From Gloeomargarita sp. SRBZ-1_bins_9 (GTDB lineage Bacteria > Cyanobacteriota > Cyanobacteriia > Gloeomargaritales > Gloeomargaritaceae), in contig JAUQVX010000004.1 in NCBI GenBank assembly GCA_039794565.1, forward strand, positions 1-64,000: a stretch of DNA of 64,000 nucleotides, in the 5' to 3' direction. Every line of letters starts with the position of its first letter. Within the stretch, counting starts at the first letter, position 1. Both the position numbers and the translations under genes were made by a program. The notes under the pieces were generated by a model. The model was not told the origin of the DNA. It saw nothing but the letters and a program-made list of their open reading frames with translations, and made no database searches. This document shows, piece after piece, positions 1 to 64,000 of this stretch.

Positions 1-360
1 GGCCGCTTTTTGACCAATGGCAGGATTGCCCCCGGCCCCTAACCCCCGGGTCAGTTTTTGCCCAATTTGCAGCCGTTTGGCACTGGGTGAACAGTGATGG
101 AGCGCCTGGGCATCGGTATTAATAATCCAAAACTCCACCCCCGTCAAATGGCTGTGAATCATGCGATTAACCGCGTTGCCACCGCCGCCCCCCACGCCGA
201 TAACCTTAATCCGGGCCAGGTTGCTAGGTACAATTTCGTTACTGTAAGTCACCGGTTCGCCCTGATGTGTCGGCATAGGATGTACATCCCCATTGGCCAA
301 TCGGGTTTCGTTAACGAGGGTGGCGTCATGGGCTGGTTGGTTGTCCTCCTGGATGGACAT
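1..360 (-). CDS. ftsZ: Cell division GTPase FtsZ, N-terminal part (cut by window edge)
   Basis: The reverse strand reads 120 codons of FtsZ from an ATG at 360 and runs off the left edge. FtsZ is the tubulin-like GTPase that polymerises into the division ring at mid-cell. After a variable, hydrophilic 45-residue tail come the first beta strand and the glycine-rich nucleotide loop [13 protein letters not shown] (about residues 55-67), then [10 protein letters not shown] and the segment with GLGAGGNP, all characteristic of FtsZ. A purine-rich stretch (GGTAGGGAGAGC) just before the ATG can act as ribosome binding site. The long N-terminal tail before the GTPase core is common in cyanobacterial FtsZ. 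The rest of the protein, including the tubulin signature, is outside the window. Confidence 0.94.
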
Positions 361-520
361 GCTCTCCCTACCGGTAGGTCGCCGCTCTAGTTGGTCAGAA
401 CCACCGTATTTATCCCTAACATATTAGAGGGTCTCTGGAAAAAAAGAAACTTCCCTATGGTTTTTTCCCTCCTTCCTGACCCCCTCACCTGCATTGTACT
501 GATTTTGGGGTGCACCGCCG

Positions 521-1738
521 ATGGACCTGCGTGAATCGTTTGCCATGGCCACCCGCACCCTGGTCGCCCACCGTTTGCGCAGCTTCCTGACGGTGCTGGG
601 GATCGTGATCGGCAATGCCGCCGTTATCGCCATGGTGGGGGTGGGCCAGGCCGCCCAGCGCTACACCGCCGAACAATTGGCTTCCCTGGGGACCAACGTG
701 TTGTTTGTGGTACCAGGGCGAGAGGATGCCCGCCGACGGGGGATTGAACCACCGGCCACCCTCACCTGGGAAGATGCCCAAGCCATCGCCACCCAAGTCC
801 CCACCGTGCGCTGGGTAGCCCCCCAAATCAACGACAGCACCCTGGCGAGTTTTGGCAACCGTACCACCCCCACGACCCTGATCGGCACTGTGCCCGACTT
901 TTTCCGGGTGCAAGATTTTGCCCTGCAACAGGGCCGGTTTTTTCAGGAACTGGATGTGCAACGGCAGGCCCGGGTGGTGGTGCTGGGGAGCGATCTGGCT
1001 GCTAAACTTTTCGGGGACCGATCGCCTGTGGGAGAGCGTATCCGGCTGCGGAACTTGAGCTTTGAAGTGATCGGGGTACTGGCACCCAAGGGGGCGTTTT
1101 TGGGAACCAACCGGGATGACGCGGCCTACATTCCCTTGACGACCATGGCCTATCAACTCACGGGTCGCCGGTCCCCCTATGGATTAACGGTGGCGTTTAT
1201 TGCCGTTTCCGCCCGGGATGAAACCAGCGTGAGGGCGGCCCAGTTTCAAATCACCAACCTGTTGCGCCGACGCCATCAAATTGTGGACGAGGATGACTTC
1301 TACATCCGCACCCAGAAGGAAGCAGTGGCCATTGCCGGGAATATCACGGGGGTGCTGACGATCCTGTTGGCGGCGACAGCGGGAATTTCCCTATTGGTGG
1401 GGGGCATCGGCATTATGAACATCATGCTGGTGTCCGTGACCGAGCGCACCCAGGAAATCGGTTTGCGCAAGGCGGTGGGGGCCACGGAAGGGGACATTCT
1501 CCAGCAGTTTTTACTGGAAGCGATGGTGCTAGCGGTGGCCGGCGGGGTGTTGGGAACGCTGGTGGGCACAGCGGGCGTCCTGGGGATCGGGTTGGTCACT
1601 CCCCTGCAAACCCGGGTGTCCTGGGAAGCGGTGCTCCTGGCGGTGGGGGTTTCGGGGACGATCGGGCTGGTGTTCGGCGTGGCCCCGGCGCAACGGGCGG
1701 CCCAACTGGATCCCATTGTCGCTTTGCGGAGCACCTAA
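521..1738 (+). CDS. MacB/FtsX-type ABC transporter permease
   Basis: A 405-residue membrane subunit of an ABC exporter of the MacB/LolC type. A first membrane segment (about residues 18-40) is followed by a large extracytoplasmic MacB-type domain (to about 270) and three further helices forming the FtsX domain, with the typical ISLLVGGIGIMNIMLVSVTE and TQEIGLRKAVGA motifs. The ATPase follows after only 3 nt, so the pair is one operon. Such transporters move peptides, lipoproteins, antibiotics or other hydrophobic molecules out of the membrane; the substrate here cannot be read from the sequence. No HlyD-type adaptor gene lies in the visible neighbourhood, though one is often next to such pairs. 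Confidence 0.9.
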   Translation: MDLRESFAMATRTLVAHRLRSFLTVLGIVIGNAAVIAMVGVGQAAQRYTAEQLASLGTNVLFVVPGREDARRRGIEPPATLTWEDAQAIATQVPTVRWVAPQINDSTLASFGNRTTPTTLIGTVPDFFRVQDFALQQGRFFQELDVQRQARVVVLGSDLAAKLFGDRSPVGERIRLRNLSFEVIGVLAPKGAFLGTNRDDAAYIPLTTMAYQLTGRRSPYGLTVAFIAVSARDETSVRAAQFQITNLLRRRHQIVDEDDFYIRTQKEAVAIAGNITGVLTILLAATAGISLLVGGIGIMNIMLVSVTERTQEIGLRKAVGATEGDILQQFLLEAMVLAVAGGVLGTLVGTAGVLGIGLVTPLQTRVSWEAVLLAVGVSGTIGLVFGVAPAQRAAQLDPIVALRST

Positions 1739-1741
1739 ACC

Positions 1742-2461
1742 ATGAAAGCGCCCCTGATTCGGCTGCTGAATGTGAGCAAGGTCTATGGGCTGGGGGAAAA
1801 CCAGGTCCAGGCGCTGCACAACGTGTCCCTAGAGATTCAGCCGGGGGAGTACTGCGCGATTATGGGGGCGTCGGGTTCGGGCAAGTCCACCGCCATGAAC
1901 ATCATCGGTTGTCTGGACCGGCCCACCGCCGGCGATTACTATTTACAGGGAGAAAACGTGGCCCGTTGTTCCTCAACGGAATTGGCCTACATCCGTAACC
2001 GGCAAATCGGGTTTGTGTTTCAACAGTTTCACCTACTGCCCCAGCTAACCGCCCTGGAAAATGTGATGTTGCCCTTGATCTATGCCGGCGTCCCCCCCCG
2101 AGAACGGCAACAACGGGCGCGCTTGGCCCTGGAACAGGTGGGTCTGGGGCATCGCCTGCACAACAAACCCAACCAACTGTCGGGGGGGCAACAACAGCGG
2201 GTGGCGATCGCTCGGGCCATGGTGAACCATCCGGCTTTGCTCCTGGCCGACGAACCCACCGGCGCCTTGGATTCCCGCACCAGCCAAGAGGTGATGGATT
2301 TGTTTGCCGCATTGCACCAGCAGGGAGTCACGATTGTCATAGTCACCCACGAAGCGGACATCGCCCGTCGCGCCGAACGGATCATCTGGTTTCGCGATGG
2401 TCAGGTCTTGCACGACCACCTGCACCCCGACGATATTCACCAGGCCATCCGGGCCATGTAG
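1742..2461 (+). CDS. MacB/LolD-type ABC transporter ATP-binding protein
   Basis: A 239-residue ATPase of the LolD/MacB branch. It has Walker A GASGSGKST (about residues 42-50), Q-loop region IGFVFQQFHLLPQLT, signature LSGGQQQRVAIARAMV, Walker B ALLLADEPTGALD and the switch histidine in VIVTHEADIA. It pairs with the permease just upstream, and the two start and stop codons are 3 nt apart. The TGALD continuation of Walker B and the length agree with the lipoprotein/MacB family rather than nutrient importers. The single HIP1-like octamer I noticed in the window (2204-2211) falls inside this gene. Confidence 0.92.
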   Translation: MKAPLIRLLNVSKVYGLGENQVQALHNVSLEIQPGEYCAIMGASGSGKSTAMNIIGCLDRPTAGDYYLQGENVARCSSTELAYIRNRQIGFVFQQFHLLPQLTALENVMLPLIYAGVPPRERQQRARLALEQVGLGHRLHNKPNQLSGGQQQRVAIARAMVNHPALLLADEPTGALDSRTSQEVMDLFAALHQQGVTIVIVTHEADIARRAERIIWFRDGQVLHDHLHPDDIHQAIRAM

Positions 2462-2535
2462 TACAGGAACAATACGGACAACCGCCCCCAGCTAAGGCCC
2501 AGCAGTCCAGTTTCCCACCCTAACCAACCCCATGG

Positions 2536-2949
2536 TTAATCCGGCAAGCGGCAAGAGATGAGGTGAAATTCCTCTTCCCGGCGCGCTAGTTCGGCGTAGC
2601 ACCGGGGGGGCGGCACCGGCAGGTTTTGCAGGTAAAAGAAGGTGGCCTGGGCACCCGCTTCCAGAAACAGCACCACCTCCCTAGTAGGGTCGTAGTGGTC
2701 CACCACCTGCAAAAAATGGGCCAGCCAGAATTGGTGGGACAGCAGGGGCATATCTGGGGTGACCAGCCAGGCCCGCAACAGGGGCAACAGCCGCGACCGG
2801 GGCACAAAGTAGGTGGGGCAATCCTCCCCCTGGCTGCGGTTGAGGGTGCAAATGACGGCCCCGCGCCCGATCTGGAGAAACCCCGCCCAGGCGTTATACC
2901 CCAGCACCAGGTGATTGGTGGTGATAAACCGGGCGTGCCCATCCCCCAT
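2536..2949 (-). CDS. Conserved-looking hypothetical protein, translationally coupled to metE
   Basis: A 137-residue protein whose ATG (2949-2947) overlaps the metE stop codon by one base (TGATG), so it is probably translated by re-initiation after metE. An open frame extends further upstream but lies inside metE, and this start is the natural one. I do not recognise the family. The sequence is globular, with no signal peptide or membrane helix, many aromatic residues (YNAWAGFLQIG, HQFWLAHFLQVVDHY) and an acidic/basic C-terminus (ELARREEEFHLISC). Tight coupling to B12-independent methionine synthase suggests expression under the same cobalamin control, but no role in methionine synthesis can be claimed. 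Confidence 0.65.
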   Translation of the reverse strand: MGDGHARFITTNHLVLGYNAWAGFLQIGRGAVICTLNRSQGEDCPTYFVPRSRLLPLLRAWLVTPDMPLLSHQFWLAHFLQVVDHYDPTREVVLFLEAGAQATFFYLQNLPVPPPRCYAELARREEEFHLISCRLPD

Positions 2950-5210
2950 CACTGGCTGGACCCCTGTACCTGCGCCCGGAGCTGTTGCGCCGCCGCCACC
3001 ATGTTTTTCAGGGCGGGGATGACCTCCTCCCACCGGCGGGTTTTCAGGCCACAGTCGGGATTCACCCAGATTTGCTCCGCCGGCAGGTGGGCCAAGCCCT
3101 GTTGCAGCAGTTGCACCATCTGCTCGGTGGGGGGAATCGCTGGGCTGTGGACATCATAGACCCCGTTACCCACCTGGTGCCGGTAGCCCCCCGCCACGAT
3201 CTGCATCAGGGTCTGGTTGTTGCTGCGGCTGTTTTCAATGGACAGAACATCCGCGTCCAGGCGTTGGATGTGCTCGATGATGTCCCCAAATTCCGAATAG
3301 CACATGTGGGTGTGGATTTGGGTTTCCGGACGGGCCACCCCGGCTGCCAGGCGAAAAGCATCCACCGCCCAGGTGAGATACTCATCCCACCGCTCCGGTT
3401 TCAGGGGCAGTCCTTCCCGCAGCGCCGGTTCGTCAATTTGGATCATGCGGGCACCCGCCGCCTCCAAATCTGCCACCTCGTCCCGCAGCGCCAAAGCTAT
3501 CTGGAACGCCTGTTCCCGGCGGGAAATATCCGGACGGGGGAACGACCAATTCAACATGGTCACAGGTCCAGTGAGCATTCCTTTAACCGGTTTGCTCGTC
3601 AGGGACTGGGCCACTTGAAACTCCCGCACCGTCATGGGCTGGGTCCGGGCAATATCGCCGTAGATAATTGGGGGACGTACACAGCGGCTGCCGTAGCTTT
3701 GCACCCAGCCGTGCTCAGTCAAGGCAAACCCCGACAGTCGCTGGGCAAAAAATTCCACCATGTCCGTGCGCTCAAACTCCCCATGCACCAGCACATCCAG
3801 GCCAATCTCCTCCTGGTAGCGGATGCACTTGGCAATTTCGGCATCAATGGCCGCCTCGTACTCCGCCTGGGTGATCTGCCCCCGCTTAAGCTTCACCCGC
3901 AATTGACGCACCTCAGGCGTTTGGGGAAACGAACCAATGGTCGTTGTGGGCAAGGGGGGCAAAACCGGCTGGCGCGCCTTGCGTTCCTCGTAAGGCAAGG
4001 GCCGGCTAAAGTCGCTGGGTTTCAGGTTTTGCAGGCGCTCACGCACCCCTGGATTGACCGGGCGAAAACCCTCAAAGACTTGCCACCGTTGGTTTATGGC
4101 TTGGAGTTCTTTTTCCGCCTGGGTCTCCCCCTGTAACGCCTGGGCCAGCAACCGCACCTCCCCCAACTTTTGTTGGGCAAAACTCAACACCTGGTGCAAG
4201 GGCGTCGGGAGTTGAGTTTCCAGGTCCACGTCGTAGGGCACAAACTGTAGGGACGCCGACGGTTGCACCCGCAGTCGGGGAGCAAGGGATTGGAGGGTGC
4301 GCAGGGTTGCGATCACCGCCTCCGGGGAAATGGCCCAGACATTACGGGCGTCCACCACCCCGGCCCCTAGCACCTTGTCACCGGGGAAGCCGTACTGCTG
4401 TACCAGGGCCAGATTGTTTCCCCGGGTGAAATCCAAACTGAGGCCCGCCACCGGTAGTTGCACCACCCAGGGATAGGCGCTCCCCAGGTCGTCAAAGTAG
4501 GTCACCAGGTGGATGGGTAACCCCACTTGCGCCAGGGTCTGGTAGGTGGTTTGGTAGAAGGATTGATACCGGTCGGCATCTCCTAGTACCAACGCTGGTT
4601 CGTGGATTTGCACCTCCACCACCCCCAGGCGTTGCAGTTCCTCCAATAGGGAGACATAGCGCGGGGTGAGTTCCCCCAGCAACACCGCCAGGTCCACCGT
4701 TGTGCGACTCAAACGCACCAGGGTTAAGGGTCCCAACACCAGGGGCACCGCCCGTTGCCCCAACACCGTTTGCGCCCGTTGGACAGTGGTCAAAAAGTCA
4801 CTGAAATCCGCTGGTTGCAGAGGAACAGTGATTTCTGGGACCAGGTAGTGGTAGTTGGTATCGAACCACTTGGTCATCTCCAGGGCCGGAACCCCCATTT
4901 GCCCCCGCGCCATGGCGAAATAGCGATCCAATCCCGCCCAATGCCGGAACCGTTCCGGGACAATGCCGAACCGCAGACTCCAGTCCAGCACCCCATCGTA
5001 CAGGCTCATGTCGCCCACCCCGATGCGGTCAATCCCGGCAGCCTGTTGGGTTTGCCAGTTTTGCTGTTCAATCGCCTGCGCCGCCTGATACAGGCCCGAT
5101 TCGTCCAACTGCCCTTGCCAAAAGGCTTCCAGGGCCTTTTTCAGTTCCCGCTGTTTGCCGATGCGGGGATACCCCAATGTCGCCGTTTGTACAGCTGTCC
5201 CCTGAGTCAT
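2949..5210 (-). CDS. metE: Cobalamin-independent methionine synthase MetE
   Basis: A 753-residue enzyme, the usual length for MetE. It transfers the methyl group of 5-methyltetrahydropteroyl-tri-glutamate to homocysteine without B12, in the cytosol. The N-terminal half begins with the family signature LGYPRIGKQRELKKALE. The catalytic half carries TTTIGSFPQT, the substrate and zinc region HTHMCYSEFGDIIEHI (His and Cys ligands), EIENSRS-like SIENSRSN, and NPDCGLKTRRWEEV near the end with the last Cys ligand. A cobalamin riboswitch lies about 250 nt upstream on the same strand, so the gene should be shut down when B12 is available. That would make sense if the cell also has the B12-dependent MetH, which is not in this window. 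Confidence 0.97.
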   Translation of the reverse strand: MTQGTAVQTATLGYPRIGKQRELKKALEAFWQGQLDESGLYQAAQAIEQQNWQTQQAAGIDRIGVGDMSLYDGVLDWSLRFGIVPERFRHWAGLDRYFAMARGQMGVPALEMTKWFDTNYHYLVPEITVPLQPADFSDFLTTVQRAQTVLGQRAVPLVLGPLTLVRLSRTTVDLAVLLGELTPRYVSLLEELQRLGVVEVQIHEPALVLGDADRYQSFYQTTYQTLAQVGLPIHLVTYFDDLGSAYPWVVQLPVAGLSLDFTRGNNLALVQQYGFPGDKVLGAGVVDARNVWAISPEAVIATLRTLQSLAPRLRVQPSASLQFVPYDVDLETQLPTPLHQVLSFAQQKLGEVRLLAQALQGETQAEKELQAINQRWQVFEGFRPVNPGVRERLQNLKPSDFSRPLPYEERKARQPVLPPLPTTTIGSFPQTPEVRQLRVKLKRGQITQAEYEAAIDAEIAKCIRYQEEIGLDVLVHGEFERTDMVEFFAQRLSGFALTEHGWVQSYGSRCVRPPIIYGDIARTQPMTVREFQVAQSLTSKPVKGMLTGPVTMLNWSFPRPDISRREQAFQIALALRDEVADLEAAGARMIQIDEPALREGLPLKPERWDEYLTWAVDAFRLAAGVARPETQIHTHMCYSEFGDIIEHIQRLDADVLSIENSRSNNQTLMQIVAGGYRHQVGNGVYDVHSPAIPPTEQMVQLLQQGLAHLPAEQIWVNPDCGLKTRRWEEVIPALKNMVAAAQQLRAQVQGSSQ

Positions 5211-5457
5211 CGTTCTCCCATCCTCTTGCCCAAAAACGACTCAATTTGCCCGGTTCCCCTGCCGACTAGCCCCCAATGCAGGGTCATTCCCAGGACAAAC
5301 AAAAATCAACCGAGGCCACCTACGGCATTGGCCCCTAAACAGCCTCGATGTCAGCCGGTTTTACCATCACCCACGGGCCCGACACCGGTTCGGTTGTGGA
5401 CAATCCTGACGCTGAGTAACCATCATCTGTACCTCGCAGACTAGGGTGGACAAACAA

Positions 5458-5476
5458 ACGCCTCCAAGGGAGACGC
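5458..5476 (-). terminator. Hairpin with T-rich tail: likely riboswitch terminator
   Basis: On the minus strand an 8-bp stem (GCGTCTCC / GGAGGCGT, two G-U pairs) with a 3-nt loop is followed by TTGTTTG. It sits directly after the cobalamin aptamer and 250 nt before metE. It could be the intrinsic terminator of the expression platform. The tail is short for a strong terminator, so this assignment is tentative. Confidence 0.45.
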
Positions 5477-5597
5477 ATCGGCGGGCATCCTGACTGAGCA
5501 ACCTCTCTAGGTTGGCATCACAGTTGCGGGACAGCGCCGGATTCGCACCGGACTTTCCCCCTTGCGTCTGATGGCTGGCCCCCATCAGAACCGACTA
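5477..5597 (-). promoter_or_regulatory. Cobalamin (B12) riboswitch upstream of metE
   Basis: Read on the minus strand, the segment contains the conserved cobalamin aptamer landmarks in order: GCCAGCC (about 5578-5572), AGTCCGGTGCGAATCCGG, GCTGTCCCGCAACTGTGATGCC and AGTCAGGATGCCCGCC. These match the B12-box core and surrounding stems of the class I adenosyl/methylcobalamin riboswitch. The gene downstream on the same strand is metE, a known target of this class. Binding of cobalamin in the nascent leader is expected to switch metE off. The aptamer edges are approximate. The large distance to the metE start favours control of transcription rather than of the ribosome binding site. Confidence 0.93.
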
Positions 5598-5603
5598 GCC
5601 ACG

Positions 5604-5613
5604 ACTATAGCAC
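5604..5613 (-). promoter_or_regulatory. Extended -10 promoter for the metE leader
   Basis: The minus strand reads GTGCTATAGT, an extended -10 element (TGN then TATAGT, 5609-5604), ending about 7 nt before the first bases of the cobalamin aptamer. Transcription would therefore begin right at the riboswitch. No good -35 hexamer is visible, which is acceptable for an extended -10 promoter. Confidence 0.55.
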
Positions 5614-5700
5614 AGGCCACCACCCCCTTTCGGGCGTAATCTCCCGTTACAGATTGTTGAGTTTTGTTATACTGGGGGCCAAGGTCTGGCGGGGTGAGCG

Positions 5701-6645
5701 ATGGCCGGGGAAACGCAGACTGCTTGTCGCCTAGGGCAGACGGAGGTACAGGTAAGTCCCTTGGGGGTGGGCACCTGGGCCTGGGGGGATACCCTGTTTT
5801 GGGACTACGGCAAGCAGTACAGCGACCAGGATTTGGCAGCAGCCTACCGGGCCAGTATTGAAGCGGGCGTCACCTTTTTTGACACGGCGGAGGTCTATGG
5901 GCTAGGGCGGTCGGAGCAACTGTTGGGGAAATTTGTACGCGAAACCGGGCGAGCCGCGGTGATTGCCACCAAGTTCATGCCCTTTCCCTGGCGGTTGTGG
6001 CCCCAGACGCTCTTGGATGCCCTACGGGCCAGTATTCAGCGGTTAGGGGTGGACTGGGTGGACCTGTATCAAATTCACTGGCCGGTGCATTTCCCGGTTT
6101 CCCTGGCCGGTTGGATGCAGGCCCTGGCGGACGCGGTAGCCCTAGGGTTGACCCGGGCAGTGGGGGTTTCCAACTACTCCCTGGTGCAGATGCAGGAGGC
6201 CTGGCGGGTGTTGGCCGACCGGGGGGTACCTCTTGCCAGCAACCAGGTGGAGTACAGCTTGGTGTGCCGGGCACCGGAGCGCAGTGGTCTGTTGCAGCGC
6301 TGTCAGGAACTGGGGATTACCCTGATTGCCTACAGTCCCTTGGGCATGGGGTTGCTCACCGGCAAGTACACGGTGGACCATCCTCCCCCTAAAGCCCGCG
6401 GGTTGCGTTTCCACCGGGAGCGGTTGCGGCAGGTGCAACCCCTACAGGGGTTACTACGGGAAATCGGCCAGCAGTACGGCAAAACCCCGGCCCAAGTGGC
6501 CTTGAATTGGGTGATTTGCAAAGGGGCACTACCCATCCCCGGGGCCAAAAATGCCCGCCAGGCCCAGGAAAATGCGGGGGCCTTGGGGTGGCGTTTGAGC
6601 GATGACGATGTGCGGGCGTTGGACCAGGCCAGCCCCAATTGGTGA
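5701..6645 (+). CDS. Aldo/keto reductase
   Basis: A 314-residue NAD(P)H-dependent oxidoreductase of the aldo/keto reductase superfamily. The catalytic tetrad is visible: Asp and Tyr in FFDTAEVYGLGRSE, Lys in VIATKFMP and His in DLYQIHWP. The C-terminal cofactor region contains LIAYSPLGMGLLTGKY and the phosphate-binding PIPGAKNARQAQENA. The physiological substrate is unknown; close cyanobacterial and plastid relatives are annotated only as reductases. The ATG at 5701 gives a natural N-terminus. A -10-like TATACT (5668-5673) lies 27 nt upstream. The gene is divergent from metE and convergent with malQ (8-nt gap). Confidence 0.92.
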   Translation: MAGETQTACRLGQTEVQVSPLGVGTWAWGDTLFWDYGKQYSDQDLAAAYRASIEAGVTFFDTAEVYGLGRSEQLLGKFVRETGRAAVIATKFMPFPWRLWPQTLLDALRASIQRLGVDWVDLYQIHWPVHFPVSLAGWMQALADAVALGLTRAVGVSNYSLVQMQEAWRVLADRGVPLASNQVEYSLVCRAPERSGLLQRCQELGITLIAYSPLGMGLLTGKYTVDHPPPKARGLRFHRERLRQVQPLQGLLREIGQQYGKTPAQVALNWVICKGALPIPGAKNARQAQENAGALGWRLSDDDVRALDQASPNW

Positions 6646-6653
6646 GGACCGCT

Positions 6654-8171
6654 TCACTCGACCGCCGCTGGTTCAGGCCACTTGTGGTGGGCACGGCCAT
6701 AGGTGCGGGTAAGGTGGGCCAATTTGGCGGCCAGCTCAGGGGTGAGACAGTCGGCGGTGCAACGCCATTCCCAATTGCCTCCCGTGGCCCCGGGCGCGTT
6801 CATGCGACCTTCGGGACCCAACCCCAGCACATCCTGAAACGGAATAATGCACCAGCGGGCTACGGACATCATCGCCAGGCGAATGAAATCCCAATGGATG
6901 CCCTGGGCGCTCAGGTGCCCCAAATAGCGAATCACCCGCCGTTGCGTTTCCCCATCCAACGTCTCATACCAGGCGACCGTGGTGGGGTTGTCGTGGGTGC
7001 CGGTGTAAACCACGCAGTTGGCCGTGAAATTGTAGGTCAAAAAGGGGTTATCCGGGTTGCCATCAAATCCAAATTGCAACACTTTAGTACCGGGCAGGGC
7101 AAAAGCATCCCGCAGAGCCTCCACCTCTGGGGTAATCACCCCCAAATCCTCCACGATGATGGGCAAATCCCCCAACTCCCGCTGCAACGTGCGCAACAGC
7201 TCCGCCCCTGGCGCCGGCACCCATTCCCCGTGGATGGCTGTGGTTTCCCCCTGGGGCACCCGCCAAAAGGACTCCAAACCCCGGAAGTGGTCAATGCGCA
7301 CCACATCCACCAGTTGTAATAGATGCCGGAATCGTTGCACCCACCAGGCAAAACCAGTTGCCGCCAACACCTCCCAGTTATAGACCGGGTTGCCCCACAG
7401 TTGCCCCGTTTCCGTGAAGTAATCCGGGGGCACCCCCGCCATAAAGGTCACCTGGCCCGTCTCCCGGTCCACGGCAAACAACTCTGGGTGCGCCCACACA
7501 TCCGCACTGTCATGGGCCACATAGATGGGTAAATCGCCGATAATGCGCACCTGCCGGTCATGGGCATACTGGCGCAGGGCCTGCCACTGATCCCAGAACA
7601 GGTACTGCAAAAAGGTATGGAATTCCTGGGCCGGTCGCACCTGGGCCTGCCAGTGGGCCAACGCCTGGGGTTCCCGCCTGGCCAGGGCCGGCTCCCACTC
7701 ATACCACGGTTGCCCCCCGTGGGTCTCCTTCAGGGCCATAAACAAGCTAAAGTCTGCGAGCCAGTGGGCCTGTTGTTCGGCAAACGCCTGCAAAGCGGCC
7801 ATGGCAGCGGCATCCTGCTGGAAGTAGTGCCAGGCTAACCGGAGCAAGGGCATTTTTTGCAGATAGGCCGCATCGTAATCCACCCGCCGGCTGGCCGTAG
7901 GGGGAGGGGACAGGTCCTTCGGCAACCATCCCCGCTCCTGCAAGGGTTCTAGGCTGATTAACAGGGGATTGCCCGCCATCGCCGAATAGGACAGGTAGGG
8001 GGAATTGCCGTAACCCGTTGGCCCCAGGGGCAAAATCTGCCACAGGCGCTGCTCGGCTTCCGCCAAAAAGTCAATCCACCGACGGCTGGCCGAACCCAAA
8101 TCCCCAATCCCCCACCCCCCCGGCAAGGAGGTCGGATGGAGCAAAATACCGCTGCACCGAGGCCAGGTCAT
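6654..8171 (-). CDS. malQ: 4-alpha-glucanotransferase (amylomaltase)
   Basis: About 505 residues, a GH77 disproportionating enzyme that moves alpha-1,4-glucan segments between maltooligosaccharides and so recycles short chains from glycogen breakdown. Family landmarks: GILLHPTSLPGGWGIGDLG at the start, GNSPYLSYSAMAGNPLLIS, the nucleophile region VVRIDHFRGLESFW, the acid/base region IIVEDLGVITPEVEALRD and YTGTHDNPTTVAWYE. The open frame extends to 8249, but the ATG at 8171 sits right before the conserved N-terminus and was chosen. It complements glgP at 35.7-38.2 kb, which yields glucose-1-phosphate from the same pool. Confidence 0.96.
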   Translation of the reverse strand: MTWPRCSGILLHPTSLPGGWGIGDLGSASRRWIDFLAEAEQRLWQILPLGPTGYGNSPYLSYSAMAGNPLLISLEPLQERGWLPKDLSPPPTASRRVDYDAAYLQKMPLLRLAWHYFQQDAAAMAALQAFAEQQAHWLADFSLFMALKETHGGQPWYEWEPALARREPQALAHWQAQVRPAQEFHTFLQYLFWDQWQALRQYAHDRQVRIIGDLPIYVAHDSADVWAHPELFAVDRETGQVTFMAGVPPDYFTETGQLWGNPVYNWEVLAATGFAWWVQRFRHLLQLVDVVRIDHFRGLESFWRVPQGETTAIHGEWVPAPGAELLRTLQRELGDLPIIVEDLGVITPEVEALRDAFALPGTKVLQFGFDGNPDNPFLTYNFTANCVVYTGTHDNPTTVAWYETLDGETQRRVIRYLGHLSAQGIHWDFIRLAMMSVARWCIIPFQDVLGLGPEGRMNAPGATGGNWEWRCTADCLTPELAAKLAHLTRTYGRAHHKWPEPAAVE

Positions 8172-8307
8172 GGTGACCCATGTAAATAAACATTTCAATC
8201 TTACCCCGCCGGTCGGGCAATTTCTGGCGCGTCGCCCAATTCCTGGCACAATAAATGTAAACAGCGCTTATTGCTCTGATAAGTTCTGTGACCTAGCAAC
8301 CCATTGG

Positions 8308-8652
8308 ATGACGACCATGACGACGACAACGACCAACACCCTGGAGACCATGCGCAAATTTGCGGAAACCTATGCCCAGCGGACGGGAACCTACTTTTGT
8401 GTTGATTTGGGCGTGACGGCGACGGTGATCCAGGGGCTGGCCAAGCACAAGGAGGAATTGGGGGCGCCCCTGTGTCCCTGCCGCCACTATGAAGATAAGG
8501 AGGCGGAAGCCAAGCAAGGGTTCTGGAATTGTCCCTGTGTACCCATGCGGGAACGGAAGGAATGCCACTGCATGCTGTTTTTGACCCCTGACCATGATTT
8601 TGCCGGCACTGCCCAGACGATTGACCCGGAATTTTTGGCCAATCACGCTTAA
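8308..8652 (+). CDS. ftrC: Ferredoxin-thioredoxin reductase catalytic subunit
   Basis: A 114-residue protein with all seven conserved cysteines of FtrC: C31, C56, C58, C75, C77, C86 and C88, including the CPCRHY and FWNCPCVPM motifs and the ECHCMLFL end. It holds a [4Fe-4S] cluster next to a redox-active disulphide and passes electrons from photosystem-I-reduced ferredoxin to thioredoxin, coupling enzyme activity to light. The ATG at 8308 was chosen over the earlier in-frame codons, which lack family similarity; a second ATG at 8317 is possible. The N-terminus is an odd run of threonines (MTTMTTTTTN). Its stop overlaps that of the convergent neighbour by 4 nt (TTAA). Confidence 0.97.
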   Translation: MTTMTTTTTNTLETMRKFAETYAQRTGTYFCVDLGVTATVIQGLAKHKEELGAPLCPCRHYEDKEAEAKQGFWNCPCVPMRERKECHCMLFLTPDHDFAGTAQTIDPEFLANHA

Positions 8653-9203
8653 CCAGCAGGCCCCTTACCGGTGCTCAGGTACTGATTGGGCCAAGCCATT
8701 TCCACTTGTCGGCGGATGGCCAGCAAGTTGACCGTCACTCCCCGTTGAATCTTGTTTTCAACTAACCGCACCGGCAATCCCAGGCGTGGTCGTAGGTGGA
8801 CGCTGTAAATGAGCTGGGTAGCCTGGGGCTGGGGCTGCAATTCCCACGCGCCGCGAAATGTCACAAAGTCCCCCTCAACCGCGTGAAAGTCAATGCGTTC
8901 TGGGTAATGTTCCTCGATGTCCAGCACCACCCGGGCGCGAAAGGAGCATTTCAAGAAGCGCTGGGCGCCGATTTGTTCGAGGCGAATTTTGCCCGGGGGA
9001 TGGGGCAGCCGCCGGCTGAGGACCAGACTGGGGACAAAGTCGGCCAACCGCTCGTAATCGGTCAGGACCTGCCAGATTGGTTCAACGGGGGCGGGAATGG
9101 CGGTCACGGCGCGAATGCTGCGGTCCCAGGGGCTTAGTCGCACCACCTCAACCCTGACATCCCCATCCCCTGGCTGAGTCGTCGATATGGCTGCTTCCTC
9201 CAT
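8649..9203 (-). CDS. SRPBCC/START-like (polyketide cyclase/Coq10-type) protein
   Basis: A 184-residue protein with the START-like fold seen in cyclase/dehydrase and Coq10-type proteins: IPAPVEPIWQVLTDYERLADFVPSL at residues 36-60 is the usual first helix-strand unit, followed by alternating beta strands and a long C-terminal helix (NKIQRGVTVNLLAIRRQVEM). Such proteins bind lipids, quinones or pigments in a hydrophobic cavity. Relatives are frequent in cyanobacteria and plastids, but the ligand is not known from sequence. It ends on the ftrC stop codon (4-nt convergent overlap) and follows the HAD gene by 25 nt, so the two may be co-transcribed. Confidence 0.85.
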   Translation of the reverse strand: MEEAAISTTQPGDGDVRVEVVRLSPWDRSIRAVTAIPAPVEPIWQVLTDYERLADFVPSLVLSRRLPHPPGKIRLEQIGAQRFLKCSFRARVVLDIEEHYPERIDFHAVEGDFVTFRGAWELQPQPQATQLIYSVHLRPRLGLPVRLVENKIQRGVTVNLLAIRRQVEMAWPNQYLSTGKGPAG

Positions 9204-9228
9204 CCCCCCATCAGCCCAGATCCCCCTG

Positions 9229-9942
9229 CTAAGTTAGCACAACGGTCGGCGTGAGGTGGGCCAGCCGGGGTAACACCACCTGGGCGCCATGGCGTTGCAG
9301 GGTCTGGGTGTAGTCATCCGTATCCTGCACATGGGGAGGGAGAATACCGACGGCGATCCAGCGGTAGGCCGGGGCTGCCCGTCGCGCCCGCTCCACGGTC
9401 AACATGTCGGCTACCGTGTCCCCCGCATACACAACCGTTGTTCCTGGTGGGCAGCGCCATTGGTCAACCAAGGTAATCAAGCCCGTGGGGTCCGGTTTGG
9501 CCGGCGCATCCTCCATCGCCACTAAAGGGGCAGCCAATATGCCCAACCGCGCCAGGGCGTAGGCCGCTTCCCGCCGGGGCGCACCGCTAAAAAAACCCCA
9601 TCGCCAGCCCTGGGCCTCCCAAGCCCCAAAGTAGTCCGCCGTGACCAGCAAGCGCTCCTGGGTAATCAAACCGGTCGGTTCCGCCCCGTCGCCCCAGTAC
9701 AGGCTTTGAAAGTATTGGGTAATTTTCGAGATAGGGACGCTGATGCCCCGCCGGCGCAGCAGTTCTTGGGTGGCTTCCCAGTCATTGTTCCAGTAGCCCT
9801 CGCTTTTGAGCCGGTCAATGTCTGCCAGGCTGGGCCAGTAACGGCCTTGGGAGAAATGGGCGACCGTTGCCTGTATGGCTCGCCGGTAGGACTGACTCAC
9901 ATCCCGAATCACGCCGTCAATGTCGCAGACAAGTACCCCCAC
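9229..9942 (-). CDS. HAD-superfamily hydrolase (TIGR01548-like)
   Basis: A 237-residue haloacid-dehalogenase-fold phosphatase. Motif I is VCDIDGVIRDV (D7 nucleophile, D9 acid/base), motif II FFSGAPRRE, motif III EDAPAKPDPTG with the lysine, and motif IV VYAGDTVADM. The residues after motif I (SYRRAIQATV) and KSEGYWNNDWEAT resemble the HAD-IA subfamily known from cyanobacteria and archaea, which lies close to histidinol-phosphate or phosphoglycolate-type enzymes but has no agreed substrate. It probably forms a two-gene unit with the START-like gene downstream. Confidence 0.87.
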   Translation of the reverse strand: MGVLVCDIDGVIRDVSQSYRRAIQATVAHFSQGRYWPSLADIDRLKSEGYWNNDWEATQELLRRRGISVPISKITQYFQSLYWGDGAEPTGLITQERLLVTADYFGAWEAQGWRWGFFSGAPRREAAYALARLGILAAPLVAMEDAPAKPDPTGLITLVDQWRCPPGTTVVYAGDTVADMLTVERARRAAPAYRWIAVGILPPHVQDTDDYTQTLQRHGAQVVLPRLAHLTPTVVLT

Positions 9943-10036
9943 CCGGCCCCAGTGCCCGCACCAATGGCTAAAATTGAAGTGAATGAGCTATTCTAAACAA
10001 GCTAGCACAAATCATTCATTTCGGGAGGTGTAGCTC

Positions 10037-10342
10037 TTGAAATTTCAGTTGAAAGCGCTCTGGCTCCAGAAGGATGTGGGGATAGCAGTGGACCAAATTG
10101 TGGGCACCGGCAGCAGCCCCTTGACCTGTTATTTTTTCTGGCCGCGGGACAACGCCTGGGAGCAGTTGAAAAATGAGCTGGATGCCAAATCCTGGATTCC
10201 CGAAGCGGATAAAATAGAGCTGTTGAACCAAGCCACCGAACTGATCAACTATTGGGAGGAAGGCCGGGCCAATAATCGCCCTCACACCCTGCAGGAAGCC
10301 CAAGCTCGCTTTCCCCACATTGTCTTTGCCGGCAGTAATTAA
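10037..10342 (+). CDS. ycf65: 30S ribosomal protein PSRP-3 (Ycf65)
   Basis: A 101-residue protein of the plastid-specific ribosomal protein 3 family, found in cyanobacteria and chloroplasts on the small ribosomal subunit. Typical stretches are [38 protein letters not shown] and [17 protein letters not shown]. The start is TTG (10037), supported by a strong Shine-Dalgarno sequence GGGAGGTG (10023-10030) six bases upstream and by the family N-terminus; no suitable ATG exists. The gene stands alone between a divergent HAD gene and the SPOR-domain gene. Confidence 0.95.
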
Positions 10343-10400
10343 ACGGCTGGGTTGGTTCGGTTCCTCACCCCTGTTGTGAACCTATTTGTTGAGGTGTGTG

Positions 10401-11363
10401 ATGACCACGGCTACCCAGGAAGCATGGTTGCCGAGGACCCTGCTGGGGGCTTTGGCCTGTTTGGATGTGGATGTGGAGCAGGAGTTGGGCCGTTGGCGGG
10501 AGGATCGCCAGCGTTGGGGACCCGGTTGGTGGGCTCAGTTCCTGGCTGACCATCCCACGCCGCCGCCGGAAACGGCCTGGACCTTTCCCCCCGCCGCGGA
10601 GGCTGATCCGACCGTTGTCGATCAAAGCGGCATGGAACTGGATAGGCCGGCCGGTGAACCCGTAGCGCCCCCAGGCCCAGATTTGGCTCCGGTCAACGCC
10701 AGCATGGTTGCGCCGCCGGATCAGGTTTCCCGTCCGGTTGAGGAGGGGTCAGGTGCTGCAGGGGAGGTCACGGAGTTGGCGTCTCGGCCTTCCTGGTCTG
10801 AGCGGTTGAACCGGGTATTTGCTCGCCGCCAAGCCGAGGGGGGTTCGAGCATGGTGGACCCCTGGGCGGAGATGTTCTCGGCATCTTTCCATCAGCCGAA
10901 TCGGGCCCGGGGTTTACGACAACCCGTACTGGGTTTTGCGATTGGAGTGACGCTGGCGACCTTGGGCACGATAGCCGTTCTGGGGGTTGGGCAGCGGTCA
11001 CGTACACCGGAACCGACGGCCCCGACTTTGAGTGTCCCGGCTCCCCCGCCGGAAAGTGCTGTTTTGCCATCGCCGGTGCCCAATTTGGCCCACAAGGAGC
11101 TGCCGGATTTGAGTGCTGTGCCGACGGCCAGTCCCCCTGCTACCCCTAAATCCTCGACGAATCCGGGCTTGTATTACGTGGTGATGGATTATGAAAATGA
11201 GCAGAGTCTTCTGCAGGCGCAGCGGGTGGTGCCGGAGGCGTTTGTGTGGCAATTCGATACGGGACTGAAGGTGCAGTTGGGGGCCTTTGAGCTGCGTGAC
11301 CAGGCGGAGGCTTTTGTGGCAGACTTAAAGGCGAAAGGGTTGCAGGCCCGTGTTTATCCCTAA
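10401..11363 (+). CDS. Membrane protein with C-terminal SPOR domain
   Basis: About 320 residues from the ATG at 10401, which has GAGGTG four bases upstream (the earlier TTG codons are not needed). The order is a cytoplasmic N-terminus of about 165 residues starting AWLPRTLLGALACLDVDVEQ, one membrane helix (GFAIGVTLATLGTIAVLGVG), a proline-rich linker (TAPTLSVPAPPPE) and a 65-residue SPOR domain (LYYVVMDYENEQSLLQAQRV to the end). SPOR domains bind denuded peptidoglycan and often target proteins to the septum, so a cell-envelope or division role is likely. The next two genes follow after 17 and 3 nt, suggesting one transcript ending in recF. Confidence 0.85.
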   Translation: MTTATQEAWLPRTLLGALACLDVDVEQELGRWREDRQRWGPGWWAQFLADHPTPPPETAWTFPPAAEADPTVVDQSGMELDRPAGEPVAPPGPDLAPVNASMVAPPDQVSRPVEEGSGAAGEVTELASRPSWSERLNRVFARRQAEGGSSMVDPWAEMFSASFHQPNRARGLRQPVLGFAIGVTLATLGTIAVLGVGQRSRTPEPTAPTLSVPAPPPESAVLPSPVPNLAHKELPDLSAVPTASPPATPKSSTNPGLYYVVMDYENEQSLLQAQRVVPEAFVWQFDTGLKVQLGAFELRDQAEAFVADLKAKGLQARVYP

Positions 11364-11380
11364 GAGTAAGAGGTGCGGCG

Positions 11381-11848
11381 GTGAAGTGGTGGCCCTGGGG
11401 CGGTACTCCCCATCCCGAGCAGCGGTTGGACCAGTGGTTGAGCCGGTTGCAGCGGCAGTTGCGGCAAGTTAAGCGGGCGGTGGCGGTGGTGGTGGCGACC
11501 CAACGGCGGTTGCGGCGGCAGTTGCAGCGTGCCCGTTCGCCGGAAATACGCCAAGAATTGCGGCAGGCCCTGGTCCATCAAAGTCATCATTGCCGTCGCC
11601 TGCAGCAACAACTGTGGGCCTTGGAACAGGAGGTGCAAGCGTTGCAGGCGCGCCAGGAAATGCTCACCGCCCGGATGTCAACGGCAGAGGCCCGCAAAGC
11701 TTTGCATGACCTGCGCCAGCACATTACGGAGGGCCGTTTACCCCACTTGCTGCAGGATACGGAAGACCTGGTGAATCGGTTGGAGGCGGAAGTGGAACTC
11801 CTCGACCACAGCTTGGGGGAATGCCTGCCGCCGGTGGCCGGTCGTTGA
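11381..11848 (+). CDS. Coiled-coil protein, possibly PspA/IM30-like
   Basis: A 155-residue, almost wholly alpha-helical protein rich in Gln, Arg and Leu, with heptads from about residue 15 to 150. The segment QEVQALQARQEMLTARMSTA recalls the PspA/Vipp1 helix, but the protein is shorter and I cannot confirm membership. No signal peptide or membrane segment. The start is GTG at 11381 with AGAGGTG upstream. It lies 17 nt after the SPOR gene and 3 nt before recF, so it is almost certainly in the same operon. A structural or scaffolding role is plausible only by its shape. Confidence 0.7.
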   Translation: MKWWPWGGTPHPEQRLDQWLSRLQRQLRQVKRAVAVVVATQRRLRRQLQRARSPEIRQELRQALVHQSHHCRRLQQQLWALEQEVQALQARQEMLTARMSTAEARKALHDLRQHITEGRLPHLLQDTEDLVNRLEAEVELLDHSLGECLPPVAGR

Positions 11849-11851
11849 GCG

Positions 11852-12952
11852 GTGTATTTGCAATCGCTGCACCTGCACCATTTTCGCAACTATACCGACC
11901 AGGTGGTGACCTTCCAGGGTCAGCAGACGATTCTCATCGGGGATAATGCCCAGGGCAAGTCCAATTTACTGGAGGCGATTGTCCTGTTGGCGACTTTACA
12001 TTCCCCTCGGGTGCAGCGGGACGCGGATCTGGTGCAAATGGGGCAAGCCCTGGCCCAGATTGAGGGATATATCCTGCGGCAACCGGACCCGGTGGAGCTG
12101 ACCCTGGTGTTGCGGGCTTCGGGACGGCGCACCCTGGCGGTGAATCAACGGGTCCAGCGGCGACAGGTGGATTTTTGGGGATATTTACGGGCGGTTTTTT
12201 TTTCCTGTCTGGACCTGGAACTGGTGCGGGGCAGCCCTGGTCAACGGCGGGATTGGTTAGACCACATCCTGGTGCAACTGGAACCCCTGTATAGCCAGCT
12301 CCTGCAGGACTACCAGCGGGTGGTGCGACAACGGAATGCCCTGTTACGGCAAGAAACCGTCACGCCGGCCCAATTGGCCCCCTGGGATGAGCTACTGGTG
12401 CAGACCGGCGCCCGTTTGATGCATCGTCGTGCCCAGTTGATAGACCGACTCCAGCCCTTGGTCCAGACCTGGCACCAGCGGATTAGTCAAGCCGGTGAAC
12501 AGCTCACTGTGGCCTATGCCCCGGCCGTGGCGGTGCGGGAGGGGGCAAGGATCCAGGAAGAATTCCGGCGGCAACTGGCAGCCAAGGCGATGGTGGAACG
12601 CCTCCAGAAGACGACGTTGGTGGGACCTCACCGGGACGAGGTCATTTTTACCTTAAACGGTCAGTTGGCCCGTCATTATGCCTCGCAAGGGCAGCAACGT
12701 ACCCTGGTCTTGGCCTTGAAATTGGCGGAACTGGAACTGCTGGAAAAGGCTTTTGGGGAAACGCCCCTGTTGTTGCTGGACGATGTGCTGGCGGAACTGG
12801 ACCCCAAGCGACAACGGCATCTGCTGGCGGTCATTGCCGACCGGGTGCAGACCATCATCACCACAACGGATTTAGACCGTTTTGAACCACCCTGGTTGAC
12901 CCAAGCTCAGCAACTGCTGGTCCAACAGGGACGCATCTATCCTCGGGGGTAA
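11852..12952 (+). CDS. recF: DNA replication and repair protein RecF
   Basis: A 366-residue SMC-like ATPase that loads RecA at single-strand gaps together with RecO and RecR. Motifs: LHHFRNYTD at the N-terminus, Walker A GDNAQGKSNLLEA (residues 30-42), the RecF region KTTLVGPHRDEVIF, signature ASQGQQRTLVLALKLAEL and Walker B LLLLDDVLAELDPKRQ. The start is GTG at 11852. The gene is preceded closely by the coiled-coil gene and is not next to dnaN, which sits 49 kb away at the origin; the classic dnaA-dnaN-recF order is absent here. Confidence 0.96.
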   Translation: MYLQSLHLHHFRNYTDQVVTFQGQQTILIGDNAQGKSNLLEAIVLLATLHSPRVQRDADLVQMGQALAQIEGYILRQPDPVELTLVLRASGRRTLAVNQRVQRRQVDFWGYLRAVFFSCLDLELVRGSPGQRRDWLDHILVQLEPLYSQLLQDYQRVVRQRNALLRQETVTPAQLAPWDELLVQTGARLMHRRAQLIDRLQPLVQTWHQRISQAGEQLTVAYAPAVAVREGARIQEEFRRQLAAKAMVERLQKTTLVGPHRDEVIFTLNGQLARHYASQGQQRTLVLALKLAELELLEKAFGETPLLLLDDVLAELDPKRQRHLLAVIADRVQTIITTTDLDRFEPPWLTQAQQLLVQQGRIYPRG

Positions 12953-12992
12953 TTGTCTAACCCGGCCTGGGTTGTGTAAGATAAAAAAGCTT

Positions 12993-13064
12993 TCCTCAGT
13001 AGCTCAGCGGTAGAGCGGTCGGCTGTTAACCGATTGGTCCCTGGTTCGAATCCAGGCTGAGGAG
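12993..13064 (+). tRNA. tRNA-Asn (GTT)
   Basis: 72-nt cloverleaf: acceptor TCCTCAG pairs with CTGAGGA, D-arm AGCTCAGCGGTAGAGC, anticodon loop CTGTTAA with anticodon GTT, T-arm CCTGGTTCGAATCCAGG. The 3' CCA is not encoded. A possible -10 element TAAGAT lies at 12977-12982. Confidence 0.97.
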
Positions 13065-13213
13065 TGTGGCAAGCCTTGCTAATGCCCTCGGGAGCCAAAG
13101 CGGCAGTAGGGCGGGCGATGGCACGGGTGCGGGGTGCGGCCTAAGGAACTTCCGGCGGGGGAAGGGGTCAGTGGCTATAACCGACAACCCTTGCCAATTC
13201 AGCAGGTGTAGCG

Positions 13214-13717
13214 ATGCGATGGATCCAGTCAGTGCTTTTCTTTGGTGGTCGCGTGGGGGTCACCTGGTCCCTGCTTTTGACGGTTCCCACCCGGTCTGTT
13301 CCGTTTCAGGTGCTGAATTTGGGTCCGCCCCCCGTGACCAAACGCTGGACCCGCCAACCCCAAGTGTGGGTCTTCACCAGTGACCAGGCCTGGCAACAGT
13401 TCTGGGGAGGCCATCGGGGGATCGACCACAACGGGCAACCCCCGGCAGCACCCCCTGTGGATTTCCGACGGCAGGCGGTCATTGGGTTAACGGTCGGTGC
13501 TCGTCCGACAGGGGGTTACGGCCTGAAAATTGACCGGATTGAACGGGCAACCGGCAACCGGGGGGTGTATTGGAGGGTGCATTACACGGAGTCGGTGCCC
13601 GGCCCGAACTGTCTGGTGACCCAGGCCATCACCACGCCAACTGTGTTCATTGCCGTCCAACCCCCTGTTCCCCAGGTGCAACTCCGGGGGCGCACGGTCA
13701 CCATATCCTGTCGTTAA
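13214..13717 (+). CDS. Secreted PrcB-type domain protein
   Basis: A 167-residue protein with a hydrophobic N-terminal segment (VGVTWSLLLTVP, about residues 14-25) that may be a signal peptide. The mature part looks like the C-terminal domain of PrcB, the regulatory partner of the PrtP/PrcA protease complex of spirochaetes: WVFTSDQAWQQFWGGH, PVDFRRQAVIGLTVGARPTGGYGLKIDRI and VHYTESVPGPNCLVTQAITTP. In cyanobacteria such stand-alone proteins have no assigned function. The stop codon overlaps the convergent DUF3084 gene by 4 nt (TTAA). Confidence 0.75.
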   Translation: MRWIQSVLFFGGRVGVTWSLLLTVPTRSVPFQVLNLGPPPVTKRWTRQPQVWVFTSDQAWQQFWGGHRGIDHNGQPPAAPPVDFRRQAVIGLTVGARPTGGYGLKIDRIERATGNRGVYWRVHYTESVPGPNCLVTQAITTPTVFIAVQPPVPQVQLRGRTVTISCR

Positions 13718-15027
13718 CCGGATCGCAGCACCACCTGCCCGTTTTGCACCGCCACCAGTTGGATGTCTAGGGGTCCGGCGGTATAAATGGGGCGGCGGGT
13801 CACGGACTGTACGTACACTACCCCCTTGAGGTTTTGCAATTGCTCCACAAACTGCACCAGGGCCACCTGGCTAAAAGAACCGACTTTGTTGGTCAGGGGG
13901 TCGGCCAGGATGCCGCTTTGGCGGGCGCGGACATTGGAGGCCAGGAATAAACGGTCGAGTTGATTGACAATGGCCACTTCGTCGCTGTTGTCCAGGTCAA
14001 TGGGGATTTGGGCCACCACCGCCCCGGCGGGAAAAATCAACTGGTTGGGGGTGACGTCAGTAAAGACTTCCACTTCCGGTTCGCCGCTGGAGTAGTTGGC
14101 TGCCGCCAGTACCCGCACCACGTAGTCCCGCCCGGTGCTCAGGGTGTTGACCAGGTTGTTGAATTCTGTACTACTGATGCGGATGCGGGGGCCCCTAAAG
14201 GGCAGTTGGGACGAATGGAGACAGGCTTCTACCTGGCCTTGCCGCTGTCCCAAGCACCCCGCCACGCGACTGGCCTCCTGTAGGGTTTGTTGCACCACCT
14301 GCCGGGCTAACTCGGTGTTGGTAATCGAGCGCACGGTGGCCGTTGCCAGGACCTGTTCCCGCCGGATGGCCACATTGCCCTGGCGCAACTGCCCCACCTC
14401 CTGTTCCAAACGACCCCGCACTTGCTCCAGTTGGGTGATGCTGGCTTGCAATTGTTGCCCCTGGCGTTGCAGCCGTTCCGCTTGTAGGCGGGCTTGGGCC
14501 ACCTGGGTTTGGGCCTGGTGCAGTTGGGCTTGCAGTTGGGCGCGGTCCTTTTTGAGTTCGGCAATTTGGGCTTCTAGAACGCGGGATTCCTGTTCAGCGC
14601 TGGCCAGTTTCGCCAGAGCTTGCTGGTAGTTGCGATTCACCTGCGCCAGTTTGGCTTCGATGGCCTGAACATTGCGCTCAGCGGCTTGCAATTGGGCTTG
14701 AGTGCGGGCCAGTTGTTGTCGAGCGGCCTCCAGTTCCGCCTGGGCTTCGTCCTTTTGCCGTTGCACCCGTTTCAGTTCAGATTGAATCTGGTTAAGCCGA
14801 AATAACCCATCCCGCAACTGCTGGTCGGCAGCAAGCAAAATCCCCAACGTAGTGGCGGAAATTACCCCCCCAGTGGCGATGGTTACCAGTACGGCGGTGG
14901 TGCGGGGCCGCAACTTGAACAAACTCAGCCGCGCCTTGCCCACCCGGGTGCCGATGCGGTCCCCCAATGCCGCAATCAGCCCTCCCAGCAGCAAAATGAC
15001 AATGACCAGGGTGTAACCGGCCACCAC
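13714..15027 (-). CDS. DUF3084 membrane-anchored coiled-coil protein
   Basis: A 437-residue protein of the cyanobacterial DUF3084 family. Two N-terminal membrane segments (VIVILLLGGLIAAL at residues 8-21; TTAVLVTIATGGVISATTLGILL at about 43-65) are followed by a long coiled coil (about residues 75-205, with KLAQVNRNYQQALAKLASAE) and a globular C-terminal domain of about 220 residues (STEFNNLVNTLS to VAVQNGQVVLRSG). The layout suggests an inner-membrane protein with a periplasmic or cytoplasmic scaffold arm. GTG start at 15027, 3 nt after ligA, so the two are co-transcribed. Function unknown. Confidence 0.88.
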   Translation of the reverse strand: MVAGYTLVIVILLLGGLIAALGDRIGTRVGKARLSLFKLRPRTTAVLVTIATGGVISATTLGILLAADQQLRDGLFRLNQIQSELKRVQRQKDEAQAELEAARQQLARTQAQLQAAERNVQAIEAKLAQVNRNYQQALAKLASAEQESRVLEAQIAELKKDRAQLQAQLHQAQTQVAQARLQAERLQRQGQQLQASITQLEQVRGRLEQEVGQLRQGNVAIRREQVLATATVRSITNTELARQVVQQTLQEASRVAGCLGQRQGQVEACLHSSQLPFRGPRIRISSTEFNNLVNTLSTGRDYVVRVLAAANYSSGEPEVEVFTDVTPNQLIFPAGAVVAQIPIDLDNSDEVAIVNQLDRLFLASNVRARQSGILADPLTNKVGSFSQVALVQFVEQLQNLKGVVYVQSVTRRPIYTAGPLDIQLVAVQNGQVVLRSG

Positions 15028-15030
15028 AAT

Positions 15031-17770
<2,740 letters not shown>

Positions 17771-17809
17771 GGGTTAGAATGAGTAAACGCCGAGCAGCAT
17801 TTCCATCCT

Positions 17810-18919
17810 ATGGCAGAAGCCTACCTGCTGGAGAAACTCAAGGCCATTGAGAGCACCTATCAGGATTTAGACCGGCAACTGGCGGACCCGGCGGTGGTGA
17901 GCAACCCCCAGGAGTTGCAGCGCATTAGCAAGGCCCGGGCCACGATGGAACCGATCGTCAGTACGTTTCACGCCTGGAAGGCCACCCAGCGAGAACTGCT
18001 CGACGCCCAGCAGCTCTACCGGGAATCGGCCCGCGACCCGGAATTTCAGGCCGTTGTTCAGCAGGAGGTGGAAGTGCTGAGCCAGCGCCTGGCCCAACTG
18101 GAACAGGAATTGAAAATCCTGCTGCTCCCCCAGGACCCCAACGACGAGAAAAACATCATGCTGGAAATCCGGGCGGGGGCTGGCGGAGATGAGGCAGGCA
18201 TTTGGGCCGGTGACCTGATGCGTATGTACACCCGTTATGCCGAGCGCCAGGGGTGGAAAGTGCGGCTGGTGAGCGAATCGCCGGCGGAAGCGGGGGGCTT
18301 CAAGGAAGTAGTGCTGGAAATCGAAGGGGACCGGGTCTATAGCAAGCTGAAATTTGAGGCGGGAACCCACCGGGTGCAGCGGGTGCCAGTAACGGAAGCG
18401 GCCGGCCGGGTGCATACCTCTACGGCAACGGTGGCGGTGATGCCGGAGGTGGACGAGGTGACGGTGGAAATCAACCCCAACGACATCGAAATCACCACGG
18501 CCCGGTCGGGGGGCGCCGGTGGGCAAAACGTCAACAAAGTCGAAACAGCGGTGCATTTGTTCCACAAGCCGACGGGGATTCACATCCACTGTCAAGAAGA
18601 GCGCAGCCAACACAAAAACAAAGAACGGGCCTTACAACTCCTGCGGGCCAAACTCTATGACATGCAATTGCAGGCCCAACAGGAATCGGTGAGTTCCCTG
18701 CGGCGTTCCCAGGTGGGGACGGGTGCCCGTTCGGAAAAAATTCGCACCTACAACTACAAAGACAACCGGGTAACAGACCACCGCCTGAACCAGAACTTTG
18801 AACTGGACCGGGTGCTAGAGGGGGAACTGGAGGCCATCATCGAAGCCTGTATAGTCAAAGACCAGCAGGAACGGTTGGCGGCCTTGGCGGCTGAGAGTGT
18901 CAATGGGGGGAGCAGTTAG
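17810..18919 (+). CDS. prfA: Peptide chain release factor 1
   Basis: A 369-residue class I release factor that reads UAA and UAG and triggers hydrolysis of peptidyl-tRNA. The catalytic GGQ loop is in [15 protein letters not shown]. The codon-recognition PxT loop region ([19 protein letters not shown], with RVHTS after the PVT-like PVTEA) is typical of RF1 rather than RF2. The C-terminus has [18 protein letters not shown]. The ATG at 17810 agrees with family length. The second release factor, prfB, is also in this window (41.9-43.0 kb). Confidence 0.97.
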
Positions 18920-19926
18920 TTGACGGGGCTATCCACAACGGCCACTCCGTCCGAGCGCACTTCCGTCACCGCGTTGACGTCAAGCACCAGCACAAACCGC
19001 TGTCCCATCTTACGCGCTAGAAACTCCTCCAGCAATTTCACCTGGTAGGGCGTAATGGTCTCCGGCGTCCGCACCGTTAAATGGGTTTCCGGTGGGTTTT
19101 TGTACCAGTCGGTGCGAATCCGCAGCAATTCCACCCTTTGAAACGTCACCGTTCCCCGCAGGAGGGCCCGGCGAATGGCCGCTTCCAGGCGGTTTTGGCG
19201 GGTCAGTTCCCAGAAACTCATCCCCAGGGGAATCAGCAACAGGCTGGTTAAAAAGGTGGCGACCGACAGCACCCGGCGAGCCTTGTACCAGGGGGTATAA
19301 CCGGCCAGGACAAAAGCCACCATACAGGCCAACGCAATACCCAACAAATTGGTCAGAAACAGCAAAAAGGCTCCCCAACTCAAGCGCCAGTCGGCTTGGG
19401 AAAGGCCCAGCCCCACCACACAAATCGGCGGCATCAGGGCGACAGCAATCGCCGTTCCCGGCAGCGTGGGCGACACCTTGGGTTCTATACGCGCGTAACC
19501 GCAGATACCGCCGGCAGCTATGGCAATCCCCAAGTCCAAAAGATTCGGGGTTGAGCGGGCAAGAATTTCACTGCCAAACTGGGGCAAACTGACAATGATG
19601 CCGATGAACCAAGACAGTCCCACCGCCAACAGGAACCCTACCCCCAGCGAGACAACAGCTTTGCGAAACAGGAGCACATCCCCGGTCAAAGCCCCAAAGG
19701 CCAGACCCCGGATAGGCATCATCAAGGGCGCCACTACCATCGCTCCGATAATGACGGCAGCGCTATTGGTGAGCAACCCCAGGGTGGCAATCACACAGGA
19801 GCCGATCACCAGCACCACGTAGGGGCCATCCAGTACCGATTCGGCGTACACCTCCTGGCGAATGGCCTGCAACTCCTCGATCTCCGCCAGGGTACGCGGG
19901 CCGTGCCATCGCTGGAACCAGGACAT
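18916..19926 (-). CDS. DUF389 multi-pass membrane protein
   Basis: A 336-residue membrane protein with about six helices. The DUF389 core is seen in [39 protein letters not shown] and [22 protein letters not shown], followed by a small soluble C-terminal domain ([20 protein letters not shown]). These proteins are widespread in cyanobacteria, and their transport activity is not established. The ATG at 19926 was chosen because it has a good Shine-Dalgarno (GGAGGGAAGGTGACC) and starts the conserved part. The stop codon overlaps that of prfA by 4 nt (TTAG). Confidence 0.88.
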
Positions 19927-19970
19927 GGTCACCTTCCCTCCGTTTGTTGCCTTATGATAGAGCAAATGCG

Positions 19971-20384
19971 ATGGAACCAGCGATGCGGGTGTGGGCAGAG
20001 ATTGCACGGCTTTTGGCACCTCCGGGGTATAAGCGCTTAGCCAGCCAAGTTGTTCGGCGCCTGACGACACCACCGTCCCCTAAGCCATTCCCAGAATCCC
20101 TAATTCGTGACCAACTGGCCCGCACCATCCCCGGTAGCCAGACCGAAGTACCTACCCCCTATGGCCGTATTGACATCCTCACCCCCACAGAAATCATCGA
20201 GGTCAAGCGGGCCAGCCAGTGGAAACAGGCCATTGGGCAGGTGCAAATCTACGCCCGGGCTTATCCCCATCACCGGCTGCGCATTCACCTCTTTGGCCCG
20301 GTTAAAAACAAGAAACTCATTCGCCAAACCTGCCGAGACCAGGGCATCCGTTGTACTTTTGCAGAAGAGATCACGGGTATTTGA
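19971..20384 (+). CDS. Small PD-(D/E)XK nuclease-like protein
   Basis: A 137-residue protein. Residues 66-100 read YGRIDILTPTEIIEVKRASQWKQAIGQVQIY, split here as GRIDILTPTEIIEVKRAS followed by QWKQAIGQVQ. The D...EVK spacing followed by Q..QAIGQ is the core of the restriction-endonuclease-like (PD-D/E-XK) fold, where Asp, Glu and Lys bind metal and catalyse cleavage. It could be a DNA repair or defence nuclease or a binding protein on the same fold. A -10-like TATGAT (19953-19958) lies only 12 nt before the ATG, so the mRNA may be nearly leaderless. An alternative ATG is at 19983. It overlaps the convergent reductase gene by 14 nt. Confidence 0.72.
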   Translation: MEPAMRVWAEIARLLAPPGYKRLASQVVRRLTTPPSPKPFPESLIRDQLARTIPGSQTEVPTPYGRIDILTPTEIIEVKRASQWKQAIGQVQIYARAYPHHRLRIHLFGPVKNKKLIRQTCRDQGIRCTFAEEITGI

Positions 20385-21024
20385 CCCGGTAGTGCAGAAA
20401 TAACTCCTGGTCTACGCGTTCACAAGTGAGCAACTCCAGGGCAAGGGGCTGGGGCAAGCCAGGGCCATCCACGAGGGTTGGGGCCGTCGCACCGCCTACC
20501 AACAGGGGGCACAGAGTCAGCCACAGGTCGTCAATGACCCCGGCAGCGAGTAAATCCGCCAATAACTCGCCCCCCCCCAGCACAGCAATGCGGCGCAACC
20601 CCAGGGCAGCAAATTCCGCCAGCAGCGCCAGCCAGGTCTGATCCCACCACACCCGGGCAAAGACTGGCTCTGTCTGCCACCGCTGCGCCCCCAGTTGGGT
20701 CGTCACCAACCAACGTGCCAAGGGTTGTCGAAAAAAGGCCATATCCCGGTCTAGGTCACCGCTGCGACTGCAAATGATGTGTAGGGTTTGCGGGGGTTTT
20801 CCCTGACGTTGGCGCCAAGCTAACAGGGCTTCGTTGTGAACCAACATGCCACTGCCATAGGCCCGCAACGTTTGAGCGCCCATGAGGACTGCATCGCTGT
20901 GGGCCACTTGGCGTTCCAGGTGCGCCCGGTCGGCGGGAGAACCAAAGTGAGCCGCACCCCGCTGTACATCGGCAATTTTGCCGTCTGCCGTCATAGCCAG
21001 AACTGCCGTCATCTGGGGGCGCAT
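20371..21024 (-). CDS. RibD C-terminal domain (dihydrofolate-reductase-like) reductase
   Basis: A 217-residue protein of the RibD C-terminal/5-amino-6-uracil reductase family. Signs are [21 protein letters not shown], the NADPH-binding [38 protein letters not shown] and [16 protein letters not shown]. In riboflavin synthesis this domain reduces the ribosyl group of the pyrimidine intermediate; here there is no deaminase domain. It may be the stand-alone reductase of riboflavin synthesis or a reductase of a related pteridine. The ATG at 21024 marks the family start. It is divergent from proS. Confidence 0.85.
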
Positions 21025-21067
21025 GGGGTACGTTAAGATAGAAAGCCATATTGATTCTAGGGAATCT

Positions 21068-22861
21068 ATGCGTTGCTCGCGGCTGTTGCTGGTGACCCTA
21101 CGCGAGGACCCGGCAGAAGCAGAAATTATCAGCCACAAATTGCTCCTGCGGGCAGGGTACATCCGGCGGGTCAGTGCGGGGATTTATGTGTATTTGCCGT
21201 TGATGTGGCGGGTGCTGCAAAAGATCATGCAGATTGTGCGGGAAGAAATGGATGCCGCCGGCGCGCAGGAATGCCTATTACCCCAGTTGCAACCCGCCAG
21301 TTTGTGGCAAGAATCGGGGCGCTGGGAAACCTATACCAAGGGCGAAGGGATTATGTTTACCCTGACGGACCGGCAACAGCGGGAAATGGGCCTGGGACCA
21401 ACCCACGAAGAAGTGATCACCGATGTCGCCCGCCAATTGATCCGCTCCTACCGGCAATTGCCCCTGAACCTCTATCAGATCCAGACCAAGTTTCGGGATG
21501 AAATTCGCCCTCGTTTTGGCCTGATGCGGGGCCGGGAATTCATTATGAAGGACGCCTATTCCTTCGATGCTGATGAGGAAGGCATGCGCCGGTCCTATGA
21601 GAAGATGTACCACGCTTACTGCCGTATTTTGGAGCGGTGTGGGTTGGCGTACCGCCCGGTGCAAGCCGACAGTGGGGCGATTGGGGGTTCCGCTTCCCAA
21701 GAATTTATGGTCCTAGCGCCAGCGGGGGAAGACGAGGTGCTCTATACCCCAGATGGCCAGTACGCCGCCAACGTGGAAAAAGCGGTTTCCCTGCCCCCTG
21801 ACCCGGCGCCCTCCCCCTTTACCCAGGCCGAACAAAGATACACCCCCCATACCCCAACCATCGAAGCCCTGTGCGCCTACCTGAATTGCTCACCCACCCA
21901 AGTCGTCAAAAATGTGATGTATCAGGCCATTTTGGACACGGGACTTGTGGTGCTGGTGCTGGTGAGTATACGCGGCGACCAGGAGGTCAATGCGGTGAAA
22001 TTGACCAACGAAATCACGCGCCGGGCACCGACTCTGGGGGGACAGCGGGTTTTGAAGCTGATGCCGGCCGAGCAAGACCATCCAGACGCCTGGGCAGCTC
22101 AACCGTTGCCCTGGGGTTACATCGGACCGGACCTACCCGATACCTACCTCAAAAAAGACCCCAACATTTACCCCCACTTCCTACGTTTGCTGGACCAAAC
22201 CGTGGCACCCCTCAAAAACTTTGTCACCGGCGCCAATCGGGTGGATTATCACTGGGTGGGGGCCAACTGGGGTCAGGAATTTCCGGCCATCACGGCTACC
22301 GTAGATGTGCGCAAAGCCCAGGCGGGTGACCGCGCCCTCCATGACCCCCAGCAAACCCTGCACAGCGCCCGCGCCATCGAAGTCGGACATATTTTTCAAC
22401 TGGGCACCAAGTATTCTGCCGCCATGGGCGCCACCTACACCAACGAGCAAGGGCAGGAAGTTCCCCTAGTCATGGGGTGTTATGGCCTGGGGGTCTCCCG
22501 CTTGGCCCAAGCCGCCGTTGAACAATCCCACGACAGCGATGGCATGATTTGGCCGCCCGCCATTGCTCCATATCTGGTGATCATCTCCGTACCCAACATG
22601 CAGGATGCGCACCAGGTCGCCGTCGCCGAAAAGCTCTACCAGGACCTGCAAAAAGCCGGGATGGACGTACTGCTGGATGACCGACCCGAGCGCGCCGGTG
22701 TGAAATTCAAAGACGCCGATTTGATTGGCATCCCCTACCGGGTGGTACCGGGGCGTTCCCTGGCCAACAACCAAGTAGAAATCATTACCCGCAAGGACCA
22801 CGCGACAGAATTGGTGGCCCTGGAAAACGTTATCACCTTTTTCCAGACCCGACGCCCCTAG
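21068..22861 (+). CDS. proS: Prolyl-tRNA synthetase (bacterial type)
   Basis: A 597-residue class II aminoacyl-tRNA synthetase charging tRNA-Pro. Motif 1 lies in [19 protein letters not shown], motif 2 in [21 protein letters not shown], motif 3 in [18 protein letters not shown], and the anticodon-binding domain is C-terminal ([19 protein letters not shown]). The editing domain inserted between motifs 2 and 3 of the bacterial form is present but differs from proteobacterial versions (about residues 225-390). The ATG at 21068 follows family length. The stop overlaps that of ileS by 4 nt (CTAG). Confidence 0.97.
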
Positions 22862-25671
22862 AATTGCCCGGCCAGCGCCTGGACACACCGTTCGCAAAGC
22901 TCGGGATGTTGGGGGTCCTGGCCCACCCGCTCCGAGTAATTCCAACAGCGTTGACACTTGCGCCCGGCCGCCGGTTGCATCTCCACCTGCCAGCGCTGCC
23001 CCGGTTCACCCGGCTCCACCCGCACCTGCGACACCAGGAATAAATAGCACAGTTCGTCCACGCCGTTGCTGGGGGTATTGAGCGCCTGCAAGCGGGCCAA
23101 CCATTCCGGGTCGCCAACCCGCAGGATGATCTGCGCCTCCAACGACGAGCCGATGGTTTTTGCCGCCCGCGCCCCCTCCAACACCCGATTCACCTCCGCC
23201 CGCAGGTCCCGCCACTGCTCCCAGACCTGGGCCAATTCCGGTTGCCGCCACTGCTCCGGCACCTCCGGCCAACGGGTCAAAAACACCGATTTTGCCCCCG
23301 GGTCATAGGGCATAAATTGCCAAATGTCCTCGGCCAAATGACACAAAACCGGCGCAATGAGCTTGGCTAATGTCTCCAGCGTTATCGCCAGCACCGTTTG
23401 ACAACTGCGCCGCCGGTAACCCTTGGGCGTACTGATATACAGCCGGTCCTTGGCAATATCCAAGTAAAAACTGGACAAATCCACCACACAAAAATTCTGG
23501 ATCGTCTGGAAAAAGCGATAGAACTCGTACTGGGCAAACGCCTGGGTCACCGTTTCCACCACCTCCGCCAACCGGTGCAGCAGGTAGCGGTCCAACGCCG
23601 GCAACTCACCGTAGGCCATCGCCTCCGTCCGGGGGTCAAAGTCGTAAAGATTCCCCAGCAGAAAACGGGCCGTATTGCGAATCTTGCGGTAGATGTCCGC
23701 CATTTGGTTGAGAATAGTGCGACCCAAAGGCACATCATCAGCGTAGTTGACCGAAGCCACCCACAGGCGCAACACATCCGCACCGTAGGCCGGTTCCGTT
23801 TGGGGATTTTTGCCGCCGTTGATCACCACCAGCGGGTCCACCACATTCCCCAGGGACTTGCTCATCTTGCGCCCCTGCTCATCCAGGACAAAACCGTGGG
23901 TGAGCACCTGTTTATAGGGGGCCTTTCCCCGCACCGCCACCGAGGTCAGCAAGCTGGACTGGAACCATCCCCGGTGCTGGTCCGAACCTTCCAGATACAA
24001 ATCCGCCTGGTCCGCCAATCCCCGCGCCTGCAACACCGCTGCCCAGGATGACCCCGAATCAAACCAGACATCCATCGTGTCGGTGCCCTTGCGGTAGGTG
24101 CGCCCATTGTGGCGATAGGCCGGGGGCAGCAACTCCTCCACCGGTGCCGTCCACCAAATGTCCGAACCGTGCTGGCGAATCAAGTCCCGCACATGGGCAA
24201 TCGTCTCCCCATTCAGCAGGGGTTCATCCGTTTCCATGTCATAGAAAACCGGGATGGGCACCCCCCAGGCCCGCTGTCGCGAAATGCACCAGTCCGTCCG
24301 CTCTTGCACCATAGCTGTGATGCGGTTTTCCCCCTGGGGCGGAATCCACCGGACCTGGCGAATCGCCTGCAACGCCAACTCCCGAAACCCACTCACCGAA
24401 GCGAACCACTGGGCCGTCGCCCGGAAAATTGTGGGTTTTTTAGTGCGCCAGTCGTAGGGGTATTTGTGGGTGTAGGGTTCATGCTTAACCAGCAGTCCCC
24501 TTTGCCGCAGCGCCTCGATAATCGCCTGGTTACCCTCCTGGAGTACAAACAGTCCGGCGAACTCCCCCGCCTCTGGGGTAAAGCACCCGGCTTCATCCAC
24601 CGGCGACAGCAAGGGCAACCCGTACTTTTGCCCCACCTGATAGTCCTCCAGACCATGCCCCGGCGCCGTGTGCACCAGTCCCGTCCCCGACTCCACCGTG
24701 ACATGCTCCCCCAACACCACCACGCCCTGCCGGTCAAACAGGGGATGTTGGTAGTGGCAAAACTCCAGCACCTTGCCCGGAAACCTGCGCGTTACGGTCA
24801 CCTCCTGCCCCACCACCCCCTGCCATTTCTCCACCAGCGCCGCCGCCACGATTACCGGGGGATAGGACCCACTGGTGACCACGGCATAGGTGACCTCTGG
24901 ATGCACCGCCACCGCCAGATTCCCCGGCAACGTCCAGGGCGTCGTCGTCCAGATGGCCAGGTATGGCCTTTCCCCATCCCCCACTGCCGCTTGGGCTGCC
25001 GGCGTCAATTCCGTCAGGGGCATCAGGGCATAGATACTAGGGGACACATGGCCATCGGGATACTCCAATTCCGCCTCCGCCAGGGCCGTGCGCGAACTGG
25101 GACTCCAATGCACCGGTTTCAGGCCCCGATAGATATACCCCTTGAGCGCCATTTGCCCAAACACCTCGACCTGGGCCGCTTCATAGGCCGGGTCCAGCGT
25201 CAGATAGGCCTGCTCCCAATCCCCCCAGACCCCACAACGCTGAAAACTCCGTTTCTGGCGCTCCACCGCCTCCAGGGCATAAGCTTTCGCCTTCTGGCGC
25301 AGTTCGATGGGTGTGAGTTTTTGCCGTACCTCGGCGGGCAACTCCTGCAACACCTTCAGTTCAATGGGCAATCCGTGGCAATCCCAACCCGGCACAAAGG
25401 GCGTGGAATACCCCCGTAGCCGATAGAACTTGTTAATGATGTCCTTGAGGATTTTGTTGAGTGTGGTGCCCATGTGAATATCCCCGTTGGCGTAGGGGGG
25501 GCCATCGTGCAGGACAAAGGTGGGGGCCTGGGGGTCTTGCGCCTGGGGAATCCCTTCCCGTTGCCAAAAGGCTTGAATCTCCGGTTCCCGCACCGTGGCA
25601 TTGGCCCGCATGGGAAAGTTCGTCTGCGGCAGATTCAGCGTGTGTTTGTAATCCCCCCCCAGTTCGGTCAT
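22858..25671 (-). CDS. ileS: Isoleucyl-tRNA synthetase
   Basis: A 937-residue class I synthetase with editing domain. The HIGH motif appears as [12 protein letters not shown] (HMGT variant), the CP1 editing domain holds [18 protein letters not shown], the KMSKS loop is [15 protein letters not shown] and the C-terminal zinc finger has CQRCWNYSE with CERCVQAL. It follows the bacterial IleS type 1 length. Convergent with proS, sharing a 4-nt stop overlap. Synthetase genes of this kind can carry T-box leaders in Firmicutes; none is seen here. Confidence 0.97.
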
Positions 25672-26294
25672 AGGCCCTGCTGCTGATCACTCAACATCTT
25701 TTCATTCTAACGAGGGGCGGGTCCCCCTGGTCAGGGATAAAAATGCTCCGCAGCACCGATCCCTCAGAATCTCCTGGCCATTGGCCCTGGATGCCCCCCA
25801 CAAATGCCATATTTTCACCTCTGAACCAAACCATTAAATATTTGCATATTTCTTTCAGGAAGAAATCAACTCTCGGCAAAAACTACCGGTGCAAAGGAGG
25901 TTCAACCATGGGCAAATGGTCAAGAGATTATTAGCTATAGGCACTACTAGCAGCGCCAACCAGTTTATCCCAGGGGAGTTCCCCTTGTGCCCTGCGTTAT
26001 TTCAGTCTTGAACCCCAGAAAGAAATTGCTGGTCTGTGGGTCGAGCCTGGTCAGTATTGGGTTTATGTGGGGGGGGAACGCTCACCCAACAGTTGGCGCA
26101 AATCAGGACCCTATTGACTAGGTGGTGAAAGTTTATCCCGATGGCCCAGCCGGCGTCCGTCCTTTCCGGAAGGCGGCTGCCTTACGCTATGCCCATGGCT
26201 CATTCCAGCGGATTTTTTCGGTCACCCTCTGCCCCAACTAACTTTTGTAGCTGGGAATACGAAATTGCCGCGTCACTGGCGCTATTGTATTGCT
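25672..26294. other. Gene-poor interval between ileS and the GGDEF gene
   Basis: About 620 nt without an intact gene. It has an AT-rich part (25800-25880), a strong Shine-Dalgarno AAAGGAGG (25893-25900) in front of the broken frame listed separately, and after it another short plus-strand frame (from a GTG near 26123) reading VVKVYPDGPAGVRPFRK before stopping. I see no tRNA, clear terminator or transposase. Confidence 0.6.
25908..26117 (+). pseudogene. Decayed small ORF behind a consensus ribosome binding site
   Basis: ATG at 25908 has a perfect AAAGGAGG seven bases upstream. Translation gives MGKWSRDY, then two in-frame TAG codons (25932 and 25938), after which the same frame stays open for 58 codons with protein-like composition (FSLEPQKEIAGLWVEPGQY, WVYVGGERSPNSW) until TGA at 26115. 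This looks like a gene inactivated by stop codons. Alternatively the 8-codon ORF could be a short peptide in its own right. The family is not recognised. Confidence 0.4.
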
Positions 26295-28556
26295 CTAGCG
26301 TAAGCTATTCCAACCCTCCGATTGACGATCTGGTGTGGTCCCTGTGGGGGCCTTTTTTGTTTCCAGCGCGAATCGGGCCGTTAATTCCCCTGCTGGCAAG
26401 GGGGGACCTACCCAATAGCCCTGTAAGCCATCACAACCCCAATCCTGGAGAAGGTGAGCCTGTTGTTGCGTTTCCACCCCAACGGCAATGGTGCACATGC
26501 CTAAACTCTGGGCCAACAGGACCGTGGCCTGCACCAGCAGTTGCGCGTGGGTTAGTTTGGTCAAGGGGGCGATGATGGCCGGATGGAACTTCAACGTTTT
26601 GACCCAGGATAGGCACCCTTGAGCTGTTGCTCCCCCACCCCAGCCATGGATGCTGAGGCCGATGCCCAGGTCCTGGATGCTTTGCAACCAGCGGGGGTCC
26701 GCTTGCATCATGACCTCCTCGTTCATTTCCAACTGCAACTGCTGGGGAGGGAATCCGGCGCCCTTGAGTAGGTCTGCTAAGCGAGCGGCAAAATCGGCCT
26801 GCTGGAGGGAACAGGTTGATAAATTGACAAACAGCATCCACTCTGCCGGCCACTGCTGCATTTGGGTCACAGCTGTGGTCAACACCCACCAGTCTAATTC
26901 CCCCAGCAGCCCCGCCGCCGCCACATCCCCTAAGAAGGAGTCCGGCGCCAAAATCCCTTGTTGGGGGTGATACCAACGGACCAGCGCCTCCACCCCTAAC
27001 ACCCGCCCATCGGCAACGGTCACCACCGGCTGATAGTGCACTTGCAATTGTCCCTCCGCCAAGGCAGTGCGAATGGCCGAATCGGTAGGGGCGGAACGGT
27101 ACATGTCCGTCGTAAACACCACCCACTGGGATCGGCCTTGATTTTTCGCTTGGTACATGGCCTTATCCGCATCCTGCAACATTTGCTCCGGGGTTTCGTA
27201 GTGGGGATGGCCGTAAACGACACCCATGCTGGCCTGCACGGCAACCATCTGCCCCGCTAGCGTTAGGGGTTGGGCAATGATCTGTTGCAACTGGGTCAAG
27301 CGGCCGGGCAACTGTTCAGGGGTCAAAGCATGGAGGATCAGGGCAAACTCATCCCCCCCGAGACGGGCCACCATATCCCCTGTCGGTAGGGCAGACTGCA
27401 ACCGCCGGGCAATGGTGACGAGTAATTCATCGCCATACAAATGCCCCAGGCGGTCATTAATTTCCTTGAAGCGGTCGAGGTCCAGGAAAACTAGGACAAA
27501 GGGTGGATACCTCCCCTGTTGGCAGTGGGCCAGGGCCTGGAGCAGGCGTTCCAAAAACAACCGGCGATTGGGCAAACCTGTGAGCGGATCATGGAACGCC
27601 TTGTGTAGCAGTTGCACTTCGACTAATTTTTTCTCGGTGATGTCCCGGCCAATCCCCTGGATTTCCTGCAACCCTCCTTGACCATCGAAAAAACCCTGTA
27701 CTGTCCATTCGTACCACTGCTCCGGCAGACCCACCAGCCGACATTCCAGGGTGAAGGTAGGCCGATCGGGGGTTAACGACCGCAAGTGGGCTAAAAACCG
27801 TTGTTGGTCTTCTGCACAAAATGGGTGGACAAAGGGGCGGTGCAATAACTGGGCTTCGCTGCGTCCGGCATAGCGACAAAAGGCCGGATTGACAAAAGTT
27901 AACTCCCCATCTGCCCTGGCCCGATAAATCAACTCCGTTTGATGGGTCACCACCGTGCGCAGGCATTCTTCCCTAGCTTGCAGCGTCTGGAGCAGATGCA
28001 TTTGATCGGTGATATCCAGGGATACTCCCACCACCCGCGCCGGTTGTCCCTCGCCGTCACGCAATAACTGACTGATGGACTGCAACCACCGCCAGTTACC
28101 ATCAGCGGTGCGCACCCGGTACCGCTCCTTGGCCTTATCTCGCTCCCCCCGCAAATACTGCTGCCGAATGCGAAGCAGCTGGGGCAGGTCCTCAGGATGA
28201 ACCAGCTGCAGGGGCGCTGAACCGGTTAATCGCATGGTCTGGGGTTCGTCAGGGGGGTACAAACCAGGGTCATGGGTGTAACGGGTAATTTCCATGATGT
28301 CCTTGGCTACATCCCACTCCCAGATGAGGAGTCCCGCCGTCTGGGCCGCTAGTTTCAAGCGGGTTTCACTTTCCTGGAGGGATTGCTGGGCCACCACCTG
28401 ATCCGTCAAGTCCACCAGTTGGGACAAGAACAGGAGGGGTCTCCCAGCCGAGTCCCGAGCAATGGCCACCTTACTCAGGCGAATGTAGCGCAGGTCCTGG
28501 GACGGCAGTTGCAGGCGCAGTTCCAGGGTCAGCTGGGGAATTTTGCCGGCCAACAA
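26295..28556 (-). CDS. PAS-GGDEF-EAL signalling protein, 3' portion of a frameshifted gene
   Basis: 753 residues encoding the C-terminal part of a cyclic-di-GMP protein. Order: end of a PAS domain, two more PAS/PAC units (RYRVRTADGNWRWLQS, ADGELTFVNPAFCRYAGRSE), a GGDEF domain (PLTGLPNRRLFLERL, FLDLDRFKEINDRLGH, ARLGGDEFALIL) with an intact active site but no RxxD inhibitory site (PTGD instead), and an EAL domain. The EAL domain keeps GVEALVRW and LQLEMNEEVM but reads LSIHGWGGGA where active enzymes have DDFGTG, and KFHPAII instead of the KID motif, so hydrolysis of c-di-GMP is unlikely. The frame begins inside a PAS domain whose first half is in the neighbouring frame, so this is not a natural start. 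Confidence 0.8.
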   Translation of the reverse strand: MLAGKIPQLTLELRLQLPSQDLRYIRLSKVAIARDSAGRPLLFLSQLVDLTDQVVAQQSLQESETRLKLAAQTAGLLIWEWDVAKDIMEITRYTHDPGLYPPDEPQTMRLTGSAPLQLVHPEDLPQLLRIRQQYLRGERDKAKERYRVRTADGNWRWLQSISQLLRDGEGQPARVVGVSLDITDQMHLLQTLQAREECLRTVVTHQTELIYRARADGELTFVNPAFCRYAGRSEAQLLHRPFVHPFCAEDQQRFLAHLRSLTPDRPTFTLECRLVGLPEQWYEWTVQGFFDGQGGLQEIQGIGRDITEKKLVEVQLLHKAFHDPLTGLPNRRLFLERLLQALAHCQQGRYPPFVLVFLDLDRFKEINDRLGHLYGDELLVTIARRLQSALPTGDMVARLGGDEFALILHALTPEQLPGRLTQLQQIIAQPLTLAGQMVAVQASMGVVYGHPHYETPEQMLQDADKAMYQAKNQGRSQWVVFTTDMYRSAPTDSAIRTALAEGQLQVHYQPVVTVADGRVLGVEALVRWYHPQQGILAPDSFLGDVAAAGLLGELDWWVLTTAVTQMQQWPAEWMLFVNLSTCSLQQADFAARLADLLKGAGFPPQQLQLEMNEEVMMQADPRWLQSIQDLGIGLSIHGWGGGATAQGCLSWVKTLKFHPAIIAPLTKLTHAQLLVQATVLLAQSLGMCTIAVGVETQQQAHLLQDWGCDGLQGYWVGPPLPAGELTARFALETKKAPTGTTPDRQSEGWNSLR

Positions 28557-30022
28557 ACGGTTATTAGCGGTGACATACCATACCGCCCCCGATCCTCAGG
28601 ATGGATAAAGTGAACGCACTCCTCCGACAGCAGCGACGCGGTATCTTGGCGGAGCAATTGCCCCATCGCCGCATTCACCCGCAGAAAGCGCCCCTCCGTG
28701 TCTGTGATGGACATGGGGATGGGGGAACGCTCAAAAGCCAACTGGAACTGCTCCAGACTCTGGCGCAACGCCCGGTTAATTCGCCACTTTTCCGTCACAT
28801 CCTGGACCGTTATGTACAGCAGCCGCTGACCTCGGATCACCAGGGCTTGACCGTAGCAGGCCAGATGCAGTAATCCGCCGTCCCGGTGCCACACCCGCAA
28901 CTCCTCGGGGACCCGGTCCACACATCCCTGTATCCAGCGCTGGTAGGCTCGGCGTAGCTTGCGACGGTCGGCCGCATGGACCAAACGCAGCAAACCTTTA
29001 GGCGATAGGCGGAGCAATTCCGTCCGGCTGTAACCCAGGATGTGGCACAGGGCCGTATTCACCAACCGCACCCGCCGGTCCTGAAAAATAGCCATCCCCA
29101 GGGGTACCGCTTCCAAGAAAACCTGGTCATCGTTTTTGGGCCGCACCGCACTTTGCAGTAACCGTCGCCCCTGCCAGGTCAACACCCGCGCCGTAATTTC
29201 CACAGGGATCACCTGTCCATCCCGTCGTTGCATCCGCGCCGATACTGCCATAGTCCCCCCGGCCTGCACCCACTGGCAGAAATCACGCTGGGCCGTCGCC
29301 TGTTCCCAGGGGGGATGACACTCCCACTGGCAACGGCCTATCAGCTCCGCCGGGGGATAGCCCAGTAACGCCTCCAGCTGGGGATTGACCTCCAGAATTT
29401 CCCCCGTCTGGGCATCACTGAGCAAAATCCCATCGCTGGCCGACGCGAACAGATGCCGGTATTTCGCCTCAGTTTCCCCCAACGCCCGTCTCAGGTGCCA
29501 TTGCCGCAGCGCTTGGGCCACCGCGGTCCCCACCGAAGCCAGTAGGTGAGCTTCCGTTGTCTGCCACTGGCGCACCTGGACGCAATCGTCAAACCCGATG
29601 AACCCGTACAACTCTTCACCCGCTAGCAGGGGCACCACCAGGATACTCACAATGCCCTGCATCGCCAGACAGTCCCGCTCCGGTGGGGGGAAATCGGCCA
29701 CAGCGCCGTAAATTGCCTGCCCCCGCTGTAGGGTCGCCAGCCAGTGGTCAAAGCCATTAGCCCGGTAATCAAAATTCTGTAACTGGGCATTATGGCGCTC
29801 TGGCTTGATTCCCGGCGCGCACCATTCCGCCACCTGGGATGCCAGCACCTGTCCCTGGCCCCCCCAATGATGCTCAAAAATATACACCCGTGACACCCCC
29901 ACCGTTTCCCCCAGCACCTGGAGAATGGGGTCATACAAAAGGCGGGGGTTTTCGGCAGCCAGCAACCAATTTTGGATTTGGACAATGGCCCGTAATGCCG
30001 CTTCCGAGGACTGGTGGTGCAT
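28529..30022 (-). CDS. GAF-PAS sensory protein, 5' portion of the same frameshifted gene
   Basis: 497 residues, starting at ATG 30022. A GAF domain (about residues 15-170, with GIVSILVVPLLAGEELYGFIGFDD) is followed by a PAS domain (YRHLFASASDGILLSDAQTG), a second PAS-like unit (VPLGMAIFQDRRVRLVNTALC) and a third that begins normally (SPIPMSITDTEGRFLRVNAA) through FIHPEDRG and then runs into an unrelated tail of 15 residues. In the -1 neighbour frame the expected PAS sequence continues (AVWYVTANNRLLAGKIPQL). One extra G in the G5 tract (plus-strand C5 at 28586-28590) would join both halves into one protein of about 1240 residues: GAF, several PAS, GGDEF, EAL. Confidence 0.8.
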   Translation of the reverse strand: MHHQSSEAALRAIVQIQNWLLAAENPRLLYDPILQVLGETVGVSRVYIFEHHWGGQGQVLASQVAEWCAPGIKPERHNAQLQNFDYRANGFDHWLATLQRGQAIYGAVADFPPPERDCLAMQGIVSILVVPLLAGEELYGFIGFDDCVQVRQWQTTEAHLLASVGTAVAQALRQWHLRRALGETEAKYRHLFASASDGILLSDAQTGEILEVNPQLEALLGYPPAELIGRCQWECHPPWEQATAQRDFCQWVQAGGTMAVSARMQRRDGQVIPVEITARVLTWQGRRLLQSAVRPKNDDQVFLEAVPLGMAIFQDRRVRLVNTALCHILGYSRTELLRLSPKGLLRLVHAADRRKLRRAYQRWIQGCVDRVPEELRVWHRDGGLLHLACYGQALVIRGQRLLYITVQDVTEKWRINRALRQSLEQFQLAFERSPIPMSITDTEGRFLRVNAAMGQLLRQDTASLLSEECVHFIHPEDRGRYGMSPLITVCWPAKFPS

Positions 30023-30090
30023 CAGGGGGAGGGCTAGACCTTGTCAACCGTTATTGGTTGCACGATAGCACAGACGGATACTGCCCGGCC

Positions 30091-31134
30091 TTAATCGCTC
30101 AACCCTGGCAGGTACACCCGGTGACCGGCAGCCCTGAGGGTTAACTCCTGGCGCGCCAATTCCAAATCATGTTCCACCATCATCCGCACCAGTTGGGGAA
30201 ACGTGCAGCGCGGTTGCCAGCCCAATCTCTCCCGGGCCTTGGTGGCATCCCCCAACAGGTGGTCCACCTCCGTTGGCCGGAAATACCGGGTGTCAATTTT
30301 GACATAATCCCGCCAGTCCAGCCCCACCAGGCCAAAGGCCGCTTCTAAAAACTCCTGCACCGAATGGGCTTCCCCCGTGGCAATCACGTAGTCATCCGGC
30401 TCCGGCTGCTGCAACATCAGCCACATGGCCTCTACGTAGTCCCCCGCAAACCCCCAGTCTCGCTTGGCCGCCAAATTGCCCAAATACAACGCCTGTTGCA
30501 ACCCCACCTTGATCCGCCCCACCGCCCGGGTAATTTTGCGCGTTACGAAGGTTTCCCCCCGGCGCGGGCTTTCGTGGTTAAACAAAATGCCATTGCAAAT
30601 AAACATCCCGTAGGCCTCCCGGTAGTTGACGCAGAACCAGTAGGCCGCCACCTTGGCCACGGCGTAGGGACTACGGGGATAAAACGGCGTTTTTTCATGC
30701 TGCGGCGGTGGCGAGGCCCCGAACATTTCCGACGAACCCGCCTGGTAAAACTTCACCCGTCGCCCTGAGGTCTGCTCGTAGTCCCGCACCGCCTCCAGCA
30801 GACGCAACGTACCCGTGGCCACCGCATCCGCCGTGTACTCCGGTTGGGCAAACGACACCTTCACGTGGGATTGTGCCCCCAAGTTGTAGACCTCATCGGG
30901 CTGGACCAGCTCCAACACGCGGCGTAGGCCCGTGCCATCCGTCAAATCCCCGTAGTGCAAAAACAGGCGCGCCTGGGGGTCATGGGGGTCCCGATACAGA
31001 TGGTCAATCCGGCTGGTGTTAAAAAGGGACGCCCGCCGGACAATCCCATGCACCACATAGCCCTTCTGGAGCAAAAACTCCGCCAGGTAAGAACCATCCT
31101 GACCCGTAATCCCCGTAATCAGCGCTTTTTTCAT
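30091..31134 (-). CDS. gmd: GDP-mannose 4,6-dehydratase
   Basis: A 347-residue short-chain-dehydrogenase-fold enzyme that converts GDP-mannose to GDP-4-keto-6-deoxymannose, the entry to GDP-fucose, GDP-rhamnose and similar sugars of surface polysaccharides. N-terminal NADP loop [19 protein letters not shown], then [17 protein letters not shown], the region [13 protein letters not shown], catalytic [15 protein letters not shown] (YxxxK) and [17 protein letters not shown]. It follows moeB by 6 nt and precedes the GGDEF gene by 68 nt on the same strand, so sugar-nucleotide supply and c-di-GMP signalling may be co-expressed. The next pathway enzyme (fucose synthase or similar) is not here. Confidence 0.96.
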
Positions 31135-31140
31135 CCCCTG

Positions 31141-32301
31141 CTAGTACTGCGGCACAGTCGGGTCAATCTCCCGGCTCCAGGCCAGAATCCCGCCTTTGAC
31201 GTTCATCCCCACCCGGCCCGTTTTTTGCTTGATCAAATGCAGGGCCTTCAAGGACCGACCACCCGACTTGCAATGCACCACCAATTGCTGGTCCTCCCGC
31301 CACAGTTGCAGCAGTTTTTCCAAACCCGGCCCCTGCTCCAACTCTGACAAGGGAATCAACACCGATCCGTCAATGTGGGCCACCTCGTACTCGCCGGGGT
31401 TGCGCACATCCACCAGCAAGGTCCGCTCCGGTTGGGTAGTCAACAACCTGTGCAGCTCCTGCACCGTGATTTCCGGGATTTCTGCCTGCATCTGTTGGGT
31501 TTGCTGCCGCGCCTGGGTCACCCCACAAAACTGCTCATAGTCTATCAATTCTTTAATCACCGGGCGGTGGGGATGGGGCCGCAGCTTCAACTCCCGAAAC
31601 TTCATCTTTAGGGCATCGTAAATCAGCAAGCGCCCGCTCAGGGTCTCCCCGATCCCTAGGATGATTTTGAGCACCTCCGTCGCCTGCAGCGCCCCAATCA
31701 CCCCCGGGAGCACCCCCAAAACCCCCCCTTCGGCGCAAGAGGGCACATCCCCTGGCGGCGGCGGTTCGGGGAACAAATCCCGGTAGGTCGGCCCCCCCTG
31801 GTAGTTAAACACCGACACCTGCCCCTCAAACCACAAAATCGAACCGTACACAAACGGTTTGTTCAGCAGGGTGCAGGCATCGTTGATCAAATAGCGGGTG
31901 GGGAAATTATCCGTCCCGTCCACCACCACGTCGTAGGGGCGAATAATGTCCAAGGCGTTGGCAGCCGTCAGTTGGGTTTCATACAGGTCCACCTGGCAAT
32001 GGGGATTGAGCTGGGCGATGCGGTCTTTGGCCGACTGGGCCTTGGACTGCCCCACCCGGTCCACGCTGTGAATAATCTGCCGCTGGAGGTTGGAAATGTC
32101 CACCGTATCGAAATCCACAATACCGATCCGGCCAATACCGGCTGCCGCCAAGTACAACAGCACCGGCGAACCCAGACCCCCCGTCCCCACACACAACACC
32201 TTGGCTGCCTTCAGTTTCTTCTGCCCAGCCACCCCCACCCCCGGCAACAACAGGTGTCGCGAATACCGTTCGTATTCTGCCTGGGTCAGTTCCACGGTCA
32301 T
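31141..32301 (-). CDS. moeB: ThiF/MoeB-type adenylyltransferase with C-terminal rhodanese domain
   Basis: A 386-residue fusion. The E1-like N-terminal domain (YSRHLLLPGVGVAGQKKLKA, nucleotide loop GTGGLGSPVLLYLAAAGIG, DFDTVDISNLQRQIIH, VDGTDNFPTRYLIND) adenylates the C-terminus of a small sulphur-carrier protein. The rhodanese domain (LLVDVRNPGEYEVAHIDGS, active cysteine in VVHCKSGGRSLKAL) supplies sulphur. It serves molybdopterin synthesis and possibly other carriers (MoeZ-like). The CxxC zinc pairs of E. coli MoeB are not obvious, as is common in cyanobacterial forms. It sits between DUF3285 (40 nt upstream) and gmd (6 nt downstream). Confidence 0.92.
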   Translation of the reverse strand: MTVELTQAEYERYSRHLLLPGVGVAGQKKLKAAKVLCVGTGGLGSPVLLYLAAAGIGRIGIVDFDTVDISNLQRQIIHSVDRVGQSKAQSAKDRIAQLNPHCQVDLYETQLTAANALDIIRPYDVVVDGTDNFPTRYLINDACTLLNKPFVYGSILWFEGQVSVFNYQGGPTYRDLFPEPPPPGDVPSCAEGGVLGVLPGVIGALQATEVLKIILGIGETLSGRLLIYDALKMKFRELKLRPHPHRPVIKELIDYEQFCGVTQARQQTQQMQAEIPEITVQELHRLLTTQPERTLLVDVRNPGEYEVAHIDGSVLIPLSELEQGPGLEKLLQLWREDQQLVVHCKSGGRSLKALHLIKQKTGRVGMNVKGGILAWSREIDPTVPQY

Positions 32302-32341
32302 CCCTTGCCCACCACCAACGCGCCAATTTTCATAGGATAAA

Positions 32342-32485
32342 TCAACGGGTCAAATAGGCCAAGCCCACCAGCACCCCTAGCAATCCCAGACTGGTTAAGG
32401 TAAAGTGCCATAGGGACTTACGCCCTTGGCGCACCATATTCCGCATCGCCAACCGTACATAACTGGGGGGACGCTTTTCCACCAT
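32342..32485 (-). CDS. DUF3285 single-helix membrane protein
   Basis: A 47-residue protein, too short for most gene finders. It reads VEKRPPSYVRLAMRNMVRQG, then SLWHFTLTSLGLLGVLVGLAYLTR. This is the pattern of the small cyanobacterial DUF3285 family: a conserved PPSYV(R/K)LAMRNMVR amphipathic segment and one C-terminal membrane helix. Function unknown; the basic N-terminus should face the cytosol. Start ATG at 32485, stop TGA at 32344-32342. It is 40 nt upstream of moeB on the same strand and may share its transcript. Confidence 0.85.
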   Translation of the reverse strand: MVEKRPPSYVRLAMRNMVRQGRKSLWHFTLTSLGLLGVLVGLAYLTR

Positions 32486-32617
32486 AGAACCCAGGGTACG
32501 TTATCGCCTCGTCCTTTCCAGTCTAGCCTAGCCGGGCATTATTAAGAATTACAAAGCCCCTGTCATTCCATCTCGGGTTCGTTACAATTTGAGGTAACTC
32601 GGTGGGGGAGCGACTCG

Positions 32618-32815
32618 ATGGAGACGCTAGAGTTTGTCATTCGCCCGGACGGTCGGGTGGAGGTATGGGTGCAGGGGATTCCCGGTGCAGCCTGTATGCA
32701 GGTTTCCCAGGCCATCGAGGAGCAGTTGGGGGTCGTCACCCAGCGGGAATGGACGGCGGAGTATTTCCAGACGGTCGTCACCCAGCCGCAGCAACAGGAT
32801 GTCCACGTGCGTTAA
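32618..32815 (+). CDS. DUF2997 protein
   Basis: A 65-residue protein with the DUF2997 pattern METLEFVIRPDGRVEVWVQG, then a Cys/Ala-containing GAACMQVSQAIEEQLG and a Gln-rich end. ATG at 32618 is preceded by GGTGGGGGAGCG; a -10-like TACAAT lies about 30 nt upstream. It is followed 11 nt later by Ycf35 and then a ferredoxin, a gene set conserved in cyanobacteria. Function unknown, probably in a complex or pathway with those two proteins. Confidence 0.88.
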   Translation: METLEFVIRPDGRVEVWVQGIPGAACMQVSQAIEEQLGVVTQREWTAEYFQTVVTQPQQQDVHVR

Positions 32816-32826
32816 AGGTGGTTTTT

Positions 32827-33213
32827 ATGTCTCACTTCAGCACCATCCAAACCAGCCTACGGCAAAAAGAAGCGCTCACAGCGGCCCTCACGCGGTTGGG
32901 TTACGCCTATCAAACAGGGCCGTTGCCGGTGCGGGGCTACCGGGGGCAAACCCAGTTGGCGGAGATCGTCATTCCCCAAGCCAACGGCTACGACATTGGG
33001 TTTGTGTGGGACGGCCAGCAGTACAACTTGGTGGCGGATTTGCACTACTGGCAACAACCCCTGAGCGTGGAGGGTTTTCTGCGGCAGGTGCGCCAGCAAT
33101 ACGCCTATGAGGTGGTGGTGGCCCAGACCCAGCAACAGGGATTCCAGGTGACGGAAACGCAAAAGCTCAGTGACGGTTCGCTACGGCTGGTGGTGCAACG
33201 CTGGGCGGCCTGA
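32827..33213 (+). CDS. ycf35: Ycf35 (DUF1257) protein
   Basis: A 128-residue protein of the Ycf35 family, encoded in cyanobacteria and in some red-lineage plastids. Recognisable stretches: MSHFSTIQTSLRQKEALTAA, then YDIGFVWDGQQYNLVADLHYW and LRQVRQQYAYEVVVAQTQQQ. No cofactor motif is apparent. The natural start is the ATG at 32827, just after DUF2997; a longer open frame upstream overlaps that gene and is not used. The stop shares one base with the ferredoxin start (TGATG), so translation of the three genes is coupled. Confidence 0.92.
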   Translation: MSHFSTIQTSLRQKEALTAALTRLGYAYQTGPLPVRGYRGQTQLAEIVIPQANGYDIGFVWDGQQYNLVADLHYWQQPLSVEGFLRQVRQQYAYEVVVAQTQQQGFQVTETQKLSDGSLRLVVQRWAA

Positions 33214-33539
33214 TGGAACGGACGGGATTCGAGCCAGAACTAGGGGGGCAGTGGCGGCAAAAGGCGGTTTATGTGGATGAGGCCGTCTGTATCGGCTGTA
33301 AACATTGTGCCCATGTGGCCCGCAACACCTTCTACATCGAACCGGACTATGGCCGCTCTCGGGTGATCAACCAAGACGGGGACCCGGAATATTTGATTCA
33401 AGAAGCGATAGACACTTGCCCGGTGGACTGTATCCATTGGGTGAGCTACCGGGACCTGCAACGGCTAGAGGCAGCCCGCGCTCAGCAAAAGCTTTTACCG
33501 GTAGGCTACCCCCGGGCCATGCAACGGAGCGCCAGCTAA
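33213..33539 (+). CDS. [4Fe-4S] ferredoxin of the DUF2997-Ycf35 set
   Basis: A 108-residue ferredoxin-like protein. Cysteines C26, C29 and C32 (VCIGCKHCAHVA) and C69 (DTCPVDC, with C73 also present) give one C-x2-C-x2-C...C cluster site suited to a single [4Fe-4S] centre; the second bacterial ferredoxin motif is missing. The region NTFYIEPDYGRSRVINQDG is typical of the cyanobacterial and plant-plastid group in which the domain may be fused to DnaJ. Translation is coupled to ycf35. It likely gives electrons to, or takes them from, a reaction in which Ycf35 and DUF2997 take part. Confidence 0.9.
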   Translation: MERTGFEPELGGQWRQKAVYVDEAVCIGCKHCAHVARNTFYIEPDYGRSRVINQDGDPEYLIQEAIDTCPVDCIHWVSYRDLQRLEAARAQQKLLPVGYPRAMQRSAS

Positions 33540-34564
33540 AGTTCGATGCGGGGGTCGAGTAGGGCAGTAACCAGGTCCACGGCGATGCTGAGCACCACCA
33601 CCACCACGCCCAGAAACACCACAATACCCTGCACAGTGGGATAATCCCGTAGGTTAATGGCTTCGTAGAGACGTTGGGCCAGCCCCGGCCAGGAGAAGGT
33701 TACTTCGGTGACGATGGCCCCCCCCAACAGGGACGCCAGGGTCAATCCCAGCAGAGCTACCACCGGAATCAGAGCGTTAGGTACCACATGGCGTTGGAAA
33801 ATCCGGTGCTGGGGAATGCCCCGCGCCCGTGCCGCCTCCACGTAATCCCCTTGCCAACTTGCTCGCACCTGCACCCGCATCATCCGTTCCAGGACACCGC
33901 TGATGACTATCCCCAATGTCAGGGCTGGTAAGGCCAGGTGATGCAGCGCCAGGCCCAGTTGTCGCCAGTTCCCCGCCAGCAGACTATCGAGGATGTACAA
34001 CCCGGTGGGGCCAGCCGGTGGTGCTTCCTGCACCGGAAACCGTGTTCCTAGGGGAAACCACCCCCAGGCCACGCTCAGCCCTAGTTGCAACAGCATCCCC
34101 AACCAGAACAGGGGCACGGCATAGCTAATGATGCTAAACAACTTGCCGCCGATGGCCAGGGGACTGCCCGGTGCACTGCTGCCCGTCACCACCCCCAACC
34201 CCAAACCGATGACCATGGCCACCAGAAAGCCAGCTAGGGCCAGTTCCACCGTCGCCGGCAAATAGGCAGCGATAATATCGGTCACCGGTCGGCCCGGTTC
34301 GCTCAAGGAGGTGCCCAGATCGCCCCGCAACAGTTGCCCCAGATAGCGCAGGTATTGCACCGCTAAGGGTTGGTCCAGACCCAACTGCACCCGCAAGGCC
34401 TCCTTCACCACCGCCGGCGCCCGCCCGCCGTAAATGGCATCCACCGGGTCCCCAGGCGTAGCCCGCAGCAGCAGAAACACCACCGTCACCACCGTCCAGA
34501 GCATCAGCGGTGCCAACAACAGACGCAAAAGTAAGTAATCGCGCAAACGTTGCCAGCGCCCCAC
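33536..34564 (-). CDS. DppB/OppB-type ABC transporter permease
   Basis: A 342-residue inner-membrane permease with six predicted helices. The N-terminus (LLLAPLMLWTVVTVVFLLLR ATPGDP in two parts), the DppB-like YLRYLGQLLRGDLGTSL and the EAA loop region DYVEAARARGIPQHRIFQRHV followed by VPNALIPV are typical of peptide/nickel-family importers. No second permease, ATPase or binding protein is adjacent, which is usual in cyanobacteria, where such transporter genes are scattered. The substrate is unknown. Stops of this gene and the ferredoxin overlap by 4 nt (CTAA). Confidence 0.9.
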   Translation of the reverse strand: MGRWQRLRDYLLLRLLLAPLMLWTVVTVVFLLLRATPGDPVDAIYGGRAPAVVKEALRVQLGLDQPLAVQYLRYLGQLLRGDLGTSLSEPGRPVTDIIAAYLPATVELALAGFLVAMVIGLGLGVVTGSSAPGSPLAIGGKLFSIISYAVPLFWLGMLLQLGLSVAWGWFPLGTRFPVQEAPPAGPTGLYILDSLLAGNWRQLGLALHHLALPALTLGIVISGVLERMMRVQVRASWQGDYVEAARARGIPQHRIFQRHVVPNALIPVVALLGLTLASLLGGAIVTEVTFSWPGLAQRLYEAINLRDYPTVQGIVVFLGVVVVVLSIAVDLVTALLDPRIEL

Positions 34565-34606
34565 AGTTGTCCCCTCCAGCCGTCACAATAGAAAAATAGT
34601 GCACGG

Positions 34607-35008
34607 ATGCACCTGCAAACCATGACCAACTGGGCCGATCAAATCCGGTTGATTGACGAAAACCTGTCCAAACGGCACCTCGACCTCGACCCGGCGGGTT
34701 ATTTCATTATCTACATAGACCCCCAAGAAGGCTACATTTACGCCAAGTGGTTTACGAATGTGATCAACGAGCGGGGTTTAGCGGTGGACCCGGAGACCGG
34801 CAAACCCATTCCGGCGCGGGGAGGACCACCCCGTCAACCTGCCCACGTCTTTCGCGGCCGCACCGCCAAGGAACTCTGCGTCCAGATTTTTGAGCAATGC
34901 ACGGAGTTTCAGCCGGTGAGCCAACTCAGCCACGCGGCATACCTCGGGCGGGAACTGATGCGGGCAGAGATGGCCCTGGTGCAGGGCAAACCCTATGTCC
35001 AGGACTGA
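34607..35008 (+). CDS. DUF4346 protein
   Basis: A 133-residue protein of the cyanobacterial DUF4346 family. Conserved parts are LDPAGYFIIYIDPQEGYIYA, FTNVINERGLAVDPETGKPI, VFRGRTAKELCVQIFEQC and the terminal HAAYLGRELMRAEMALVQGK. The family resembles the thymidylate-synthase-related dihydropteroate domain of uncertain activity; I do not assign a reaction. The ATG at 34607 or that at 34622 could be the start; neither has a strong ribosome binding site. The 3' end overlaps surE by 14 nt, so they form an operon. Confidence 0.85.
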   Translation: MHLQTMTNWADQIRLIDENLSKRHLDLDPAGYFIIYIDPQEGYIYAKWFTNVINERGLAVDPETGKPIPARGGPPRQPAHVFRGRTAKELCVQIFEQCTEFQPVSQLSHAAYLGRELMRAEMALVQGKPYVQD

Positions 35009-35684
35009 CCCGCAGATTCTACTCACCAACGACGACGGCATTGATGCGCCAGGGTTACAGGTGTTGCGGCAGGTTTTGCCCCAGGCGCTGGTGGCGGCTC
35101 CCGTGCAGGAGTGGTCCGGTTGTGGGCATCAGATCACGACGCGACAACCCATTCCCGTCAGCCAACCCCAGCCCCACTGTTATGCCGTCCAGGGCACCCC
35201 CGTGGACTGCGTGCGCTTGGCCCTGGCCCACTGGCAACCCCAAACCAAGTGGGTGATCGCTGGCATCAACCAGGGCGCCAACTTGGGGGTGGACATCTAC
35301 GCCTCGGGGACCGTAGCCGCCGTGCGCGAAGCCGCCTTGCATCGGATTCCGGCCATTGCCCTATCCCAGTACCAACGGCGGGGGCAACCGGTGGACTGGG
35401 AACGCACCCGGCACTGGTTAGAGCAAGTCTTGACCCTACTGCTCCAGAAACCCGAACCCGGCAGTTTTTGGAACGTCAACTTTCCCCACCTCGACGCCGA
35501 CAGCCCCGAGCCGGAGATGGTGTTTTGTTCCCCCTGTACCCAGCCGTTGCCCATCCAGTACGCCCTCACCCCGACCGGTTACCTCTACCAGGGGGTGTAC
35601 CACCAGCGCCCCAGCGACCCCTGTAGCGACGTGGCCGTGTGTTTAGGGGGCCAGATTGCCATCAGCCAAATACGGGTGTGCTAA
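34995..35684 (+). CDS. surE: 5'/3'-nucleotidase SurE
   Basis: A 229-residue survival protein SurE, a metal-dependent phosphatase acting on nucleoside monophosphates. The signature ILLTNDDGIDAPGLQVLRQ with the metal-binding DD, VAAPVQEWSGCGHQIT, the substrate region GTPVDCVRLAL and GINQGANLGVDIYASGTVAAVREA are all present. It is slightly short for the family but complete. The gene starts inside the 3' end of the DUF4346 gene, and its stop overlaps glgP by 4 nt (CTAA). Confidence 0.95.
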   Translation: MSRTDPQILLTNDDGIDAPGLQVLRQVLPQALVAAPVQEWSGCGHQITTRQPIPVSQPQPHCYAVQGTPVDCVRLALAHWQPQTKWVIAGINQGANLGVDIYASGTVAAVREAALHRIPAIALSQYQRRGQPVDWERTRHWLEQVLTLLLQKPEPGSFWNVNFPHLDADSPEPEMVFCSPCTQPLPIQYALTPTGYLYQGVYHQRPSDPCSDVAVCLGGQIAISQIRVC

Positions 35685-38236
35685 CTGCTCCAGTGCACCA
35701 ATCCCAATTCAAAGGGGTCGCTCATGTCCGGGTGTCGCGGCAGGATGCGCACGGCAAACCCCTGCAACCCACTACTGCCATAGCGCACCTCGCCCCGGTA
35801 GCAACAACTCCCATCCGCCTGCCGGTCCTGGTAGGTCATGGGGGTGACCTCACCAACGGGAATTAGCCCGCTATCATCCACCGTTCCCTGGTAGAGCTGC
35901 ACCTGCACCTCCTCCGGTTGCAACACCCCCAGGTCAAGGCGCACCGTGACGGCAATCGGTTCGTTGACCCGCACCTCCTTGGGCGCTTCCGCCACTACCT
36001 CCAAAATCTTGATGTCGTACCAGTGCTGGAAAACCCGGGCCTTCCAAGCCGCCAGCGCCTTAGCCTTAGCGTAGTTTTGCTCCGCCAGCTGATACCCCCG
36101 GTCGCTCACCGGGAAATAGGCCCGTTCCGCGTACTCCCGCACCATGCGCTCCGTGTTGAACCGGGGAGTATTCAGGCGAATCGCCGCCTTCATCTTGGCT
36201 ATCCACTCCCGGGGTAAACCCTCCTGGTCCCGTTGGTAGTAAAGCGGCACCACATCCTCCTCCAGGATTTGATACAGGGCGTTAGCTTCGATTTCGTCCT
36301 GTAGGGCCGTATCGGCGTATTCCTCACCGCGACCGATGGGCCAGCCAGTGTTAACGTAATCCGCCTCCGCCCACCACCCGTCGAGCGTGCTCAGGCTGGG
36401 GACCCCGTTCATAGCCGCCTTCATGCCACTAGTGCCGGACGCCTCCCGCGGTCGTCGGGGCGTGTTCAACCAGACATCGCACCCCGCCACCATCAACCGG
36501 GCCAGGTGAATGTCGTAGTTGGGGACAAACACGATTTGCCGCTCCAGGCCGTGTTCTTTGGCAAAGTGCACAATGGCGCGGATCATCTCCTTGCCGGGGT
36601 GGTCCTTGGGGTGGGCTTTACCGGCAAAGATAAACTGGATGGAGCGCTGCCGGTCTGAAAGCAACTTGAGCAACCGTTCAGGCGACTGCAGCAACAACGT
36701 AGCCCGCTTGTAGGTGGCAAACCGCCGGGCAAAACCAATCGTCAGCGCTTCCGGGTCCAGCACCTCCCGGGTTTTGCGGATTTCTGCCTGGGAAGCCCCC
36801 CGTTCCTCCAGCGCCCGCCGCAACCGCTCCCGGATGTGCAGGATCATCTGCATCTTGGCCCGGTCATGGATGCGCCAGAGTTCCTCGTCGGGGATGGTAT
36901 CTATCCGCTGCCATTCCGGGGCATCCGCCGACAAGGCCCACCAGTCCGGTCCGATATAGCGCTGGTAGAGATTTTGCATAACCGGGGCGACGCAACTGCG
37001 GGCATGCACCCCGTTGGTAATGGCGTGAATCGGCACCTCGTGCTGGGGCGTCGGTCCCCACAACGAACCGAACATCTGGCGGCTGACCCGGGCGTGCAGT
37101 TGACTCACCCCATTGACAAAGCCGGCCATGCGAATCGCGAAGATGGCCATGTTGAAGGGGGCTTGAAAATCCCCCGTGTGTTCCCGCCCCAAAGAAAGAA
37201 ACTCCTGCTCCGACAGACCCAAAATTTCCCGGTAGCGCCCGAGGTAATACAGGATTTTGTCCGGGGGAAACAGGTCAATGCCTGCCGGCACCGGTGTGTG
37301 GGTGGTAAAGACCTGGCTGGCGCGCACCGCCTCCTTCGCTGCAGCAAAATCCAACCCCTGTTCCTCCACCAGTTCCCGCATCCGTTCCAGGGACAAAAAG
37401 GCCGAGTGTCCCTCGTTCATGTGATAGACCGAAGGTCGCAGCCCCAACGCCCGCAGCGCCTTGACCCCCCCAATCCCCAACAGGATTTCCTGGTGGATGC
37501 GCACGTCAATATCACCGCCATAGAGCTGGTCCGTGATGTCCTGGTCGTAGGGATTATTGGGGGGAATGTTGGTATCGAGCAAATACAGGGGCACCCGACC
37601 AATATCCACCCGCCAAATTCGGGCATAGACCACCCGTTGGGGAAAAATCACCTCAATACGCAACTCCGACCCATCCGGGCGACGCTCCAGCTGCAGCGGC
37701 AAATTGTAGAAGTCATTGATGGGGTAACGCTCCTGTTGCCAGCCATCCGGGGTGAGATATTGCTGGAAATAGCCCTGCTGGTAGAGCAACCCTACCCCCA
37801 CCAAAGGCAGTCCCAGGTCACTAGCGGACTTGAGATGGTCCCCCGCCAGCACCCCCAACCCCCCCGAGTAAATTGGCAGCGCCGTCGTCAAGCCAAATTC
37901 CGCCGAAAAGTAGGCATAGCAATCCTTGGGGTGGCCGCGTTGACGCTCATACCAGGTACGTTCCCGCCGATAGCCCTCGAACTCCTGCTGTGCCCGTTCC
38001 AAGTGGGCCAAAAACCCATCATCCTGGGCCGCCGCCTGCAACCGCTCCTGGCTAATCGTCCCCAACATCAACACCGGGTTATAGCGGCTGCTTTCCCACA
38101 GTTCCGGGTCCAACCGACGAAACAATTCCTTGACCTCATCGCTCCAGTCCCAGTACAGGTTGTAGGCCAAGGCCCGCAATGGTTCCAGCACCGGCGGCAA
38201 ACTCGGCGAAACCTTAAACGTGCGAACAGGACGCAT
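35681..38236 (-). CDS. glgP: Alpha-glucan (glycogen) phosphorylase
   Basis: An 851-residue GT35 phosphorylase that releases glucose-1-phosphate from the non-reducing ends of glycogen or maltodextrin. An N-terminal DUF3417 domain (LRALAYNLYWDWSDEVKELF) marks the shorter TIGR02094 type rather than the classical one. The glucan-binding region has YFSAEFGLTTALPIYSGGLG, and the pyridoxal-phosphate lysine lies in REASGTSGMKAAMNGV. Length and motifs indicate an active enzyme. It works with malQ (6.7-8.2 kb) in glycogen breakdown. The 46-nt spacer to mntB on the same strand does not by itself show co-transcription. Confidence 0.96.
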   Translation of the reverse strand: MRPVRTFKVSPSLPPVLEPLRALAYNLYWDWSDEVKELFRRLDPELWESSRYNPVLMLGTISQERLQAAAQDDGFLAHLERAQQEFEGYRRERTWYERQRGHPKDCYAYFSAEFGLTTALPIYSGGLGVLAGDHLKSASDLGLPLVGVGLLYQQGYFQQYLTPDGWQQERYPINDFYNLPLQLERRPDGSELRIEVIFPQRVVYARIWRVDIGRVPLYLLDTNIPPNNPYDQDITDQLYGGDIDVRIHQEILLGIGGVKALRALGLRPSVYHMNEGHSAFLSLERMRELVEEQGLDFAAAKEAVRASQVFTTHTPVPAGIDLFPPDKILYYLGRYREILGLSEQEFLSLGREHTGDFQAPFNMAIFAIRMAGFVNGVSQLHARVSRQMFGSLWGPTPQHEVPIHAITNGVHARSCVAPVMQNLYQRYIGPDWWALSADAPEWQRIDTIPDEELWRIHDRAKMQMILHIRERLRRALEERGASQAEIRKTREVLDPEALTIGFARRFATYKRATLLLQSPERLLKLLSDRQRSIQFIFAGKAHPKDHPGKEMIRAIVHFAKEHGLERQIVFVPNYDIHLARLMVAGCDVWLNTPRRPREASGTSGMKAAMNGVPSLSTLDGWWAEADYVNTGWPIGRGEEYADTALQDEIEANALYQILEEDVVPLYYQRDQEGLPREWIAKMKAAIRLNTPRFNTERMVREYAERAYFPVSDRGYQLAEQNYAKAKALAAWKARVFQHWYDIKILEVVAEAPKEVRVNEPIAVTVRLDLGVLQPEEVQVQLYQGTVDDSGLIPVGEVTPMTYQDRQADGSCCYRGEVRYGSSGLQGFAVRILPRHPDMSDPFELGLVHWSS

Positions 38237-38282
38237 GGTTGTTCCACCCGCGCGCGACTGCTTTTAGTCTAGCCAGCCCCCG

Positions 38283-39134
38283 TCAAGACCGCCCGATTTT
38301 TAAGACCCCCTTTAGACCCAGCGCCCCGAAAAACAGCAGCGTTTGGGCCAAGACAATACAGCCCCCCGTGGACGCATCCAGGTAATAGCTGGTGTAGGTT
38401 CCGAGAACACTGGCGGCCACCCCAACCCCCATTGCCCCCAGCACCATAGCGTCAAACCCTCTAGTCACCAGAGCCGCCGTCGCCCCCGGCGTTACCAACA
38501 TCGCCACCACCAGCACCACCCCCACCGCCTGCATCGCCACCACAATCGTCAGCGCCAACAGCGTCAGCAACAGGTACTGCAGCCGCTCCACCTGTAGGCC
38601 AATGGTGCGGGCATAAACCGGGTCAAAACAGCACAGCAACAAATCCCGCCGACGCGCCAGCACGATCCCCAGCGTGACCCCACCGATGACCACCGTCTGC
38701 CAGACCTGAGCCGCCCCCATCCCCAGCAGGTTGCCAAACAAAACGTGTTGCAACTCCACCGACCCCGGTGTGCGGGAAACCAGCACCAGCCCCAGGGCAA
38801 AAAACCCCGTAAACACCACCCCAATCACCGTGTCTTCCCTAAGCCGCGTGTGTTGTTGCAGCCAGCCCATCAGCCAGACCGCCCCCAGGCCAAACCCCAG
38901 CGCCCCCAGCACCAGCGGCCAGCGCAATCCATAGGCCAGGACAATCCCCGGCGTCACCGCATGGCTCACCGCATCCCCCAACAGCGCCCACCCCCGCACC
39001 GTCACCAAACAGGACAAAGCCCCGCACACCAGCCCCACCAGCGCCCCCACCGCCAGGGCCTGCACCATGAAGTCATACCGCCAAGGTTCCAGCAACCACT
39101 GCCCCACAGCTAGGCCGCCCATAGGCTCTCCCAC
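38283..39134 (-). CDS. mntB: Manganese/zinc ABC transporter permease MntB
   Basis: A 283-residue membrane subunit of the ZnuB/MntB family with about eight helices. Signs are DFMVQALAVGALVGLVCGAL, then GWALLGDAVSHAVTPGIVLA (family motif around GDAVSHAVLPG), GVVFTGFFALGLVL and VVLVVAMLVTPGATAALVT. The gene starts inside the 3' end of mntA (25-nt overlap), so it is the last of three genes transcribed mntC-mntA-mntB. The system imports Mn2+, needed for the photosystem II water-splitting cluster; the binding protein upstream points to manganese rather than zinc. Confidence 0.9.
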   Translation of the reverse strand: MGEPMGGLAVGQWLLEPWRYDFMVQALAVGALVGLVCGALSCLVTVRGWALLGDAVSHAVTPGIVLAYGLRWPLVLGALGFGLGAVWLMGWLQQHTRLREDTVIGVVFTGFFALGLVLVSRTPGSVELQHVLFGNLLGMGAAQVWQTVVIGGVTLGIVLARRRDLLLCCFDPVYARTIGLQVERLQYLLLTLLALTIVVAMQAVGVVLVVAMLVTPGATAALVTRGFDAMVLGAMGVGVAASVLGTYTSYYLDASTGGCIVLAQTLLFFGALGLKGVLKIGRS

Positions 39135-39808
39135 ACCGGTTGGAGATCGGTTGGCGTCCCATCGGCCAGGACCGTCTGTTGGAGCAGCACCACCCGGTCA
39201 CAGAGTGCCGCCACCATGGGCCTATCATGACTGGCGATCAGGACCGTTTGGCCCCGGTGTCGCCCTTGCCGCAGCCACTGCACCAGCACCCGTTCCGTCG
39301 GCCCATCCACCCCGTTAAACGGCTCATCCAAAAGTAGAACCGGGGCCTGTTGCGCCAACGCCCTCGCCAGAAAAACCCGTTTGCGTTGTCCCCCCGACAG
39401 TTCCGCAAGGGGCCGGTGCCGCCATGCCCACAACCCCACCTGCTGCAAACTAGCTTGCACCACTTGGCGGTCCCGGGGGCCTAGCAGGCGTAGCCCGTTT
39501 AGGTGGCCGTAGCGCCCCATCATCACCACCTCCTGCACCGTCAGCGGGCAAGGCCCATCCACCGGTTCCGTTTGGGGAACATAAGCCAGCCAACCCCGCT
39601 TTTGCACCACCTCCACCGGCATCCCCCCAACCCGCACCTGCCCCCGCCAGGGTGACACCAATCCCCCAATCGCTTTCAGCAGGGTGGACTTTCCCCCCCC
39701 ATTTGGCCCCACCAACCCCAGCACCACCCCCGGCGGCACCCGTAAATGCACATCCCGCAGGGCCAAGTGGTTGCCATAGGTCACCGTCACGCCATCCAGG
39801 ACAATCAT
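39110..39808 (-). CDS. mntA: Manganese ABC transporter ATP-binding protein MntA
   Basis: A 232-residue ATPase with Walker A VGPNGGGKSTLLKAIGG, signature ELSGGQRKRVFLARALA, Walker B VLLLDEPFNGVDGPTE and switch His in IASHDRP. Similar to MntA/ZnuC of metal-importing ABC systems. Its ATG overlaps the mntC stop (ATGA, 39805-39808) and its own end overlaps the mntB start, giving tight translational coupling of the three subunits. Confidence 0.92.
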   Translation of the reverse strand: MIVLDGVTVTYGNHLALRDVHLRVPPGVVLGLVGPNGGGKSTLLKAIGGLVSPWRGQVRVGGMPVEVVQKRGWLAYVPQTEPVDGPCPLTVQEVVMMGRYGHLNGLRLLGPRDRQVVQASLQQVGLWAWRHRPLAELSGGQRKRVFLARALAQQAPVLLLDEPFNGVDGPTERVLVQWLRQGRHRGQTVLIASHDRPMVAALCDRVVLLQQTVLADGTPTDLQPVWESLWAA

Positions 39809-40701
39809 GGGCTGTTCTCCAGCGACACAGCAAAACCCTCGGCAATCGTGCGCAGGTTATGGGCCAGCAATTCCAGGTAAGTGGGGGCCGGCCCATTCGG
39901 CGGCGTCAAAGAATCCACGAATAAAATCCCCCCAAAACGCGCCCCCGTTGCCCGCGCCACCTGCTGTTGCACCTGAGGATTCACCGTACTTTCACAAAAC
40001 ACCACCGGGATTTGCCGCGCCCGCACCTGGTCTATCACCCGGCCAATGTGTTGAGGCGTGCCCTCCTGATCGGCGTTGCTTGCCCACAGATACAGGTGCT
40101 GCCAGCCATAGTCCCGCGCCCAGTAGTAAAACGCCCCCTCGCAGGTCACCAAATACCGCTGCTGGGGAGAAATCACCGCCGTCAACTGCTGAAACTTTTG
40201 GTCAAAGGCCCGAAACTGCTGCTGCAACCGCTGAGCATTTTGCTGATACCAAGGGGCGTTCGCCGGGTCTATTTGACTCAGGGCCTGGCGGATGTTTTCC
40301 ACATAAACCTCGGCCAGTCGGGGGGAGAGCCAAGCATGGGGGTCCGGCTGGTCCGGTGCCAGGAAAATCGGGGTAATGCCGGCGCTGACCGTGACCCGGG
40401 GCACCGACCGTAACGGCTGGTCTAACCGCTGCACCCACCGCTCCAGACCCAACCCGTTTTCCAGGATCAACCGCGCCTGCTGTAGCCGGGCCATCCCCCG
40501 CGGCGTCGGTTCGTAGCCGTGAATCTCCACCCCCGGCGGCACTAGGGATTCCACCCGCACCCGCTCCCCCCCCACCTGCTGGGCCATATCCGCCACAATG
40601 GTGAACGTCGCCACCACCAAGCGTTCCTGAGCTGCCGGCGCCCCGCATCCCGCCACCCCCACCAACACCCATAACCCCACTAACCCAGCCAGCCGTCGCA
40701 T
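39805..40701 (-). CDS. mntC: Manganese-binding lipoprotein MntC
   Basis: A 298-residue periplasmic metal-binding protein. The signal peptide ends with a lipobox (VGVAGC, Cys19), so it is probably lipid-anchored. The four ligands of the family fit: His61 (VEIHGYEPTP), His122 (DPHAWLSP), Glu187 (VTCEGAFYYWARDYG) and Asp262 (FVDSL). The stretch VVFCESTVNPQVQQQVARAT followed by GARFGG and VPT/APTYLELL is closely like cyanobacterial MntC. It hands Mn2+ to MntA/MntB. Two copies of a 15-bp direct repeat lie in the upstream region and may be the operator for a manganese-sensing regulator. Confidence 0.92.
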   Translation of the reverse strand: MRRLAGLVGLWVLVGVAGCGAPAAQERLVVATFTIVADMAQQVGGERVRVESLVPPGVEIHGYEPTPRGMARLQQARLILENGLGLERWVQRLDQPLRSVPRVTVSAGITPIFLAPDQPDPHAWLSPRLAEVYVENIRQALSQIDPANAPWYQQNAQRLQQQFRAFDQKFQQLTAVISPQQRYLVTCEGAFYYWARDYGWQHLYLWASNADQEGTPQHIGRVIDQVRARQIPVVFCESTVNPQVQQQVARATGARFGGILFVDSLTPPNGPAPTYLELLAHNLRTIAEGFAVSLENSP

Positions 40702-40711
40702 CCCCTTTCAT

Positions 40712-40774
40712 AATCCTTTCATGATTCCCAGTCTACCACAAGTCAGCGCTATTTTTCACAATCCTTTCATGATT
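40712..40774. promoter_or_regulatory. Twin 15-bp direct repeats in the mntC/natD divergent region
   Basis: The 15-mer AATCATGAAAGGATT (minus strand) occurs at 40712-40726 and 40760-40774, 48 bp apart, and is followed in both copies by RTGAAA. A TAGACT that could be the mntC -10 lies between them. In Synechocystis mntCAB is repressed via the ManS-ManR two-component system at high Mn; these repeats are a candidate site for such a regulator. That is inference from position only. Confidence 0.55.
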
Positions 40775-40824
40775 TGGGGCGGGGGGAGAGCGGGCTAGAA
40801 TGGGAGGGTGGCGATGGGAGTGGC

Positions 40825-41880
40825 ATGGTCAACTATCTCATTTTTTTGGCCTTGAACACGGGGATTTTTGCCCTGTTTAGTTTGGGGTTGAATTTGCAGT
40901 GGGGGGTAACAGGGCTAATTAATTTCGGCCATGTGGCGTTTATGACCCTAGGGGCCTATGCCACGGTGTTGTTGACCTTGCAGGGGGTAGCCTGGTTTTG
41001 GGCGATGGTTGTCGGGATCGGGTTGGCCAGTCTGTTGGCTCTCATCCTGGGATTGACGACCCTGCGGTTGCGGGAAGACTACTTAGCGATTCTCACCATT
41101 GGTGTGTCGGAACTGCTGCGTTTGGTGGCCCTCAACGAGCAGTGGTTGACCCGGGGGCCCCTGGGGTTATTCAGCTATCCGTTGCCCTGGCAAGGGGAGT
41201 GGAGTCGTTGGCTGGCGGTGGTGCTCTGGACGGTGCTGTTTGGCGTGAGCTTGCGGCAACTGAGCTATGGCTGGCGGGTGCCTTTACGCTTGCAGCGGGC
41301 CTTGGCCGGGACGGCGATGGCGTTGGTGATAGCGCTCTATGGGGCGGGCTTGGTGGCTTTGGCTCAGGGGGACTACAAGGTGCGGTTGCTGGTGTTGTTG
41401 GCAGCGGCCCTGGTCGGGACGTTTCTGTTGCTGGAGCGGTTGAGCCATTCCCCCTGGGGCCGTCTGCTCAAGGGGATTCGCGAAGACGAAGTGGCGGTAC
41501 AGGCCCTGGGCAAAAACGTCTTCATCTACAAGCTCCACAGTTTGGTGTTGGGGGGAATGATTGGGGGCTTGAGCGGTGCCTTCTATGCTTGGCAGTTGAC
41601 CTTTATCAACCCAGAATCCTTCGTGCCCTTGATCACGTTTCAGGCCTGGATGATTGTGATTATTGGGGGGGGTGGCAACCACGCCGGGACGTTACTGGGG
41701 GCCTTGATTTTTTGGCTGTACGACTCAGTGACCCGTTTTGTGCTGCCGGTGCTGCTGCCGTTGGATGGGGCGCGCCTGGGGGCATTGCGGGTGATGGTCA
41801 TCGGGTTGCTGCTGATTCTGGTGCTGGTGTGGCGACCCCAGGGGCTGCTGGGGAAAAAAGAAGAGCTGATTCTCCATTGA
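40825..41880 (+). CDS. natD: LivM/NatD-type branched-chain/neutral amino-acid ABC permease
   Basis: A 351-residue permease with about nine membrane helices: LGLNLQWGVTGLINFGHVAF at the N-terminus, FRLREDYLAI-like TLRLREDYLAILTIGVSELL, and the conserved loop WGRLLKGIREDEVAVQALGK before FIYKLHSLVLGGMIGGLSG. This is the HAAT-family pattern of LivM; the cyanobacterial name for such a subunit is NatD. Other subunits (NatA, B, C, E) are not in the window. The ATG at 40825 follows GGGAGTGGC; a -10-like TAGAAT is at 40796-40801. Divergent from mntC. Confidence 0.85.
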   Translation: MVNYLIFLALNTGIFALFSLGLNLQWGVTGLINFGHVAFMTLGAYATVLLTLQGVAWFWAMVVGIGLASLLALILGLTTLRLREDYLAILTIGVSELLRLVALNEQWLTRGPLGLFSYPLPWQGEWSRWLAVVLWTVLFGVSLRQLSYGWRVPLRLQRALAGTAMALVIALYGAGLVALAQGDYKVRLLVLLAAALVGTFLLLERLSHSPWGRLLKGIREDEVAVQALGKNVFIYKLHSLVLGGMIGGLSGAFYAWQLTFINPESFVPLITFQAWMIVIIGGGGNHAGTLLGALIFWLYDSVTRFVLPVLLPLDGARLGALRVMVIGLLLILVLVWRPQGLLGKKEELILH

Positions 41881-41907
41881 ACAACTGCCTCGGCAAGGGA
41901 ACACATC

Positions 41908-43024
41908 CTAATTATTGGTAGTCCCACCCTGGCGCAGATAGCTCTGGATAAATAGGTCCAAATCCCCGTTGAGTACGCCCTCTACATCAGGTGTTTCCAC
42001 CTTAGTGCGCACATCTTTCACCAAGCGGTAGGGGTCAAACACATAGTTGCGAATTTGGTTCCCCCAGGTGGCGGCCACCGCATCCCCGCGAATTTGGGCA
42101 ATTTCTTGTAGGCGTTGTTCCTGGAGGATGACCAGCAATTTGGCCTTCAAAATGGCCAGGGCTTTTTGCTTGTTTTGCAGTTGGGAGCGCTCCTGGGTGC
42201 AGCGTACCGAAAGTCCAGTAGGGATATGGACAATCCGCACCGCCGTTTCCACCTTGTTGACGTTCTGGCCCCCCTTGCCGCCCGCCCGGGAGGTAGTAAT
42301 TTCCAGATCGCTTTCGGGGATTTCCACTTCGGAGATGGTTTGGTCCGGAAGGATGGGCATCACCTCGACCCCCGCAAAGCTGGTCTGGCGTTTGCCATTG
42401 GCATTAAAGGGGGAAATGCGCACCAACCGATGGGTCCCCTTTTCGCCCTTGAGGTAACCGTAGGCGTAGCGCCCCTCAATTTCCAACGTTGCCGACTTGA
42501 TGCCTGCCTCTTCCCCTTCGGAAAGGTCCGTCAAACGCACCTTGTAACCCTGGCGTTCCCCCCAGCGCATATACATCCGCAGCAGCATTTCCGCCCAGTC
42601 TTGGGCATCTGTCCCCCCGGCGCCGGCGTTAATCGTCACCACCGCCCCTTCCTGGTCGTAGGGTCCCGCTAGGAGCTGCTCCAGTTCCCAGCGGTTGAGT
42701 TCCCGGTCAAGCTGGCCCAGGGTTTGGACCGCCTCTGCCCAGAGGGCCTCATCCGGCTCCACGGCCAGCAGCTCCACGATGGTCTGACAATCGTCTATCT
42801 GCCGTTGCCAGCGCTGAAGTTGATCCAGGCGAGTTTTGGCGTCATTGAGGGCCTGCAGCGTGGCCTGGGCGCGTTCGGGGTCTTGCCAAAAATCCGCTTG
42901 CCCTGCCGTGTGCTCCAGGTCCTGTAACCGGGCCGTTAAGGCGGCGGGGTCAAAGGTAGTCCCGGGCGTGGCCCAGGCGCGTGCGTAGGTCGTCTAATTG
43001 GCGCTTGAGTTCGCTCAGTTCCAT
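41908..43024 (-). CDS. prfB: Peptide chain release factor 2 with +1 programmed frameshift
   Basis: RF2, which reads UGA and UAA. Frame one begins at ATG 43024 (MELSELKRQLDDLRTRLG...) and meets an in-frame TGA at 42952-42950 in the sequence CTTTGAC. Skipping one T moves to the frame starting GAC at 42951 (DPAALTARLQDLEHTAGQA...), which runs to 41908, giving 371 residues: join of 43024-42953 and 42951-41908. GGQ is in [16 protein letters not shown]; the SPF codon-recognition motif is present (ISPFNANGKRQTSFAG). Efficiency of the shift depends on the level of RF2 itself, a known autoregulation. A purine-rich CCCGGGACTAC precedes the slip site. Confidence 0.96.
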
Positions 43025-43113
43025 AGCGGTTCCCTTGTCCCCAAGACCTTTCAATATACCATGCTAGTCGGGCCAGGGGGTGAATGTGATAGGATAAAGA
43101 CCTGGTGATTTGC

Positions 43114-43198
43114 GGGTCGGTGCCCGAGTGGTTAATGGGGGCGGACTGTAAATCCGCTGGCTCTGCCTACGCTGGTTCGAATCCAGCCCGGCCCACCA
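43114..43198 (+). tRNA. tRNA-Tyr (GTA)
   Basis: 85 nt including an encoded CCA end (43196-43198). Acceptor GGGTCGG pairs with CCGGCCC, anticodon loop CTGTAAA with anticodon GTA, a long variable arm (GGCTCTGCCTAC region) as expected for class II tRNA-Tyr, and T-arm GCTGGTTCGAATCCAGC. A TAGGAT about 20 nt upstream could be its -10. Confidence 0.97.
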
Positions 43199-43202
43199 CC
43201 GC

Positions 43203-43274
43203 GCCCGTGTAGCTCAGTGGTAGAGCACACCCTTGGTAAGGGTGAGGCCACGAGTTCAATCCTCGTCACGGGCT
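43203..43274 (+). tRNA. tRNA-Thr (GGT)
   Basis: 72 nt, acceptor GCCCGTG pairing with CACGGGC, D-arm AGCTCAGTGGTAGAGC, anticodon loop TTGGTAA with anticodon GGT, T-arm CGAGTTCAATCCTCG. CCA is not encoded. It starts 4 nt after tRNA-Tyr, so both come from one transcript, and a T-run (TTTTTT) follows. Confidence 0.97.
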
Positions 43275-43319
43275 TTTTTGCGGTATAGTGTTACAGGGTT
43301 TTTGTGAAAGGGCAGGGCT

Positions 43320-44033
43320 ATGGTTTCCCTTCCCCCAGCCGAGGAGAAGGCAATTGTCAAGGACTATTTTGACGGCGTTGGGTTTGAGCGCTGGCGCAAC
43401 ATTTACGGCACTGGCCAGGTCAACCGGGTGCAGGCGGACATCCGCGCTGGGCATCAACGGACGATTGATACGGTATTGAGTTGGCTGCCTGGGGATTTAA
43501 CCGGCGTGACTGTGGCGGATGTGGGCTGTGGGGTCGGCAGTTTGGCCTTGCCGCTGGCGGAACGGGGGGCCAACGTTTGGGCCAGCGATATTGCCGTCAA
43601 GATGGTGCAGGAGGCGCAAAACCAGGCCCGGCGACGGCGCAACCCCCAGGGGCAATTCCTGGACCACAACATTGTGTTTGTGGTGGCGGATTTAGAGGAA
43701 TTGCGGGGCAAGTACGATGTGGTGATTTGTCTGGATGTGCTTATTCATTACCCGGCGGCCCGTGCCCGGCAGATGTTGCGCCATTTGGCCCAGTGCGCCC
43801 ACCAGCGTTTGATTTTCAGCTTTGCCCCCCAAACCCCCTTTTATAGCCTGCTGAAAAAAATCGGCGGTTTATTTCCTGGCGCCAGCAAAACCACCCGTGC
43901 CTACCTCCACCCCGAACCCCTCATGGTACAGACCCTGACGGAGTTAGGCTGGCAGCTACAAAACCGCACCCAAATCAGTACCCGGTTTTACTTTGCACGG
44001 GTGCTGGACTTCAGCCGACCGGCTGGTAGTTGA
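43320..44033 (+). CDS. chlM: Magnesium-protoporphyrin IX methyltransferase
   Basis: A 237-residue SAM-dependent enzyme that methylates the C13 propionate of Mg-protoporphyrin IX, the second committed step of chlorophyll synthesis. Features are [20 protein letters not shown] near the start, the SAM motif [20 protein letters not shown], the acidic VASDI-like [15 protein letters not shown], and [14 protein letters not shown] at 43320 is preceded by GGGCAGGGCT. The 3' end overlaps tpiA by 23 nt on the opposite strand. Confidence 0.96.
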
Positions 44034-44760
44034 CAATGCGGGCGAAGCTGTGGGGGTCTAAGCTGGCGCTACCGACCAGTACCCCGTCAATTTCGGGCAT
44101 GGCCATCAGCTCATCAATGTTATCGGGCTTGACGGAACCCCCGTAGAGAATCTGCACCTGGTCGGGTGTTTGCTGGGCCACTTGTTGCAGCAGGGTCACC
44201 TCCTTGCGAATCAGGCCAATGACTCGGTTGGCCTCCTCCGCCGGACAGGTGTTGCCGGTGCCGATTGCCCAGATGGGTTCATAGGCGATGATCAACCGGG
44301 CCACCTGCACCCCTACCAGGGCTTGGGCCAGTTGCGCTAGGATGTGGGCTTCCGTCAATCCCTGCTGCCGTTGCTCCAGGGTCTCGCCGACACACAGGAT
44401 GGGGGTCAGACCATGGCGTTGGGCAGCCTTGAGGCGGAGATTCACCCGTTCGTCCGTTTCGCCAAAATACTGACGGCGCTCGCTGTGGCCGATGATCACG
44501 TAGCGCACCCCCAAATCCGTCAACATGGGCGGGCTAATTTCCCCGGTATAGGCCCCTTCATCTTCCCAGTGGACGTTCTGGGCACCCAGGGCGATGCCGG
44601 TGGGGAGCAATTTCTCCGCCAGGGCCTCCAGGGCTGTAAAGGGGGCGCACAGCACCACATCCCGGTCGGTTCCCGCCACCAATGGAGCGAAGGCTTGTAC
44701 GTAGGCTAGGGCCTCACGCCGGGTTTTGTACATCTTCCAGTTGCCCGCAATCACCGCCAT
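44011..44760 (-). CDS. tpiA: Triosephosphate isomerase
   Basis: About 249 residues, TIM-barrel enzyme interconverting glyceraldehyde-3-phosphate and dihydroxyacetone phosphate in glycolysis and the Calvin cycle. Markers are [16 protein letters not shown], the histidine base in [13 protein letters not shown], catalytic Glu in [16 protein letters not shown] and the phosphate loop [14 protein letters not shown] 44760 puts the start right before VIAGNWKMY; an ATG at 44790 would add ten residues and is less likely. Convergent with chlM. Confidence 0.97.
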
Positions 44761-44873
44761 CGTTGCCGCCTGATCCTGCAAAAATTCCATGTTTAGCTAG
44801 TTTACGCCAATTGGGTACCGGTGCGTTGAAGCCCCCCGGGTATAATCGGTAATGTCCTGTCCATCCTACCCCC

Positions 44874-45353
44874 ATGAACCCCAACCCTCGGAACACGGTG
44901 CCCCCCATACCCGGCAAGCGCACGACCGTCCCACCTATGCCCACAGCGGCTGGCCTGCCCCCAGCACCGGCGACCGAATTACGGCCCTGGGGCAGTTTTA
45001 CGGTTTTGGAAGAAGGCAAAAACTACAAAATCAAACGCATTGAAGTCAAACCGGGGCACCGATTGAGCTTACAAATGCACTACCACCGCAGCGAGCATTG
45101 GATTGTCGTCTCCGGTACGGCCAAGGTCACCTGCGGCGATAAGGAACTCCTGCTCAACACGAATGAATCAACCTTTGTCCCCCCCTGCACCCCCCACCGT
45201 TTGGAAAATCCTGGTTTGATTGACCTGGTGCTGATCGAAGTGCAAAACGGCCAGTACCTTGGGGAAGACGACATCGTCCGTTTTCAGGATGATTACGCCC
45301 GGGCACCCAAACCCACCCCTGAAGCCGATAGCAGCCACCCACCAAGCAGTTAA
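44874..45353 (+). CDS. Phosphomannose isomerase type II-like cupin protein
   Basis: A 159-residue protein. After a 38-residue proline- and threonine-rich N-terminus comes the cupin domain of type II mannose-6-phosphate isomerases: RPWGSFTVLEEGKNYKIKRI, then LSLQMHYHRSEHWIVVSGTA with the metal-binding HxH...E, FVPPCTPHRLENPG with the later His, and LIEVQNGQYLGEDDIVRFQD. The guanylyltransferase domain usually fused to it is absent. It may isomerise fructose-6-phosphate to mannose-6-phosphate for GDP-mannose, feeding Gmd (30-31 kb). Confidence 0.88.
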   Translation: MNPNPRNTVPPIPGKRTTVPPMPTAAGLPPAPATELRPWGSFTVLEEGKNYKIKRIEVKPGHRLSLQMHYHRSEHWIVVSGTAKVTCGDKELLLNTNESTFVPPCTPHRLENPGLIDLVLIEVQNGQYLGEDDIVRFQDDYARAPKPTPEADSSHPPSS

Positions 45354-45393
45354 CGTTGGGAGCCTGACCACAGAGGGCGTTCACCGTTCTCCC

Positions 45394-45427
45394 TTGACGT
45401 CTTTTATGAGAATCATTATCATTCTCA
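45394..45427 (+). promoter_or_regulatory. Promoter overlapped by a Fur box
   Basis: A -35 TTGACG (45394-45399), 17-bp spacer and -10-like TATCAT (45417-45422) are overlapped by a near-perfect 21-bp palindrome at 45407-45427 whose core is GAATCATTATCATTC, an excellent match to the Fur iron box. With iron, Fur-Fe2+ binding here would block RNA polymerase. The DsrE-type gene begins 28 nt downstream. Confidence 0.85.
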
Positions 45428-45454
45428 GACGAAGATGAAGGGATAGGTGTGCGG

Positions 45455-45856
45455 ATGAAGGTGGCATACGTGTTTACCCACCCCCGTTGCGGGACGTACA
45501 AGCTAGGGCAAATGATTCTGCCCCAGTTAGAAGCCGGGGTGCATGGGGCGCAGGTGGTGGCGATGTTCTTCTTTGATGACAATTGTTTTGTTTTGCGGAA
45601 AGGAGACCCTATCGGGGAGCGCCTAGCTAAGGTTGCCCAGGATCAGAACATTCTGCTGATGATGTGTGACATGTGTGCCCTGGAACGCAATCTTGCGGAA
45701 GGGGAACCCCGCTGGTGCTATCCCGACGGTACAGGACGCACTGAACCGGCTCTTTGTAAGCCCAAAGATACGGTCGCGGGAGTCATGGTGGGCTGTTTCC
45801 CTGATTTTTACGCAGCTTTCCAGGACAACCCGCCTGACCAGGTCATCACCCTATAG
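45455..45856 (+). CDS. Cysteine-rich DsrE-family protein under Fur control
   Basis: A 133-residue small soluble protein of the DsrE/DsrF fold: VAYVFTHPRCGTYKLGQMIL and AQVVAMFFFDDNCFVLRKGD are the usual strand-helix-strand units. It has seven cysteines (12, 44, 71, 74, 88, 101, 114), with CDMC at 71-74 and a WCYPDG motif, more than typical DsrE sulphur-transfer proteins; related proteins are labelled SaoD-like. It may bind metal or carry persulphide sulphur, but this is untested. The ATG at 45455 is used; a GTG six bases upstream is possible. The Fur box says it is made when iron is scarce. Confidence 0.8.
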   Translation: MKVAYVFTHPRCGTYKLGQMILPQLEAGVHGAQVVAMFFFDDNCFVLRKGDPIGERLAKVAQDQNILLMMCDMCALERNLAEGEPRWCYPDGTGRTEPALCKPKDTVAGVMVGCFPDFYAAFQDNPPDQVITL

Positions 45857-45867
45857 GGGCGACTTCT

Positions 45868-45884
45868 GGATCTAGGATAGATCC
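45868..45884. repeat. Perfect 7-bp inverted repeat after the DsrE gene
   Basis: GGATCTA, loop GGA, TAGATCC begins 12 nt past the stop codon. It may act as a transcript-stabilising or terminating hairpin, though no T-run follows. Confidence 0.5.
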
Positions 45885-45959
45885 GTAAACCTCGGGGGGG
45901 CCAAAATCCTAGGGGGTTCACCAAGTCTCAAGCTCTTCATCCGGGTATGCAGGCTTTTC

Positions 45960-46067
45960 CAGGCGCGGGGGAGTTCCCAAGGCTGGTTGGGCATTACCTA
46001 CCAGGACATGGACCTGCGGATCAGGCGGGGCGATAAGGGGAATGTGTTGGTCCCGGCACGCGTTTAA
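45960..46067 (+). pseudogene. Remnant of a PAP/fibrillin-type C-terminus
   Basis: The open frame ends [20 protein letters not shown] followed by NVLVPARV and TAA. This looks like the end of PAP/fibrillin (plastid-lipid-associated) proteins, where DTTYLDEDLRIGRGDKG and a valine-rich tail are conserved. No matching upstream part is seen in this frame, so it is probably a leftover of a lost gene. The family assignment rests on a short stretch. Confidence 0.4.
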
Positions 46068-46073
46068 TGGGCT

Positions 46074-47348
46074 TTAACACCCGTTAGGACGACAACCCGG
46101 ATTCACCTGATCTCGCCGCTCAAAACGTGAGGGATCGGGATTCCCACCTGTTGTAGCGGGTTCAAAACCAGGATTGACCACCGGCGCAAGAGGGCCAATG
46201 GTTAAGCGGGGCACTGAAGCTGGATCTTGGTAATCTCCATCCGGGTTGACCTGTGCCCCCGGTCGTGGGTTTTCCCGAAGTTGCTCCACCACCGACTTGG
46301 GACGCAAATGTTCCAGTCCAGGAACTATCTCCCAAATAGCTGGCCCGTCACCGCAGGGGTCATCGGGAGCGCAGTTGCGGGTTATGCCTCTTCGTCGTTC
46401 ATCCCGGGCTATAAACTCCCACACTAATAGATCATCTAGAGGTAGATCACTTTGTTGTCTGCCAGTTCTAGTTTCACCGGTGTTGGGATCGTGGTAAGTG
46501 CCTCTATTTTCCCAAGATACGTCAGTACGGCCACTAGGAGTGGTAATGAGGGTTCCACGAGACTCAACGGTAAAGGTGCGGCCATCCTGGGCAACGACAG
46601 TTGAATGGCGCACTGTTCCTCTGTCATCCCGGGTTGTCCAGGATGTGATTTTGTAGGTGTAGCCATCGGGAGAAGTATAAATCCGACTGTTGACTTGACT
46701 GTCTCCACTACTCTGTTTTGCCCCACCACCATCCATCAGCAAACTGTCCTGGCTTGGCATTCCCGGACGCAGGCCATTACCGTTGTAGCGGGAATTGCGC
46801 CCACTGCGGGAGCGGGAGTTGAGGTCTTCCTGCAATCCGAATAAGGGGTCATCGTGCTGGTTGCGGGGATCGCCTTGTCGGGAACGGGGATTACCCAAAT
46901 TCTCCCGATTGCGGTCGAGGGGATTCTCCCGTGTCCCTTCGGGTAAGACATTGGTGGCTTCCCGTACCTGATTCAAAGCGTTCTGCACCTGCTGAGCCTC
47001 GGCTCCCCGGCGGGCGGCTTCCGGGATGTCTCCGAAGATGCGCGGGTCGATCTGTAAAATCCGTTCCTGCCCCACTGCGCCCGGCACACCGGCGGGATTG
47101 GCATTGCCACTGTTAAATAGGTTGTGGTGCATATTGGGATTGACATTGGGCATCGTTGTCCCCCCCGTGTTCGCCGGTTTGGAATCTTGGGGAATGGGGG
47201 GCACCGGCGGAGGTAAATTGATAGGTTGATTCGTCGGCGGGGGCTGCACTGTCGTTTGCAGGGTTTTGATCTGAGCTTTGGCCGGTAGGGTGAGATTCCC
47301 AGCCAATAACGTCGCCAAAATCAAGGATGAAAGGGTCGTTTGCCGCAT
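46074..47348 (-). CDS. Secreted protein of unknown function
   Basis: A 424-residue protein with a clear signal peptide (LSSLILATLLAGNLTLPAKA, cleavage at AKA-Q, residue 25/26). The mature part is hydrophilic, poor in helices and rich in Asn, Arg, Pro, Gly and Asp: a proline stretch (INLPPPVPPIPQ), a low-complexity Arg/Asn region (NSRSRSGRNSRYNGNG) and a central part with repeated beta-like units (YTSPDGYTYKITSWTTRD, VVAQDGRTFTVESRGTLI). Four cysteines lie at the end (NCAPDDPC, GCRPNGC). No known domain is recognised. The region is AT-richer than its surroundings. Confidence 0.75.
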   Translation of the reverse strand: MRQTTLSSLILATLLAGNLTLPAKAQIKTLQTTVQPPPTNQPINLPPPVPPIPQDSKPANTGGTTMPNVNPNMHHNLFNSGNANPAGVPGAVGQERILQIDPRIFGDIPEAARRGAEAQQVQNALNQVREATNVLPEGTRENPLDRNRENLGNPRSRQGDPRNQHDDPLFGLQEDLNSRSRSGRNSRYNGNGLRPGMPSQDSLLMDGGGAKQSSGDSQVNSRIYTSPDGYTYKITSWTTRDDRGTVRHSTVVAQDGRTFTVESRGTLITTPSGRTDVSWENRGTYHDPNTGETRTGRQQSDLPLDDLLVWEFIARDERRRGITRNCAPDDPCGDGPAIWEIVPGLEHLRPKSVVEQLRENPRPGAQVNPDGDYQDPASVPRLTIGPLAPVVNPGFEPATTGGNPDPSRFERRDQVNPGCRPNGC

Positions 47349-47815
47349 GAACGCTACTCCTAGAAATGGTCGGCTCTAAGGCTGATACTTCTGATGGTAG
47401 GGCGATATTTTTCAGTTGATAATTACAACGATCACATCCGGCTATTGATCTCAATCACATATCTTTGCTGGCGGACACTGACCTATGGATGACTTTATTC
47501 ATGCAAGCGGGGAGGAGATTTTTTAGCGGATGCAGAAATTACAGAGAACCAACATCGGGAGATGCCCCCCCTGCGACCGCTAATCACCAATTTTTAGAGG
47601 CACCCCTAAAACACCCCCTGCACGCTCAAGAGTAACCGAGGTATTTGTTCAAAATTGGGTGCAAATTTACTCAAAGGGAATGCCAATTCTAAACGTATTT
47701 GCCACAGTCCAAATTCTACTGAGGCTAATTCCCAATTTCCTGGTTCTGCAAGCGTTAGTTTTTTTTCAAAGTTTCAAGCGCTTTATCCTGGTATGCCAGA
47801 TTCAAACGTAAAGCT
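47349..47815. other. AT-rich interval between the secreted protein and NnrU
   Basis: About 470 nt. On the minus strand there is a protein-like frame (47606-47764) reading KLTLAEPGNWELASVEFGLW, and just upstream in another frame GEALRLNLAYQDKALETLKK; adding one base to the T8 tract (47759-47766) would join them into about 75 codons following the NnrU gene. I see no other gene or RNA. The segment near 47349-47480 is likely the promoter region of the secreted-protein gene. Confidence 0.5.
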
Positions 47816-48508
47816 TCACCAGGGCAATTGTTCTGCCCACAACCACATCTGCGGATGGAGCCAATACACCAGTACAACAAACACGGCAACTCCCACGTAA
47901 GCTGGACGGATAAATTCAGAGAGCACGAGTTTTTGCTTACCCTCCCAAATGGCCTTGAAAGGGATAACCGATGTCTGTGCTTTTAAGAGAGGGAATTCCT
48001 CAGGATAGCGCTGCCCCCACCGCCGGTCTCCATGCCATACCCCAAACAGGTGATAGGCAATCAAACCCAGGGATGTCACCAGCGTAAAAGAGCTACCAAT
48101 CCACAATGTATGGGCTATACACCACAGGGTTTGCCCCACCATTTGGGGATGACGACAGATGCGCATAATGCCCTGGGTATAAAGATGCACCTGGGGTTTT
48201 TGAATCGCTGTAATCTCCCCGAGATTAAACGTCGCTGGATAGAGAAATAAAAAGGAAATCACGCTGAAAACGGTCACCAGCATTCGTATCCCCGGTACAT
48301 CTTGCACCTGCCATAATTGCACCCCGTCGTAGCGATGCTTCAAAAAGTAGGCCAGCATGGGTACAGCCACCAGTAGGCTCAAACTGGCAAACAGCACCCG
48401 ATACCCCCGCGCCCCCAAAAACTTTTCCCCCGACGGTCGTAAGGCCGCCAACCCACTATGCACGACGGCAAAGCCCAGTAACCACCCCAAAATTATCAGA
48501 TGGGACAT
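47816..48508 (-). CDS. NnrU-family membrane protein
   Basis: A 230-residue integral membrane protein with about six helices. YRVLFASLSLLVAVPML, then GIMRICRHPQMVGQTLWCIAHTL (HPQM motif) and WHGDRRWGQRYPEEF are typical of the NnrU/15-cis-zeta-carotene isomerase (Z-ISO) group, in which a heme b is bound by His residues. In plants the homologue isomerises carotenoid precursors; in cyanobacteria the role is not proven, since CrtH acts there. Start ATG 48508; ctp stop is 6 nt upstream on the same strand. Confidence 0.82.
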   Translation of the reverse strand: MSHLIILGWLLGFAVVHSGLAALRPSGEKFLGARGYRVLFASLSLLVAVPMLAYFLKHRYDGVQLWQVQDVPGIRMLVTVFSVISFLFLYPATFNLGEITAIQKPQVHLYTQGIMRICRHPQMVGQTLWCIAHTLWIGSSFTLVTSLGLIAYHLFGVWHGDRRWGQRYPEEFPLLKAQTSVIPFKAIWEGKQKLVLSEFIRPAYVGVAVFVVLVYWLHPQMWLWAEQLPW

Positions 48509-48514
48509 ACCCGG

Positions 48515-49810
48515 TTAACGCACTGAACCCCGCTGCACGGGCGTTCCCTTGCGTACGATCTCCGTTAGCACATCCAACGCCCGGGCAAATTGGGGGTCTG
48601 CTGGTGTGCCAATGGCCCGATCCCGAATGATTTTTTCCCGCTGCTCATCCGTGAGACTGATTTCCACATCCGGCTTGATGCCCTCTTTGTTAATGTCTCG
48701 GCCACTAGGCGTCAGGTAGCGCGCAATCGTAATCGCCACACCCGAACCGTCCTGTAACTCCCGCACCGACTGCACCAGACCCTTGCCAAAGGTCTTCGTG
48801 CCCACCAGCACCGCCCGGCGATTGTCCTGCAAGGCCCCGGCCAAGATTTCACTGGCGCTGGCCGAACCCCCATCCACAAGAACCACCAAGGGCCGCTGGG
48901 TCAGGGAACGACGGGCCGCCTCATACCGTTCCGCTTCCCCCGCACGGGTCACCGTCGAAACAATCGTTCCTCGGTCTAGCCACATACGGGCAATCTCGAT
49001 ACTCGCTTGCAACAGGCCCCCGGGATTGGACCGCAAATCCAGGATGTAGCCGATCACCCCCTGTTCCTCTAGCTTGCGGATGGCCTGCCGCATATCCTGG
49101 GGCGCATTGGCGTTGAACTGGGTCATGCGGATATAGCCCACCTTCCCCGCCGGCGTCTCCCGCACCTCATGGCGCACCGCGTGTAGCTCAATCCGTTCCC
49201 GTTTCAGGGTAAACGTCAGCAACTGGCCACCTCGCTCGATCAGCAACGTCACCGTCGTGCCCGGTTTACCGCGGATCAGGGACACCGCCTCATTGATGTC
49301 CATGCCCTTGGTACTCCGTCCGTCAATGGCAACAATGTAATCCTGGGCCAAAATCCCCGCTCGCGCCGCCGGGGTATCTTCGATGGGGGCAATCACCACC
49401 AGCCGGTCGGTCTTTTCTTCCTGGGCCAGTTGAATCCCCACCCCATGCAACTCCCCCGACGTATCCATCCGTAAATTGGCGAATTGTTTGGGGTCCATAA
49501 AGCGGGTGTAAGGGTCCCCTAACTTTTCCAGCATCTCCCGGATGGCCTTGTAGGCTTCCTCCCGGCTGCTGTACTCCCGACTGAGGTACTGCTGGCGGAT
49601 TTGCCTCCAGTTGGTCCGGTTAAAGGACGGATCCACGTAGTCCTGGTAAATCAGTTGCCAGACCTCATCCACCAACTGCTTGGGACTTTCTTTCAGGCTG
49701 GCCCAGCTTTGCCTACCTACCCCGGTGGCCAACAGACCCACCACTGCTGTCGCCGTTGCCCCAATGGCTACTCCCCGTGTCCATTGCCGTGACCCGTGCT
49801 GCTGTATCAT
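48515..49810 (-). CDS. ctpA: C-terminal processing protease (S41 family)
   Basis: About 431 residues. N-terminal membrane/signal segment ([20 protein letters not shown]), a PDZ domain ([20 protein letters not shown] to [14 protein letters not shown]), and the protease core with catalytic Ser in [16 protein letters not shown] and Lys in [17 protein letters not shown]. CtpA-type enzymes cleave the C-terminal extension of the D1 protein of photosystem II; CtpB and CtpC paralogues also exist and I cannot tell which this is. Start ATG 49810 overlaps the ispG stop (4 nt, ATGA). Confidence 0.88.
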
Positions 49811-51054
49811 GGTGTATCCCCCTCTGTCGCTGTCTCCCTGGGCGGATCGACCCAACGGCCATCCGCTTTGATGAGATTGATCAGTTCGGTGACCCCCTCG
49901 GCTTCAGGAACCCGCTTGATTTCCTCCCGCCCCCGATAAAGGGCGATCACCCCCGGCGTCTTGCCGACGTAACCGTAATCCGCATCCGCCATTTCCCCCG
50001 GCCCGTTGACAATACACCCCATCACGGCAATGTTTAAGCCAGTTAGGTGCTTTGTCGCTTCCCGGACCTTGTGCAAAACCTCCTCCAAATTGAACAACGT
50101 GCGGCCGCAGGAGGGGCAGGCCACGTATTCCACCATCGTCCGGCGCAACCCCAGGGCCTGCAAAATACTGTAGCATACCGGAATTTCCTTTTCCGGGGCC
50201 TCGGTCAAGGACACCCGAATGGTATCACCGATCCCTTCGGCCAGCAGGGTGGCAATCCCCGCCGTGGACTTGATCCGCCCGTACTCCCCGTCGCCGGCTT
50301 CCGTAACCCCCAAGTGAATCGGGTAGTCCATCCCCAGCTCATCCATGCGCTTGACCATCAACCGGTTGGCGGCCAGCATCACCGGCACCCGGGACGCCTT
50401 GAGGGAAATCACCAGATTGCGAAAATCCAACGACTCGCAAATGCGGATAAATTCCAGGGCCGACTCCACCATCCCCTGCGGCGTATCCCCATAGGTAAAC
50501 AGCATCCGCTCCGACAGGGAACCATGGTTGACCCCGATGCGCATGGCCTTGCCTTCTTCCTTAAGAAACTTCACCAGGGGCGCTAGGGTCTCCCGGATTT
50601 TTTCGGCAATTTCATCAAATTCCGCCTGGGTGTATTCCGTGCGGTTGGGCTTGGGTTTCTCAAACACATACAGCCCCGGATTGATGCGCACCTTGTGGAC
50701 GTGTTTGGCCACCTCCAGGGCAATTTTCATACCGTTGTGGTGCACATCGGCCACCAGGGGCACATCCATGTATTCCTTTTGCAGTTTCTTGCGAATCTCG
50801 GCTACAGCGTGGGCATGGGCCAGACTGGGCACCGTCACCCGCACAATTTCACAGCCCATCCGGTGCAGGCGCTCAATCGCCTTGGCCGAGGCCTCCACAT
50901 CCAAGGTGTCTTCGTTAATCATGGACTGGACCACGACCGGATGGTCGCCACCGATGGTCACGTTACCCACCTGCACGGGCCGGGTGCGCCGCCGAGGAAA
51001 GGTGAGGGGTAAATCCGGGTAGGGGGTGGCTACGGATTTGTCCAGGGTCTGCAT
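49807..51054 (-). CDS. ispG: 4-hydroxy-3-methylbut-2-en-1-yl diphosphate synthase
   Basis: A 415-residue [4Fe-4S] enzyme of the non-mevalonate isoprenoid pathway (GcpE), reducing MEcPP to HMBPP with electrons from ferredoxin. Features are [40 protein letters not shown], and the cluster ligands in [17 protein letters not shown] and [18 protein letters not shown]. The size matches the cyanobacterial form. Start ATG 51054. It is translationally coupled to the downstream protease gene. Confidence 0.97.
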
Positions 51055-51118
51055 AGGGCTGGGGATGGATACACCGCTTGCCTTCCATTCTAGTGCCTGG
51101 GATGGCGGGGGGGGAAGG

Positions 51119-51493
51119 TCAGGCCTGGTTCAGCTCTAGGATATGGCCGTCCGGGTCCTGGGTAAACAACGCTGCCCGGCCCGAGGTGCTCTTGCGCACG
51201 GGATAACCGGCGTGGATCAGCTCCCGCTCCGCCTGGTGCAAATCGGCAACGGCCAATGCCAAGTGGGGGTTGCGGCCCCAGCGATGGGGATCAGGGCGTT
51301 CGGGATGGGCATGGGGCTGGACAATCAAATGGATTTGCACACCGCCGATTTCATACCAGATACCGGGGAAGTCCAAGCTCCGGGGCACCGGTTGCAGACC
51401 CAACACCCCTTCGTAAAACGCCTGCGCCCGCTTTAGGTCCCGCACGGTGATGGCGGTATGCAAATAGGCGGTGAGTTTCACAGTTCCGGCCAT
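51119..51493 (-). CDS. VOC (glyoxalase/bleomycin-resistance) superfamily protein
   Basis: A 124-residue protein of two beta-alpha-beta-beta-beta units: [20 protein letters not shown] in the first half and [20 protein letters not shown] in the second, ending in [14 protein letters not shown] where Glu would bind metal. This is the common glyoxalase-type fold; the reaction cannot be assigned. The gene follows tlyA by 19 nt and apcF-tlyA by a further 4 nt, so it belongs to the same transcription unit. Confidence 0.88.
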
Positions 51494-51512
51494 GGCGAGG
51501 GCATTCTTAATT

Positions 51513-52334
51513 TTAGTGACGATCTCCCCCGCTCCGGCTATCCTCTGTAACAACCCGTTGCAGGTGGACCGGCCAGTCTAACGGAGCAGGTGGATGGTCC
51601 AGGCGCAACCACAACAAAAACTCCCGGTTACCAGCAGGTCCCAACAGGGGGGAAGCCGTTAAACCATGCACCTGCCAACCCAAGGTCATGGCCGCCTGGG
51701 CGACGGTTTGAATGGCCTGGGCTTGGGCCTGGGGGGAGCGCACCACGCCGCCTTTACCCACCTGTTGTCGGCCCACCTCAAATTGGGGTTTAACCAAAAT
51801 CACTAACTCCCGCGGGGGCAACAGCAGGTCCCAGACCGCCGGCAGCACCTTGGTCACGGAAATAAACGACAAATCCAACACCCCCAAATCGGGCCAGGGG
51901 TCGCCGGGGGCATAGAGCTGTTCGGGCCGGAGATACCGTAGGTTGGTGCGCTCTAGTACTTTAACGCGGGGGTCTTGCCGCAGGGACCAGGCCACCTGCC
52001 CGTAGCCCACATCCACCCCATACACCCGCCGCGCCCCCGCCTGGAGCAGGCAATCCGTAAATCCACCGCTGGAAATCCCCCCATCCAGGGCCACCCGGTC
52101 GGTCACCTGAATATGGAACGCGCGGAGGGCATGGGCCAATTTCTCCCCACCCCGGGAAACGTAGGGCGACCGAGACTGCACGGTAATTTGGCTATCTACG
52201 GCCACCCAGGCTCCCGGTTTGTCCACCACCTGGTGGTTGACCTGCACCCAACCGGCCTGAATCGCCCGCCGTGCCTGCTCCCGGGTGGGGAAATGGCCTT
52301 GGGCCACCAGCAGGGTATCCAGCCGCTCCTTCAA
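51513..52334 (-). CDS. tlyA: TlyA-family rRNA 2'-O-methyltransferase
   Basis: A 273-residue protein. An S4 RNA-binding domain (RLDTLLVAQGHFPTREQARR, AIQAGWVQVNHQVVDKPG) precedes a FtsJ-like methyltransferase (PYVSRGGEKLAHALRAF, DGGISSGGFTDCLLQAGAR, VLDLSFISVTKVLP, LVKPQFEVGRQQVG). Family members methylate ribose in 16S and 23S rRNA; the old name haemolysin A is historical. It lies 4 nt downstream of apcF. Confidence 0.94.
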   Translation of the reverse strand: MKERLDTLLVAQGHFPTREQARRAIQAGWVQVNHQVVDKPGAWVAVDSQITVQSRSPYVSRGGEKLAHALRAFHIQVTDRVALDGGISSGGFTDCLLQAGARRVYGVDVGYGQVAWSLRQDPRVKVLERTNLRYLRPEQLYAPGDPWPDLGVLDLSFISVTKVLPAVWDLLLPPRELVILVKPQFEVGRQQVGKGGVVRSPQAQAQAIQTVAQAAMTLGWQVHGLTASPLLGPAGNREFLLWLRLDHPPAPLDWPVHLQRVVTEDSRSGGDRH

Positions 52335-52338
52335 GCCC

Positions 52339-52845
52339 CTATACGTCTTGCTCGCTCAAGCCCTGGGCCAGATAGTCAAAGGGTTCGGCGATGAAGTCTC
52401 CGGTGATCCCCGCCTGGGCGGCCATGGCTTGCACCTTTTCCTTAAGAATCTGAATGCCCCGCACCGATGGCCCCAAGGGAACCCCTAAGGAATTATAGGT
52501 CTCCCGCAGCCCCTCCAACACCCGTTCGTCTAGCACATCGTTGTTGCCTGCTACCAAAGCATAGCTGGCATAGCGCAGGAAGTAGTCCATATCCCGCAGG
52601 CAAGTGGCATAGCGACGGGTGGTGTAGGCATTGCCCCCCGGACGAATCAGCTCCGGTTGCTCGGTAAAGAGTTCAGACGCGGCGGCCCGGACAAGATTGG
52701 CGGCTTCGGCGGTAATCATCCGGGCGACCTGGACCCGCGCCATGCCGGTCTGGAAATAGGCCTGTAAAGCATCTATGCCGTTGCGGTCCAAATACCGTCC
52801 GGCTAAGTCATAACGGGCGATTAAACTGGTGATAGCATCTCGCAT
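52339..52845 (-). CDS. apcF: Allophycocyanin beta-18 subunit of the phycobilisome core
   Basis: A 168-residue bilin-binding globin. The sequence RDAITSLIARYDLAGRYLDR and the PELIRPGGNAYTTRRYATCL stretch hold the phycocyanobilin-binding Cys (RYATCLRDMDYFLRYASYAL), and the C-terminal EPFDYLAQGLSEQDV is closest to ApcF rather than ApcB. ApcF sits in the core cylinder beside ApcE and transfers energy to the terminal emitters of photosystem II. The open frame extends upstream to 52884, but ATG 52845 gives the family N-terminus. Co-transcribed with tlyA. Confidence 0.95.
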   Translation of the reverse strand: MRDAITSLIARYDLAGRYLDRNGIDALQAYFQTGMARVQVARMITAEAANLVRAAASELFTEQPELIRPGGNAYTTRRYATCLRDMDYFLRYASYALVAGNNDVLDERVLEGLRETYNSLGVPLGPSVRGIQILKEKVQAMAAQAGITGDFIAEPFDYLAQGLSEQDV

Positions 52846-52951
52846 GGCGTTTTCGGCTTGGGAATCCAGCCAATAGATTACCACGAGAACTGGTTAGGCC
52901 GCCGGTTCGTTGCACTTCTGTAACCATTTGGCCCCCGCTAGCTGGGAAATG

Positions 52952-52994
52952 GTATCTCAGGATACAAACACACCGGGCGATTGCTGCCTAAGAT
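52952..52994 (+). promoter_or_regulatory. NtcA-activated promoter of glnA
   Basis: GTATCTCAGGATAC (52952-52965) is a perfect GTAN8TAC NtcA box. After 23 nt comes TAAGAT (52989-52994), fitting TAN3T. GTAN8TAC-N22-23-TAN3T is the classic class II NtcA promoter, activated under nitrogen limitation with 2-oxoglutarate. The glnA ATG is 42 nt downstream of the -10. Confidence 0.93.
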
Positions 52995-53036
52995 TGGCCC
53001 ATCGTGGACGGAATTGCAAGTTCAGGAGCAGCACTG

Positions 53037-54458
53037 ATGGCAAAGACGGCGGAAGATGTCTTGCGGATGATCCGGGACCAAAACATCCGCATGGTGGACC
53101 TGAAGTTTGTGGACATGCTGGGGGTGTGGCAACACTGTAGTTACGCCAGCGAGCTGATTGACGAGAATACCTTTGCGGTGGGGATGCCCTTCGACGGGTC
53201 GAGTATCCGGGGTTGGAAAAGCATCAACGAATCGGACATGCTCATGCGCCCCGACCCGGCGACGGCCTGGATTGACCCGTTTATGGCCGAACCTACCCTG
53301 AGCATGATCTGCACGATTTGGGAACCCCGTACGGGGAGCACCTACGGGCGTTGTCCGCGGGCCATTGCTCAGCGCGCCGCCGATTACCTGATCAGCACCG
53401 GGATCGGGGATGTGGCCTACTTCGGCCCGGAGGCGGAGTTTTTCGTGTTTGACGATGTGCGCTTTGATCAGCAGGAGTTCGAGTGCTATTATCACGTGGA
53501 CTCCATCGAGGGGCGCTGGAACAGCGGTCGGGTGGAAGAGGGGGGCAACCTGGGCTACAAACCCCGCTATAAGGAGGGCTATTTCCCGGTGGGGCCGACG
53601 GATACCCTCCAGGATTTGCGTACGGAGATGTTGTTGACGATGGCGGCCTGTGGGGTGCCCATTGAAAAACATCACCACGAGGTGGCCACAGGTGGGCAGT
53701 GCGAATTGGGGTTCCGGTTCTCCCCGTTGGTGACGGCGGCAGATTATCTGATGACCTACAAGTATGTGATTAAAAATGTGGCGCGGCGGCGGGGGAAAAC
53801 GGCGACTTTTATGCCCAAGCCCCTGTTCAACGACAACGGGTCGGGGATGCACACCCACCAATCCCTGTGGAAGGACGGCCAGCCTCTGTTCGCTGGGGAT
53901 AAGTACGCCGGGTTGAGTCAAACGGCCTTATGGTATATTGGCGGCCTGCTTAAGCATGCACCGGCGATTTTGGCGTTTACCAATCCCACCACCAATTCCT
54001 ACAAGCGGTTGGTGCCGGGGTTTGAGGCGCCGGTGAACCTGGCCTACTCCCAGGGGAACCGTTCGGCGGCAATTCGCATTCCGGTGACGGGGGATAATCC
54101 TAAGGCCAAGCGGCTGGAGTTCCGTTGTCCGGACGCCATGAGCAACCCTTACCTGGCCTTCTCGGCGATGATGATGGCGGGCCTGGATGGGATCAAAAAC
54201 CAAATTGACCCGGGCGAGCCGCTGGATAAGAACATCTACGAACTGACGCCGGAGGAGTTGGCCCAGATTCCTTCCACACCGGGTTCGCTAGAGGATGCCC
54301 TGGCGGCCCTGGAACAGGACCACGAGTTTCTGCTGGCGGGCGGGGTGTTCTCGGAGGACTTTATCGAGAACTGGATCACCTGGAAGCTGGACAATGAGGT
54401 GAACCCCCTGCGTCTGCGGCCCCATCCCTACGAGTTTGCCCTCTACTACGACGGTTAA
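53037..54458 (+). CDS. glnA: Glutamine synthetase type I
   Basis: A 473-residue enzyme making glutamine from glutamate, ammonia and ATP, the main entry of nitrogen. Motifs: [18 protein letters not shown], the ATP/metal region [35 protein letters not shown], the glutamate-binding [10 protein letters not shown] and [10 protein letters not shown] near the adenylylation Tyr of enterobacterial enzymes, although in cyanobacteria control is by inhibitory peptides (IF7/IF17), not visible here. ATG 53037 has AGGAG upstream. Confidence 0.97.
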
Positions 54459-54499
54459 GGGCCGAGCGTCAGCCGTGATGGCAACCTCCCACAGATGGT

Positions 54500-54524
54500 C
54501 CCCCCTGAGAAGTGGGGGTTTTTT
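54500..54524 (+). terminator. Terminator after glnA
   Basis: CCCCC (54501-54505), loop TGAGAAGT, GGGGG (54514-54518), then TTTTTTG. Forty nt after the glnA stop; ruvA ends shortly beyond on the opposite strand. Confidence 0.75.
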
Positions 54525-54528
54525 GTTC

Positions 54529-55131
54529 TTAGCTCAACAGGCGAATGGCCTGGCGAATCCAGACTTCCGCCTCCTGGGTTTGCTGGCACTGGGGGTCCTG
54601 GGGCAGCTGGGCCAAGGCCTGGGCAATTTCGCTGGGGGTATAGCCGAGGGCACCTAGGGTTAGGGTGATTTCCTCCTGGAGGGCGGGGGGGATGGTGGGG
54701 GTGGTTGTCGTCCCTGACCACTGCTGTAGGGGTTGGCGCAACTCCAGGGTTAGACGCTGGGCGGTCTTGGGGCCGATGCCGGGGGTTTGGCTAAGGAGGG
54801 CGGTGTTGCCGTTGACGATCGCCTGCACCAGTTGGTCCGGCGTCCAGGTGTCCAGCAGCGTCAGGGCCAGTTGGGGACCCACGCCGTTGACCCGCAACAG
54901 GTGCCGGAATAAATCCCGCTCGGTCGGGGTAGCGAAACCGTACAGCCACAGGTGCTCTTCGCGGCATTGGAGATGGGTAAACAGGTGGGCATCCTGGCTG
55001 GGGGTTAGGGTCTGGGCGCACCGTTGCCCCACCTGGACCTCCCAACCTACCCCCTGCACTAGCAAGGTCACCAGCCACCGGCCCGCTGCCGAGTTGACGG
55101 CTAAGACTTGGCCCTGGAGATAACCAATCAT
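54529..55131 (-). CDS. ruvA: Holliday junction DNA helicase subunit RuvA
   Basis: A 200-residue protein that binds the four-way DNA junction and directs the RuvB motor. N-terminal OB fold (IGYLQGQVLAVNSAAGRWLV), two helix-hairpin-helix motifs (LLRVNGVGPQLALTLLDTW; LLSQTPGIGPKTAQRLTLEL) and a C-terminal RuvB-binding domain (ITLTLGALGYTPSEIAQALA). ATG 55131 starts the conserved part and overlaps the cpeT stop codon by 4 nt. Confidence 0.95.
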   Translation of the reverse strand: MIGYLQGQVLAVNSAAGRWLVTLLVQGVGWEVQVGQRCAQTLTPSQDAHLFTHLQCREEHLWLYGFATPTERDLFRHLLRVNGVGPQLALTLLDTWTPDQLVQAIVNGNTALLSQTPGIGPKTAQRLTLELRQPLQQWSGTTTTPTIPPALQEEITLTLGALGYTPSEIAQALAQLPQDPQCQQTQEAEVWIRQAIRLLS

Positions 55132-55685
55132 TCCCGCTTGTGAAATATATACGGTCCCATGAGTGCACCCCACAGGGCTTGGCCGGTTTGGGGGTCGAGG
55201 CCCCGGTCGTAGCTGATAAAGGTGGTGGCATTCACCCGCCAGCCGATGTCCACCTGCCGTTTCTGCCCCTGGTACTCAAATTCACAACGGTGGTTGGGCC
55301 GCAGGTGAGCCCGGAATTCCCCGTTTGTGTAGCTCACATCCAACACACATCCGGGCAAGGGATGGACATCCCCATCCGTCAGATGGATGAGCCGCTCCGG
55401 TTGCCGACCGCAGCCGCGCCAGCGTTCCGGCTCCCGACAGGCGTAATACTGTACGTTGTCGGTACGGAGAACCAGCACCCGTTGCCGGTAAGGTCGATCG
55501 GGGGTCAGGGCATTGGCCTGCTCGATGAATAATGCTGGTTGGCCCTCCACCCCCCGGGGAATGACCCGGTGCCACAACCACAAATGCACATACCAGGCCG
55601 GTTCCGCCAGGGCCTGCGCCCGATTGTCATACCACCCCGGTAACCAGGCCCACAGGGTTTGTAATTCTTGAGTAGAAATACTCAT
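55128..55685 (-). CDS. cpcT: CpeT/CpcT-family chromophore lyase
   Basis: A 185-residue protein of the T-type phycobiliprotein lyases that attach phycocyanobilin to Cys153 of phycocyanin or phycoerythrin beta subunits. Conserved parts are LQTLWAWLPGWYDNRAQALA, RVIPRGVEGQPALFIEQAN and GCVLDVSYTNGEFRAHLRP (fold of a ten-strand beta barrel). No cpcB/cpeB is nearby to show which. Coupled to ruvA (4-nt overlap). Divergent from the histidine kinase gene, 76 nt between starts. Confidence 0.9.
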   Translation of the reverse strand: MSISTQELQTLWAWLPGWYDNRAQALAEPAWYVHLWLWHRVIPRGVEGQPALFIEQANALTPDRPYRQRVLVLRTDNVQYYACREPERWRGCGRQPERLIHLTDGDVHPLPGCVLDVSYTNGEFRAHLRPNHRCEFEYQGQKRQVDIGWRVNATTFISYDRGLDPQTGQALWGALMGPYIFHKRE

Positions 55686-55760
55686 TTTTTAGGGGATGGA
55701 GCCGGAGAGGGGACGAGATCTTCTATCGTTAAAAATACAACGGTGCATGGCCGGTTGGGC

Positions 55761-57713
55761 ATGGAGTTCCTTCCTTCCCTGTTGCAGGATGTACTACAGG
55801 CGCATCCCCATCTGCGGCCCCAAATTTATTTCAAAGCGTCCCTGACGGCCCTGTCCCATGCCATGGAGGACCAGGTCCTGGGGAGCCAGGATGACCCGCT
55901 GGTGATTGCCAATTTTCAAAAGGAGCGTTACTACCGGCAGGAGACCCGGCGCTACCGGCAATTAGCCCAGTACAGTTCCCAGGTGTATGTGTTGGCAGCA
56001 CCGGAGACGGATTTTGCCCAAGTGCGGGAACCCTACGAAACGATTGCCTTTCACCCGGACGATCCCCTAGCCCAGGAGTGGCACCTGGTGGTGATCGGCA
56101 GCCATTACGCCGCCTGTTTGGTGTGCCGGGAACGCCCTAGCGAATCGCCCCTGATGGACCAGGCCCGCCGGTTTGAGGGGATTTGGACGTTTGACCGGGC
56201 GGTGAGCCAGACGGCGGCCCGCTTATTGCTCCAGCGCATCCTCCGCTACCAACCCCAGTTGCAGGGGAAGGTGAACCGGGTGCTGGAGCGCTACACGCTA
56301 ACTACGCCGGCAACGGAGTCCCTGCCCGGCATCCATCCCGGCCCCTTTGTGGAGCGCCTGGTGACCTACCTACAATCCAGCCAGTACAAAATTCTCAAGG
56401 CCTACCGCGCCCTCAGCGATCAGGAACGGCAACAACGGTTGGTCAATGTGATCACCAGCGCCATTCGCCGCACCCTCAACCCGGAAGAAATTTTCCCAAT
56501 TGCCGTGCAGGAGCTGGGCCAGACCTTCCAGGAATGCCGCTGCATTTTGTATCGCTGTCGCTCTCACCATACGTCGGCCCGCATCGAGTATGAGTACACG
56601 GCGCCGGGGGTGCCCCCCTTGAAGGGAGTGGACTGGCCTCTGGGCGACAATCCCCTGTTTCGCTTGGCCATTGGGCGGGATAGGGCCATCGGGTTAAACG
56701 ATGTGGCCACCGCACCGGAGTTGCAGGGGTATGAGGCGTTACGCCAATTGTTGCAGCGGTACCGGGTGCGGTCGTGGCTCATGGCCCCCATTATCCACCA
56801 GGGAATGTTAATGGGGATGCTGGAGTTGCACCACTGCGGCGCCAAGCCCTATCCCTGGCGGGAGGTGGATTTGGCCCTGGTGACGGCGATTGCCAACCAG
56901 GTGGGGCTAGCGGTGGTGCAGGCCCAAGCCTACAAAAGTCTGGAGGAACTCAACCAGCAGTTGGCCGCCCTGGACCGCACCCGCACCAATTTGATTGCCA
57001 TCATCGGCCACGAGTTGCGCACGCCCCTGTCCACCATTCAGGTGTGTTTGGAAAGTTTGGCCACAGAACCGGCAATGCCCCCGGCCATCCGGCAGGAAAT
57101 GCTGAATGCGGCGATGGCGGACGCGGAACGGCTGCACAAGTTGATTCAGGACTTTCTCACCCTGTCGCGCCTGGAAAGCGGGCGGGTGCAGTGGCAAGCG
57201 GAAGCCATCACCCTGTCGGAATGTGTGGAGCTGGCCTTGGCCCAGTTGCGTTCCCATCGCCAGTGCTTGCCCCAGATTCAGGTGGAGTTGCCGGCGGATT
57301 TGCCTCTGTTGCGCACCGATGGGGAAGGGATTGTGGAGGTGCTGGTCAAGCTCCTGGACAACGCTTGCAAATTTACCGGGCCGGAGGGACAGGTGACCAT
57401 CCGGGCGCAGGTGGTGGAGGGGAAGATGCTGGAAGTGGTGGTGGCGGACACGGGGCGGGGCATCGAACCCAGTCAATTGCAGGCCGTTTTTGACCGCTTC
57501 TACCAGGAGGAGGAGGCCCTGCGGCGCACGGTGGGGGGGACCGGCCTGGGTTTGGCCATCTGCCGGCAAATCGTGTCCGGGTTGGGGGGACAAATCTGGG
57601 CGGAATCGGCAGGCCGGGGCAAGGGCAGCAAATTTCACTTCACCATCCCCCTGCGCCCCGATACCAGCGGACCCTCCCTGGCGGAAACTCAACAGACCGG
57701 TTCGGGGGGCTGA
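55761..57713 (+). CDS. DICT-GAF sensor histidine kinase
   Basis: A 650-residue kinase with no obvious membrane helix. Order: DICT sensory domain (about residues 1-190: KASLTALSHAMEDQVLGSQD, WHLVVIGSHYAACLVCRER), GAF domain (230-400), dimerisation/phosphoacceptor region with the H-box IGHELRTPLSTIQ, N-box LLDNACKFTG and ATP-binding VADTGRGIEP and GGTGLGLAICRQIVSGLGG. DICT domains are linked to light or diguanylate cyclase-linked signalling. No response regulator lies next to it. Chosen start ATG 55761. Confidence 0.9.
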   Translation: MEFLPSLLQDVLQAHPHLRPQIYFKASLTALSHAMEDQVLGSQDDPLVIANFQKERYYRQETRRYRQLAQYSSQVYVLAAPETDFAQVREPYETIAFHPDDPLAQEWHLVVIGSHYAACLVCRERPSESPLMDQARRFEGIWTFDRAVSQTAARLLLQRILRYQPQLQGKVNRVLERYTLTTPATESLPGIHPGPFVERLVTYLQSSQYKILKAYRALSDQERQQRLVNVITSAIRRTLNPEEIFPIAVQELGQTFQECRCILYRCRSHHTSARIEYEYTAPGVPPLKGVDWPLGDNPLFRLAIGRDRAIGLNDVATAPELQGYEALRQLLQRYRVRSWLMAPIIHQGMLMGMLELHHCGAKPYPWREVDLALVTAIANQVGLAVVQAQAYKSLEELNQQLAALDRTRTNLIAIIGHELRTPLSTIQVCLESLATEPAMPPAIRQEMLNAAMADAERLHKLIQDFLTLSRLESGRVQWQAEAITLSECVELALAQLRSHRQCLPQIQVELPADLPLLRTDGEGIVEVLVKLLDNACKFTGPEGQVTIRAQVVEGKMLEVVVADTGRGIEPSQLQAVFDRFYQEEEALRRTVGGTGLGLAICRQIVSGLGGQIWAESAGRGKGSKFHFTIPLRPDTSGPSLAETQQTGSGG

Positions 57714-58861
57714 AGGTGGGCTTGGCCCTGAGCGTCAATCCACACCCGTTGGCGACAGGGTCGGGGCGATAGGGGGTCGAGACCCAGTTCCACCCGTAGC
57801 TGGGGATGCTGCCGGCGCAAGTGCTGGGCATAGTCTAGGGCGGCCCGATAGGCTGTGGCATCCAGCGGGATCACCAGCCAATCCGCCGGGGCGGTTTCCT
57901 GGGGCAGTACACCCAAGGGCAGGAGCTGTTGGTAGAGCACCTCCAGGTTGAAGGAAAAGCCGATACCGGGTACGGCCTTGTTTTCCGGGTGATAGGCGGC
58001 AATTAGGTCGTCATAGCGCCCCCCTTGGCCCACTAACTGCACCGTATGGCCCTGGGTCACCGCGACCTGGAACACAATCCCGGTGTAGTAATCCCAGGGC
58101 TGCACCAGGCTCAGGTCCAATACCAGGGGAAAGTCCCTCGGCAAAAGATCCACCAGGTTTTGGAGATGGTCCAACCGCTGCCGCTGGGCCGTCGGCAATT
58201 CCCAGGTGCTTAGATAGGACAGCACGGCAGGGGGTTCCCCCCGTAGGTCCAACCAGGCCAACGCTCGCTCGCGCCAGGGTGGGGGCAACTGTTGCAGGGC
58301 GACCCGGTCCAACCGCACCAGGCTGTGCCGAACCAGGGGTTGCCAGGCGGCAGGAAAATGGTCAATCCAGGCGTGGGTCAGCCCCGCTTCCCCCAGAATC
58401 AGCCGCCAGGGAGGGAGTTGCAGGGAGGTTAAAGCATCCTGGATCAGTCGCAAAATTTCGGCATCCGCCAGGATACCCCCTGCCCCCAACAATTCCACGC
58501 CGACTTGATAAAACTCCTGGCAGTGTCCCCGCTGGGGATGGAGGCGAAACACGTTGGCGACATAGTACAGGCGTTGGGGATGGGGAATCCGGCTCCAGCG
58601 GCTGGCTACCACCCGGGCAATGGATGCGGTGACATCCGGGCGCAGGCCATAGACCCCGTCCCGATCCTGGATTTGCACCACCCATTCCGGGCACACCCGT
58701 CCCCCCGCTACCAGGGTGTCCAAGCGCTCCAGGGTAGGGGTCACCACCTGTTGATAGCCCCAGCGATGGAAAGTCGCTTGCAGCCGCTCCCGAATCCAGG
58801 TTTTTTGGAGGACTTCCAGAGGTAGGAGGTCGCGGCTACCGGTGGGGGGCGCAAACGTCAT
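57689..58861 (-). CDS. hisZ: ATP phosphoribosyltransferase regulatory subunit HisZ
   Basis: A 390-residue HisRS-like paralogue that activates the short catalytic HisG in histidine synthesis. PPTGSRDLLPLEVLQKTWI, the motif-1-like region VVTPTLERLDTLVAG, YGLRPDVTASIARVVASRW and YYTGIVFQVAVTQGH are as in class II synthetases, but the anticodon-binding domain is reduced. HisG is not in the window. The stop overlaps the end of the kinase gene on the other strand by 25 nt; its start overlaps the upstream DnaJ gene by 4 nt. Confidence 0.9.
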   Translation of the reverse strand: MTFAPPTGSRDLLPLEVLQKTWIRERLQATFHRWGYQQVVTPTLERLDTLVAGGRVCPEWVVQIQDRDGVYGLRPDVTASIARVVASRWSRIPHPQRLYYVANVFRLHPQRGHCQEFYQVGVELLGAGGILADAEILRLIQDALTSLQLPPWRLILGEAGLTHAWIDHFPAAWQPLVRHSLVRLDRVALQQLPPPWRERALAWLDLRGEPPAVLSYLSTWELPTAQRQRLDHLQNLVDLLPRDFPLVLDLSLVQPWDYYTGIVFQVAVTQGHTVQLVGQGGRYDDLIAAYHPENKAVPGIGFSFNLEVLYQQLLPLGVLPQETAPADWLVIPLDATAYRAALDYAQHLRRQHPQLRVELGLDPLSPRPCRQRVWIDAQGQAHLQPPEPVC

Positions 58862-59760
58862 TTGCCGAACAGACCGAATAACCCCCTCTTCTTCGGCGCA
58901 GCTTTGGCCTTGGTCTCATTCTCCTTGGCCTGCTTCGCCAGGAGTTTGTCCACCGCCTCTAAGCCCTGGAGGGCACGGCTGTTACCTGGGTCCCGTTTCA
59001 GCGCCCGCTCAAAGTGAATCTTGGCCATCTTCAACTGGTTGGTCTGTAAATAGATGTAACCCTTGAGGCTCAAGCAGCGGGGGTCGCCACTGTCCAGTTT
59101 GAGGGCGTCGTCCAATTCCCGCAGGGCCGCCGAATAGTTCTTCAAACGCACCAACTCCTCCGCCCGGTTATAGAACTGGTCCAAGAAAGAGGGCCGCTGG
59201 GAAGTGGGGGGTGGGGCCGGCGTTGGGGAAGGGGTAGTTGCGGCGGGGGCCGTCTCTCCCGTACGGTTGACCAAGGGCACCGTATTCCCGGCGTACTGCC
59301 AGCGCAACAGGGCCAAGTTCAATTCGCTGATTTCGTTGATGATGGATATTGTCTCGTGGGGGACGGCAAACTGGCGCTCGGCCAACTGTTGCAGGGTTTC
59401 CCGGTAATAGGCCTCCGGATCAGGCTGGCGGTTCAGTAAATTGGCAGCTTCCGTTTCAAAGGTCAGGGTTTCCTGGGCCACCCGCTGGCCGATGAGCTTA
59501 AGGATGAGATGGTGCTCGGCGCGGACTTTGTCGTCAAAGAGTTTCTCGTAGGCAGGATTGACCAGACGCGATAGGATTTGGGCCGCCAGTTGCCGGTCTT
59601 CCTCGCTCAGGTGGCTGGTGGTATCCGGGTGTAGGGCGCGGGCCACCCGCATGTAGCGCCGACGAATGTCCTGGGGTCCGGCATCCAAAGGCACCCCCAA
59701 AATCGCATGGTAGTCTGTTTGCTGATAGCGTCCCAAGCCCTTGCTGATGGTCAGGTCCAT
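58858..59760 (-). CDS. J-domain protein with TPR repeats
   Basis: A 300-residue protein. J-domain at residues 15-75 with the HPD motif (RALHPDTTS, residues 44-46) that stimulates DnaK-type chaperones, then a helical middle (DPEAYYRETLQQLAERQF), a proline-rich linker (PSPTPAPPPTSQ), two TPR repeats (YSAALRELDDALKLDSGDP, LKMAKIHFERALKRDPGNS) and a Lys-rich tail (KAKAAPKKRG). A co-chaperone for a photosynthetic or membrane process is plausible. Start 59760; ends 4 nt into hisZ. Confidence 0.86.
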   Translation of the reverse strand: MDLTISKGLGRYQQTDYHAILGVPLDAGPQDIRRRYMRVARALHPDTTSHLSEEDRQLAAQILSRLVNPAYEKLFDDKVRAEHHLILKLIGQRVAQETLTFETEAANLLNRQPDPEAYYRETLQQLAERQFAVPHETISIINEISELNLALLRWQYAGNTVPLVNRTGETAPAATTPSPTPAPPPTSQRPSFLDQFYNRAEELVRLKNYSAALRELDDALKLDSGDPRCLSLKGYIYLQTNQLKMAKIHFERALKRDPGNSRALQGLEAVDKLLAKQAKENETKAKAAPKKRGLFGLFGK

Positions 59761-59843
59761 AGATGTGGCGGCCTATTTGATCTCATTAGTATAGCGCAGA
59801 GAACTTGTAGGATTTAGGGGGCGTCCTTTGCGGGAACTGACCA

Positions 59844-60707
59844 ATGACTGACCCTATTCTACTGTACCAGGTGGATGCCTTCACCCGGCGGCTTTTTGCA
59901 GGGAATCCGGCAGCCGTCTGTGTATTGACCCAGGCCCTTCCCCGGGAACTATGTCAGGCGATTGCCCAGGAAAATCAGTTGTCGGAAACGGCATTTATCC
60001 AACGCCGGGGCGAGGGTTATGCCATCCGTTGGTTTACCCCGACTTGCGAAGTGGACCTGTGCGGCCATGCCACCCTGGCAGCGGCCTACGTAGTAGGGGA
60101 ATTTCTAGAACCCGGTTGCCCGGTCGTCCGGTTTGCCAGTCGGCAGGAACAATTACAGGTGCGTCGTCAGGGGGATGGGTGGGAGTTGGATTTTCCCCGT
60201 TGGTCCTTGACTCCGGCTACGGCCCCAGCCCCTTTGGTCAGCGGTTTAGGGATCACTCCCCAAGAAGTTTGGCAAACCCCGCGCGATTTACTGGTCGTAG
60301 TCCCCAGCGCCGAGCAGGTACAAAGCCTGCAACCCAACCTGGACCAACTGGCCCAATTGGATAGCCTAGGGGTCATCGTCACCGCGCCAGGTCGGCAGGG
60401 GGTGGATTTTGTGTCCCGCTTTTTTGCGCCGCGCCTGGGGATTCCCGAGGACCCGGTGACCGGTTCAGCCCATTGTGCCCTGGCCCCCTACTGGAGCGAC
60501 CGCCTGGGGAAAACCGCCCTCTACGCCCGGCAACTATCGGCGCGGGGTGGGGAACTCTGGTGCCGGGTCACCCCCGATCGGGTGTTGATCCGGGGGAGCG
60601 CCGTTTGTTACCTGAGTGGGCAAATTCATTTACCCGAATCAACAGGCGCTTGGGAACTTTTTGGGTCTGATAGACGACCGGGATGGCAACCGATCCAAGG
60701 GGAGTGA
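59844..60707 (+). CDS. PhzF-family isomerase/epimerase
   Basis: A 287-residue protein with the two-domain diaminopimelate-epimerase-like fold of the PhzF family. LYQVDAFTRRLFAGNPAAVC, then SETAFI with the catalytic Glu, IRWFTPTCEVDLCGHATLAA and GIPEDPVTGSAHCALAPYWS agree. Members act as isomerases in phenazine formation and in unknown pathways, and the substrate here cannot be assigned. ATG 59844. Confidence 0.9.
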   Translation: MTDPILLYQVDAFTRRLFAGNPAAVCVLTQALPRELCQAIAQENQLSETAFIQRRGEGYAIRWFTPTCEVDLCGHATLAAAYVVGEFLEPGCPVVRFASRQEQLQVRRQGDGWELDFPRWSLTPATAPAPLVSGLGITPQEVWQTPRDLLVVVPSAEQVQSLQPNLDQLAQLDSLGVIVTAPGRQGVDFVSRFFAPRLGIPEDPVTGSAHCALAPYWSDRLGKTALYARQLSARGGELWCRVTPDRVLIRGSAVCYLSGQIHLPESTGAWELFGSDRRPGWQPIQGE

Positions 60708-60712
60708 AGTTT

Positions 60713-61111
60713 ATGTCTAAACCGACATGGCGGCGCTGGTGGCCCTGGACGCTGGGCTTAACTTTGGGTTTGGCGGCCTTACCCATACTGCGGGTTCAAG
60801 CCCAAGCGGATACCCATGGGGCAATTGCCTGGTCCCGCCGGACTAACGCCCAAGGGTACGCCTGGGGTTATCGCAGCCGGTTTGGAGCGGAAAGCCGGGC
60901 GTTGCAGGAGTGTGAGGCGCGGTCGGGGTTCGGGGATTGCCAGGTGGTGGTGTGGTTTCGCAATGCCTGCGGGTCCATTGCGGAAACGGCGGATGGTTCC
61001 GTTGGTTACGCCTGGGCTGGAACAAGGGCTGCTGCCCAATCCCGGGCGCTGGAGGCGTGCCGGCGCTATGGGGTTTGCCGGGTGGCTCGCACCTTCTGCT
61101 CCTACGATTAA
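60713..61111 (+). CDS. Secreted DUF4189 protein
   Basis: A 132-residue protein with a signal peptide (RWWPWTLGLTLGLAALPIL, cleavage near VQA-Q). The mature part fits DUF4189: HGAIAWSRRTNAQGYAWGYR, ESRALQECEARSG, CQVVVWFRNACGSIAETADG and AQSRALEACRRYGVCRVART. Its conserved cysteines probably form disulphides in the periplasm. ATG 60713 has GGGGAG upstream. It ends 4 nt into dnaN on the other strand (TTAA). Function unknown. Confidence 0.85.
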   Translation: MSKPTWRRWWPWTLGLTLGLAALPILRVQAQADTHGAIAWSRRTNAQGYAWGYRSRFGAESRALQECEARSGFGDCQVVVWFRNACGSIAETADGSVGYAWAGTRAAAQSRALEACRRYGVCRVARTFCSYD

Positions 61112-62256
61112 CCCCGCAGCTGAATGGGCATGACCAGATAGAGCATCTGCGTTTCCCCTAGGGGGGCAAAGATCACTGGCGCGGTGGCTGAGTTGAGTTG
61201 AATCTGCACCTGGGAAGCGTTCATGGCCTTGAGACCCTCCAGGATATAGCGCACGTTAAAGGCCACCTCCAGGGCCTCTCCCTCAATTTCAGCCGCCAGT
61301 TGCTCCCGTCCCTGGCCGAGTTCACCCCCTTCGGTTGTTAGGGTCAGGTTGTCCAGGTCCAGGACAAACTTCACCACGTTGCGCCCCCCCACTATTACCG
61401 CCAACCGTTCCAGGGCCTGCATCAAGCTTTCCCGGTCCACCAACACCCGCCGGGCAAAGGTCTTGGGCAATAACTGCCGGTAATTGGGGTACATCCCGTC
61501 GAGTAGGCGTGTTACCAACCGCTGCTGCCATCCATTCCCGGACGGCGCCGGCAAGCGAAAATCTGCCTGGTGCGGTTCCAGAGCCAACTGCAAAAACTCC
61601 CCCTCGTACTTGCCCAGGAGCCGTTCCACCTCCCGCAAGGCCCGCGCCGGAATCGTGGCTTGCACCGGAGCTTGGCTGGTTGTCAAAGCGGTTTCCACTA
61701 TCGCCAGGCGGTGGCCATCGGTAGCAGCAAACTCCAGGACATCTTCGCGGATTTGCAGGTGCACACCGGTGAGAATCTGCTTGGTTTCATCGGCGCTGGC
61801 GGCAAACAACACCCCCCGCAACCCCTGCAAAAATGCTTCCCGTTCCAGAGCGATAGGCGGAGCCGTAACGGCAGGGAGCACGGGAAAATCGGCAGCTGCC
61901 AAGCCGGAGATCTGGTATGGCCCGGCTAGGGTATCTTTTTTGCCATCCCGGTTGCAGAACGCCCGCAACGTCACTTGTAGCTGTTCGGCCCGCACATCTA
62001 CATCCGCATCGGGAAAACGGGCAATCAAACTTTCCAGCGTCTTGGCCGGCAAGGTAATGCTGCCCGGTTCATGGACCTGCGCCGGCATCCAGCTTTGCAA
62101 GTACAAGCTCTGGTCAAAAGCACTCAGCAGAATTTGGTCCTCTTTAGCCTCTAACAAGACGTGGGCCAGGATAGGGTTGGTAGGACGGTTGGCAACGGCG
62201 CGACTGATAAGACCAAGATGACTGCTAAGGTCCTTTTGCCCACAGGTCCAGTGCAT
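61108..62256 (-). CDS. dnaN: DNA polymerase III beta subunit (sliding clamp)
   Basis: A 382-residue clamp of three repeated domains (starts near residues 1, 130 and 250), with the family stretches HLGLISRAVANRPTNPILAHV, SLIARFPDADVDVRAEQLQVT, ATDGHRLAIVETALTT and the C-terminal YLVMPIQLRG. It tethers the polymerase to DNA and recruits repair factors through a hydrophobic pocket. The gene reads away from the origin region just upstream. In many bacteria dnaA lies next to dnaN; here it does not. Confidence 0.96.
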   Translation of the reverse strand: MHWTCGQKDLSSHLGLISRAVANRPTNPILAHVLLEAKEDQILLSAFDQSLYLQSWMPAQVHEPGSITLPAKTLESLIARFPDADVDVRAEQLQVTLRAFCNRDGKKDTLAGPYQISGLAAADFPVLPAVTAPPIALEREAFLQGLRGVLFAASADETKQILTGVHLQIREDVLEFAATDGHRLAIVETALTTSQAPVQATIPARALREVERLLGKYEGEFLQLALEPHQADFRLPAPSGNGWQQRLVTRLLDGMYPNYRQLLPKTFARRVLVDRESLMQALERLAVIVGGRNVVKFVLDLDNLTLTTEGGELGQGREQLAAEIEGEALEVAFNVRYILEGLKAMNASQVQIQLNSATAPVIFAPLGETQMLYLVMPIQLRG

Positions 62257-62294
62257 AGCGCCAGTGTAACCGATCGTTGCGCCCCCCGACTAGC

Positions 62295-62570
62295 CCCTAC
62301 TACTACTACTACCGATCATAAGTACTTTTATTAGATCAGTAGTAGTAGGGCCTGTGGATATGTGGATAACTCCTGTGGACAGCCGATGGGACGGGCGTTT
62401 GCCGTTGGGCCGCCTGTGGATAACCTGTGGATAACCTGTGGATAAAATCCCAACTTATCCACAACCCCGGTTTTTTATCCACAGCTGGCCCCGACTTATC
62501 CCCAAATCATCCACAGCCCTGGCCCGAGTTATCCACAGATTTTCCCGACTTATCCACAAGTTATCCACAG
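62295..62570. other. Chromosome replication origin (oriC) with DnaA boxes
   Basis: Nine perfect TTATCCACA boxes: reverse-facing at 62361-62369, 62415-62423, 62426-62434, 62437-62445 and forward at 62455-62463, 62475-62483, 62529-62537, 62550-62558, 62561-62569, plus near matches at 62353, 62496 and 62507. The three at 62415-62445 are spaced 11 bp apart. Next to the outer pair are a GC block GGCCC, trinucleotide AGTAGTAGTAG (62338-62348) resembling DnaA-trios, and an AT-rich segment (62314-62337) for strand opening. dnaN lies beside it, as in other cyanobacteria. Confidence 0.92.
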
Positions 62571-62597
62571 CCTCTCCCCTCTAAACTGTAATAATTC

Positions 62598-63686
62598 TTA
62601 ACAATTGGTAAGGGTCGGGGTTGGGTTACATGGTTCCAGGGCTGTGCCGAAGCGTTCCCAGCGGCAAAAGTGCAAGTTATCTGGCCAGGGGCAGCCGTTG
62701 AGGTAGTCCCTGATGACGTCGGCGGTGATGGGGGCCAGCAGGATGCCGTTGCGGTAGTGGCCGGTGGCGAAGGTGAGGTTGGGCCAGGGGCTGGGACCCA
62801 AGATGGGGAATTCGTCGGGGGTCAGGGGGCGGTAACCCCACCAGGTTTCCACCAGGGGCCAGTCCCGCAGGGGGGGGTAGGTGGCCATGGCTTGTTGCAA
62901 CAGGGTCTGCAGACCGCCGGCGGTGACCCCGTCTTGGAAACCGACATCTTCGCTGGTGGCCCCCACTACCAATTGCCCATCCCGCCGGGGAATCAGGTAA
63001 GCCGGGCCAAACACCACCTGGCGCAGGGGCAAGGTGTCTCTGGGCATTCGCAGAGCCAACATCTGTCCCTTGCGGGGATAGACGGGGAGGTTGAGGAGCT
63101 TATGGGTCCAGGCGCCGGTGGCCAAGATGTAATGATCCGCCTGATAGATGGCTGAGGGGGTGGTGACCTGGCTGATCCGACCCTGGGTCTGGTGAATTTG
63201 GATGACGGGTTCCGCCGGCCTCAATTGCACACCCAGGGCTTGGGCGGCTCGTTGCAGCAGGTGGATCAGGCGGCGGTTGTCCACTTGGCCGTTGTCGGGA
63301 TACCACCAGGCGCCGATGAATTGTTCACCCAAACCAGGTTGGCGGCTATCCAGCGCTGAGCGGTCCAGCCAAATCCCCGTGTGGTTGCCGGGGGCAGGGG
63401 TGGTCACGGGCGCCAGGATGCCGCAGGGCCAGTAGCCCGCCGATGCACCGGTGAGCTGTTCCAGTTCTTGTATCCAGGTGGGGTAACGTTGGAGGCTGGC
63501 CTGGCAAAGGTCGCGCATGGGTCCAGGGGGGAGTTGTTCAGCACCTGGTGCCAGCATACCTCCCGCCGCTGTGGCTGCCTTACCAGGAAAACCCGCGTCC
63601 AGAACAATCACCCGCCTTTGGCCTTGGGCCAGCGCAACTGCAATGCTCAGCCCAATCATGCCCCCGCCGAGGATGCAAACGTCCAT
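62598..63686 (-). CDS. thiO: FAD-dependent glycine oxidase ThiO
   Basis: About 362 residues. Rossmann loop DVCILGGGMIGLSIAVALAQ at the N-terminus, then RRVIVLDAGFPGKAATAAGG, AAGGMLAPGAEQ and, in the C-terminal substrate domain, IPRRDGQLVVGATSEDVGFQ and YRPLTPDEFPILGP. ThiO oxidises glycine to iminoglycine for thiazole synthesis in thiamine. In some cyanobacteria it is fused to ThiG, here it stands alone. ATG 63686 starts right at the Rossmann fold; a start at 63716 would add ten residues. Other amine oxidases of this fold cannot be fully excluded. Confidence 0.87.
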   Translation of the reverse strand: MDVCILGGGMIGLSIAVALAQGQRRVIVLDAGFPGKAATAAGGMLAPGAEQLPPGPMRDLCQASLQRYPTWIQELEQLTGASAGYWPCGILAPVTTPAPGNHTGIWLDRSALDSRQPGLGEQFIGAWWYPDNGQVDNRRLIHLLQRAAQALGVQLRPAEPVIQIHQTQGRISQVTTPSAIYQADHYILATGAWTHKLLNLPVYPRKGQMLALRMPRDTLPLRQVVFGPAYLIPRRDGQLVVGATSEDVGFQDGVTAGGLQTLLQQAMATYPPLRDWPLVETWWGYRPLTPDEFPILGPSPWPNLTFATGHYRNGILLAPITADVIRDYLNGCPWPDNLHFCRWERFGTALEPCNPTPTLTNC

Positions 63687-63835
63687 GCCTGCTGCGTTAA
63701 CTCGACCGTCTTTCATCCTAGCCGACCGTCGAGTGGCCTAGGGTGGCAATAGGACTACGACCAGGCGGGTGTTTAGTTGTTGACCGTCCCGATAGCCCAG
63801 TCCAGATACTGCTCCAGCAGCGATGACATGAGCCT

Positions 63836-63872
63836 AGAAAAAGTAAAGAGCGGTCTTGTGAGGAACCGCCCT
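63836..63872 (-). terminator. Terminator for the gene cut by the right edge
   Basis: On the minus strand GGGCGGTT, loop CCTCACAA, GACCGCTC then TTTACTTTTT: a GC-rich stem followed by a T-rich tail, about 50 nt after the stop codon of the partial gene. Confidence 0.75.
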
Positions 63873-63920
63873 TGAGCGTTGATTTAGGCCAGGAAGCAAC
63901 TTGTTGATACCCGTGCAACG

Positions 63921-64000
63921 TTAGGGATTGCCAACACGGATGGTATTACTACCGCAAGCCTCAGCACTAGTCGGCTGATTAGGGGTATCTGTACCAGGAG
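63921..64000 (-). CDS. C-terminus of an unknown protein (cut by window edge)
   Basis: The last 25 codons read PGTDTPNQPTSAEACGSNTI then RVGNP and TAA (63923-63921). The Pro/Thr/Ser-rich sequence with a lone cysteine is like the end of an exported or pilin-like protein, but this is too short to name. A terminator follows, which supports it being a real gene end. Confidence 0.55.
   Translation of the reverse strand, partial: PGTDTPNQPTSAEACGSNTIRVGNP

Follow-up and report, generated by a model that had tools for sequence, protein, structure and literature searches.

A very probable chromosomal origin in a Gloeomargarita-like cyanobacterium carries TAG arrays that face each other across an AT-rich core

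Does the intergenic segment beside dnaN in this Gloeomargarita-like genome contain the chromosomal origin, and what in its sequence might allow DnaA to engage both strands once the duplex is open? We addressed these questions in a window of 64,000 nucleotides, which is the whole stretch of DNA analysed here (contig C4 of a host assembly of 21 contigs, 2.22 Mb and 99.98% completeness). The second question has a wider bearing, as the loading of a helicase on the second strand has been described as not understood (PMC10721633; PMC10201434). The sole sequence element proposed for this step, the DnaD recognition element (DRE), applies to DnaD-containing Firmicutes according to the account in which it is described (PMC10201434).

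The origin segment and its near unwinding module

The segment (62295-62570) sits between dnaN on one side (61108-62256, minus strand; a DNA polymerase III beta clamp with three Pfam beta-clamp domains) and, on the other flank, a gene for an FAD-dependent oxidoreductase of the DAO family (62598-63716, minus strand; glycine-oxidase/ThiO-like). A small DUF4189 protein (Pfam PF13827) is encoded on the plus strand at 60683-61111, adjoining dnaN and convergent with it. Nine perfect TTATCCACA boxes were identified at 62361-62569, of which the minus strand carries four and the plus strand five, in agreement with a previous sequence-only reading that had described a cluster of nine such boxes beside dnaN. 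These represent 9 of the 24 copies found genome-wide, and all nine fall within 209 bp. Specifically, the more permissive motif TTWTNCACA was matched 13 times in the window compared with 3.1 matches expected, and none of 100 shuffles reached 13. The segment has the intergenic DnaA-box cluster adjoining dnaN by which an oriC is recognised. The strong box of the unwinding module lies on the minus strand at 62361-62369, and three more boxes (beginning at 62415, 62426 and 62437; 62415-62445) share its orientation. The other five (62455, 62475, 62529, 62550 and 62561; 62455-62569) run in the opposite orientation on the plus strand. Two convergent box groups, one in each orientation, are usual and were found in most of the cyanobacterial origins tested.

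Direct reading of the minus strand gave the order TTATCCACA-TATCCACA-GGCC-CTACTACTACT-GATCTAATAAAAGTACTTATGATC-GGTAGTAGTAGTAGTAGGGG. The succession of boxes, GC block, trios and AT-rich run reported earlier was hence recovered; the 'GGCCC' and 'TACTACTACT' named in that report are the identical sequence (GGCC and CTACTACTACT) in another register. The partial, trio-proximal box TATCCACA (62353-62360, minus strand) is identical throughout Gloeomargaritaceae. It is followed by the GGCC spacer between box and trios (62349-62352), a position that is G+C-rich in nearly all cyanobacterial BUS modules, and by the near trio array (62338-62348), which reads CTACTACTACT on the minus strand and supplies the canonical DnaA-trios as TAG on the plus strand. 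The adjoining AT-rich core of 24 bp and 25% G+C (62314-62337), which separates this array from the second one described below, is probably the duplex unwinding element (DUE). The near array comprises three full trios at 12 nt from TTATCCACA, in keeping with the published definition of a BUS as at least three trios within 16 bp of a DnaA box (a strong box typically at 10-13 bp), for which a spacing peak of 10-13 nt is given (PMC8287927). A BUS also calls for a cognate DnaA that has ATPase and DNA-binding domains, and one is encoded: dnaA is intact on a separate contig (G000:C8), and its 461-aa product has N-terminal, ATPase and box-binding domains.

The near module resembles the BUS of Bacillus subtilis (DnaA-box 6/7, GC spacer and DnaA-trios) in its tandem boxes, GC-rich spacer, AT-rich DUE and polarity, with 3'-GAT-5' trios on the strand opposite TTATCCACA. 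The same module is also reported from the same phylum, where the DnaA of Synechococcus elongatus unwound its own BUS in vitro and both boxes and trios were needed (Pelliciari 2021, PMC8287927). In L050, which we take to be S. elongatus, the boxes are TTTTCCACA, whereas our locus has perfect TTATCCACA boxes together with TAG x5. The sequence-only reading had suggested that trio-based strand opening works in this cyanobacterium too; the underlying oriC with a BUS is well supported, but the suggestion is not news, given the S. elongatus work of 2021. Among cyanobacterial regions upstream of dnaN, 48 of 70 contained a BUS, most commonly as TTTTCCACA-TTTCCACA-GCCC-CTACTACTACTA, and the box-trio distance was 12-13 nt in most of 74 distinct cyanobacterial examples. 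The near BUS alone is ordinary for cyanobacteria, and it adds one member to a known class whose mechanism has already been published for the phylum.

Whether close relatives conserve the boxes and trios had been proposed as a check on the origin. A dnaN search provided seven relatives (G001-G007), which included six further genomes in the host genus and one in the host family, and boxes and trios were present in 7/7. The near module is kept in each of them in its entirety (box, TATCCACA, GC-rich spacer and CTACTACTA). Because the relatives keep boxes, spacer and trios, the spacing is 12 nt and an intact dnaA lies elsewhere in the genome, the reading as an oriC with a BUS is well supported, and we are highly confident that the chromosome of this Gloeomargarita-like cyanobacterium has its oriC at 62297-62569.

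GC skew, for which a minimum at the locus had been predicted, lent the position of the origin no independent support. A cumulative minimum was present in the contig itself, but it was weak and placed 10 kb from the locus, and the complete genome of a congener (G004; 3.05 Mb) showed no skew change at dnaN (p = 0.49; 39 samples of 20 kb). Typical GC skew is reported to be commonly absent in cyanobacteria (PMC10225481), and for this reason we do not consider the result a refutation of the origin. As a proof of origin, GC skew was uninformative in the contig as well as in the 39-point congener sample.

A facing trio array on the opposite strand

The earlier description of the segment was accurate, but it ended before the more unusual part of the locus. 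Five CTA repeats on the plus strand at 62297-62311 correspond to 5'-TAG-3' x5 (3'-GAT-5' trios) on the minus strand. This far array faces the near trios from across the 24 AT-rich bp, on the opposite strand, and is located 41-55 bp upstream of the dnaN start. The motif CTACTACTAC occurs at a handful of sites genome-wide, and the facing pair was found only at oriC. Compared with the already known cyanobacterial BUS, the facing array is the new part.

A degenerate far counterpart was found in 7/7 relatives from the genus and family, with only 2-4 degenerate trios in each: GAG-TAG in G002-G005 and G007, GAG-GAG-TAG in G006, and GAG-GAG-GAG in G001. Within Gloeomargarita, the perfect version is specific to the host genome. 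Beyond the far element of the sister genus (G007/L015; G007:C110, near dnaN) comes a perfect mirrored DnaA box, GGAGTAGACGGCTGTGGATAA; judged from its sequence, the far side forms a complete mirrored BUS, and the whole a two-sided one. We rejected a mirrored BUS with its own far box as a general reading, since a DnaA box adjoining the far array was seen in G007/L015 only, and neither in the window nor in the other facing-array genomes.

We give about even odds to a reading in which this oriC has a two-sided trio DUE and each strand is captured by one of two DnaA sub-complexes of opposite orientation. DnaA at the minus-strand boxes (62361-62445) would spread to the near trios on the plus strand and open the AT-rich core in the manner of a standard BUS. 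Once open, the core would bare the far TAG x5 array on the minus strand, and DnaA from the opposite box group (62455-62569) could capture that strand via the array, probably by recruitment of the single-stranded DUE (ssDUE) and not from an adjacent box. With both strands held in opposite polarity, the bubble would be kept open and each strand would offer one DnaA platform for one helicase. From the arrangement and conservation of the arrays, we infer that DnaA binds the far array and that the array has a role in helicase loading, which would make it a candidate cis element for loading on the second strand. Mirror-image arrays turn up again in other cyanobacteria and could be part of the explanation for how a helicase comes to be placed on both strands. 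With more reservation, we suggest that in some cyanobacterial origins DnaA could assemble on single-stranded TAG arrays of both strands in opposite polarity, and that one helicase per strand could in this way be specified by the DNA, with no DnaD-like strand-specific loader; this extension is tentative, and we lean slightly against it.

Some steps of the two-sided reading have precedents in other bacteria. In the eTrio DUE of Thermotoga maritima, three single-stranded TAG repeats are reported to be the element captured by the DnaA-box complex, both required and sufficient for box-bound DnaA to bind (PMC10316083). This is a precedent for strand capture without an adjacent box; it differs from our locus in that the source describes one array and, as far as its account goes, reports no facing counterpart (PMC10316083). 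In the oriC of Escherichia coli, a single DUE adjoins two oppositely oriented box groups, and each half of the DnaA region is described as assisting DnaB loading (PMC13220808), which is a precedent for each half helping to load one helicase. In contrast to the two-sided reading, ssDUE capture is described there for one strand, and TAG arrays facing across the DUE do not figure in that description (PMC13220808). In B. subtilis, trios are reported on one strand and the DnaD recognition element on the other (PMC10201434), whereas our locus has two trio arrays that face each other.

Recurrence of the far array: chance or selection

In a pattern search of 390 Cyanobacteriia genomes, 21 carried BUS-anchored facing arrays, and these represent 9 genera from 7 families. 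The unfiltered pattern counts were discounted considering that they included chance hits and that a reversed-pattern control was not lower; the counted hits were those anchored on a real BUS (CCACAG-spacer-CTACTACTA) and picked by eye. Most cyanobacterial origins with a near BUS had no clear far array, and the far array is therefore not essential in general. The far side of L050, which we take to be S. elongatus, has at most TAG-TAA.

The far-side motif TAGTAGTAG (up to two mismatches) was found in 12 of 48 origins that were chosen without regard to their far side, compared with 3.2 in dinucleotide shuffles, and 0/200 shuffles reached 12. In a set from another collection, it was found in 12 of 40 origins vs. 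2.9 in shuffles (0/100 reached 12). The two sets overlap partly and the shuffle tests ignore shared ancestry, hence the genus and family counts given above. Control motifs in the 48 origins were at or near chance (reverse complement CTACTACTA, 2 vs. 0.7; reverse GATGATGAT, 3 vs. 2.9; complement ATCATCATC, 0 vs. 1.1 in shuffles), and the enrichment of the far motif is strand-specific.

This strand specificity speaks against the alternative that survives best, which we nevertheless consider unlikely. It holds that the BUS is one-sided and that the far array is a functionless by-product, made in frequently single-stranded DNA by slippage or by quasi-palindrome template switching. Trinucleotide arrays can slip, and the by-product explanation would be consistent with a near BUS that is general in cyanobacteria on its own, with the many origins that have no far array, and with a perfect array confined to the host genome within Gloeomargarita. 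It is at odds with the conservation observed in a Thermosynechococcus-like genus (g29), where the far AGTAGTAGTAG was perfect and invariant in 11/11 species over a 400-bp alignment, whereas the loop between the arrays varied, both in length and in sequence, and the species diverged in the flank outside the far array. Such an alignment is what selection on the far array would produce, and the presence of the facing array in 3/3 sampled species of another genus (g98 of family f23) points the same way.

In the Thermosynechococcus-like genus, the box cluster and BUS occupy another part of the chromosome and keep the same box-trio arrangement (L196-L206), and no BUS was found within 400 bp upstream of dnaN (L020, L021, L023 and L028). 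In most of its species, short GATC/AGATC inverted repeats, which are partly conserved, occur just beyond the far array (e.g., AGATCCTTAGGATC).

Structural, promoter and alternative-origin readings

Less probable still is that both arms act as a hairpin or cruciform (for single-strand initiation, or as a primosome or protein-binding structure) and not as DnaA trios. The arms do form an inverted repeat, with single-strand fold z values of -4.3 and about -4.7 in the window and about -6 in the Gloeomargarita lithophora-like G004, and apparent matched changes, which keep the hairpin in contention, were seen in G004 (GCCTCTACT/AGTAGAGGC) and in G002 and G003 (GCTCTACT/AGTAGAGC). However, the matched change is broken in G005. 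Moreover, among 74 distinct cyanobacterial DUEs, only the 23 with a far trio-like motif showed the fold bias (mean z -2.1, vs. -0.04 in the other 51). The loops of Thermosynechococcus were no more self-complementary than shuffles, and those of Gloeomargarita only slightly more. Given loops of this kind and no folding bias in origins that have no far motif, we rejected the hairpin as a class-wide feature. The GAG x3 of the G001 far arm also weighs against a structural role, as it disrupts one pair in three yet retains an A in every third position. With regard to DnaA, the middle trio base is reported to be contacted by Asn187 of the B. subtilis protein (PMC10721633).

The position of the far array close to the dnaN start in the host could suggest that it belongs to the promoter or leader of dnaN. 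We dismissed this as very improbable, because the array is kept in Thermosynechococcus, where oriC is away from dnaN, and no long shared reading frame covers it.

That the true origin lies elsewhere, e.g., at a box cluster on contig C6, and that the dnaN locus is a regulatory DnaA site would agree with a skew that does not point to dnaN and with the boxes at C6:4102-4176, but this is the least probable reading of all, since no trio array (CTA trios) was found in the C6 stretch read, whereas the dnaN locus has 9 boxes and a BUS conserved family-wide. The C6 cluster (L256 = G000:C6:3101-5400, at about 969-1080) is a second intergenic box cluster, with three perfect TTATCCACA boxes (C6:4102, 4123 and 4168) and TTATCCCCA near-boxes, and is possibly a DnaA-titrating or reactivating site. 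It lies between frames that resemble an FAD-type oxidoreductase and a glycosyltransferase, both named from their translations only.
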